A stretch of 40,990 bases of DNA from Blastococcus sp. (lineage in GTDB: Bacteria > Actinomycetota > Actinomycetes > Mycobacteriales > Geodermatophilaceae). The notes under the pieces were generated by a model. It was not told where the DNA came from and ran no database searches. It worked only from the letters and a program-made list of their open reading frames with translations. Shown here piece by piece: positions 1 to 40,990 of the stretch. The first letter of the stretch is position 1; the number at the start of each line of letters is the position of its first letter. The stretch is taken from NCBI GenBank assembly GCA_025465355.1, contig JAODNN010000109.1:1-40990 (forward strand), in the 5' to 3' direction. The translations under genes and the position numbers were made by a program.

Positions 1-86
1 CGGCGGCGAGAGCGGGTCAGCTTCATCCCCCGTCGATCCGCAATCCGGCGTAGCCGGTTGATGCGGACCTTCTCCCCCTGGTCCAT
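1..86 (-). CDS. N-terminus of a small basic protein of unknown function (partial)
   Basis: The first 28 codons of a minus-strand gene that runs off the left edge. ATG is at 86; an in-frame TAG lies 18 nt upstream of it, so the N-terminus is nearly fixed. The visible part starts MDQGEKVRINRL and ends MKLTRSRR, strongly basic. Many actinobacteria carry small hypothetical proteins beginning with a similar pattern (RLRR, then a basic stretch, then a KSRRR-like motif). The likeness is from memory and the rest of the gene is outside the window, so no function is assigned. The 186 bp between it and the next gene (87-272) show nothing recognisable. Confidence 0.45.
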   Translation of the reverse strand, partial: MDQGEKVRINRLRRIADRRGMKLTRSRR

Positions 87-272
87 GCCCGAGACGATGC
101 CCTAAGCGATGCCCGGAGCGGAAGTCCTCATCGGCGTGTCGCACCAAGGGATGCTCGGTTTGGTGCCAGCGCGGTGGCCACGTGCGAGCGTCCTTCGGCG
201 TCCGCGGGAATCCGCCGACGCCCCCACTCCCCCACTGACCTGCGAAGACGTACATCGGCGGACCCGTCCGGA

Positions 273-2012
273 CTACGACCCGGCGTACTCCCAGTGCCAC
301 GGTTCCTCGCGGCCGTGGCCCGGCTCGGCCCAGTCCGGGTGCAGGTACCCGAACCGTCCGGCGTTGGCCTTCATCCACTCGTACTGCGCGGTGCCATACC
401 GATCTATCCCGCCGCAGAGGTCCACCGCCAGACCCCAGCCGTGGTTGCTGGTCCCGGGGACGGCCGCCAACCTCGGTTTCTCGCCGAACAGCCGGACCTG
501 GACGCCGTACGAGCGGTACGAGTCGGTGATGCACAACGGGCTGCCGAACGCCCCGGCATACGCGGCCGACATCGCCCGGTATGCGGCGGCCGCGTCACAG
601 CGCAGCAGGTGCCCCCCGACGCCGAGCGGGCACAGCGCGCTGGGCGGAATGAGGCCGTTCGGATAGCCGCCCCACGAGCGGGCCCCGTCGAAACTGGGCG
701 GGTAGACGGTGTTCCCGCACTGCTCGGGCAGCGCGTCACCCTTCGGGCCGGGCGCGGCCGCCGGCGCTCGCCGGCCGAGGCTGGGCCGGCCGATCCCGAT
801 GACCTCGTCCGCCGGCAGCGTGCGGACGACGACGGCGCCGGCACGGGCATCGGCGGCGAGCATCGTCCTGGGGTCCAGGGCGATACCCACGTGGCCGAGC
901 CCCGACTGGTCGTCGCCGAGAAAGACCAGGTCGCCCGGTAGGACGTCGGCGGCGTCCACCGGTGTGGTGACGGAGAACAGGGCCCCCTGGTCCTTCGGCA
1001 GGGAGATGCCGGCCTTGGCGTAGACCGACTGGACCAGCGATCCGCAGTCCCAGGAGTCCGGGCCGGCGGTGCCGGGAGCGTACGGGCGCCCGAGCGTGTC
1101 CATGGCCGCGGAGACCGCAGCGAGGGTCTCGGCGGGGAGCACCAGCAACGAGCTGGGCTGCCGCGGTAGCTGGGCCGCACCCCGCTGGGCGCCCCCGGCG
1201 TGTGCCCCCACCGGCACCAGCCCCGGGGGCAGGCCGGCCGGGGAGTTCAGCAAGGCGGACGCCGGCGGTGCCGGTAGCGCGGCGAGCTGGGCGGCGTAGG
1301 CCTTCCAGTTGGCGGCCGTCTTCCGGTTGACCTCGAGCTGCTGTTGCTGCAGCTGGGCCAGCTGCTGGTCGACGACGCCGAGCGCCTCGTCCAGCTCGCC
1401 GGTCACCGCGGCCGCCGCGGCCTCCAGCCGGTGCACGCGGGCGTTGACCTCGTCCGCCGCCGCCTCGGCCTTCGCCAGCGCGGCGCTCGCCCGGCGTTGC
1501 TCGGCGAGCGCGGCCTGCCGTTGTTTCTCGGCCGCACCGATCACCTTCGCGGCATGGGCGTCGACGACGTCCAGAAAGCTCATCGCGGAGAGCACGTCCC
1601 CCGGGTCGCCGCCGCTGAGGAGGAGGGTGAGCGGGGTGATCTGGCCCCCGTCGCGATAGACCGCGGACGCATACCGGGCGACCACCTTCTGGTAGCCGGC
1701 GAGTGTGCCGGTGGCACCGGCGAGCACGGCCGCGGCGTCGGCTACGGCTGCCCGGGCCGCGGCTTGCGCCTTCCGGGCGGCGGTCACGTCGGACTGCTGC
1801 GCCTCGAGCCCCGTCTGCACCTCGGCTGCCCGTTTCTGCAACCGGTCCAGCGCGCTGCTGTCGAGAACCCCCGAGGTGCCGCCGGGCTGGTTGCTGGGTG
1901 ACGCCCCGGCTGTTCCGGCCAGCGGCACGGCGAGCAGCGCCGCGACGAGCGGGGCGAGAACCACCCGGGCCGTCGTCGGTCGCGCGGTGCGCCACCGGGA
2001 GCGCGGGAACAT
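273..2012 (-). CDS. Secreted NlpC/P60 endopeptidase fused to a VanY-type D,D-carboxypeptidase
   Basis: A 579-aa exported peptidoglycan hydrolase. ATG at 2012 is preceded by a good RBS (AGAGGTGG); the longer open frame upstream lacks protein character. Order of parts: signal peptide (about 1-37), a long Ala/Gln-rich coiled coil (about 50-250), an NlpC/P60 domain (about 300-405) with Cys323 in WDCGSL and His374 in GHVGIA, then an M15B/VanY domain (about 430-579) with His524 and Asp531 in SNHGWGLAVD and His573 in EPWHWEY. NlpC/P60 enzymes cut the D-Glu/DAP bond and VanY enzymes trim terminal D-Ala. Its place beside the exonuclease/GIY-YIG gene and trpD matches mycobacterial RipC (Rv2190c), but I do not recall RipC carrying a VanY domain. 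The coiled coil suggests activation by a partner, possibly FtsEX-like (inference). Confidence 0.9.
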   Translation of the reverse strand: MFPRSRWRTARPTTARVVLAPLVAALLAVPLAGTAGASPSNQPGGTSGVLDSSALDRLQKRAAEVQTGLEAQQSDVTAARKAQAAARAAVADAAAVLAGATGTLAGYQKVVARYASAVYRDGGQITPLTLLLSGGDPGDVLSAMSFLDVVDAHAAKVIGAAEKQRQAALAEQRRASAALAKAEAAADEVNARVHRLEAAAAAVTGELDEALGVVDQQLAQLQQQQLEVNRKTAANWKAYAAQLAALPAPPASALLNSPAGLPPGLVPVGAHAGGAQRGAAQLPRQPSSLLVLPAETLAAVSAAMDTLGRPYAPGTAGPDSWDCGSLVQSVYAKAGISLPKDQGALFSVTTPVDAADVLPGDLVFLGDDQSGLGHVGIALDPRTMLAADARAGAVVVRTLPADEVIGIGRPSLGRRAPAAAPGPKGDALPEQCGNTVYPPSFDGARSWGGYPNGLIPPSALCPLGVGGHLLRCDAAAAYRAMSAAYAGAFGSPLCITDSYRSYGVQVRLFGEKPRLAAVPGTSNHGWGLAVDLCGGIDRYGTAQYEWMKANAGRFGYLHPDWAEPGHGREEPWHWEYAGS

Positions 2013-2219
2013 CGGACCACCTCTGCGTCGCGGGCCGGAATTCCCACGGGGAGCCGTCCACCGGGGACGATCGTGTCCTGCGTCCTGGCATCTCGCCAGG
2101 TGAGTGGCGGTGTTCCCCCCTCGCGGGGGACCCCGGCCCCTGGTGCGACGCTGGTGCGACGCCGTGGTGACGCGGCAGGGGGCCCGGCGCGCGTCCCCAG
2201 GACTGTCACTGCCCCGACC

Positions 2220-2225
2220 TACCGT
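2220..2225 (+). promoter_or_regulatory. -10 box (TACCGT) of a leaderless transcript
   Basis: TACCGT lies 6 nt before the GTG at 2232. This spacing recurs across the window and places the transcription start at or next to the start codon. It supports GTG 2232 as the real start of the exonuclease gene. Confidence 0.55.
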
Positions 2226-2231
2226 CCGGCC

Positions 2232-4049
2232 GTGCCCCACTCCCCAGCCCTCGGTCGCTACGAGCAGGTGTCGATCGACGCGCTGGGCACCCCGCTGGCC
2301 GACGTCACCTTCGTGGTGGTCGACCTGGAGACGACCGGTGGCTCGCCGAAGGACAGCGCGATCACCGAGATCGGCGCGGTGAAGGTCCGCGGGGGCACCG
2401 TGCTCGGCGAGTTCCAGACCCTCGTCGACCCGGGCATGGAGATCCCGCCCTACATCAGCGTCCTCACCGGGATCACGTCGACCATGGTGGCCGCAGCCCC
2501 GCGCATCGGAGCGGTGCTCCCGGGCTTCCTGGAGTTCGCCCGGGGCGCGGTCCTCGTCGCCCACAACGCACCGTTCGACCTCGGCTTCCTCAAGGCGGCG
2601 TGCGCGGACAACGGCCTGGCGTGGCCGGCAGCCGCGTCGGTCGACACCGCTGTCCTGGCCCGGCGGCTGCTCACCCGCGACGAGGTGCCCAACTGCAAGC
2701 TGGCCACCCTGGCGCCGTACTTCTCGGCGACCACCTCCCCCACGCACCGGGCCCTGGACGACGCCCGCGCCACCGTCGACGTCCTGCACGGGCTGTTCGA
2801 GCGGCTGGGCCCCCTCGGCATCACCTCGCTGGAGGAGCTGACCGGGCTGACCCGCCGGGTGGATCCGGACCGGCTGCGCAAGCGGCACCTGGCCGACGAC
2901 GTCCCCCACGGTCCCGGCGTCTACCTCTTCCGCGGCCCGCGCGAGGAACCGCTCTACGTCGGCACGTCGGCAGACCTGCGCACCCGGGTCCGCAGCTACT
3001 TCACCGCCGGGGAGCAGCGCAGCCGGATCACCGAGATGGTGGCGCTCACCCAGCGGATCGAGGCGATCCCCTGCGCCCACGACCTCGAGGCCGCCGTCCG
3101 TGAGCTACGGCTGATCGCCGAGCACAAGCCCCGCTACAACCGGCGTTCCCGGTTTCCCGAGCGCGCGCTCTGGGTGCGCCTCACCGAGGAGCCGTTCCCG
3201 CGGCTGTCCGTCGTCCGGCGGGTGCGTCCGGGCGCGGGGGTCTTCCTGGGCCCCTTCCCCGACCGCCGGGCCGCGGACGCCGCCGTGGCGGCCGTCCACG
3301 AGGCGCTCCCCCTCCGGCAGTGCACGACCCGGCTGTCCGTCCGTGTGCTGGGCACCGCCTGCGCTCTGGCCGGGATGGACCGCTGCGGCGCCCCGTGCAC
3401 CGGCGCACAGTCCGCTGACGAGTACGGCGCGATCGCCGCCGTCTTCGGGGCCGCGGTCGCGGGCGATCCGCGCCCCCTGGTCACTCCCTTGCTCGCGCGC
3501 GTCGACCGGCTGGCCGGGGAAGAGCGGTACGAGGACGCCGCGGTGCTGCGCGACCGCGTGGCCGTCCTCGTGCGGGCGGTCCGGCGACGGCAGCGTCTGG
3601 AGTCCCTCGCGGCCGTGCCCGAGCTCGTGCTGGCGCGGGCCGACGGGAACGGTGGCTGGAACCTGTCCGTCGTCCGCCGGGGGCGCCTCGTCGCCGCCGG
3701 CTGTGCCCCGCGGGGGACGTCGGTGCGCGGCACGTTGGCGGGCCTGCTGTCCACCGCGGAGACGCCCACCGGCCCCGACGGCGAACTGGCCGCCACCGTG
3801 GACGAGACCGAACTGGTGCTGCGCTGGATGGAGAAGCCCGGCACCCGGCTGGTCGAGCTCAGCGGCACCCTCGCCTGCCCGGCACCCGGCACCGGGGCCT
3901 ACAGCTCGTTCCTCGCTCGTGTCGAGAAGGGCTGGGCCGGACGCGACCCGTTCGCCGACGCCCGCTCACTGGGAACCCGCGCACGGCCCGAACGCGTGAC
4001 GGCGGGTGCGGGCGCGCCGGGGCGGTCCCCGCTAGCATCGCCGGCGTGA
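2232..4049 (+). CDS. DEDDh exonuclease fused to a UvrC-like GIY-YIG module
   Basis: A 605-aa protein with two nuclease parts. The N-terminal DnaQ-like DEDDh exonuclease (about 25-190) has Asp31/Glu33 in VVDLETTGG, HNAPFDLGFL, and HRALDDA. The GIY-YIG part (about 226-305) has GVY at 229-231, YVG, the Arg-containing LRTRVRSYF and a Glu before HKPRYN. A UVR-like helix EERYEDAAVLRDR lies near residue 430. The C-terminal RNase H-like endonuclease of true UvrC is absent, so it resembles the polymerase III epsilon/Cho-like proteins of mycobacteria (Rv2191). A role in nucleotide excision repair is inferred, not shown. The frame stays open back to 2073, but GTG 2232 fits a leaderless promoter. Its stop TGA overlaps the next gene's GTG. 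Confidence 0.85.
   Translation: MPHSPALGRYEQVSIDALGTPLADVTFVVVDLETTGGSPKDSAITEIGAVKVRGGTVLGEFQTLVDPGMEIPPYISVLTGITSTMVAAAPRIGAVLPGFLEFARGAVLVAHNAPFDLGFLKAACADNGLAWPAAASVDTAVLARRLLTRDEVPNCKLATLAPYFSATTSPTHRALDDARATVDVLHGLFERLGPLGITSLEELTGLTRRVDPDRLRKRHLADDVPHGPGVYLFRGPREEPLYVGTSADLRTRVRSYFTAGEQRSRITEMVALTQRIEAIPCAHDLEAAVRELRLIAEHKPRYNRRSRFPERALWVRLTEEPFPRLSVVRRVRPGAGVFLGPFPDRRAADAAVAAVHEALPLRQCTTRLSVRVLGTACALAGMDRCGAPCTGAQSADEYGAIAAVFGAAVAGDPRPLVTPLLARVDRLAGEERYEDAAVLRDRVAVLVRAVRRRQRLESLAAVPELVLARADGNGGWNLSVVRRGRLVAAGCAPRGTSVRGTLAGLLSTAETPTGPDGELAATVDETELVLRWMEKPGTRLVELSGTLACPAPGTGAYSSFLARVEKGWAGRDPFADARSLGTRARPERVTAGAGAPGRSPLASPA
4033..4038 (+). promoter_or_regulatory. -10 box (TAGCAT) inside the end of the exonuclease gene
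   Basis: TAGCAT sits 7 nt before GTG 4046, within the last codons of the upstream gene. The AsnC-like gene may thus have its own leaderless transcript as well as read-through. Confidence 0.5.
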
Positions 4050-4333
4050 TCACCGCCATCGTGATGATCGATGCCGCCACCGACTCGATCGGCGAGGTGG
4101 CGGCCGCCGTCGCCGACCTCGACGGCGTCAGCGAGGTCTACTCGACCGCCGGCGAGGTCGACCTCATCGCGATCGTGCGGGTCCGCGAGTTCGACCAGGT
4201 CGCCGAGGTCATCGCCGGCCGGATCAACAAGGTGCCCGGCGTCCTGGACACCGAGACCCACATCGCCTTCCGCGCCTACTCGAGACACGACCTCGAGGCG
4301 GCCTTCTCGATCGGCTTCGAGACCACCGACTGA
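4046..4333 (+). CDS. Stand-alone Lrp/AsnC effector-binding (RAM) domain protein
   Basis: A 95-aa protein consisting only of the alpha/beta ligand-binding and oligomerisation domain of Lrp/AsnC regulators: a beta strand (TAIVMIDA), helix, GVSEVYSTAGEVDLIAIVRV, helix, then the KVPGVLDTETHIAF strand pair. There is no helix-turn-helix, so it cannot bind DNA like full-length Lrp. Such stand-alone domains form amino-acid-binding oligomers. GTG 4046 overlaps the upstream TGA by 3 nt. It lies next to trpD (opposite strand), so an amino-acid link is plausible but unproven. Confidence 0.85.
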   Translation: MITAIVMIDAATDSIGEVAAAVADLDGVSEVYSTAGEVDLIAIVRVREFDQVAEVIAGRINKVPGVLDTETHIAFRAYSRHDLEAAFSIGFETTD

Positions 4334-4334
4334 C

Positions 4335-4382
4335 GGTCCCTCTCACCCTTCGCACGCTCAGGGCGAGCCTCTGGACGGGGCC
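4335..4382 (+). repeat. Intergenic stem-loop repeat, copy 1
   Basis: Copy 1 of a repeat family found at five places. The 26-nt core is at 4344-4369 (CACCCTTCGC, then GCTCAGGGCGAGCC). Outer arms GGTCCC and GGGGCC can pair for six positions, the weakest arms of the family. It fills the gap between the convergent AsnC-like gene and trpD and may act as a terminator. Confidence 0.6.
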
Positions 4383-5441
4383 TTAAGGCCGAAGGGTGTG
4401 GCTGACGGAGATCCAGCGGTCCAGCTGGGCGGCCGCACGTCCGTCGTCCACGGCGGCGGCCGTCCGGGCGAGACCCGCGGCCAGCGCATCGTGCAGCCGC
4501 TCGGCCCGCGGTTCGAACGCGGCCAGCGCGGCGGCGGCGTTGAGCAGCACCGCGTCGCGCACCGGCCCCGGCTCGCCGTCCATCACCCGCCGGAAGACGT
4601 CGGCATTGACCTCAGGCGAGCCGCCCCGGAGCGCATCGGCCGGCGAGGGCGGGATGCCCAGCACCGACGGGTCCACCCGGTCGGGCTCGACCTCGCCGTC
4701 GCGGACCACCCAGACCGCCGACGCCGTCGCGGTGGTCAGTTCGTCGAGGCCGTCGTCCCCCCGGAACACCAGGGCCCGCATGCCGCGCCGGGCCAGCACC
4801 TGAGCCATCACCGGCGCCATCCGGGGGTCGGCACAGCCGATCGCGGAGGCCACGGGACGAGCCGGGTTGGTGAGGGGGCCGAGGAAGTTGAAGACCGTCG
4901 CGATGCCCATCTCCCGCCGCGGGGCGCCGGCGTGACGCATGCCGGGGTGGAACACCGGCGCGAAGAAGAATCCGATTCCGGCCTCCTGCACGCACCGCGC
5001 GACGGCCGGGGCGGGCAGGTCGATCACGACGCCGAGCGCCTCGAGCACATCGGCCGCACCCGAGGACGACGACGCGGCCCGCCCCCCGTGCTTGGCGACC
5101 GGAACCCCCGCTGCCGCGGCGACGACCGCGGCCATCGTCGAGATGTTGACCGTGTGTGCCCCGTCGCCGCCGGTGCCCACGATGTCGACACAATCCACCG
5201 GCAGCTCCACCGGAGTCGCCTGCGCGAGCATCTCCGCGGCCAGCCCGGCGACCTCCTCCGGGGACTCGCCCTTGGCCCGGAGAGCGACCGTCAACGCGGC
5301 GATCTGGGCGGGCGTCGCCGACCCGGTCATGACCTCGCGCATCGCCCAGCCCGTGTCGGTCGCCGAGAGGTCGGTGCCGGCGAGCAGCCGGCCCAACAAT
5401 CCCGGCCAGGTGGGCGCCACGGGCGCTGACGCCGCAGTCAC
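4383..5441 (-). CDS. trpD: Anthranilate phosphoribosyltransferase
   Basis: The second step of tryptophan synthesis: transfers phosphoribose from PRPP to anthranilate. A 352-aa protein, usual length. Visible motifs are the PRPP-binding GTGGDG (about 87-92), NIST, the KHG element at 117-120, [14 protein letters not shown], and [11 protein letters not shown]. The position normally Asn in KHGN is Gly here (KHGG, Gly120). GTG 5441 was chosen because GGTGAT lies just upstream and the preceding gene stops 8 nt before; an ATG at 5504 would overlap that gene by 56 nt. As in other actinobacteria, trpD is away from the other trp genes, beside ctaE on the opposite strand. Confidence 0.93.
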
Positions 5442-5448
5442 CGCCGGA

Positions 5449-5877
5449 TCACCGGGGGGTGACGGGCCGCCGCGCACGAGCGCGCAGCAGCTCCGCCACG
5501 ACACCGGGTGCGGTGAGCGGATCGATCGGGAGCGGGAGCGTCCCCTCCGCCATGGACCAGTGCGCCAGCCACCGGTCGGCCTGGCGGGCGATGAGCACGC
5601 AGACGGCGGGCCGGTCGGCCACCTCTTCGTCCAGCTGGCGGCTCAGCGCGAGCCCACCGGTGGGCTGCGCCTCACCGTCGAGGATGCACAGGTCGATCCC
5701 CCCGCGGTCCACCGCGGCGACGACCTCGTCGCCGGTGGCGCACTCGAGGTAGGTCAGAGGACCCACGTCAGATGCGGGACGGCGGCCCACCGCCGTCCGC
5801 ACCGCGGCGCGGATCTCGGGACGGTGGCTGTAGACCAGCACGCTGGCCGGTGCGGCAGTGTCGGCGGCGGCGCTCAC
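5449..5877 (-). CDS. Receiver-like domain protein without an output domain
   Basis: A 142-aa single-domain protein shaped like a CheY/response-regulator receiver: strand [15 protein letters not shown], strand-loop [22 protein letters not shown] with Asp67 where phosphorylation would occur, and a later strand PAVCVLIAR. The acidic pair normally ending strand 1 is replaced by SHRPE, so metal binding and phosphorylation are doubtful; it may be a pseudo-receiver. There is no DNA-binding domain. GTG 5877 fits a leaderless promoter. It is followed after 8 nt by trpD, so the two are probably one transcript, divergent from ctaE. The link to either neighbour's function is unknown. Confidence 0.7.
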
Positions 5878-5885
5878 GACGCGAA

Positions 5886-5891
5886 AGCCTA
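5886..5891 (-). promoter_or_regulatory. -10 box (TAGGCT) for the receiver-like gene and trpD
   Basis: On the minus strand TAGGCT lies 8 nt before GTG 5877, consistent with a leaderless transcript that continues into trpD. Confidence 0.5.
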
Positions 5892-5996
5892 GTGGCACGG
5901 CCGTCGGATACCCGGCACGCCGGGCGACGGTATCGACCTGATCACTTTGCTCGCCACGCCATTGCACCCGCAGTCGTGACTGCCCCCCGCCGATGC

Positions 5997-6002
5997 GATG
6001 AT
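5997..6002 (+). promoter_or_regulatory. Candidate -10 box (GATGAT) for the ctaE-qcrCAB operon
   Basis: GATGAT lies 7 nt before GTG 6010, the spacing of the other leaderless promoters here, though the first two bases depart from TA. If right, the ATGs at 5998 and 6001 are part of the promoter and not starts. Confidence 0.35.
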
Positions 6003-6009
6003 GACCGAC

Positions 6010-6624
6010 GTGACAACGGCCCCCGTCGCGACTAGCACCTTCGACACCTCGCGGGTGCATTCCCTGACCCGACCGAACATGGTGAGCGTCGGCACGATCA
6101 TCTGGCTCTCCAGCGAGCTGATGTTCTTCGCCGGGCTGTTCGCCATGTACTTCACCGCGCGAGCCCGGGCCACCCACGGGTGGCCGCCCGCGCCGACCGA
6201 GCTGAACATCCCGTACGCCGTGGTCTTCACGCTGATCCTGGTGGCGTCGTCGTTCACCTGCCAGTTCGGGGTGTTCGCGGCCGAGCAGGGCAACGTGTAC
6301 GGGCTGCGGCGCTGGTTCACCATCACCTTCGCGATGGGCCTGACCTTCGTGCTCGGCCAGGCCAACGAATACCGGACCCTGGTCACGGAGCACCACACGA
6401 CGATCTCGTCGTCGACCTACGGCTCGGTCTTCTACCTCACCACCGGGTTCCACGCCCTCCACGTCATCGGTGGGCTGGTCGCCTTCATCTTCCTGCTCAT
6501 CCGCTCCACCATGGGCCGTTTCACGCCGGCACAGGCGACCTCGGCCATCGTGGTCTCCTACTACTGGCACTTCGTCGACGTCGTGTGGGTCGGGCTCTTC
6601 GCCACGATCTACCTGATCCGCTAG
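6010..6624 (+). CDS. ctaE: Cytochrome c oxidase subunit III
   Basis: A 204-aa membrane subunit of the aa3 oxidase, with about five membrane helices. Family signatures: [17 protein letters not shown] at the N-terminus, [30 protein letters not shown], and [17 protein letters not shown] near the end. GTG 6010 was chosen because it gives the same N-terminal length as mycobacterial CtaE; ATG at 5998 is the alternative. First gene of ctaE-qcrC-qcrA-qcrB, with qcrC starting 7 nt after its stop. In actinobacteria the bcc and aa3 complexes form one supercomplex, which fits co-transcription. Subunit I (ctaD) is not in the window. Confidence 0.95.
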
Positions 6625-6631
6625 GGAACCG

Positions 6632-7486
6632 GTGTCCACCACGAACCCGCAGTCCGACCCCCCGCTGCCCGACAGCGGCTCCGCCCTCGGCACCCCTGTC
6701 GCCCGCGCCCTGGCACGCCGCCGCTCCAAGCTCCGCCGCCGGTGGGCGAACGTGGCCGGCCTGCTCGTCGCCCTGGTCCTCACCGGCGCCGCGTACTCCA
6801 TGTTCGCGCCGGCGCAGGCAGCCGGGAGCAGTAACACGGAGTCCTCTGCCGAGGCGGCCGGGCGCGCCCTCTACGAGAAGACCTGCATCTCCTGTCACGG
6901 CGCCAACCTCGACGGCGTCCCGCGCCGCGGCCCGTCACTGATCGGCGTGGGCGAGGCCTCGGTCTACTTCCAAGTGCACACCGGCCGCATGCCACTGGCG
7001 CGCCAGGAGGCGGAGGCGCAGCGGAAGCCGCCGGTCTTCACCGACACGCAGATCGACCAGCTGATGGCCTACGTCCAGGCCCACGGCGGGGGCCCGACCC
7101 TTCCCTCCGGTGACCTGCGCGACGGCGACCTGGCCCAGGGCGGGGAGCTCTTCCGGCTCAACTGCGCGTCCTGCCACAACTTCGTCGGAGAGGGCGGAGC
7201 GCTCTCCTCAGGGAAATACGCACCCAACCTCAAGAACGCGACCGACCTCGACATCTACACCGCCATGCTCACGGGCCCGGAGAACATGCCGGTCTTCGGT
7301 GACAACCAGCTGACCCCGAACGAGAAGCGCGCGGTCATCAACTACGTCCAGACGATCAAGGCGCAGGCCGACCCCGGCGGCGCCGGGATCGGGCGCATCG
7401 GCCCGGTCAGCGAGGGTCTGGTCATCTGGGTCGTCGGCATCGGCGTCATGCTGTTCGGGATCTTCTGGATGGGGAGCAAGGCGTGA
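6632..7486 (+). CDS. qcrC: Diheme cytochrome c subunit of the bc1 (bcc) complex
   Basis: A 284-aa membrane-anchored diheme cytochrome c. Two covalent heme sites: CISCH (Cys85, Cys88, His89) and CASCH (Cys178, Cys181, His182). An N-terminal hydrophobic segment (about 40-58) exports the heme domains and a C-terminal helix (about 262-280) anchors them. In actinobacteria QcrC replaces both cytochrome c1 and soluble cytochrome c, passing electrons from the Rieske centre straight to CuA of CtaC. GTG start; its TGA overlaps the GTG of qcrA, implying translational coupling. Confidence 0.96.
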   Translation: MSTTNPQSDPPLPDSGSALGTPVARALARRRSKLRRRWANVAGLLVALVLTGAAYSMFAPAQAAGSSNTESSAEAAGRALYEKTCISCHGANLDGVPRRGPSLIGVGEASVYFQVHTGRMPLARQEAEAQRKPPVFTDTQIDQLMAYVQAHGGGPTLPSGDLRDGDLAQGGELFRLNCASCHNFVGEGGALSSGKYAPNLKNATDLDIYTAMLTGPENMPVFGDNQLTPNEKRAVINYVQTIKAQADPGGAGIGRIGPVSEGLVIWVVGIGVMLFGIFWMGSKA

Positions 7487-8595
7487 ACACGCACGACACC
7501 CGCCCCGGCTCGACCGGCGGCGCGGACACCCCGGGCCCGTTGCACGGCGGCCCGGACGAGGACTACACGCCCGAGCAGCTCGCGGCGATGAGCCTCGACG
7601 AACTCGACCGGCTCGGGGCGCGCTACGACGGCGTCGAGATCATGCACGTCGAGCCCGGCCCGGAGCCCGGTTCGCCCCTCGAGAAGCGCGCGGTGCGGCA
7701 GATCGGCACGGTCTTCACACTCGCCGGTCTCTGCGCCTTCGCCTCCGTGGTGATCTACGCCGGCTCCGGATGGTTCCTGCCCACCTGGCAGTGGAGCGTC
7801 AGCGAGAGCGGCTGGAGTGCGATCTTCACGCCACTCGTGGGCGCGCTCTTCGGTGCGGCCATGATCCTGGTCGGAGTCGGCCTCGTGCTCTACACCAAGA
7901 AGCTGCTCCCCCACGAGACCGCGGTGCAGGACAAGCACGACGCGTCGGCCTTCGACCGCGCCACCGCCGGCGCGACTCTCGTCCGCACGGCCCACAACAG
8001 CGGGCTTGCCCGCCGGAAGCTGATCACCCGCTCGCTGGCCTTCATGGGCGGCGGCCTCGGGCTGATGCTGATCATGCCGCTCGGCGGCCTGATCAAGAAC
8101 CCCAACACGGGGGATCCGCTGGGCACCACGCCCTGGAAGCAGGGCGTGCGCCTCACCCGTCTCGACGGCAGCCCGATCCGCCCGGGCGACCAGGAGCCAG
8201 GCTCCCTGGAGACGGTGTTCCCTGCCGTTCCCGGCGGCAACCGCGCGGCCAACGCGGCGACGATGCTCATCCGGCTCCGCCCAGAGCAGGTCGCCGCGAA
8301 CCGGCCCCGTCCGGGCCAGGGGAACCTCGGCTACGGCGACTACGTCGCGTACTCCAAGATCTGCACGCACGCCGGCTGCCCGGTGTCTCTGTACGAGCAG
8401 GAGACCAGCCGGATCCTCTGCCCTTGCCACCAGTCGCAGTTCGACGTCACGCAGGGCGCCAAGCCGGTGTTCGGTCCGGCCAGCCGCCCCCTGCCACAGC
8501 TCCCCATCACCGTTGACGCTTCGGGCTACTTCGTCGCCCGAAGCGATTACCTCGAGGCCGTAGGCCCGACCTACTGGAACCGGAGGCGCATCTGA
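7483..8595 (+). CDS. qcrA: Rieske iron-sulfur subunit of the bcc complex
   Basis: A 370-aa Rieske protein of the actinobacterial type, with a long cytoplasmic N-terminus and three membrane helices (about 75-95, 108-130, and one near 185-205) before the Rieske domain. The 2Fe-2S ligands are in CTHAGC (Cys294, His296, with Cys299) and CPCH (Cys313, Cys315, His316); Cys299 and Cys315 would form the family's disulfide. It accepts electrons from menaquinol at QcrB. GTG 7483 overlaps qcrC by 4 nt, and the stop overlaps the qcrB start by 1 nt (TGATG). Confidence 0.96.
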
Positions 8596-10277
8596 TGGCC
8601 CGTACCGCCACTGCGCCGGGTGCCCCGACCACCAAGCTCGGGACCACCGCCGCCGAACTGGACGACCGGCTGGTCATCTCGGGCTGGCTACGGCGGACCA
8701 TGAACAAGGTCTACCCCGACCACTGGTCCTTCCTTCTGGGTGAGATCGCGCTCTACTCGTTCATCGTCCTGCTGCTGTCCGGCACCTACCTCACGTTGTT
8801 CTTCGACGCCTCGATGCGCGAGGTCGCGTACGCCGGCTCCTACGCGCCGCTGCGCGGAGTGGAGATGTCGGCCGCGTACGACTCCGCCCTGCGGCTGTCG
8901 TTCGACGTGCGCGGCGGCCTGTTCATGCGCCAGTTGCACCACTGGGCGGCGCTGCTGTTCGTCTCCTCGATCGTCGTCCACCTGCTGCGCATCTTCTTCA
9001 CCGGCGCGTTCCGCCGCCCGCGCGAGACCAACTGGACCATCGGTGTGGTCATGCTCGTGCTCGCCCTGCTGATGGGCGTCACCGGCTACTCGCTGCCCGA
9101 CGACCTGCTGTCCGGCACCGGCCTGCGCATCATCAGCGCGATCCTGCTCTCGATCCCCGTCGTCGGGACGTGGGTGCACTTCGCGATCTTCAACGGTCCC
9201 TACGTCGGTGAATCGATCATCGGGCGTTTCTACATCGCCCACGTACTGCTGATCCCGGCCATCCTGCTGGCCCTGATCGCACTGCACCTGATCATCCTGG
9301 TGAAGCAGAAGCACACCCAGTTCCCCGGTCCCGGCCGCACCGAGCACAACGTGGTCGGCAACCGGCTCTTCCCGACGTTCGCGGCCAAGGCCACCGGCCT
9401 GGTGTTCCTGGTCTTCGGGGTCAGCGCCGCGCTCGGCGGGCTGGTGCAGATCAACCCGATCTGGCTGTGGGGTCCGTACAACCCTGCGCAGGTCTCGTCC
9501 GCGTCGCAGCCGGACTGGTACATCGGGTTCCTCGACGGCTCGACCCGTCTGTTCCCGGCGTGGGACATGAACCTGCCCGGTAACTACACGATCCCGGCGC
9601 TGTTCTGGCCGACGGTCGTGATCGCCGGCGCGATGTTCACCGTGCTGGCCCTGTACCCGGTCATCGAGCGGAAGTTGACCGGAGACACCGCCTCGCACCA
9701 CCTGCTCCAGCGTCCGCGGGACGTCCCGGTGCGGACCGCGCTCGGTGCCATGGCGCTGACCTTCTACACGGTGCTGTGGATCTCCGGCGGCAACGACGTC
9801 ATCGCGCTCAAGTTCGACATCAGCCTGAATGCCATGACGTGGGTCGGCCGGATCGGGATGATCGTCTTGCCGCCGATCGCATACGTCATCGCCTATCGCA
9901 TCTGCCTGGGCCTCCAGCAGCACGACCGCGAGGTGCTGGAGCACGGTATCGAGACCGGCGTCATCCGACGGCTGCCGAACGGCGAGTTCATCGAGGTCCA
10001 CCAGCCGCTGGGCCCCGTGGACGAGCACGGCCACGGCGAGTTGGCCTACGGCGGCGCCCCGGTGCCCAAGAAGATGAACCAGATCGGTGGGGCCCGCAGG
10101 GCCATCCGAGGGTTCTTCTCCCCCACCGAGAACCCTGCCCAGGTCGAGCTCGAGCAGCGGGCCGAGGACCGGGGTCTGGCCGCCGCCGAGGGCGATCGGG
10201 AGCTCACGTCCTCGGGCCGGCCCTCCGAGGGTGGCCGTCCCTCCGACGGCGGGCGCCCGCAGGAACCGCGGGACTGA
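8595..10277 (+). CDS. qcrB: Cytochrome b subunit of the bcc complex
   Basis: A 560-aa membrane protein that oxidises menaquinol and carries two b hemes. Likely heme ligands are His115/His129 and His216/His231; the 13- and 14-residue gaps fit the Gram-positive type. The core is followed by a hydrophilic C-terminal extension, including [13 protein letters not shown] and a tail with short repeats ([16 protein letters not shown]). The tail is typical of actinobacterial QcrB but variable in sequence. Last gene of the operon, closed by a strong hairpin 22 nt after the stop. Actinobacterial QcrB is the target of the anti-tuberculosis drug class that includes telacebec (known for mycobacteria). Confidence 0.96.
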
Positions 10278-10298
10278 CCTTCCGCGAACCGACACACT

Positions 10299-10335
10299 CA
10301 GCAGGGCCCCGGTGGACTCCACCGGGGCCCTGCTG
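10299..10335 (+). terminator. Strong hairpin terminator after qcrB
   Basis: A perfect 17-bp stem (10299-10315 with 10319-10335) around a 3-nt ACT loop, 22 nt after the qcrB stop. No U-run follows, as is common in high-GC actinobacteria. Confidence 0.8.
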
Positions 10336-10694
10336 CATGTCGGCTACCGCCGGGGTTTCGCGGGGCTCGCGGGGCTCCCGGGGCTCGCGGACCGCACCAT
10401 GCGCCCCGGACCCCGCGCTCCGGGGGTCTTTTGCACGCTGTCGGGGTCGTGCAGGACCCCCACAGCATGCAGAAGACCCGATAACCCGCAGGCCGCGGCC
10501 CGGTCCACATCCGCTCCTCGCGGCCGACCGACCCGGTCCGGCCACCTGGCTCACCTGGAACAGGCATGCGCTCGCCGCCACCCGCAAGGCTAGGTCCTGG
10601 GCCATCACCCACGAGCGGGTCGCGCAGGCTGACGGGTTGAGCTCAGGGGCGGGTGTCCGTGTCGGGGGCGAATCCCGTTCGCACCCAGTAGGTA
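10336..10694. other. Gene-poor stretch with short GC repeats and a long hairpin
   Basis: About 360 bp with no convincing gene on either strand. At 10350-10390 a 9-nt unit of the type CGCGGGGCT recurs several times. At 10424-10479 lies a long imperfect hairpin (separate entry). The rest (10480-10694) holds no feature I recognise; open frames across it have no protein-like composition. It sits between qcrB and ctaF, a gap occupied by other genes in mycobacteria. Confidence 0.6.
10424..10479. repeat. 56-nt long imperfect inverted repeat
   Basis: An 18-position outer stem (10424-10441 with 10462-10479; two non-Watson-Crick positions) continues past one C-C mismatch into a 6-bp inner stem (10443-10448 with 10455-10460) and a 6-nt loop. 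It is separate from the qcrB terminator 90 nt upstream. It could be a REP/MITE-like palindrome, a second terminator for the minus-strand gene, or a structured RNA. Confidence 0.65.
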
Positions 10695-11303
10695 TTAGGC
10701 GCTCGCGCCGGGCGGATGGGTGACACCACCGCCCCGCAGTGTGATCTCCTCGGCCGCCAACACCATCCCGGTCGCGGGGGCAAGGACGAGGACGTGTCGG
10801 CCACTCCATCCCGAGCCGGCGCGGTCGTCGGCGCTGACCGCGAGCCCCGGTCGGCCGGCGCGGTCGGTGGTCTCCTCCATCCGCAGCACCGGCAGGTTCG
10901 CCAGGGAACGCAGCAGGGCCGCCTGCAGCGCGGGGCGCACCGTCTGGACACGCCAGACGCTCTGGATCTGCTTGATCAGCGGCGAGCCGCCCTGCCGCGG
11001 GAACGGCGCCGGCGCGGCGCCTGCCGGCTCCCAGAACGGACCCGGGCTCAGACCCCCAGGGCCGTACACCCCGCTCATCCGCGAGCGCCGCCCGCCGTGG
11101 GTCTCCTCGATCCGGCCGCTGCCGTCCGCGGCCACCCAGAACTCCCGCTCCGCCTCCTCGACGCGCGAGTCCAGGACCCGTCCGTCGGTGGTCTGCTCCG
11201 TCGCGAGATACCAGCCCCTGGTGTGGATGTAGCTGTACGGGCCGGATCCCGGCGGGGACGGCTGGCTCCCGGCTCGTGCCGCGAGCTCGACCAGTGTGCT
11301 CAT
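10695..11303 (-). CDS. CU044_5270-family-like protein lacking the usual N-terminus
   Basis: A 202-aa protein. YSYIHTRGWYLA, EREFWVAADGSGRI and PALQAALLRSLANLPVLRM resemble the C-terminal half of actinobacterial CU044_5270-type proteins, which usually have an N-terminal region with a membrane helix and sit beside a sigma factor. Here there is no signal peptide or membrane helix and no sigma gene. ATG 11303 has a clear RBS (AGGAG, 5 nt away), so the short form appears to be translated as such. It may be a relic or a soluble derivative. Family assignment rests on recalled pattern, so treat as tentative. Confidence 0.65.
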   Translation of the reverse strand: MSTLVELAARAGSQPSPPGSGPYSYIHTRGWYLATEQTTDGRVLDSRVEEAEREFWVAADGSGRIEETHGGRRSRMSGVYGPGGLSPGPFWEPAGAAPAPFPRQGGSPLIKQIQSVWRVQTVRPALQAALLRSLANLPVLRMEETTDRAGRPGLAVSADDRAGSGWSGRHVLVLAPATGMVLAAEEITLRGGGVTHPPGASA

Positions 11304-11391
11304 CCCGACTCCTGCCGTGGCGCCGCCGCGACCCTACGGCGTCCCGGCGGCCCTGCCCGCCAGCACAGGCCGGGGACCCGCGCCAACGCAG

Positions 11392-11427
11392 CGGCCCCCA
11401 CCTCGCCGAATGGCGAAGCGGGGGCCG
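11392..11427 (-). terminator. Hairpin terminator after ctaC-ctaF
   Basis: A 16-position stem (11392-11407 with 11412-11427, two imperfect pairs) and a 4-nt GAAT loop, about 105 nt past the ctaF stop on the minus strand. It may also insulate the CU044-like gene. Confidence 0.65.
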
Positions 11428-11532
11428 AGTTACCTCCACGAGGGCCAGGCACTGAACGTGCCCCAGGCACCAGCCGAAAAAGCTGAACAGGCGCGTGCGG
11501 AGAGGGGCCCTTCGGTTCAGGACGGGAGGGGG

Positions 11533-11937
11533 TCAGCTCTGGATGGCGTTCTGCCCCACGTAGTACTCGAACAGCAGGCCACCGACGGTGATCAGCAGGG
11601 CGACAACGGCGATGACGACCAGCCACACGAACCAGAAGGCCAGCGCGAGCCCCATGAGACCGGCCGAGAGAGCGATCGCGAACGGCCAGTAGCTACCGGG
11701 GCTGAAGAACCCCAGCTCGCCGGCACCTTCGGCGATGTCGGCGTCCTTCCGGTCCTCGGGACGGGCGTCGATGCGACGGGAGACGAACCAGAAGAACCCG
11801 CCGATGAGCCCCGTGAGGCCGCCGGAGAGGACCAGGGCGGTCGTCCCGATCGGCTCGTGCGACCAGATTCCGTAGACGGCGGCCGCGACGACGCAGAAGA
11901 CCGCGATCACGGCGAAAATGAGCGACTCGACCTTCAT
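11533..11937 (-). CDS. ctaF: Cytochrome c oxidase subunit IV (actinobacterial CtaF)
   Basis: A 134-aa membrane protein with four hydrophobic helices in two pairs: MKVESLIFAVIAVFCVVAAAV, TTALVLSGGLTGLIGGFFW, then SYWPFAIALSAGLMGLAL and FVWLVVIAVVALLITVGGLL. The middle loop RRIDARPEDRKDADIAEGAGELGFFSPGS (split by a turn) is characteristic of actinobacterial CtaF. It is an accessory aa3 subunit of the supercomplex. ATG 11937 has AGGAGG nearby and lies 51 nt after the ctaC stop in the same operon. Confidence 0.95.
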   Translation of the reverse strand: MKVESLIFAVIAVFCVVAAAVYGIWSHEPIGTTALVLSGGLTGLIGGFFWFVSRRIDARPEDRKDADIAEGAGELGFFSPGSYWPFAIALSAGLMGLALAFWFVWLVVIAVVALLITVGGLLFEYYVGQNAIQS

Positions 11938-11988
11938 GGCCGTGCCTCCTCGTGCCTCGTGATGATGGGATCAGCAACCAGGGCCGGC

Positions 11989-12867
11989 TCAGCCACCGTT
12001 GCCCTGCCGGGAGGCCGCGACTGTGCCCGGGACCAACGGGTGAGTGGTCGTCGCGTGACCGGGCTGCCCGATCTTGACCAGCGCGTCGTACGTCGACAGC
12101 CCTGACTCCCGGGCCGCGAGGTAGGCGTCGTAGTCGGCCGGGGACACCGAGCGGACCTCGAAGTTCATGTAGGCGTGATACGTGCCACACAGTTCGGCGC
12201 ACCGGCCCACGTAGGCACCCGTCTTGCGGACAGTGACGTCGAAGACGTTGTTCCGCCCGTTCTCGTTGCCCGGGATGACATCGAGCTTGAAGAGGAACTC
12301 AGGGACCCAGAACGAGTGGATGACGTCGGCCGAGGCCAGCTCGAAGCGGATGGTGCGGTTGGTCGGCAGCACGAGGATCGGGATCTCCTCGCTGGTGCCC
12401 ACCGTGTCCACCGGCTGACCGCCGGGACCGGACGTCTTGGGGTAGACGAACTGCCAGTTCCACTTGAACGCGTTGACGGCGATCGTCTCGTCCGGGTTGG
12501 GGCTGCGCTTCAGCACCTTGTCCTGCACCACGACGGTGAAGAAGAACAGCACCGCGATGATGATGAAGGGCGCGATCGTGTAGACGATCTCCAGCGGGAG
12601 GTTGTACGCCGTCTGCTTCGGCAACTCGTCGCCGCGCTTCCGGTGCCGGACGACCGAATACAGGATCAGCCCCCAGACCAGGAAGCCGACGATCAGGGCG
12701 GCGATGACCGAGCCCGTCCACAGCCGACGCATGTCCTGGGACTGGTCCGTGATGCCCTCAGGCCAGCCGAAGCGCCAGAAAGTGTTGTTGAGGTCGCATC
12801 CCGTGAGGGTCACCACCCCCAGGAGACCGAGCGCGGCCAGCCGCGCGAGCCTGCTGCCTCGAGCCAC
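11989..12867 (-). CDS. ctaC: Cytochrome c oxidase subunit II (CuA lipoprotein)
   Basis: A 292-aa subunit II, which receives electrons from QcrC at the CuA centre. N-terminal lipoprotein signal with lipobox LTGC; two membrane helices (SVIAALIVGFLVWGLIL and VYTIAPFIIIAVLFFFTVV); then the extracytoplasmic cupredoxin domain with a His in ADVIHSFWVPEF and the CuA cluster Cys223, Glu225, Cys227, His231, Met234. GTG 12867 was chosen: AGGAGG lies 9 nt upstream and it gives a proper lipoprotein signal; the frame runs open to 13443 without protein character. ctaF follows in the operon. A TAGTCT box near 12978-12983 is a candidate promoter with a leader of about 105 nt. Confidence 0.95.
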   Translation of the reverse strand: MARGSRLARLAALGLLGVVTLTGCDLNNTFWRFGWPEGITDQSQDMRRLWTGSVIAALIVGFLVWGLILYSVVRHRKRGDELPKQTAYNLPLEIVYTIAPFIIIAVLFFFTVVVQDKVLKRSPNPDETIAVNAFKWNWQFVYPKTSGPGGQPVDTVGTSEEIPILVLPTNRTIRFELASADVIHSFWVPEFLFKLDVIPGNENGRNNVFDVTVRKTGAYVGRCAELCGTYHAYMNFEVRSVSPADYDAYLAARESGLSTYDALVKIGQPGHATTTHPLVPGTVAASRQGNGG

Positions 12868-13074
12868 TGCTCGCTGCCTCCTCGTCCTCCGCCGGGGCGT
12901 CCCGGCGGTCCTCCCGGCGGGCCGTCCGCCGGTGCCCGGCAGACGGCATCCCTGCCGATCACAGTGTGGGCCGAGACTATCCGACGCCGCTCGGCGACTG
13001 AGCACCGGAGAGACCCCGTCGGCGGGTCGCCGTGCCTGAGCCCCGAGGGCGCCCGCCCGCGACCGGCCGGCGGT

Positions 13075-13080
13075 TAGAGT
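13075..13080 (+). promoter_or_regulatory. -10 box (TAGAGT) of a leaderless transcript
   Basis: TAGAGT lies 6 nt before GTG 13087 in the region divergent from ctaC. It would drive the two small membrane-protein genes and possibly asnB. Confidence 0.55.
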
Positions 13081-13086
13081 CGAAGC

Positions 13087-13452
13087 GTGTTCTCCCGGCT
13101 GCTGACCCCCAAGTGGGTGCTGCTGCACCTGCTCGTGGCCGTCCTCTTCGTGGCCACGTTCTTCCTCGGCCACTGGCAGCTGTCCAAGGCCGAGGCCGGT
13201 GGCGGGGCCGTGAACTGGAGCTACGCGCTCCAGTGGCCCCTCTACGGATTCATGGGCCTCTGGTTCTACCTCCGCATGGTCCGCATCGAACTGCACCGGG
13301 ATCCCGACGAGGACGAGCCGGGAGCCGACCTGGTGCTGTACCAACGCCCGCGCATCGACACCACCGGCGACCCCGAACTCGCCGCCTACAACGCCTACCT
13401 CGCCGAGCTCAACGAGAAGGCGCTGGGGCAACGGAGTACTCATGGCCGCTGA
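13087..13452 (+). CDS. Small membrane protein with a SURF1-like first helix
   Basis: A 121-aa protein. The start LLTPKWVLLHLLVAVLFV followed by FLGHWQL closely resembles the first membrane helix of actinobacterial SURF1 proteins (oxidase assembly). The rest does not follow SURF1: a second helix (LYGFMGLWFYLRMV) is followed by a short acidic cytoplasmic tail. The position beside ctaC, and overlap with a DUF3817 gene, suggest an oxidase-assembly role (inference). GTG 13087 fits a leaderless promoter; the last 11 nt overlap the next gene. Confidence 0.75.
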   Translation: MFSRLLTPKWVLLHLLVAVLFVATFFLGHWQLSKAEAGGGAVNWSYALQWPLYGFMGLWFYLRMVRIELHRDPDEDEPGADLVLYQRPRIDTTGDPELAAYNAYLAELNEKALGQRSTHGR

Positions 13453-13795
13453 ACGAACCGCCCCGCCGAGCCGTGGCGGTGTCCGCGAGATCGCCCCGGC
13501 GCTGCTCCGGTACCGCGTGATGGCCTACGTCGTGGGCGTGATGCTGCTCGTGCTCGTGCTCGTCGCGATGCCGCTGCGGTACTTCGCCGACACCCCCGGA
13601 CCGGTGGCCGTCGTCGGGCCGGCGCACGGGTTCCTCTTCATCGTGTACCTCCTCGCCGCCTTCGATCTGGCGCTCCGGGCCAAGTGGTCCGCGAAGGGCA
13701 CCGTGTTCGTCCTGCTTGCGGGGACCATCCCGTTCCTGTCCTTCGTCGCCGAGCGGACCGTCACGCGCAAGACCCGCGACGGTCAACCCGTGTGA
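13442..13795 (+). CDS. DUF3817 membrane protein
   Basis: A 117-aa protein with the layout of DUF3817: RYRVMAYVVGVMLLVLVLVA, then GPAHGFLFIVYLLAAFDLAL, then GTVFVLLAGTIPFLSFVAER. The GPAHG and E-R pattern near the last helix are typical. Function unknown; common near cytochrome oxidase genes in actinobacteria. ATG 13442 overlaps the previous gene by 11 nt, so translation is probably coupled. asnB starts 64 nt after its stop. Confidence 0.85.
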   Translation: MAAERTAPPSRGGVREIAPALLRYRVMAYVVGVMLLVLVLVAMPLRYFADTPGPVAVVGPAHGFLFIVYLLAAFDLALRAKWSAKGTVFVLLAGTIPFLSFVAERTVTRKTRDGQPV

Positions 13796-13859
13796 TCACG
13801 GCCCCCGACCTCCGTTCCCGCCCGACGGGAGACTCACCGATCTCGAGGATCTCCGCCTG

Positions 13860-15794
13860 ATGTGTGGCCTGCTCGCCTATCTCTCCACCGACGCCGACCG
13901 GGTCGCAGACGCGAGGGTCGACGACGTGCGGCACGCTCTGCACTGCCTGCACCACCGCGGCCCCGACGACACCGCCGTCTGGTCCGACCAGCGGGCGGTG
14001 CTTGCGTTCAACCGGCTCTCGATCATCGACGTCGACGGCAGCCCCCAGCCCCTCCCCTACGCCGACGACCGCTACCGGATCCTGTTCAACGGCGAGATCT
14101 ACAACTACGTCGAACTCCGCGAGGAGCTGGCCGCGGCCGGCGCCGTCCTCAGCACCCACGGCGACACCGAGACGATCGTCGCCGGGTACCACCTCTGGGG
14201 CGAGGACGTCGTCCCGAAGCTGCGCGGCATGTTCGCTTTCGTCATCTGGGACACCGCGACCGGGACGGCGTTCGGCGCGCGTGACCCGTTCGGCATCAAG
14301 CCGCTGTTCACGGCCCGGCTGGCCGACGGTGGCATCGTCTTCAGCTCCGAGAAGAAGGCCCTGCTGGAACTGCTCGGCGGGAGCAAGGGCGCCGGCGGGG
14401 TCGACCCCGCATCCCTTCAGCACTACCTCACGCTGCAGTACGTGCCCGAGCCCGCGACCCTGCACCGCGGCATCCGGCGGATCGAGAGCGGCACGAGCTT
14501 CACCGTGGCCGACGGCGAACTGCACACGAGGCGGTACTTCCACCCGACGTTCACCGCCAAGCCGGTCGCGGCCGGGCGTGAGCAAGAGCTGTACGACCGG
14601 ATCGCCGCGGCCCTGGACGAGTCGGTGGGCAAGCACATGCGCGCCGACGTGACCGTCGGGTCGTTCCTGTCGAGCGGCATCGACTCGACCGCGATCGCGG
14701 CCCTGGCGAAGCGCTACAACCCTGATCTGCTGACGTTCACGGTCGGTTTCGAGCGGGAGGCGACCTCCGAGGTCGACATCGCCGCGGAGTCGGCCGCCAC
14801 GCTCGGGGTGAAGCACTTCCCGGTGGTGATCACCGCCGAGCAGTTCGCGGCCGCGATTCCCGAGGTCGTCTGGTACCTCGACGACCCGGTGGCCGACCCG
14901 GCCTTGGTGCCGCTGTACTTCGTGGCCCGGGAGGCCCGCAAGCACGTGAAGGTCGTGCTCTCCGGCGAGGGCGCGGACGAGCTCTTCGGCGGGTACACGA
15001 TCTATCGCGAGCCGCTCAGCCTCGCGTGGGCCCAGCGGATGCCGAAGGCCGGCCGGTCGGCCATGGGTGCGCTGTCGCGGCTGCTGCCGGACGGGCTGCG
15101 CGGCAAGGACCTGCTCCGCCGGGCCTCGATCCCGTTGGAGGAGCGCTACTACGGCAACGCCCGGAACTTCTCCGCTCCCGAGCTCGCCCGGCTGCTACGC
15201 GGTCACGATCCCGACCTGTCCCACGTGACGGTGACCGAGGATCTGTACCGGCAGACCCGCGCGGCGGGCTACGACGACGTCACCGCCATGCAGTACGTCG
15301 ACCTGTTCACCTGGCTGCGGGGGGACATCCTCGTCAAGGCCGACAAGATGACGATGGCCAACTCGCTGGAGCTGCGCGTCCCCTTCCTGGATCCCGAAGT
15401 CTTCGCGCTGGCGAGCACGATCCCCCTGGACCAGCGGGTTCCGCGCGGCAGCCAGGCGACCAAGTACGCGCTGCGGCGGGCGATGGAGCAGATCGTCCCC
15501 GAACCGATCCTGCACCGGCGCAAACTGGGCTTCCCGGTGCCCACGGGCGAGTTCCTCGCCGGGCCGCTGCACGAGTGGGCGCGCGACATCGTGGCCGAGA
15601 GCCAGACCGACGAATGGCTGGACCGTGATCGGGTGGGTGAGCTGCTCACCGGACTGCGGACGGCGGATCAGCCGAGCAAGCGGATCGCCCGCCAGGTCTG
15701 GGAGGTGCTGGTCTTCATGATCTGGCACGGGATCTTCGTCGAAGACCGGATCACGCCCGTCATCCCGGAGACCGTCTACCCGGTCAGGCTGTAA
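13860..15794 (+). CDS. asnB: Glutamine-dependent asparagine synthetase family amidotransferase
   Basis: A 644-aa class II amidotransferase. ATG 13860 is fixed because Cys2 must be the N-terminal nucleophile (MCGLLAY). The glutaminase domain (about 2-215) has HHRGPDD, RLSIID, GEIYNY and DPFGIKPL. The synthetase domain has the PP-loop SSGIDST (271-277), which departs from the usual SGGxDSS, and LSGEGADELFGGY (about 366-378). It makes asparagine from aspartate, ATP and glutamine. At this locus in mycobacteria, and for LtsA of Corynebacterium, the enzyme instead amidates meso-diaminopimelate in peptidoglycan precursors; that role is plausible here too. RBS GAGGA lies about 10 nt upstream. It ends in a two-way terminator. 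Confidence 0.92.
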   Translation: MCGLLAYLSTDADRVADARVDDVRHALHCLHHRGPDDTAVWSDQRAVLAFNRLSIIDVDGSPQPLPYADDRYRILFNGEIYNYVELREELAAAGAVLSTHGDTETIVAGYHLWGEDVVPKLRGMFAFVIWDTATGTAFGARDPFGIKPLFTARLADGGIVFSSEKKALLELLGGSKGAGGVDPASLQHYLTLQYVPEPATLHRGIRRIESGTSFTVADGELHTRRYFHPTFTAKPVAAGREQELYDRIAAALDESVGKHMRADVTVGSFLSSGIDSTAIAALAKRYNPDLLTFTVGFEREATSEVDIAAESAATLGVKHFPVVITAEQFAAAIPEVVWYLDDPVADPALVPLYFVAREARKHVKVVLSGEGADELFGGYTIYREPLSLAWAQRMPKAGRSAMGALSRLLPDGLRGKDLLRRASIPLEERYYGNARNFSAPELARLLRGHDPDLSHVTVTEDLYRQTRAAGYDDVTAMQYVDLFTWLRGDILVKADKMTMANSLELRVPFLDPEVFALASTIPLDQRVPRGSQATKYALRRAMEQIVPEPILHRRKLGFPVPTGEFLAGPLHEWARDIVAESQTDEWLDRDRVGELLTGLRTADQPSKRIARQVWEVLVFMIWHGIFVEDRITPVIPETVYPVRL

Positions 15795-15871
15795 CCGGCG
15801 GATCGTGAGGAGTGCAGGCCCGGAGGGTCTCCACGAGGACGACGGTCCGGTAGGACCGGAGGGTCATACGA

Positions 15872-15907
15872 CAACGCCCGGTTCCCCACATGGGGAACCG
15901 GGCGTTG
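15872..15907. terminator. Two-way terminator between asnB and erpA
   Basis: A perfect 16-bp stem (15872-15887 with 15892-15907) and an ACAT loop, between convergent genes. A smaller hairpin (CGGTCC/GGACCG, 15843-15858) precedes it. Confidence 0.8.
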
Positions 15908-15923
15908 CTGACGCCGGCGCTAC

Positions 15924-16286
15924 TCAGCTGAAGGAGTCACCGCACGCGCAGGAGCCCTGCGCGTTGGGGTTGTCGATCGTGAAGCCCTGCTTCTCGATCG
16001 TGTCGACGAAGTCGATCACGGCGCCGCCGAGGTAGGGGCCGCTCATCCGGTCGACGATCACCTCGACACCGCTGAAGTCGTAGGTCTGGTCCCCGTCGAG
16101 GAACCGCTCGTCGAAGAAGAGCTGGTAGCGAAGGCCGGAGCAGCCACCCGGCTGCACGGCGATCCGCAGCCGCAGGTCGTCGCGACCCTCCTGGTCCAGC
16201 AGCGCCTTGACCTTGGCAGCCGCTGGGTCGCTGAGCACGACGCCGGTGGCGGTGCTCTCCTGGGTCGTGGTGTCCTGCACGGTCAT
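15924..16286 (-). CDS. erpA: HesB/IscA-family iron-sulfur carrier (ErpA-like)
   Basis: A 120-aa A-type Fe-S carrier, which delivers clusters to apoproteins. The three cluster ligands are present: Cys49 in QPGGCSGLRY, and Cys113 and Cys115 in GSCACGDSF. ATG 16286 has AGGAGG 8 nt away. At this chromosomal place mycobacteria have the same family (Rv2204c). Candidate clients in the window are LipA and QcrA (inference). A TACAGT box at 16366-16371 on the minus strand could be its promoter, giving a leader of about 75 nt. Confidence 0.92.
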   Translation of the reverse strand: MTVQDTTTQESTATGVVLSDPAAAKVKALLDQEGRDDLRLRIAVQPGGCSGLRYQLFFDERFLDGDQTYDFSGVEVIVDRMSGPYLGGAVIDFVDTIEKQGFTIDNPNAQGSCACGDSFS

Positions 16287-16413
16287 GTTCAAATCCTCCT
16301 GGATCCGAGGCGTCCACTGCGCACGTCCTGCGGCGGACCAACGCAGCCGGGGCTGCGCCTGTTCCACTGTACGGCGCCGGGGCACATTTTCTGACCCGGC
16401 TTCCACACACACG

Positions 16414-16419
16414 TAAACT
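16414..16419 (+). promoter_or_regulatory. -10 box (TAAACT) of a leaderless transcript
   Basis: TAAACT lies 8 nt before GTG 16428, divergent from erpA. Confidence 0.55.
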
Positions 16420-16427
16420 CCCGGCCT

Positions 16428-17048
16428 GTGAAGCTCCGCCTGCCCGGCCGCCGTGACCACGCCGCGCCGACCGACGCCGCCAACGCGGACGCGTCCACCG
16501 ACCTGACCGCCCAGCAGGCCCAGGCCGCCGGCAAGGGCCGGCCCACCCCCAGGCGCAACGAGGCCCAGGGCCGGCGCACGGGCCCGCCACCGCCTCCTCC
16601 CACCACCCGGAAGGAGGCCTACAAGCGCATGCGGCAGAACCAGGCCGCCGGCCGGGCCGACGCCCGCAAGGGCGCCGCGCGGGGCGACGACACCTACCTC
16701 CCCGTCCGTGACCGCGGGCCGGTGCGCAAGCTGGTGCGCGACGTCGTCGACTCGCGCCGCAACGTCGGCAGCTTCTTCCTCGCGATCGCCGCGGTCGCCC
16801 TCATCGGCACCGTGGTGCCGAACATCGCGGTGCGCACCTACGCCACGTTCCTGCTCTTCGGCTTCTTCATCCTGCTCGTGGTCGACTCGTTCGTCCTCAG
16901 CCGGAAGATCAACCGCAAGGTCGGCGAGCGCTTCCCCGACGGGCAGCAGAAAACCGGGGGCATGGTCTGGTACGGCATCAGCCGCTCGACGATGATCCGC
17001 CGCTGGCGTTTCCCCAAGCCCGACGTCGCGCTCGGGGCCGACGTCTGA
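16428..17048 (+). CDS. DUF3043 membrane protein
   Basis: A 206-aa protein with the layout of DUF3043. A basic, Pro/Ala-rich disordered N-terminus (about 1-85, with a run of six prolines) is followed by the conserved RDRGPVRKLVRDVVDSRRN, two membrane helices (VGSFFLAIAAVALIGTVV and TFLLFGFFILLVVDSFVL) and a basic tail ending RRWRFPKPDV. Function unknown. GTG 16428 fits a leaderless promoter. The repeat at 17053 directly follows its stop. Confidence 0.85.
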   Translation: MKLRLPGRRDHAAPTDAANADASTDLTAQQAQAAGKGRPTPRRNEAQGRRTGPPPPPPTTRKEAYKRMRQNQAAGRADARKGAARGDDTYLPVRDRGPVRKLVRDVVDSRRNVGSFFLAIAAVALIGTVVPNIAVRTYATFLLFGFFILLVVDSFVLSRKINRKVGERFPDGQQKTGGMVWYGISRSTMIRRWRFPKPDVALGADV

Positions 17049-17052
17049 AAGA

Positions 17053-17106
17053 GGACCCCCTCCTCCCCACCCCTCGCCAGCTCGGGGCGGGCCCCTGGAG
17101 GGGGCC
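17053..17106 (+). repeat. Intergenic stem-loop repeat, copy 2
   Basis: Core at 17068-17093 (CACCCCTCGC, then GCTCGGGGCGGGCC). Arms GGACCCCCTCC and GGAGGGGGCC pair for ten positions with one bulged A. It follows the DUF3043 stop by 4 nt, the position of a terminator. Confidence 0.65.
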
Positions 17107-17132
17107 ACCGGACAGCGCCTCGAGGGCGCGCT

Positions 17133-17138
17133 TAGTGT
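17133..17138 (+). promoter_or_regulatory. -10 box (TAGTGT) of a leaderless transcript
   Basis: TAGTGT lies 8 nt before GTG 17147. It overlaps the alternative upstream GTG at 17135, which argues against that start. Confidence 0.5.
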
Positions 17139-17146
17139 CCCCGAAC

Positions 17147-18130
17147 GTGGAATTCAGACGACTCGGCCGCTCCGGCCTGACCATCTCCGAGATCGCGTAC
17201 GGCAACTGGCTGACCCATGGCAGCCAGGTCGAGGAGGACGCCGCCCACGCCTGTGTGCGCGCCGCCCTCGACGCCGGCATCACCACCTTCGACACGGCCG
17301 ACGTCTACGCGGCGACCAGGGCCGAGTCGGTGCTCGGCCGGGCCCTCCAAGGCCAGCGCCGCGAAGGACTGGAGATCTTCACCAAGGTCTACTGGCCGAC
17401 CGGCCCGGGCCGGAACGACCGCGGACTGTCACGCAAGCACATCACCGAGAGCTGCCACGCCTCCCTGCGCCGCCTGAAGACCGAGTACGTCGACCTCTAC
17501 CAGGCACATCGCTACGACACCTCGGTGCCGCTCGAGGAGACGATGACCGCCTTCGCCGACCTCGTGCGCGCCGGCAAGGTCCTCTACATCGGTGTCTCGG
17601 AGTGGAACGCCGAGCAGATCGCGTCGGGCGCCGCCCTTGCCCGCGAGCTCGGGATCCAGCTGATCAGCAACCAGCCGCAGTACTCGATGCTGTGGCGGGT
17701 CATCGAGGACGAGGTCGTGCCCACCTCGGAGAAGGAAGGGCTCTCGCAGATCGTCTGGTCCCCGCTGGCCCAGGGCGTGCTCACCGGCAAATACCTCCCG
17801 GGCGCGCAGCCGCCCGCGGACAGCCGCGCCGGGCACGCCGAGGTCGGTGGCTCGATGCAGGCTTTCCTGACCGACGACATCCTCACCCGCGTCCAGGAGC
17901 TGCGCCCGGTCGCGGACGGCCTGGGCCTGTCGATGGCGCAGCTGGCGATCGCCTGGGTGCTGCAGAACCCGAACGTCGCCGCCGCGATCATCGGGGCCAG
18001 CCGGCCCGAGCAGGTGGCCGACAACGTCAAGGCCGCCGGCGTCCGGCTCGAGGCCGATGTGCTGAAGCAGATCGACGGCATCCTCGGCGACGTCGTCGAG
18101 CGGGATCCCGCCAAGACCGCGCGCGGCTGA
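17147..18130 (+). CDS. Aldo/keto reductase (potassium-channel beta-subunit-like subgroup)
   Basis: A 327-aa NADPH-dependent reductase with a TIM-barrel fold. The catalytic tetrad is visible: Asp49 and Tyr54 (FDTADVYA), Lys80 (FTKVY) and His121 (YQAHRYD). EFRRLGRSGLTISEIAYGNW and LSRKHITESCHASLRRL place it among bacterial homologues of Kv-beta subunits. The substrate is unknown; such enzymes reduce aldehydes or methylglyoxal. GTG 17147 preferred; GTG 17135 adds four residues. It ends in a strong two-way terminator. Confidence 0.9.
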   Translation: MEFRRLGRSGLTISEIAYGNWLTHGSQVEEDAAHACVRAALDAGITTFDTADVYAATRAESVLGRALQGQRREGLEIFTKVYWPTGPGRNDRGLSRKHITESCHASLRRLKTEYVDLYQAHRYDTSVPLEETMTAFADLVRAGKVLYIGVSEWNAEQIASGAALARELGIQLISNQPQYSMLWRVIEDEVVPTSEKEGLSQIVWSPLAQGVLTGKYLPGAQPPADSRAGHAEVGGSMQAFLTDDILTRVQELRPVADGLGLSMAQLAIAWVLQNPNVAAAIIGASRPEQVADNVKAAGVRLEADVLKQIDGILGDVVERDPAKTARG

Positions 18131-18135
18131 GCCAC

Positions 18136-18173
18136 GCCGCCGTCCGGGCCGGGGTCCCGGTCCGGACGGCGGC
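18136..18173. terminator. Two-way terminator after the aldo/keto reductase
   Basis: A perfect 12-bp stem (18136-18147 with 18162-18173) with a 14-nt GC-rich loop, between convergent genes. Confidence 0.75.
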
Positions 18174-18186
18174 ATTCGGGCAGTAC

Positions 18187-18399
18187 TCAGGTAGGGGCGA
18201 GCCCCATCGGACCGTAGACCTCGGCGTCCCCCTCGAAGAGGGTGACCGTGGCGACGCCGCGGGCGAGCAGGTCCCGCCAGTTCTCCCCCAGCCAGGACTC
18301 CGCGTCGCTCTGGTTCTCCGACTCGGCCGGTTCCACCCCGAGGGTGGCGGGGTCGATCGCCGCTCCCGCCGGGTCCTCGAATCGCCAGTGCCAGCTCAT
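18187..18399 (-). CDS. Small conserved actinobacterial protein of unknown function
   Basis: A 70-aa acidic protein: MSWHWRFED, then SDAESWLGENWRDLLARGVATVTLFE, ending VYGPMGL. Similar proteins of about 65-75 aa, with W-H-W at the start, a QADAE-W helix and a YGPM end, are widespread in actinobacteria (recalled). No function is known to me. ATG 18399 is set by the family start and a leaderless promoter; the open frame extends upstream without protein character. Confidence 0.75.
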   Translation of the reverse strand: MSWHWRFEDPAGAAIDPATLGVEPAESENQSDAESWLGENWRDLLARGVATVTLFEGDAEVYGPMGLAPT

Positions 18400-18407
18400 G
18401 GCAGGCG

Positions 18408-18413
18408 AGGCTA
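18408..18413 (-). promoter_or_regulatory. -10 box (TAGCCT) of a leaderless transcript
   Basis: Minus-strand TAGCCT lies 8 nt before ATG 18399. Confidence 0.5.
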
Positions 18414-18559
18414 GTGACACCGTCCGGACGCAGCGACACCGCAGGGGATGGTCGAAGGCCCAGTGGCCGCACACCGGTCACCGGAGTGTGAGCAACAGCG
18501 GGTTACCGGCGTGGATGCGCGGGCATGGAGTGGCATCGAGCACCCCAGCGGAGGACCCG

Positions 18560-19012
18560 ATGACATCAGCCCAGCCCGCGCGCCCGACCGGCGGCGCCAC
18601 ACGTGCCGATACGGCGCCACCCGATCCGGCCCAGGCGTCGACCGCGGAACTGATCAGCCAGCTGACGGACCAGCTCTCCCGGCTGGTCCGGGACGAGGTC
18701 AGGCTCGCGCAGGCAGAGGCCACGCAGAAGGCCAAGCGCCTCGGCATCGGCGCCGGTCTGTTCGGGGGTGCCGGGATCGTCGCGCTGCTGGGGGTAGGCG
18801 CGCTGGTCACCGCCGCGATCCTCGGGTTGGCCAACGTTCTGCCCGGCTGGCTCGCGGCGATCATCGTCGCCGTCGTCCTCTTCCTGATCGCCGGGGTGCT
18901 CGCGCTGCTCGGCCGGAAGGACGTCGAGCAGGCGACTCCGCCGCTGCCCACCGAGACGATCGCCAGCGTCCAGGCCGACATCGCCACGGTGAAGGAGGGG
19001 ATCTCCCGATGA
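18560..19012 (+). CDS. Holin-like (DUF1469 / phage holin superfamily III) membrane protein
   Basis: A 150-aa protein: a hydrophilic start; helix STAELISQLTDQLSRLVRDEVRLAQAE typical of DUF1469 (its conserved LxxxE pattern); two membrane helices (LFGGAGIVALLGVGALVTAAI and WLAAIIVAVVLFLIAGVLALL); and a C-terminal segment ending TIASVQADIATVKEGI. Despite the family name these chromosomal proteins are not phage lysis proteins. ATG 18560 has GGAGG upstream; its stop overlaps the next ATG (ATGA). First gene of a three-gene cell-envelope module. Confidence 0.85.
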   Translation: MTSAQPARPTGGATRADTAPPDPAQASTAELISQLTDQLSRLVRDEVRLAQAEATQKAKRLGIGAGLFGGAGIVALLGVGALVTAAILGLANVLPGWLAAIIVAVVLFLIAGVLALLGRKDVEQATPPLPTETIASVQADIATVKEGISR

Positions 19013-19290
19013 GCGACGCCGATGTGAGCGGGCCGTCCGACGTCGACGCACTCAAGGCCGAGATCGACGCCACCCGCAACCAGCTGGGCCGGACCGTCGA
19101 CGAGCTCAGCGCACGCCTGGACGTGCCCGCACGCGCCAAGGAAAGCGCCGCCCGCGCCAAGGACACCGCCGTCGAGACGTACCGGGAGAGCCCGCCGTTG
19201 GTCCTCGGCGGAGCATTGGCCCTGGTGGGAGTGGTGGTCGGTCTGGTGGTGTGGCGCAAGAAGCGGGCGACACCGAGGAGGAAGCGTTGA
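19009..19290 (+). CDS. DUF3618 membrane protein
   Basis: A 93-aa protein. The N-terminal DALKAEIDATRNQLGRTVDELSARLDVPARAKE is the DUF3618 hallmark (given here in overlapping parts: EIDATRNQLGRTVDEL, RLDVPARAKE). It is followed by an Ala/Lys helix and one membrane helix (LVLGGALALVGVVVGLVVW) with a very basic end. Coupled to the holin-like gene by ATGA and to the DUF4235 gene by TTGA. Probably a membrane scaffold; function unknown. Confidence 0.85.
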   Translation: MSDADVSGPSDVDALKAEIDATRNQLGRTVDELSARLDVPARAKESAARAKDTAVETYRESPPLVLGGALALVGVVVGLVVWRKKRATPRRKR

Positions 19291-19559
19291 GCAAGGGAGC
19301 AAAGCTCGCCTACCGGCCGATCGGCCTGGTGGGCGGAATCCTGGCGGGGATCGTGTCCGGGGCGATCTTCAAGCAGGTGTGGAAGCGGGTGGCGAACGAG
19401 GACGACGCCCCCGGCGCGCTGGAGAGCGAGTACTCGATGAGGGAGGTCGTGCTCGCGGCGGCCATCCAAGGCGCCATCTTCGCCGCCACCAAGGCTGCGA
19501 TCGACCGTGCGGGGGCCCGCGGGTTCACCAAGCTGACCGGCAGCTGGCCGGGCGACTGA
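19287..19559 (+). CDS. DUF4235 membrane protein
   Basis: A 90-aa protein: KLAYRPIGLVGGILAGIVSGAIF, FKQVWKRV, a short acidic loop, then MREVVLAAAIQGAIFAATKAAIDRAG, the two-helix layout of DUF4235. TTG 19287 was chosen because GGAGG is upstream and it forms a TTGA overlap with the DUF3618 stop. GTG 19251 is the alternative and would overlap by 40 nt. Third gene of the holin-like/DUF3618/DUF4235 set that often travels together in actinobacteria. Confidence 0.8.
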   Translation: MSKGAKLAYRPIGLVGGILAGIVSGAIFKQVWKRVANEDDAPGALESEYSMREVVLAAAIQGAIFAATKAAIDRAGARGFTKLTGSWPGD

Positions 19560-19649
19560 CCCACTGACCGCCCCGATCCGGCGGAGACAGCACGGCCAAC
19601 TCGCACCTATCCGCCGCAGCGCGGCCCAGCGCACCCAGGGGGAACGTCC

Positions 19650-20795
19650 ATGGCCGACACCAGGCACCGCGAGAGCGCGGTCGACCGGATCCGCGAACGG
19701 GTCGAGGAGAAGGCAGCCCGGCGCGCGGCGGCAGCGAAGACGGCCGCCTCGGGTTCCGCGCAGGGCGATGGTTCCGCGCACGGCGATCCCGACAAGCCAC
19801 CGCCGGGGGCGCCCGGGCCCGACCGCCTGCCGGGCGTCTCGGCCGACAAGCCGACCGGGATCCCGTGGCGCGGCTGGAAGCAGATCGTCAAGCGGGCGTG
19901 GGCCGAGAACAAGGCCGACAACATGCCGATCATCGCCGGCGGAGTGGCCTTCTTCGGGTTCCTCTCGATCTTCCCCACGCTGATCGCGATGATCTCGATC
20001 TACGGCCTGGTCGCCTCCCCCGACACGGTCAGCAGCGAGGTCGGCACCCTCGCGAAGAACCTGCCGCACAGTGCCGCCGACCTCATCGCCACCCAGTTGA
20101 AGAACATCACCAGCAACAGCAGCGGCTCGCTGAGCGTCGGGTTGGTGGTGTCCATCCTCACGGCGCTGTGGAGCGCCTCGAGCGGCATGTCGAACCTGAT
20201 CACCGCGGTCAACATCGCCTATGACGAGGCGGAGACCCGGTCGTTCATCAAGCTGAAGGCGCTGTCGCTGGCGCTGACCTTCGGCGGCATCATCTTCGTG
20301 CTCATCACGTTCAGCCTGGTGGCGGTGGTGCCGGCCGTGATCAGTGCGCTCCCCCTGGGGATCGTCGGGGCGGTCCTGGCTCAGGTCGTCAACTGGCTGC
20401 TGCTGCTCGCCGTCTTCGCCGGGGCGCTGTCGATCCTCTACCGCGTCGCCCCCGACCGGGACGCCCCACGGTTCCGCTGGGTCAGCCTCGGCTCCGTCGT
20501 CGTCACCGTCCTCTGGGCGCTGGTGAGCCTGGCGTTCGCCTTCTACGTCAACAACTTCGGGTCCTACAACAAGACCTACGGCGCGATCTCCGGCGTCATC
20601 GTGCTCATGTTGTGGCTCTACCTGACCTGCTACCTGGTGCTTCTCGGCGCCGAGATCAACGCCGAGGCGGAGCACCAGACCGCCCGCGACACCACCGAGG
20701 GCGAGCCCGAGCCGATGGGCACCCGCGACGCCACGGTGGCCGATTCACTACCCGAACCGCCGGAGCCGACCAAGGAGTCCAGCCGCAGCGCCTGA
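19650..20795 (+). CDS. YihY/virulence factor BrkB family membrane protein
   Basis: A 381-aa protein with about six membrane helices. Family motifs: KRAWAENKADNMPIIAGGVAFFGFLSIFP, SLSVGLVVSILTALWSASSGMSNLITAVNIAY (seen in pieces such as LWSASSGMSNLITAVN), RFRWVSLGSVVVTVLWAL, FGSYNKTYGAISGVIVLMLWLY and GAEINAE. A charged N-terminus (1-75) and an acidic C-terminal tail are cytoplasmic and disordered. Older names call this family RNase BN, which is wrong for YihY. Role unknown, possibly transport. It follows the DUF4235 gene by 90 bp with its own RBS and may be part of the same envelope module. Confidence 0.9.
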   Translation: MADTRHRESAVDRIRERVEEKAARRAAAAKTAASGSAQGDGSAHGDPDKPPPGAPGPDRLPGVSADKPTGIPWRGWKQIVKRAWAENKADNMPIIAGGVAFFGFLSIFPTLIAMISIYGLVASPDTVSSEVGTLAKNLPHSAADLIATQLKNITSNSSGSLSVGLVVSILTALWSASSGMSNLITAVNIAYDEAETRSFIKLKALSLALTFGGIIFVLITFSLVAVVPAVISALPLGIVGAVLAQVVNWLLLLAVFAGALSILYRVAPDRDAPRFRWVSLGSVVVTVLWALVSLAFAFYVNNFGSYNKTYGAISGVIVLMLWLYLTCYLVLLGAEINAEAEHQTARDTTEGEPEPMGTRDATVADSLPEPPEPTKESSRSA

Positions 20796-20807
20796 GCAGC
20801 CCAGAGG

Positions 20808-21926
20808 TCAGCGCACGTGCGACGGCACGAACGGCGGACGGACGACCTCGACGGCCTGCGGACGCCCCCGGACGTCGACGGCGACCTCGGCGCCGTCCTC
20901 GGAACCGGCTCCCGCGTCGAGCAGGGCCAGGGCGATACCGGTGCGCAGGGTCGGGGAGAACGTCCCGCTGGTGACCTCGCCGATCCGTTCCCCGGCGGCG
21001 TCCAGCACGGCCATGCCCGGGCGCGGGATGCCACGGCCGGAGGCGCGCAGCCCCCAGAGCACCCGGGCGGGACCGGCCTGCTTCTCGGCGAGCAGCGCCT
21101 CCCGCCCCCAGAACGCGGGCTTCTTCCAGCCGACCGCCCAGCCCGCCCGGGCCTGGTTGGGCGTGATGTCGCGGGAGAGCTCGTGCCCGTGCAGTGGGTA
21201 GCCCATCTCGGTGCGGAGGGTGTCCCGCGCGCCCAGGCCACACATCCGGATGCCCTCGTCCTGCCCGGCGTCGAGCAGCGCGTCCCACAGCTCCCCCGCG
21301 GACTCGGCGGCCACGAGCAGCTCGTAGCCGTGCTCGCCGGTGTACCCGGTGCGGCAGACGGTGACCTCGGTCCCGGCGCCGCCGGTACCGGTCACGAACG
21401 ACATGTACGACAGCTCGCCGGGCAGGCCGAGAAGCTCCAGGACCTGCAGCGACCGCGGCCCCTGGACAGCGAGGACGGCGACCTCTTCGTGCCGGTCGAT
21501 CACCTCGATGCCGGCCGGGGCGGCGTCGGCCAGCCGGGCGAGCACATCGGCGGCGTTCGCGGCATTGGGCACCAGCAGGACCTCGTCGGGCCCGTGCAGG
21601 TAGACGATCAGGTCGTCGATGACGCCGCCGGCCCGCGGATCGCCGTCGGGCAGGCAGCACAGCGTGTACTGCGCCTGGCCAGGCCCGATGCGGGACAGGT
21701 CGTTGGTCAGGCAGGAATCGACGAACGCCGCCGCGCCCCGCCCCCGCACCGTGGCGGTGCCGAGGTGTGAGACGTCGAAGAGCCCCACCTGCTCGCGCAC
21801 GGCGACATGCTCGGCGAGCACCCCTCCCCCTGCGTACTCGATGGGCATGGACCAGCCGCCGAAGTCGGCAAGCTTGGCGCCGGCCGCGACGTGCCGGTCG
21901 TGGAGAGGAGATGTCCGGGGAGTCAC
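20808..21926 (-). CDS. gcvT: Aminomethyltransferase (glycine cleavage T protein)
   Basis: A 372-aa T protein. It moves the C1 unit from aminomethyl-lipoyl H protein to tetrahydrofolate and releases ammonia. Motifs: [61 protein letters not shown] with the catalytic Asp, and near the end [15 protein letters not shown] 21926 is preferred because TAGCGT lies 7 nt upstream; GTG 21935 adds three residues. Genes gcvP and gcvH are not here. Its 3' end is 12 nt from the convergent YihY gene. Confidence 0.94.
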
Positions 21927-21961
21927 GGGTGGCACGCTAGCGGGACACCTAGGATCGAACG
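21927..21961. promoter_or_regulatory. Compact divergent leaderless promoter region, gcvT and pepA
   Basis: Only 35 bp separate two divergent start codons. The gcvT -10 (TAGCGT, minus strand, 21934-21939) is 7 nt from GTG 21926; the pepA -10 (TAGGAT, 21950-21955) is 6 nt from GTG 21962. Each -35 region would fall at or inside the other gene's first codons, so the polymerases must exclude each other. Confidence 0.6.
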
Positions 21962-23470
21962 GTGCCGCCGACGATCACCGCCACCGACCACCCGCTGGAG
22001 AAGCTGACTGCCGACGCCGTCGTCGTCGCCGTCGGCAAGGGCCCCGAGGGGGTGCTGCCCACGCCCGGCGCCGAGGCCGTCGATCGGCTCCTCGGCGGTC
22101 GGCTGCTGCCTGCGCTGGCCGATCTCGGCGCCCGCGGTGCCGAGGACGAGGTCACCCGGCTGCCCTCCTTCGGGCAGGGGCCGTTCCCTGTGGTGGCGGT
22201 CGCCGGCCTCGGCGCCCCCGACGCCAACGGCGCCTACCGCCCCGAAGCGCTGCGCCGCGCCGCCGGTGCCGCCAGTCGCGCACTCGCCGGACGCCGCTCG
22301 GTGGTCAGCCTCCTTGCCGCCGTCGGCGGGGCCCCGGACGCCGACCGGCTGCACGCGGTCGGTGAGGGCTCACTGCTCGGCGCGTACGAGTTCACCGCGT
22401 ACAAGTCCGACCTCCGCGCCGACCGGCCCACCCCGCCGCGGGAGTTCACGATCGTGGCGCCCGACGCGACCGCGGCCGAGAACGCGCTCCGCCGCGTGCG
22501 CGCCGTCGTGGACGCCGTCGCCCTGGTGCGCGACCTCGTCAACACCCCACCGAACGACCTGTACCCCGCCGAACTGGCGGCCCGCGGCGCTGCCGCCGGC
22601 GAGAAGCTCGGGCTCGCCACGGAGGTCCTTGACGAGGCGGCGCTCGCCGCCGGGGGCTACGGCGGAATTCTCGCCGTCGGCGGCGGGTCGGCCCGCAAGC
22701 CGCGACTGCTCCGCCTGAGCTACTCCGGTCCCGGCGCGCGGAAGAAGATCGCCCTGGTCGGCAAGGGGATCACCTTCGACAGCGGCGGCATCTCGATCAA
22801 GCCCGCGGCGAAGATGGAGGACATGAAGAGCGACATGGCCGGCGCCGCCGCCGTGATCGCCACCGTGTGCCTCGTCGCCCAGCTGCGCCTGCCCGTCGAG
22901 GTCACGGCCACCGTGCCCATCGCCGAGAACCTGCCCAGCGGCAGCGCCTACCGCCCGGCCGACGTCGTCACCTTCCGCAACGGCAAGAAGGTCGAGATCA
23001 CCAACACCGACGCCGAGGGTCGCGTGGTCCTGGGCGACGCCATCGCCCGTGCGGCCGAGGACAAGCCGGACGTCCTCCTGGAGACCTCCACGCTCACCGG
23101 CGCCCAGCTGGTCGCCCTGGGTGGCCGGACCGCCGGCGTCATGGGCAGCGACAGCCTCCGCGACGCCGTCGTGGCGGCCGGCACGCGCAGCGGCGAGGGC
23201 ATGTGGCCGATGCCCCTGCCGGCGGAACTGCGCCGCGGGCTCGACTCGCCGATCGCCGACATGGTCAACTCCAGTGCCGACCGCATGGGCGGGATGCTCG
23301 TCGCCGGCCACTTCCTGGCCGAGTTCGTGCCCGAGGGACTGCCCTGGGCGCACATCGACATCGCCGGGCCGAGCTACAACACCGGCTCGCCGTGGGGGTA
23401 CACGCCCAAGGGCGGAACCGGCGTCCCGGTGCGCACCCTGCTCGCCACCATCGAGGGCCTCCTCGACTGA
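21962..23470 (+). CDS. pepA: Leucyl aminopeptidase (M17)
   Basis: A 502-aa dimetal aminopeptidase that removes N-terminal residues from peptides. The C-terminal catalytic domain has [15 protein letters not shown] with Lys and Asp metal ligands, [11 protein letters not shown], and the signature [12 protein letters not shown]. The N-terminal regulatory domain (about 1-180) is more variable, as in the family. GTG 21962 fits the leaderless promoter. Convergent with a small gene 25 bp downstream. Confidence 0.95.
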
Positions 23471-23474
23471 ATGC

Positions 23475-23520
23475 CGCGGCTGGTCTCCCCGAGCGTCAGC
23501 GAGTGGTGGGGGGCCGGTGG
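23475..23520 (-). repeat. Intergenic stem-loop repeat, copy 5 (divergent)
   Basis: On the minus strand CACCACTCGC then GCTCGGGG match the family core, with two extra bases between. Outer arms do not pair clearly. It spans the 25-bp gap between pepA and the next gene and runs into that gene's end. The weakest member. Confidence 0.35.
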
Positions 23521-23825
23521 TCCTTCGACCAGTCGCGCATCCGCTGCGGGTAGCCGGTGACCTGCGCGTCGTACACCGGGATGGCCAGGTCGCGGGACAG
23601 CCGCCGCGCGGTGTCGGGCCCGTCGATGCGCCGCCGGGTCCACTCGCCGTCGGCAGCCACCAGCACGATCGTGGTCTCGGTAACCGCCGTCCGGGGTTCG
23701 ACGTAGCCCTCGACGCCGCGCCGGCTGGCCACGAACGCCTCGAGGTGGCTCAGGTCGGCACGCTGAGACCCGCGATCCAGCGTGCCGCGCCGGGGACGTC
23801 CGCGCAGCCGGTCGAACAAACCCAC
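23496..23825 (-). CDS. Small conserved actinobacterial protein of unknown function
   Basis: A 109-aa protein: GLFDRLRGR, basic linker, DLSHLEAFVASRRGVEGYVEPRTAVTETTIVLV (seen as GVEGYVEPRTAVTETT), DGEWTRRRI, then IPVYDAQVTGYPQRMRDW. Similar proteins occur beside lpd or pepA in actinobacteria (recalled); no function known to me. GTG 23825 has GGGAGC upstream. The open frame continues to 27512 but across lpd and sucB on the other strand, so only this part is real. Confidence 0.75.
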   Translation of the reverse strand: MGLFDRLRGRPRRGTLDRGSQRADLSHLEAFVASRRGVEGYVEPRTAVTETTIVLVAADGEWTRRRIDGPDTARRLSRDLAIPVYDAQVTGYPQRMRDWSKDHRPPTTR

Positions 23826-23975
23826 GTCTCGCTCCCGTCGTCCGGACGCCGTGTGATCATCACGACGCTCGGCATGGGCAACGGTGCTCCGGGCCAGCGG
23901 GTTCCCGGAGTGGCAGGATGACCCCAGTCCCCGCCCCGTTCGGAGGACGCACGCCACCGCATCAGAGGAGCATCC

Positions 23976-25355
23976 GTGAGCGAATCCACCTCCCCCGCCG
24001 ACCTGGTCATCCTCGGTGGTGGCTCGGGTGGGTACGCCGCAGCGCTGCGGGCCGCCGAACTCGGCATGTCGGTCGTGCTGGTGGAGAAGGACAAGGTGGG
24101 CGGCACCTGCCTGCACCGCGGCTGCATTCCCACCAAGGCGCTGCTGCACAGCGGTGAGGTCGCCGACCTGGCCCGCGAGGGCGAGCAGTTCGGGGTCAAG
24201 ACGTCGCTGGCCGGCATCGACATGGACGGCGTCCACGCCTACAAGGACGGCGTGATCTCCAAGCTCTACAAGGGCCTCCAGGGGCTGATCAAGAACCGCA
24301 AGATCACCTACGTCGAGGGTGAGGGCCGGCTCGCGTCGGCCACCTCGGTCGAGGTCAACGGCCAGACCTACGAAGGCCGGCACATCCTGCTGGCCACCGG
24401 CTCCTACGCGCGCAGCCTGCCCGGCATCGAGATCGACGGCAGCAAGGTCATCACCAGTGACCACGCCCTGCGGCTCGACCGCGTGCCGGCCTCGGCGATC
24501 GTCCTCGGCGGCGGCGTCATCGGCTGTGAGTTCGCCAGCGCGTGGAAGTCCTTCGGTGTCGACGTGACCATCGTCGAGGCCCTCCCCCACCTCGTCCCGC
24601 TCGAGGACGAGTCCTCCTCCAAGCTGCTGGAGCGGGCGTTCCGCCGTCGCAAGATCGGCTTCGAGCTCGGCGGCCGGGTCTCCGGCGTCCAGACCACGGA
24701 CGACGGCGTGCGCGTCGACCTGGAGAACGGCAAGACCTTCGAGGCCGAGCTGGTCCTGGTGGCCGTCGGTCGCGGGCCGGTGAGCCAGGGCCTCGGGTAC
24801 GAGGAGGCCGGCCTGAACATGGACCGCGGCTACGTCCTCGTCGACGAGTACTGCCGGACGAACGTGCCGACCATCTCCGCCGTCGGTGACCTGATCCCGA
24901 CCCTGCAGCTGGCCCACGTCGGTTTCGGCGAGGGCATCCTCGTCGCCGAGCGGCTGGCCGGGCTCGACCCCGCACCGATCGACTACGCCGGCGTCCCGCG
25001 GATCACGTACTCCGACCCCGAGGTCGCGTCCGTCGGCTTCACCGAGGCGCAGGCCAAGGAGAAGTTCGGCGAGATCAAGACGCTGACCTACGACCTGGCC
25101 GGCAACGGCCGCAGCCAGATCCTCAAGACCACCGGGGCGGTGAAGCTGATCCAGGCCGTGGACGGCCCGGTGGTCGGCGTCCACATGGTGGGCAGCCGGG
25201 TCGGCGAGCTCATCGCGGAGGCCCAGCTGATCTACAACTGGGAGGCCGAGGCGGACGACGTCGCCGGCCTCATCCACCCACACCCGACGCAGAGCGAGGC
25301 GCTGGGCGAAGCCCACCTGGCCCTCGCCGGCAAGCCCCTGCACGCGCACAGCTGA
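23976..25355 (+). CDS. lpd: Dihydrolipoamide dehydrogenase (E3)
   Basis: A 459-aa flavoprotein disulfide reductase that reoxidises lipoyl groups of 2-oxoacid dehydrogenase complexes and of the glycine cleavage system, giving NADH. FAD-binding ILGGGSGGYAAALRA (12-26), redox disulfide Cys45/Cys50 (GGTCLHRGC), NAD-binding VLGGGVIGCEFAS, SAVGDL, and the catalytic His436/Glu441 pair in HPHPTQSE. GTG 23976 has AGGAG at good distance. sucB/dlaT follows after 51 bp with its own RBS, so the E3 and E2 genes are probably co-transcribed. Confidence 0.96.
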   Translation: MSESTSPADLVILGGGSGGYAAALRAAELGMSVVLVEKDKVGGTCLHRGCIPTKALLHSGEVADLAREGEQFGVKTSLAGIDMDGVHAYKDGVISKLYKGLQGLIKNRKITYVEGEGRLASATSVEVNGQTYEGRHILLATGSYARSLPGIEIDGSKVITSDHALRLDRVPASAIVLGGGVIGCEFASAWKSFGVDVTIVEALPHLVPLEDESSSKLLERAFRRRKIGFELGGRVSGVQTTDDGVRVDLENGKTFEAELVLVAVGRGPVSQGLGYEEAGLNMDRGYVLVDEYCRTNVPTISAVGDLIPTLQLAHVGFGEGILVAERLAGLDPAPIDYAGVPRITYSDPEVASVGFTEAQAKEKFGEIKTLTYDLAGNGRSQILKTTGAVKLIQAVDGPVVGVHMVGSRVGELIAEAQLIYNWEAEADDVAGLIHPHPTQSEALGEAHLALAGKPLHAHS

Positions 25356-25406
25356 TCCACGTTCCGTCCCTCCCCCCGTACCGCGCCACGAAGGAGCACT
25401 GCCCCG

Positions 25407-27209
25407 ATGCCGACGTCCGTCACCATGCCCGCCCTGGGCGAGAGCGTCACCGAGGGCACGGTCACCCGATGGCTCAAGCAGGAGGGGGAACAGGTCGCCG
25501 TCGACGAACCCCTCCTCGAGGTCTCGACCGACAAGGTCGACACCGAGATCCCCTCGCCCGCGGCCGGCGTGCTCACCAAGATCCTGGTCGCCGAGGATGA
25601 GACCGTCGAGGTCGGCGCCGAGCTGGCCGTCATCGGCGGCGAGGATGGGGGCAGTGCGCCGGCGGAGGAGGCCGCCCCGGCCGAGCAGGAGGCTGCTCCG
25701 GAGCCCGAGCAGCAGGCACCCGCCGAGCAGCCGGCGGAGCCCGAGCCCGCTCCGGCCGCGTCGACCTCCGACGGCGGCTCCGGTGGCGGCGGAGCGGGCG
25801 GCGGCACGTCGGTGACGATGCCGGCGCTGGGCGAGAGCGTCACCGAGGGCACGGTCACCCGCTGGCTCAAGGCCGTGGGCGACGAGGTGACCGCGGACGA
25901 GCCGCTGCTGGAGGTCTCGACCGACAAGGTCGACACCGAGATCCCGGCCCCGGTCAGCGGCACCCTGCTGTCGATCTCGGTCAACGAGGACGAGACCGTC
26001 GACGTCGGCGCGGAGCTGGCCGTCATCGGGTCCGGTGGATCCGGCGGAGGCACCGCTTCGGCACCCGCTGCTGAGCCGAAGCAGGAGGAGCGGCGGCCCG
26101 AGCCGACGCCCGCGCCCGACCGCGAGGCCCCCGCCGAGGCGGCTCCCGCCGCCGCGGCGGAGCCCGCCCCCGAGCCCCAGCCGGCGCAGACGTCGGCTCC
26201 TGCGCCGCGTGCCCCCGCCGCGCAGGCACCGGCCGCTTCCGCCACCCCGGCGCCGTCGGCCGGGTCCGACGGCAGCGGCTCGTACGTCACGCCCCTGGTC
26301 CGCCGGCTGGCCACCGAGCGGGGAGTCGACCTCGGTAGCGTCGCCGGCTCCGGTGTGGGCGGACGCATCCGCAAGCAGGATGTGCTGGCGGCGGCCGAGA
26401 AGGCCGCGGCTCCCGCTCCCGCCGCGGCGTCCGCCGCCCCGGCGGCCGGCGCGCCCTCCACAGCCGCGACGCCGGACACCTCCGTCCGCGGTCGCACCGA
26501 GAAGCTCTCCCGCCTGCGGGCGGTCATCGCACGGCGCATGGTCGAGTCGCTGCAGGTCAGCGCCCAGTTGACGACGGTGGTCGAGGCCGACGTCACGCGG
26601 ATCGCCCACCTGCGGCAGCAGGCCAAGACGGACTTCGAGGCGCGCGAGGGCGTCAAGCTCTCCTTCCTGCCGTTCTTCGCCAAGGCGGCCGTCGAGGCGT
26701 TGAAGGCCCATCCCTCGGTCAACTCGTCGATCGACGTCGAGGCCGGCACGGTGACCTACCACGACACCGAGAACCTCGGAATCGCGGTGGACACCGACCG
26801 CGGCCTGCTTGTGCCGGTCATCCACGACGCCGGCGACCTCAGCCTCGGCGGCATCGCGCGCAAGATCGCCGACCTGGCCGAGCGGACCCGCACGAACAAG
26901 ATCACTCCGGACGAGCTGGGTGGCGGCACGTTCACGCTGACCAACACCGGCAGCCGGGGAGCCTTGTTCGACACGCCGATCATCAACCAGCCGCAGGTGG
27001 CCATCCTCGGTACCGGCTCTGTGGTGAAGCGCCCGGTCGTCGTCCAGGACCCGGAACTCGGTGAGGTCATCGCCGTCCGGTCGATGGTGTACCTGGCACT
27101 CACCTACGACCACCGGATCGTCGACGGTGCCGATGCCGCACGGTTCCTCACCACCGTGCGGGAGCGCCTCGAGGCCGGCCAGTTCCAGGGCGAACTCGGA
27201 CTGGCGTGA
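25407..27209 (+). CDS. sucB: Dihydrolipoamide acyltransferase (E2) with two lipoyl domains
   Basis: A 600-aa E2 core protein. Two lipoyl domains with target lysines Lys43 and Lys174 (both [10 protein letters not shown]), each followed by an Ala/Pro/Glu-rich linker; a peripheral subunit-binding domain ([18 protein letters not shown], about 292-330); and the acyltransferase domain ending in DHRIVDG with His569 and Asp573. The two lipoyl domains share two exact 35-nt stretches at a 393-nt offset, implying recent duplication or homogenisation. Usually annotated as 2-oxoglutarate dehydrogenase E2, but actinobacterial OGDH carries its own E2-like domain fused to E1, so this protein (like M. tuberculosis DlaT, Rv2215) probably serves pyruvate dehydrogenase. 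The name is therefore provisional. Confidence 0.93.
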
Positions 27210-27215
27210 GGATTC

Positions 27216-27249
27216 CGGCCGGACCCCGGCTGATGCCGGGGCCCGGCCG
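27216..27249 (+). terminator. Hairpin terminator after sucB
   Basis: A 15-position stem with one mismatch (27216-27230 with 27235-27249), loop TGAT, 6 nt after the stop. The next gene starts 40 nt further with its own RBS. Confidence 0.75.
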
Positions 27250-27288
27250 CGTTCCGTCGCCGGATCCTGCACTGCCGGGAGGCCCCGC

Positions 27289-28197
27289 GTGAAGATCGCC
27301 GTGTCCGGCGCGTCGGGACTGATCGGGGACGCCCTGCTCCCCGCCCTGCGCGCCGACGGCCATGAGGTGCTCCAACTGGTGCGGCGCACACCGCGGCGGG
27401 CCGAGGAGCACCGGTGGGACCCGCAGCACCGGCGGATCGACGACACGCTGCTCTCCGACGTCGACGCGGTGATCAACCTCGCGGGCACGCCGATTCGTCC
27501 GCGCCCGTTCACCAGCGGCTACAAGGCACAGCTGGTCGCCAGCCGCCTGGACGCGACGGCCACGATCTGCGAGGCGATGGCCGCCGCCGCAGCTGCCGAC
27601 CCCAGGCGGAAACGGGTACTGCTGTCGGCGTCCGCGGTCGGTTACTACGGCGACACCGGGGCCCGCACCGTGACGGAGCAGGATCCGCCGGGCACCGACT
27701 TCGTGGCCCAGCTGTGCGCGCAGTGGGAGGCAGCCACCGCCCCCGCCGAGGCAGCGGGCGTCCGCGTCGCGCACCTGCGGTCCGGGCTCGTGCTCGGCCA
27801 CTCTGCCATCCTGATGCAGGTCATGGGCACCATCTTCCGGCTCGGCCTCGGCGGGCGGATGGGCAACGGCCGGCAGTACTGGCCGTGGATCAGCCTGGCC
27901 GACGAGATCGGTGCGATCCGCCACTTACTGACCGCCGACCTCTCGGGACCGGTCAACCTCACCGGGCCCGAACCTGTCACGAACGCCGATTTCACAGCTG
28001 AACTCGGCCGCCAGGTGCACCGGCCTACCAAGCTGCCGGTGCCGTCGTTCGCCGTGAAGCTCGCGCTCGGGGAGTTCGGCCGCTCCGGCGTCATCGGTGG
28101 GCAGCGCGCCCTGCCGGTGCGGCTGCAGGAATCCGGCTACGAGTTCACGCACCCCGATCTGCCTTCGGCACTCCGGGCAGCGATCTCCCCCAGCTGA
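27289..28197 (+). CDS. TIGR01777-family NAD(P)-dependent epimerase
   Basis: A 302-aa short-chain dehydrogenase of the extended, SDR39U1/YfcH kind. N-terminal KIAVSGASGLIGDALLPAL is the nucleotide-binding start (GxxGxxG). NLAGTPI, SASAVGYYGD with the catalytic Tyr, VRVAHLRSGLVLG and PWISLADEIGAI are typical. The substrate of this family is not established. GTG 27289 has GGGAGG at good spacing; the open frame further upstream overlaps sucB and is not protein-like. Mycobacteria also have this family between dlaT and lipB. Confidence 0.9.
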   Translation: MKIAVSGASGLIGDALLPALRADGHEVLQLVRRTPRRAEEHRWDPQHRRIDDTLLSDVDAVINLAGTPIRPRPFTSGYKAQLVASRLDATATICEAMAAAAAADPRRKRVLLSASAVGYYGDTGARTVTEQDPPGTDFVAQLCAQWEAATAPAEAAGVRVAHLRSGLVLGHSAILMQVMGTIFRLGLGGRMGNGRQYWPWISLADEIGAIRHLLTADLSGPVNLTGPEPVTNADFTAELGRQVHRPTKLPVPSFAVKLALGEFGRSGVIGGQRALPVRLQESGYEFTHPDLPSALRAAISPS

Positions 28198-28217
28198 GGC
28201 TCAGGAGGCCGCCTCAG
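28194..28217. terminator. Hairpin containing both stop codons of convergent genes
   Basis: A perfect 7-bp stem CTGAGGC/GCCTCAG (28194-28200 with 28211-28217). The epimerase TGA (28195-28197) and the kinase stop (28214-28216, minus) lie in opposite arms. Probably a minimal two-way terminator. Confidence 0.5.
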
Positions 28218-29917
28218 GGCAGCCGCTCCACCTGGTCGATCCGCCAGCCCGCCGGGGTCAACGCCAGCACCATTCGCACAGCTGCCTCGGGGCGTCCGGC
28301 GCCGGCACGTAGCGCCGGCCCGTCCGGACGGCCCGCCGGGACGACGTCGTAGCCGGGCCAACGGTCGACCAGCCGGAGCTCCACCCGCTGGCCCGAGGTG
28401 CGCACATCGCTCACGCGGACGACCGAGGGCGTGAAACCGCGTAGCCGCTCCGTGGCGGCAGCCAGGGCCCGGATCTGCTCCTCGTCGGCCGCCCGCTGGG
28501 GACTGTCGGCGGTGTACACGCGGTCCAGTGCTGTGACCGCCGAGGTGCCGGAGGCGGTTCCGAACGCTCGGGCCCGGCGCGCGTACAACTGCGCCACCAC
28601 GGCCCGCCAACCGTCAGCCGCGGTCGGCGGCTGCCGCTGGTCGGCGGGACCCGTCTCTCCGTCCGACGCACCCGCCGGACGACCACCAGCCTGCGCAACG
28701 GGTGGCTGCGCCGTACGCGGAGCGGCGGCTGACGGCGCACGGGGCGCGGCGGACGTCGCGGCCGCGACGGTCGCGCCGGCACCCGGCGCGGCCAGTGCCT
28801 CATGGGTGTCCGGGTCGCCGGTCCACCGGGCGCCGATCCAGCCCACCGCGATCACGCACGCGAGGATCAGGCCGAGCGGGACGGCAGCGCGCGCGCCCGG
28901 GCGGAGGCGGCGGACCAGGCGCGGCCCGAGAGCAGGCCCCCAACCGGACCGCCGCGGCGGGGCCACGACGACCGGGGCCGGGTGCCGATGTCGTCCCGGG
29001 ACCTGGTGGGTCAGCTCCGTGCGGGGCCCACGGCCGGTCCGCCCCAGCTCCGCGTCCGGGATCCCCGCCACCGGCAGCCGCACCGGCTCCGGCCGGCAGG
29101 CGTGTCGCAGATCGAGCGCGAAGGCCGCCGCCGAGCCGCGGTCGTGCGGATCGGCGGCCAGCCCGCGGGCCACGACGGCGATGAGCTCCGCAGGTGCATC
29201 CGGGGCGAGTTCCGCCAGATCCGGCAGGTGGCCCGACGCCGCGACCTGGAGGGTGTCGTCCGGCGTCGCCGCGTTCCAGGGCGCGACCCCGGTAAGGGCG
29301 TGGAAGGCAGCGGCCGCGACCCCGAACACGTCCGACGCCGGCCCCGGCGCACCCCCGTGAGCCACTGTGGGATCGACGTAGGCCGGGGTGACCTCGCCGG
29401 CCGAGGTCTCGCCGAGCACCCGGGCGACGCCGAGATCGGTGAGAACCGGGCGGCCCTCCGCGGTGAACACGATGTTGCCCGGCGACAGGTCACCGTGGAC
29501 GACGCCGTGCTCGTGGGCGTGCGCCAGGGCGGCGGCAACCGGCGCGATCGCGGTGACCACCTCGCCCGGACGCAACCGGCCGCGGCGGGCGAGCAGGGCG
29601 GCGAGGCTTCCCCCCGCCAGGAGCTCCAGGACCAGCGCGACACGCGGCGGCCCTCCTCGGCGCGGTTGGTGCACCACCTCGAGCACGCGCACGAGGTGCG
29701 GATGGTCCAGCTCGCCGAGCAGGGCCGCCTCGCGCGCCTGTCGCTCCGGGTCACCGTCGACCAGCACCTTGACCGCCACTGCCGGCCCGCCACGGCGCGG
29801 AACGGCCCGCCACACCTCACCGGAGCCTCCCCGCCCCAGCAACGCCTCGACGGTGTAGCCGGGGACGACCGGCGGCTCCGCGGCACGGGCCGTTCCGGGC
29901 TGATCGGGAGCTGACAT
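28214..29917 (-). CDS. Serine/threonine protein kinase with an extracytoplasmic domain
   Basis: A 567-aa PknB-type receptor kinase. Kinase domain (about 20-285): glycine loop LGRGGSGEVW, Lys50 (VAVKVL), catalytic loop HGDLSPGN (141-148) and DLG (161-163). The usual HRDLKPxN has lost both Arg and Lys, so this is a non-RD kinase, though the Asp and Asn remain. A Pro-rich linker, one membrane helix (about 345-365, PLGLILACVIAVGWIG), a low-complexity Ala/Pro stalk, then a C-terminal domain of about 140 aa (from WRAVVAQLYARRARAF to GWRIDQVERL) of NTF2-like look outside the cell (inference). ATG 29917 fits a leaderless promoter. Signal and targets unknown. Confidence 0.88.
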   Translation of the reverse strand: MSAPDQPGTARAAEPPVVPGYTVEALLGRGGSGEVWRAVPRRGGPAVAVKVLVDGDPERQAREAALLGELDHPHLVRVLEVVHQPRRGGPPRVALVLELLAGGSLAALLARRGRLRPGEVVTAIAPVAAALAHAHEHGVVHGDLSPGNIVFTAEGRPVLTDLGVARVLGETSAGEVTPAYVDPTVAHGGAPGPASDVFGVAAAAFHALTGVAPWNAATPDDTLQVAASGHLPDLAELAPDAPAELIAVVARGLAADPHDRGSAAAFALDLRHACRPEPVRLPVAGIPDAELGRTGRGPRTELTHQVPGRHRHPAPVVVAPPRRSGWGPALGPRLVRRLRPGARAAVPLGLILACVIAVGWIGARWTGDPDTHEALAAPGAGATVAAATSAAPRAPSAAAPRTAQPPVAQAGGRPAGASDGETGPADQRQPPTAADGWRAVVAQLYARRARAFGTASGTSAVTALDRVYTADSPQRAADEEQIRALAAATERLRGFTPSVVRVSDVRTSGQRVELRLVDRWPGYDVVPAGRPDGPALRAGAGRPEAAVRMVLALTPAGWRIDQVERLP

Positions 29918-29924
29918 GACGGCG

Positions 29925-29930
29925 ACCGTA
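29925..29930 (-). promoter_or_regulatory. -10 box (TACGGT) of a leaderless kinase transcript
   Basis: Minus-strand TACGGT lies 7 nt before ATG 29917. Confidence 0.5.
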
Positions 29931-30092
29931 GGGCGACGGGCGCATGGCCCGCTGGTGTTGTCCACAGGCAGCTGCCCAGTCCACTGATCGGGCCTGTTCC
30001 GACCGCAACTGCGCGGGAACCGGGCACCCCTCCCGGATGTGACGCAGAGCTACAACAGCATTCATGGATCGCGGAAGAGTGACCGGGTGGGG

Positions 30093-30214
30093 GCCGTTGT
30101 ACTCGGTGCCGTCCCTGGATGCGCCGGCGTTCACAGCGCTACACAGACGACGCCTCGCGGCGTGGCAGTCGAGCATGGGCGATGCGGGAGGTTCGATTCC
30201 CCCCGACGGCACCA
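30093..30214 (+). ncRNA. 122-nt tRNA-like RNA with an encoded CCA end
   Basis: The 3' end is that of a tRNA: T-arm 30187-30203 with loop TTCGATT inside the consensus GTTCRANYC and four of five stem pairs, then CGACGGC and ACCA. The last seven bases before ACCA pair fully (one G-U) with GCCGTTG at 30093-30099, giving a 7-bp acceptor stem; the next base is T, as at tRNA position 8. The 87 nt between do not form a normal tRNA. They can form a D-arm-like hairpin with a 6-bp stem and GG in the loop (30104-30126), a 3-bp stem with loop TTCACAG (30127-30139, a CAC anticodon if real), and hairpins at 30150-30163 and 30173-30185. It could be a degenerate tRNA, an unusual tRNA, or a different tRNA-like RNA. 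Too short for tmRNA. Confidence 0.45.
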
Positions 30215-30230
30215 CAGAGGTCACGCCACC

Positions 30231-30236
30231 TAGGTT
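30231..30236 (+). promoter_or_regulatory. -10 box (TAGGTT) of a leaderless transcript
   Basis: TAGGTT lies 6 nt before ATG 30243 and 17 nt after the tRNA-like RNA, so peptidase E has its own promoter. Confidence 0.6.
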
Positions 30237-30242
30237 CGTGGC

Positions 30243-30977
30243 ATGCCCGCGTCCGCCCCCACGATCCTGGCCACCAGCATGGGCTTCGCCCCGCGCAATC
30301 GTGGCCCGTACGACTGGGCTCCGGGCCCGGTGTTCGACCTCGCCTTCGAGCTCGCGGGAGCACCCGAGCGGCCCCGCCTCTGCTATCTCGGCACCGCCAC
30401 CGGTGACGACCCCGTGCGCGTGGCCGGTGTCTACGGCGCGTTCGCGGGGAGCACGGTCCAGGTCAGCCACCTCAGCCTCTTCCCGATGCCGACCGTGCCC
30501 GACGTCCGTGCCCACCTGCTGGCGCAGGACGTCATCTGGGTCGGTGGCGGGAGCGTGGCCAATCTGCTCGCCGTCTGGCGGGTGCACGGTCTGGACGAGG
30601 TGCTCGCGGAGTGCTGGCGGGCGGGCGTCGTCCTCGGCGGGGTGTCGGCCGGGTCGCTGTGCTGGCACGTCGGTGGCACGACCGACTCCTTCGGTCCCGA
30701 CCTCCGGCCGGTCACCAACGGGCTGGGCCTGATCCCCACGTCCAACGGGGTCCACTACGACTCCGAGGAGCAGCGCCGGCCGCTCTACCACCAGCTGGTC
30801 GCCGAAGGCGTCCTCCCGCCCGGGCATGCCACCGACGACGGCGTCGGCCTCGTGTACCGCGGCACCGATCTGGTCGAGGCAGTCGCCGACCGGCCGGGCA
30901 AGGCGGCCTACCGGGTGGACCGCGGCCCCGACGGCACTGCGGTCGAGATCCGTGTGGAGCCACGCCGGCTGTCCTGA
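30243..30977 (+). CDS. pepE: Peptidase E-like protein (family S51)
   Basis: A 244-aa serine peptidase of the S51 family (dipeptidase E and cyanophycinase-like), with the class I glutamine amidotransferase-like fold. The nucleophile Ser135 is in the elbow GGVSAGSLCW; IWVGGGSVANLLAVWR binds substrate; NGVHYDSEEQRRPLY holds the conserved His-Tyr region. S51 dipeptidases cut Asp-X dipeptides; the exact substrate here is unknown. ATG 30243 fits its promoter. lipB follows 20 nt after, but has its own -10 box. Confidence 0.88.
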   Translation: MPASAPTILATSMGFAPRNRGPYDWAPGPVFDLAFELAGAPERPRLCYLGTATGDDPVRVAGVYGAFAGSTVQVSHLSLFPMPTVPDVRAHLLAQDVIWVGGGSVANLLAVWRVHGLDEVLAECWRAGVVLGGVSAGSLCWHVGGTTDSFGPDLRPVTNGLGLIPTSNGVHYDSEEQRRPLYHQLVAEGVLPPGHATDDGVGLVYRGTDLVEAVADRPGKAAYRVDRGPDGTAVEIRVEPRRLS

Positions 30978-30985
30978 GGCACGCC

Positions 30986-30991
30986 TAGTCT
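30986..30991 (+). promoter_or_regulatory. -10 box (TAGTCT) of a leaderless lipB transcript
   Basis: TAGTCT lies 6 nt before GTG 30998, in the 20-bp gap after peptidase E. Confidence 0.55.
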
Positions 30992-30997
30992 GGGGCC

Positions 30998-31663
30998 GTG
31001 ACCATGCTGGAGATCGTGCAGGCGGGCCTCGTCCCGTACGAGGAGGCCTGGGAGATGCAGCGTGTGCTGCACGCCCAGCGAGTGGACGGCGCTGCGCCGG
31101 ACACGATGCTGTTGCTCGAGCATCCGTCGGTCTATACCGCCGGCCGGCGCACCGAGCCCCACGAGCGTCCCTTCGACGGCACCCCGGTGATCGACGTCGA
31201 CCGCGGCGGCAAGATCACCTGGCACGGGCCGGGTCAGCTGGTCGGCTACCCGATCGTCGCGCTGCCCGACCCGGTCGACGTCGTCGCCTACGTCCGGCGG
31301 CTGGAGGCGGCGCTGATCGAGGTGTGCGCCGGCTTCGGGCTGACCGCCGGCCGCGTCGAGGGACGCAGCGGCGTGTGGGTGCCCGCCGACGAGCCCGGTC
31401 CGGGCAGCCGATTCCGGCCCGAGCGCAAGGTCGCCGCCATCGGCATCCGGGTGGCCCGGGGCGTGACCATGCACGGGTTCGCGCTCAACTGCGACCCCGA
31501 CCTGAGCGCCTTCGGGTCGATCGTCCCGTGCGGGATCCCCGACGCCGGGGTCACGTCCCTGTCGGCCGAACTCGGCCGCGACATCACCGTCGCCGACGCG
31601 ATCGAGCCCGTGACGGCCGCGATGCGCGCCGTCCTCGAGGTCGCCGACTCCCCCGCCGCCTGA
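30998..31663 (+). CDS. lipB: Octanoyl-[acyl carrier protein]:protein octanoyltransferase
   Basis: A 221-aa LipB. It moves octanoate from acyl carrier protein to lipoyl domains, the first step of lipoate synthesis. [17 protein letters not shown] is the signature; the catalytic pair is Lys144 (KVAAIGIRV) and Cys178 (VPCGI). LipA, encoded 5.4 kb downstream, finishes the cofactor; the E2 with two lipoyl domains upstream is a likely substrate. In mycobacteria lipB and lipA are adjacent; here leuS, an oxidoreductase and a repeat protein separate them. Confidence 0.95.
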
Positions 31664-31664
31664 C

Positions 31665-31718
31665 GGCCCCGTCCCGAGGCTCGCCCCCAGCCTGCGAGGG
31701 GTGAGGAGGACGGGCTCC
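31665..31718 (-). repeat. Intergenic stem-loop repeat, copy 3
   Basis: Minus-strand core at 31678-31703 (CACCCCTCGC, then GCTGGGGGCGAGCC). Arms GGAGCCCGTCC and GGACGGGGCC pair over nine positions with a small internal loop. It fills the gap between convergent lipB and leuS. Confidence 0.65.
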
Positions 31719-31722
31719 TTCC

Positions 31723-34614
<2,892 letters not shown>

Positions 34615-34653
34615 GGTTCGGTGCTCCCGCGTCTCGTACCTGCGGCGGACATG

Positions 34654-34679
34654 AAAAGACCCCTCACACAGGAGGGGTC
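34654..34679 (-). terminator. Intrinsic terminator ahead of leuS
   Basis: On the minus strand a perfect 8-bp stem GACCCCTC/GAGGGGTC (34672-34679 with 34658-34665), loop of 6, followed by TTTT. It ends 39 nt before the leuS ATG and reads toward leuS, unlike the U-less hairpins elsewhere in this window. Confidence 0.75.
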
Positions 34680-34713
34680 GCCGTGCTGTCTGCGTTCGTC
34701 AGATCAGCACGGC
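34680..34713 (-). promoter_or_regulatory. Leader hairpin directly before the leuS terminator
   Basis: A perfect 9-bp stem GCCGTGCTG/CAGCACGGC (34705-34713 with 34680-34688, minus strand) and a 16-nt loop. The mini-ORF stop lies in its 5' arm, so a ribosome there would melt it. It abuts the terminator without a spacer. Confidence 0.6.
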
Positions 34714-34739
34714 CGGAAAAGCTCGAGCCCGCCGGTCAC
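34704..34739 (-). CDS. Putative 11-aa leuS leader peptide
   Basis: A 12-codon frame reading VTGGLELFRPC, GTG 34739 to TGA 34704-34706. It has the same leaderless arrangement as real genes here: TAGAAT at 34746-34751, 6 nt before GTG. Two Leu codons (CTC, CTT) flank one Glu; CTT is rare in such GC-rich DNA. It ends inside the hairpin that precedes the leuS terminator. Only two Leu codons is few for classical attenuation, so the sensed signal is uncertain. Confidence 0.45.
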   Translation of the reverse strand: MTGGLELFRPC

Positions 34740-34745
34740 GGCTCG

Positions 34746-34751
34746 ATTCTA
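34746..34751 (-). promoter_or_regulatory. -10 box (TAGAAT) of the leuS leader
   Basis: Minus-strand TAGAAT lies 6 nt before the leader GTG and about 130 nt before leuS. It is the closest match to TATAAT among these boxes, so transcripts from it must pass the terminator to reach leuS. Confidence 0.6.
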
Positions 34752-34860
34752 GCGCGCTGCGCGTGCTCCTTCCGCTGCTCGGTTCCGTCGGCCCGTCCCG
34801 ATCGGCCTACCGCTGCTGGACCAGGCCGGCCGGCGTTCGCGCGCAGGTCACTGACCCGGC

Positions 34861-35790
34861 TCAGCCCAGCTGCGGGACCACCTCGCCGGCGACGAGGTCG
34901 AGGTGGTCCAGGTCGGCCAGGTCGAGGACCTGCAGGTACACCCGCTCGGCCCCCGCCTCGGCGTAGCGGCCCAGGGTGTCGACCGCCTCGGCCGGCGTGC
35001 CGGCCACGCCGTTCTCACGCAGTTCGTCGACGTCCCGCCCGATCGCCGCGGCCCGCCGGGCGATCTCCGCCTCGTCCCGGCCCACGCAGAGGACCAGCGC
35101 CGAGCTGTAGGTCATGGACGCCGGATCGCGACCGGCCTCCTGGCAGGCCTCCCGGACGCCGGCGAACAGGCGGGCGTTGTCCTCGACCGAGGCGAACGGC
35201 ACGTTGAACTCGCCGGCGTAGCGGGCAGCCAGCCGGGGCGTGCGCTTGCGGCCGGAACCGCCGACGATGATCGGGATGCCGGCCGCCTGCACCGGCTTGG
35301 GCAGCGCCGGTGACCCGGAGAGCCGGTAGTACTCGCCGTCGAAGTCGAACGTCTCCCCGAGCGGGGTGCTCCAGAGCCCGGTGATGACGGCGAGCTGCTC
35401 CTCGTAGCGGTCGAAGCGTTCCCGCAGCGGCGGGAACGGGATCCCGTACGCGGTGTGCTCGGCCTCGAACCAGCCCGCGCCGATGCCGAGCTCCACGCGG
35501 CCGCCGCTCATCTGGTCGACGCCGGCGACGGAGATCGCCAGTGGGCCCGGCAGCCGAAAGGTGGCCGCCGTCATCAGCGTGCCGAGCCGGATCCGCGACG
35601 TCTCCCGCGCCAGGCCCGCGAGCGTCGTCCACGCATCGGTCGGCCCGGGCAGCCCGTCCCCGCCCATCGTCAGGTAGTGGTCGGACCGGAAGAAGGCGTC
35701 GAAGCCGGTCTCCTCGGTGCGCCTGGCGACAGCCAGCAGGTCGTCGTAGGTGGCGCCCATCTGGGGTTCGGTGAAAATCCGCAACTGCAC
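34861..35790 (-). CDS. LLM-class (F420-dependent type) oxidoreductase, TIGR03560-like
   Basis: A 309-aa luciferase-like TIM-barrel flavin/F420 protein: RIFTEPQMGATYDDLL, FDAFFRSDHYL, TSRIRLGTLMTAATFRLPGPLA (as RIRLGTLMTAATFR), LGIGAGWFEAEHTAYGIPFPP, and IIVGGSGRKRTPRLAARYAGEFN. This matches the TIGR03560 subgroup of predicted F420-dependent oxidoreductases. Substrate unknown. GTG 35790 fits a leaderless promoter and also follows CGGAGG closely. Transcribed toward leuS, but the leader terminator would stop read-through. Confidence 0.88.
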   Translation of the reverse strand: MQLRIFTEPQMGATYDDLLAVARRTEETGFDAFFRSDHYLTMGGDGLPGPTDAWTTLAGLARETSRIRLGTLMTAATFRLPGPLAISVAGVDQMSGGRVELGIGAGWFEAEHTAYGIPFPPLRERFDRYEEQLAVITGLWSTPLGETFDFDGEYYRLSGSPALPKPVQAAGIPIIVGGSGRKRTPRLAARYAGEFNVPFASVEDNARLFAGVREACQEAGRDPASMTYSSALVLCVGRDEAEIARRAAAIGRDVDELRENGVAGTPAEAVDTLGRYAEAGAERVYLQVLDLADLDHLDLVAGEVVPQLG

Positions 35791-35796
35791 CCTCCG

Positions 35797-35802
35797 ACGC
35801 TA
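35797..35802 (-). promoter_or_regulatory. -10 box (TAGCGT) of the LLM oxidoreductase gene
   Basis: Minus-strand TAGCGT lies 6 nt before GTG 35790. Confidence 0.5.
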
Positions 35803-35918
35803 ACCAACCGCGCACCGTGTCGCCGCCCGGCTCCTGCCCCGGGGGCCCGCTCGGGGTGTGCGTACCGCCGGGACCGGGCAGGATGATCGTCGAGACGATC
35901 TACTCGGAGGTGCAGCTC

Positions 35919-36974
35919 GTGTTCCGGAAGAAGACGCGCGGTCAGGTCATCGGCACCGAGCTCCAGGAGGGTTTCGCCCACATCGGAGTTGCGGCCGGCG
36001 AGGCAGGCCGCCTCGCGGCCGAGCAACTCGGGCCCCGGGTGGCGGCTGCCCGTGAGGCGGCCGGGCCCACGCTGGACAAGGCCCAGAAGAGGGCACAGAA
36101 GGCGGTGGCACCCAAGGTCGCCGCCGCGGTCGCGGCCGCGGCGCCGGCGGTCGCCTCCGCCCGGGAGACGATCGTTCCCCGGGTGGAGGCCGCGCGCGAC
36201 GCGCTCGGCCCGCGAGTGGAGGCCGCCCGCGAGGCCGCGGCACCCCGTGTGGCGTCGGCCGTGAGCGCCGCGCAGGACGCCGCGGCCCGCGCGGCCGCCG
36301 ACCTCGGCCCCCGGGTGGAGGCGGCCCAGAAGACGCTCATGAACGACGTCGTCCCCAAGCTGGAGGCGGCGCAGCTGGCAGCCGTCGCCTACGCCGCCCC
36401 CCGCGTCGCGGCCGCTCAGAAGGCCGTGGCGCCGGCGCTCGAGAGCGCCCGCGAGACCCTGGCGGCAGGGGTGGACAGTGCGCTCAGCGAACTCGACGCG
36501 CGCCGCGCGGAAGTGGCCGCGTCCGCGGCCACGTCCACGCGCAAGGTGCGCAAGTCCGCGAAGAAGGCCCGCAAGGCCGCCGGGAAGAAGCGCCGCGAAT
36601 TCGAGAAGAAGGCCTCGGCCACTGCCGTCCAGGTCAAGCGCTCGGTCGGCAAGAAGAAGAAGCCCCGCCGCTGGCCGTGGCTGGTAGCCGTCCTGGCCGT
36701 CGCCGCCGGCGTGAGCGTGCTGCTGCGTCGCAAGCAGCAGGGCGACTGGACCCCCGCGCCGGCAGGCGACGGCCCCGTTCCCACCTACCGAGAGGACCCC
36801 GTGCCCACTTCCCCGAGCACCGCCGGCAAGACCGTCTCCACCGCCGGGGACGCCCCTGGCGACCAGACACCTCCCGAGAGCGACCTGGGCACCCAGACCG
36901 CCCAGTCGGCCGAGGGCGACGGGACCACCGGCGACGACGGCCAGGCGCCGGGTGCCGGTGGCGACAGGGCCTGA
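35919..36974 (+). CDS. Apolipoprotein-like Ala-rich repeat protein with one membrane helix
   Basis: A 351-aa protein of unknown function. Residues about 25-210 are a run of Pro-broken amphipathic helices, in places an exact 11-residue period: [33 protein letters not shown]. This resembles the 11-mer and 22-mer repeats of apolipoproteins and other lipid-surface proteins. A very basic stretch ([19 protein letters not shown]), one membrane helix ([18 protein letters not shown], about 250) and an acidic, disordered tail of about 80 aa follow. GTG 35919 has GGAGG at good spacing; ATG 35883 is the alternative. A role in coating or organising membranes is inference. A strong terminator follows. Confidence 0.75.
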
Positions 36975-36990
36975 CCCTCCCCCCGTCCGG

Positions 36991-37025
36991 ACGACGCCCC
37001 CGCTGCGCTGCAGCGGGGGCGTCGT
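36991..37025 (+). terminator. Strong hairpin terminator before lipA
   Basis: A perfect 16-bp stem (36991-37006 with 37010-37025) and a 3-nt GCT loop, 16 nt after the repeat-protein stop. It ends 10 nt before the lipA -10 box. Confidence 0.8.
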
Positions 37026-37035
37026 GCGCTGCGGG

Positions 37036-37041
37036 TACCGT
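37036..37041 (+). promoter_or_regulatory. -10 box (TACCGT) of a leaderless lipA transcript
   Basis: TACCGT lies 7 nt before ATG 37049. The terminator hairpin occupies the region where a -35 would lie, so the promoter is probably extended -10 in type. Confidence 0.5.
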
Positions 37042-37048
37042 GCAGGTC

Positions 37049-38023
37049 ATGAGTGAGACGGCGGTTCCGACCCCCTCCTCGGACACTGGGATCGAGCCGG
37101 CCGGCCGCAAGCTCCTCCGCCTCGAGGTGCGCAACAGCCAGGTGCCGATCGAGCGGAAGCCCGAGTGGATCAAGACCAGGCTCAAGACCGGCCCGGAGTA
37201 CACCGAGCTGAAGTCGCTCGTGCGTCGCGAGGGTCTGCACACGGTGTGCGAGGAGGCCGGCTGTCCCAACATCTACGAGTGCTGGGAAGACCGCGAGGCC
37301 ACCTTCCTGATCGGTGGCGACCAGTGCACCCGACGCTGCGACTTCTGCCAGATCGACACCGGTAAGCCGGCCGATTTCGACGCCGACGAGCCCCGGCGGG
37401 TCGCCGAGAGCGTCGCCACCATGGGCCTGAAGTACGCCACGGTGACCGGGGTGGCCCGCGACGACCTGCCCGATGGCGGTGCGTGGCTCTACGCCGAGAC
37501 GGTCCGCCAGATCCACGCTGCCCTGCCCGGCTGCGGCGTGGAGCTGCTGATCCCCGACTTCGATGCCAAGCCCGATCAGCTCGCCGAGGTCTTCTCCTCC
37601 CGGCCCGAGGTGCTGGCGCACAACGTCGAGACCGTCCCGCGGATCTTCCGGCGGATCCGGCCCGGCTTCCGGTTCGAGCGCTCGCTGTCGGTGATCACCG
37701 CCGCCCGCGAGGCCGGGCTGGTCACGAAGTCCAACCTGATCCTGGGCATGGGCGAAGAGCCGCACGAGGTCGTCGAGACGATGCAGGCGCTGTACGACGC
37801 CGGCTGTGACCTGCTGACGATCACCCAGTACCTGCGCCCCTCCCCCCGGCACCACCCGGTGATCCGCTGGGTGAAGCCCGACGAGTTCGTGGGCTTCCAG
37901 GCCGAGGCCGAGCGGATCGGCTTCCCGGGCGTGCTCGCCGGACCGCTGGTGCGCAGCTCGTACCGGGCCGGCCGGCTCTACCAACAGGCCGTCGAGGCCC
38001 GCGGGCTGACTCACTCGGTCTGA
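37049..38023 (+). CDS. lipA: Lipoyl synthase
   Basis: A 324-aa radical SAM enzyme that inserts two sulfurs into octanoyl groups. Auxiliary 4Fe-4S cluster Cys67, Cys72, Cys78 (C-x4-C-x5-[14 protein letters not shown]); radical SAM cluster Cys93, Cys97, Cys100 (CTRRCDFC); and the C-terminal RSSY that supplies the Ser ligand to the auxiliary cluster. It works after LipB. ATG 37049 fits a leaderless promoter, and the open frame before it is the end of another reading frame. Confidence 0.97.
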
Positions 38024-38032
38024 GTTCCCGCC

Positions 38033-38086
38033 GGCCCGCTGCAGGGGCCCGCCGCGAGCTTGCGGGTGGTGGGTGGCAGCGGGTCC
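38033..38086 (-). repeat. Intergenic stem-loop repeat, copy 4
   Basis: Minus-strand core at 38046-38071 (CACCACCCGC, then GCTCGCGGCGGGCC). Arms GGACCCGCTG and CAGCGGGCC pair for nine positions with the same bulged A as copy 2. It lies 9 nt after the lipA stop and 1 nt before the next -10 box. Confidence 0.65.
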
Positions 38087-38087
38087 T

Positions 38088-38093
38088 TAAGCT
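38088..38093 (+). promoter_or_regulatory. -10 box (TAAGCT) of a leaderless transcript
   Basis: TAAGCT lies 6 nt before ATG 38100, directly after repeat copy 4. It argues against the GTG at 38094. Confidence 0.55.
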
Positions 38094-38099
38094 GTGGGC

Positions 38100-38930
38100 A
38101 TGGCACGCAGCAAGCCCTCAGACGCGACCGCTCCCAGCGGCAAGGCCGGCCGAGGCCCGAAGGACGCCGGCCGCGGCCGCTCCTCGGGCTCGGCTGCTGC
38201 CTCCGGCAAGGCCCCGAAGCTGGACAAGAAGGGCCAGCCCAAGGTCGGCCGGATCAAGCGGTTCACCAACCAGGTCGGCATGATCAAGCAGGCCTATTCG
38301 CTGACGCGGAAGAACGACCCCAAGCTGCCGTGGATCATGCTCATCGCCTTCGTGGCGGTGGCCGCGGTGATCGAGCTCGTCGGCATCCTGCTCAGCTCCC
38401 CCTACGTCTTCCTGCCGCTGGCGATCCTGATGGGCGTGCTCGCCGCCCTCATCCTGTTCGGGCGCCGGGCCCAGGGCTCGGCCTACCGCCAGGTGGAAGG
38501 GCAGCCGGGCGCGGCCGCCTGGGTGCTCGAGGGCATGCGCGGTGACTGGCGGGTCACCTCCGGGGTGGCCGGCACCGCCCAGCTGGACGCGGTCCACCGG
38601 GTGCTCGGCCGGCCCGGGATCATCCTCGTGGCCGAGGGCGCCCCCAGCCGTACGCGCGGCCTCCTGGCGCAGGAGAAGAAGAAGGTCGCGCGCGTCGTCG
38701 GGGACACCCCGATCTACGACATCACCGTCGGTGACGCCGAGGGCCAGGTGCCGCTGAAGAAGCTCAGCGCCCACGTGATGAAGCTCCCCCGCAACCTCAC
38801 CGCCGCCGAGGTCAACTCGCTCGGCCGCCGGATGAGCGCCCTGGGCGGCGCCCGGATGCCGGTTCCCGGTGGACCGCTGCCGGGCGGCAAGCAGATGTCG
38901 GTGAGCCAGCGCCAGGTCCGGCGGCGCTGA
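38100..38930 (+). CDS. DUF4191 membrane protein (Rv2219-like)
   Basis: A 276-aa protein. A basic disordered N-terminus (about 1-50), IKRFTNQVGMIKQAYSLTRKND (read as IKQAYSLTRKNDPKLPW), two membrane helices (MLIAFVAVAAVIELVGILL and FLPLAILMGVLAALILFGRRAQ), then a cytoplasmic alpha/beta domain with AAWVLEGMRGDWRVT, GRPGIILVAEG, EKKKVARVVGDTPIYDI and VPLKKLSAHVMKLPRNL. This is the DUF4191 layout, found between lipA and glnA in many actinobacteria. Function unknown. Ends in a two-way terminator. Confidence 0.88.
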   Translation: MARSKPSDATAPSGKAGRGPKDAGRGRSSGSAAASGKAPKLDKKGQPKVGRIKRFTNQVGMIKQAYSLTRKNDPKLPWIMLIAFVAVAAVIELVGILLSSPYVFLPLAILMGVLAALILFGRRAQGSAYRQVEGQPGAAAWVLEGMRGDWRVTSGVAGTAQLDAVHRVLGRPGIILVAEGAPSRTRGLLAQEKKKVARVVGDTPIYDITVGDAEGQVPLKKLSAHVMKLPRNLTAAEVNSLGRRMSALGGARMPVPGGPLPGGKQMSVSQRQVRRR

Positions 38931-38946
38931 CCCCGCCGTCCCGGAC

Positions 38947-38970
38947 CGGACTTTCGGTACGAAGAGTCCG
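38947..38970. terminator. Two-way terminator between DUF4191 and RDD genes
   Basis: Stem CGGACTTTCG (38947-38956) with CGAAGAGTCCG (38960-38970), one bulged base, GTA loop. The right arm ends just before the RDD stop. Confidence 0.65.
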
Positions 38971-38971
38971 C

Positions 38972-39394
38972 TCAGCGATCGCGGATGACGGCGGTGTCGG
39001 TGAGCCGGTCGTGCAGCCCACGCCCGTCGGCGTCGACGATCAGCGCCGGGACGAACAGGAACAGCAGCGCGGTCCGGACGACGGCCCGCCAGAGCGCCAG
39101 CCGCTGCCCCTGTCGCGGGTGAGCCAGCCGTAGCCCGCGCAGCCGCATCCCCGGCGTCTGCCCGAAGGCCACCAGCGTGCCCACGGTGATCAGCGCGAAG
39201 GCCAGCGCGGCCCAGTTCTCGGGGAGCCTCGGTGCGGTGAAGACGGCCGCGACGAAGAACGCGGCTACTGCGTCGACGACGAACGCGATCACGCGGGTGC
39301 CGAAGGGCGCCAGGGACCCTGGGCCCTCGGCCGGCAACCCCAGAGAAGCGCCGCGGACGCGCCTTTGAGAGGCTTGCTGTTCGTCCCTGATCAT
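38972..39394 (-). CDS. RDD-family membrane protein
   Basis: A 140-aa protein with RDD features: the Arg and first Asp in [17 protein letters not shown], a second helix ([17 protein letters not shown]), [13 protein letters not shown], helix [18 protein letters not shown], and the closing [13 protein letters not shown] proteins are suspected transporters or membrane modulators; no substrate is known. ATG 39394 fits a leaderless promoter. It is divergent from glnA, as Rv2219A is near glnA1 in M. tuberculosis. Confidence 0.88.
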
Positions 39395-39401
39395 GCCCGC
39401 C

Positions 39402-39407
39402 AGCGTA
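39402..39407 (-). promoter_or_regulatory. -10 box (TACGCT) of the RDD gene
   Basis: Minus-strand TACGCT lies 7 nt before ATG 39394. Confidence 0.5.
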
Positions 39408-39471
39408 GAACCAGCCCGACGCTGCGCCCGACGCTCGAGGAGATGCCTCTTCGGCGACACGCCGAGGCGTT

Positions 39472-39509
39472 GTTACCGCTCCGAAACATCCGGGACACCG
39501 GAGGGCAAC
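39472..39509 (+). promoter_or_regulatory. GlnR binding site (two boxes) of glnA
   Basis: Four half-sites with exact 6-nt spacers: GTTAC (39472), GAAAC (39483), GACAC (39494) and GCAAC (39505). This matches the actinobacterial GlnR pattern GTnAC-n6-GAAAC-n6-GTnAC-n6-GAAAC, the first pair perfectly and the second pair loosely. It lies just upstream of the -10 box, a position suited to activation under nitrogen limitation. Confidence 0.75.
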
Positions 39510-39519
39510 TCCCCGCTCG

Positions 39520-39525
39520 TAGTTT
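39520..39525 (+). promoter_or_regulatory. -10 box (TAGTTT) of glnA
   Basis: TAGTTT lies 10 nt after the GlnR site and 31 nt before ATG 39557. This would give a short leader of about 25 nt with an RBS (GGAGG), so glnA is not leaderless. Confidence 0.55.
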
Positions 39526-39556
39526 TCGGATCAGCCGTCCCACTCCCGGAGGATCG

Positions 39557-40990
<1,434 letters not shown>

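Follow-up and report, generated by a model that had tools for sequence, protein, structure and literature searches.

A candidate tRNA-mimic small RNA gene of actinobacteria behind an ECF-type promoter

What kind of RNA carries the 3′ end of a tRNA but not its body? The question is raised by an intergenic region in a 40,990-nt stretch of Blastococcus sp. DNA, the whole of which is called here the window. The region lies between a serine/threonine kinase gene on the minus strand (28214–29920) and a peptidase S51 gene on the plus strand (30243–30977), with a lipoyl ligase gene next. The original prediction placed here a tRNA-like RNA of 122 nt and offered three options: a decayed tRNA with an insertion, an exotic tRNA, or a new tRNA-like RNA. 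The finding itself is real, as a conserved family demonstrates, but its boundaries had to be redrawn. The gene is mapped to positions 30105–30214 of the plus strand by its aligned extent in 36 distinct sequences and by covariation, with a start near 30105 deduced from the promoter. The RNA is thus ~108 nt long, within a family range of 95–121 nt in the alignment of all 36 sequences (A9), and ends 28 nt before the peptidase gene. Our preferred explanation, to which we give a rough probability of 0.6 as a whole, is a stand-alone non-coding RNA gene that would encode a stress-controlled tRNA mimic of a new family, acting in trans on a factor that recognises tRNA; induction, maturation and target are what we infer from sequence features.

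Besides the window RNA, 35 further distinct homologs were found, in actinobacteria and in one MAG labelled Acidobacteria. A DNA search of 61 relatives matched 10 genomes at E ≤ 0.01, namely the window's own genome, five with strong homologs (identity 75–94%) and four with short weak matches (E 0.0016–0.0086) that were left unused. The five strong matches span the RNA and in some cases also the preceding -10 region. A covariance model built from five sequences (R1) listed 27 of 397 genomes of the order; two of these (G285 and G354) were dropped by eye as an ordinary tRNA and a tmRNA-like 3′ end, which leaves 24 intact homologs, the window's own included, and one split copy in the MAG G195. The same model detected the RNA in 14 of the 17 genomes of Nakamurella. 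When named genomes were scanned with a pattern, 17 loci emerged: five in Nakamurella, two in Modestobacter, one each in Blastococcus and Goekera, and the others in seven further actinobacterial MAGs and the Acidobacteria-labelled MAG. The latter is probably a mis-binned actinobacterium, because it has a neighbour family, presumably adenylosuccinate-lyase-like, in common with a Nanopelagicales MAG.

A second model (R2) added six diverged homologs, which belong to other families in the class. It listed 17 matches, nine of them true by eye or by coordinates (the own RNA and two found by the pattern scan included) and eight weak; of the weak ones, five hold ordinary tRNAs, one (L159) lacks a T-arm, and two (L156 and L157) were set aside without inspection. 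Four of the six diverged homologs belong to one family, where four of five genomes carry the RNA. Overall, 43 matches reduced to 31 distinct sequences, 30 of which form alignment A8 (L060 dropped), and A9 is A8 with the six added. The RNA is patchy in the window's own family (5 of 112 genomes, and 2 of the 96 of good quality), and therefore is not essential there; among 396 genomes sampled from the phylum, the window's own was the only one in which it was detected, with about nine candidates per genome scored in such large samples, so that absence is not proof. There was never more than one match per genome in the order, Nakamurella, class and family searches, apart from two partial matches in G195, and no second copy was found in the window's own genome (next match E 0.05). 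Conservation of the family and of its main arms is well supported.

In the window, the acceptor stem is formed by GCCGU (30108–30112) and ACGGC (30206–30210). Its 5′ strand is followed by CCC (30113–30115), which is proposed to form helix H with GGG at 30177–30179, and by a conserved D-loop-like segment UGGAUGCG (30116–30123; seven of eight columns invariant in the 36 sequences). Hairpin P2 (30126–30140) has a stem of variable length and a loop often of the GNRA type; it is absent in L150. Arm P3 (30146–30170) consists of GAC/GUC (30146–30148/30168–30170) and ACGCC/GGCGU (30150–30154/30159–30163), separated by a G / GGCA internal loop. A junction conserved in A9, GAGCAUGGGCGAUG (30171–30184), leads to the T-arm (30185–30205), whose stem pairs 30185–30191 with 30199–30205. 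The acceptor 3′ strand is followed by discriminator A30211 and C74 at 30212, the first base of the encoded CCA (30212–30214). The place of an anticodon arm is taken by a conserved core of UGGAUGCG, CAGACG, GGCAGUC and AGCAYGGGCGAUG together with P2 and P3. No conserved reading frame was found in the RNA, and P2 and P3 show single-base length changes in A9.

The six-helix structure pairs 93.1% of 959 cells of A9, an alignment of related rows made by MAFFT and not structure-fitted, whereas slid versions of this structure, which had been derived from earlier rows, pair 35–50%. Both sides changed at 14 pairs in 65 cells, a level reached by none of 500 shuffles. The acceptor pairs GCCG/CGGC are invariant in all 36 sequences, hence covariation is impossible there; the fifth acceptor pair is U-A in 14 sequences, G.A in 17, A.G in 2, and A-U, G-C and U-G in one each. 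Double changes occur at three of the five P2 pairs (81.1% of cells paired), at all of the four inner P3 pairs counted (100% paired) and in the T-stem at columns 98–114, 99–113, 100–112 and 101–111; for the GAC/GUC part of P3 a double change, from A-U to G-C, is seen only in L150. In a structure-free scan, restricted to column pairs in which standard pairs make up at least 85% and two Watson-Crick types occur, the top ranks went to the four pairs of P3 and to one of P2 (mutual information from 0.96 down to 0.50). The next column pair, 9–90 of helix H, scored 0.31, a value reached by 5 of 20 shuffled alignments, whose maxima were 0.13 to 0.55 and which ignore relatedness. P3, P2 and the T-stem are supported by these top ranks and double changes, whereas helix H, with a C-G to U-A double change in two of the 36 sequences from one clade, is a weak candidate. 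RNAalifold on 30 sequences keeps four acceptor pairs, the 7-bp T-stem and inner P3, and proposes CUG/CAG (11–13/41–43) and GUC/GGC (79–81/90–92) instead of helix H, GAC/GUC and P2, so that the pairing of the junction is tentative. The excess of G-U over A-C cells (42 vs 10) fits an RNA of this strand. The window sequence by itself folds no more stably than shuffles (z 0.58), its minimum-energy fold differs from the comparative one (-50.1 vs -34.0 kcal/mol), and the comparative pairs have a mean probability of 0.34 in the single-sequence fold. It is conservation alone (36 sequences, 14 double-changed pairs, none of 500 shuffles) that lifts the comparative structure above chance.

The compensatory changes bear out the arms and not the acceptor originally proposed. 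A 7-bp acceptor with its 5′ strand at 30093–30099 does pair in the window, but at the same offset no more than 4 of 36 homologs form all seven pairs (the mean being 4.0); with the best of five offsets the mean is 5.1 and seven pairs form in five homologs, compared with a random best-of-five of 4.4 (rows L052, L055 and L151 of this count are unreliable, since their 3′ strand was taken three bases off). That strand lies outside the RNA and overlaps the GTT of the promoter; the 5′ strand within the RNA is GCCGU. Two of the four small hairpins described between the acceptor strands correspond to the covarying P2 and P3, while a CAC-like anticodon loop among them and a T at position 8 find no support. 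The competing pairings CTCG/CGAG and TGCC/GGCA, as placed here, have 5′ partners that vary across homologs. The T-arm with one stem mismatch (A30189.C30201) and the encoded CCA were recognised correctly.

The 3′ part of the RNA follows tRNA closely. The T-loop UUCGAUU (30192–30198) is nearly constant, L151 having UCCGAUU with C for U55. By complementarity, a 5-bp acceptor abuts a 7-bp T-stem, giving the 12-bp acceptor/T stack of a tRNA. The split is 5/7, or 6/6 if column 9 pairs with column 116, as is possible in all rows, in contrast to 7/5 in tRNA. Columns 97 and 115 form G-C in 34 rows and G-U in one, with one gap, so that all 35 rows with letters are paired; columns 10 and 115, where a 7/5 tRNA would form its seventh acceptor pair, are unpaired throughout. 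A73 is present in 35 of the 36 sequences (L152 has G73), C74 in all 36 and the full CCA in 17. The same rule is seen in the tRNA genes of Nakamurella G039, a single contig, where C74 is found in 45 of 45 and CCA in 16 of 45 distinct genes. That the RNA follows the 3′-end rule of the host tRNAs argues for tRNA-type trimming and CCA completion, and the RNA is likely to mature in this way. Sequence-specific recognition of the acceptor end is suggested by its four outer pairs, which never vary, and by an A73 that hardly does; the invariant core hints at another site of binding. As a separate observation, the rule of a constant C74 and an occasional CCA in G039 could be a guide to further RNAs of this lineage that are processed like tRNAs.

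Upstream of the RNA we found a potential ECF-type promoter, with the -35 element GGAA (GGAAGA) at 30073–30076 and the -10 element GTT at 30096–30098 of the plus strand. The strict pattern GGAA-N18-20-GTT-N8-10-GCCG is present at 25 of the 36 loci versus 18 of 65128 background positions, and the spacer is 19 in 22 of these 25. When the spacer and the -10 were allowed to vary more widely, an earlier set of 31 loci, the split copy included, gave 27 matches versus 98 at 18621 background positions. The strict promoter is missing in 11 of the 36, and L052, L055, L056 and L057 lack even a looser match. The consensus for sigma-H of C. glutamicum is GGAAt-N18-19-GTT, with GGAAN also recognised (PMC10012870). 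The sigma-R/sigma-H promoter type GGAAT-N18-19-GTT is represented here by GGAA-N18-20-GTT; the base after GGAA at the 25 strict loci is G in 12 (the window among them), T in 10, C in 2 and A in 1. A sigma-R/sigma-H-like stress-type promoter thus appears to drive the RNA, from which we infer its expression. Hairpins with z ≤ -2 (mononucleotide shuffles) occur within 60 nt downstream at 14 of 36 loci versus 3 upstream.

A regulon of this kind brings tmRNA to mind, as tmRNA is named among the ribosome-associated members of the Streptomyces SigR regulon (PMC4921905). The RNA could be a reduced tmRNA relative, a tRNA-like domain without the message that would serve in ribosome rescue or compete with tmRNA. 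It shares with tmRNA the acceptor, the T-arm and a GG-containing D-like loop lacking a canonical D-stem, and the Rfam tmRNA model (RF00023) aligns 30105–30217 end to end with 18.1 bits (E 2.3e-5); a permissive Rfam scan of the window gave two unrelated weak matches besides. This score is far from the gathering score of 47 bits, and the Rfam check proposed in the original prediction returned nothing at that level. Ordinary tRNAs of the same genomes outscore the RNA with the tmRNA model, up to 41.5 bits for a tRNA-Ala, so that the hit shows no more than a likeness to tRNA. At the third acceptor pair (columns 6–119), 36 of 36 sequences have C-G rather than the G.U of alanine identity (G3.U70 in tmRNA), and the single-base length changes exclude a conserved tag frame. 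The RNA has neither message domain nor tag, measures 95–121 nt versus about 375, and has its own promoter and locus, while a full tmRNA scores above the cut-off in five of six carriers, the sixth (G014) being a 76% complete genome. We consider descent from tmRNA unlikely.

Similarly, a Y-RNA-like tether is conceivable, in which the tRNA-like module would gate or recruit an exonuclease such as PNPase with a partner other than Ro60. YrlA, which binds Rsr/Ro60 and PNPase, is similar in its size of 90–150 nt, its modular build with a tRNA-mimicking module that contains a T-loop, and its stress setting (PMC8394870). Ro60/TROVE (PF05731) was found in only one of 61 genomes, which has no homolog of the RNA, and in none of the six carriers among them. 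The RNA has no basal Ro-binding stem, nor any long closing stem beyond the acceptor, and ends in a tRNA-type acceptor 3′ end instead. Rfam includes a YrlA model, yet no Y-RNA match was seen up to E 10 for the window segment or up to E 1 for five homolog loci. A Y-RNA tether is thus improbable as well.

The chromosomal sites of the RNA differ even within Nakamurella and Blastococcus, as might be expected of a small mobile element, or one for recombination, that uses its folded form as the recombination site and is conserved as a DNA fold. In four other Blastococcus genomes (G014, G004, G008 and G005; loci L165, L169, L167 and L172) only a short spacer, with no copy of the RNA in it, separates a kinase-like sequence from pepE, as we read the alignment; the alignment makes the spacer of the window (about 29970–30220) roughly 225 bp longer than that of G014. 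The comparison of the kinase-pepE region suggested earlier thus finds no RNA there in these relatives; G014 carries it at another site, with a downstream flank resembling that of a Modestobacter MAG. In G195 the gene is circularly permuted as a 210-bp block, with the 3′ part upstream of the promoter and 5′ part (L060 at about 1501–1797, L144 at 7980–8189); the two parts fit together exactly, with GAGCA running into TGGACG as in the sister locus L056. In this single MAG the permutation could be an assembly fault or the insertion of a circular form. A G195 flank frame considered as a DGPF/YCII-type gene was rejected, as Pfam gave nothing at E ≤ 1 for the pieces or the joined frame. Against an element stand the finding that no genome other than the one with the split copy gave a second match, the lack of a widely recurring family among the unannotated neighbours, and the ECF promoter, the G-U excess and the tRNA-like 3′ end, which fit an RNA. 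The window RNA matched none of 50,697 phage and 72,556 plasmid records, and the family pattern had no exact match in viral contigs; on these grounds a phage or plasmid origin was rejected. Altogether, we regard a mobile DNA element as quite improbable.

A decayed tRNA with an insertion, or an exotic decoding tRNA, was suggested by the T-arm, the CCA and the acceptor pairing in the window. The RNA does have in common with ordinary tRNA the T-arm, the 12-bp stack, A73, C74 and an optional CCA; it differs in its length, its ECF-type promoter, its conserved non-tRNA core and the lack of an anticodon arm, since the loops of P2 and P3 differ between homologs in both length and sequence, and none is constant and anticodon-like. 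ARAGORN, one of the checks proposed at the outset, found no tRNA or tmRNA gene in the window, and the tRNA model RF00005 listed 47 places in G039 at E ≤ 1, none at the RNA locus; that is, the tRNA models recognise no cloverleaf with an anticodon arm in either case. Moreover, G039 has tRNAs for all 20 amino acids, hence no need for another decoder. Conservation as a unit across families, with covariation, contradicts decay, and the missing anticodon arm speaks against an exotic tRNA; both are very improbable, and the third option, a new tRNA-like RNA, is the one that the covarying family supports. Allo-tRNAs also have a 12-bp acceptor/T helix with an unusual split, but there it is 8/4 or 9/3, with anticodons and a link to SerRS identity (PMC7609411), in contrast to 5/7 or 6/6 and no anticodon here.

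A cis-regulatory leader, for which the same-strand peptidase gene just downstream in the window would be the target, is hardly credible, as downstream genes vary, the next called one is convergent at 21 of 29 loci, hairpins follow at 14 of 36, and no conserved downstream gene of the same orientation was found. The gene orientations come from a simple gene caller, and their count excludes L077 (no downstream gene), the split L144, and L147–L152. Among three called genes on each side of 31 loci, no family occurs at more than four. The varying neighbours and the convergent next gene suggest that the RNA probably acts in trans. The widest neighbour family, which we take to be a pyridine-nucleotide-disulphide-oxidoreductase-like protein, lies directly upstream in L073, L137 and L142 (two genera) and is the third gene upstream in the window; chance, a broad paralogous family or ancestral synteny could produce this recurrence.

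We propose that the stress-controlled tRNA mimic works as follows. Thiol-oxidative, heat or antibiotic stress would free an ECF sigma factor, and the RNA would be transcribed from about 30105. Its trailer could then be trimmed and the CCA completed through the tRNA 3′ pathway. The folded RNA would present a tRNA elbow and acceptor end, of 12 bp split 5/7 or 6/6 and not 7/5, and would most likely bind in trans, as a mimic, a tRNA-recognising factor and adjust that factor under stress. Candidates are the ribosome or EF-Tu, an aminoacyl-tRNA synthetase and an RNA-processing enzyme. RNase P, for instance, measures the T-stem/acceptor stack and has non-tRNA substrates that include tmRNA and 4.5S RNA (PMC4919913), so several factors could bind the RNA.

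To our knowledge, few bacterial RNAs imitate tRNA without decoding, among them tmRNA and Y RNA. The RNA described here fits neither of these, nor tRNA or allo-tRNA; the tRNA mimicry by which it would work is itself known in principle. Rfam has no fitting family for the window segment or for five homolog loci. Literature word searches, made for the RNA itself and for relatives resembling tRNA, brought up no description of it among the entries listed, and nothing tRNA-like appears in the available portion of a survey of 104 RNAs (PMC2864571). Tentatively, at somewhat less than even odds, the family might join tmRNA and Y RNA as a third class of bacterial tRNA mimic: ECF-sigma-controlled, CCA-tailed, acting on the translation machinery in oxidative or proteotoxic stress, and with a strand-swapped acceptor/T helix in which two of the 12 pairs would be supplied by the strand before the T-arm. 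The RNA also suggests that the 12-bp acceptor/T geometry can be kept through another strand arrangement. A further tRNA mimic behind a promoter of the thiol/heat-stress type provides a defined gene for deletion and a defined RNA for pull-down, with which one can test how translation or RNA turnover is adjusted through tRNA mimicry when cells are under stress; several named actinomycete strains are among the carriers.

A minor observation concerns the tRNA genes of G039. A tRNA-Pro (GGG) gene (L108) lies at G039:3221480, and ~36 kb away a 3′ fragment of it, from the anticodon arm onward, is repeated at L124 (G039:3257900–3258038), a layout that an integrative element in tRNA-Pro would be expected to leave at its far end.
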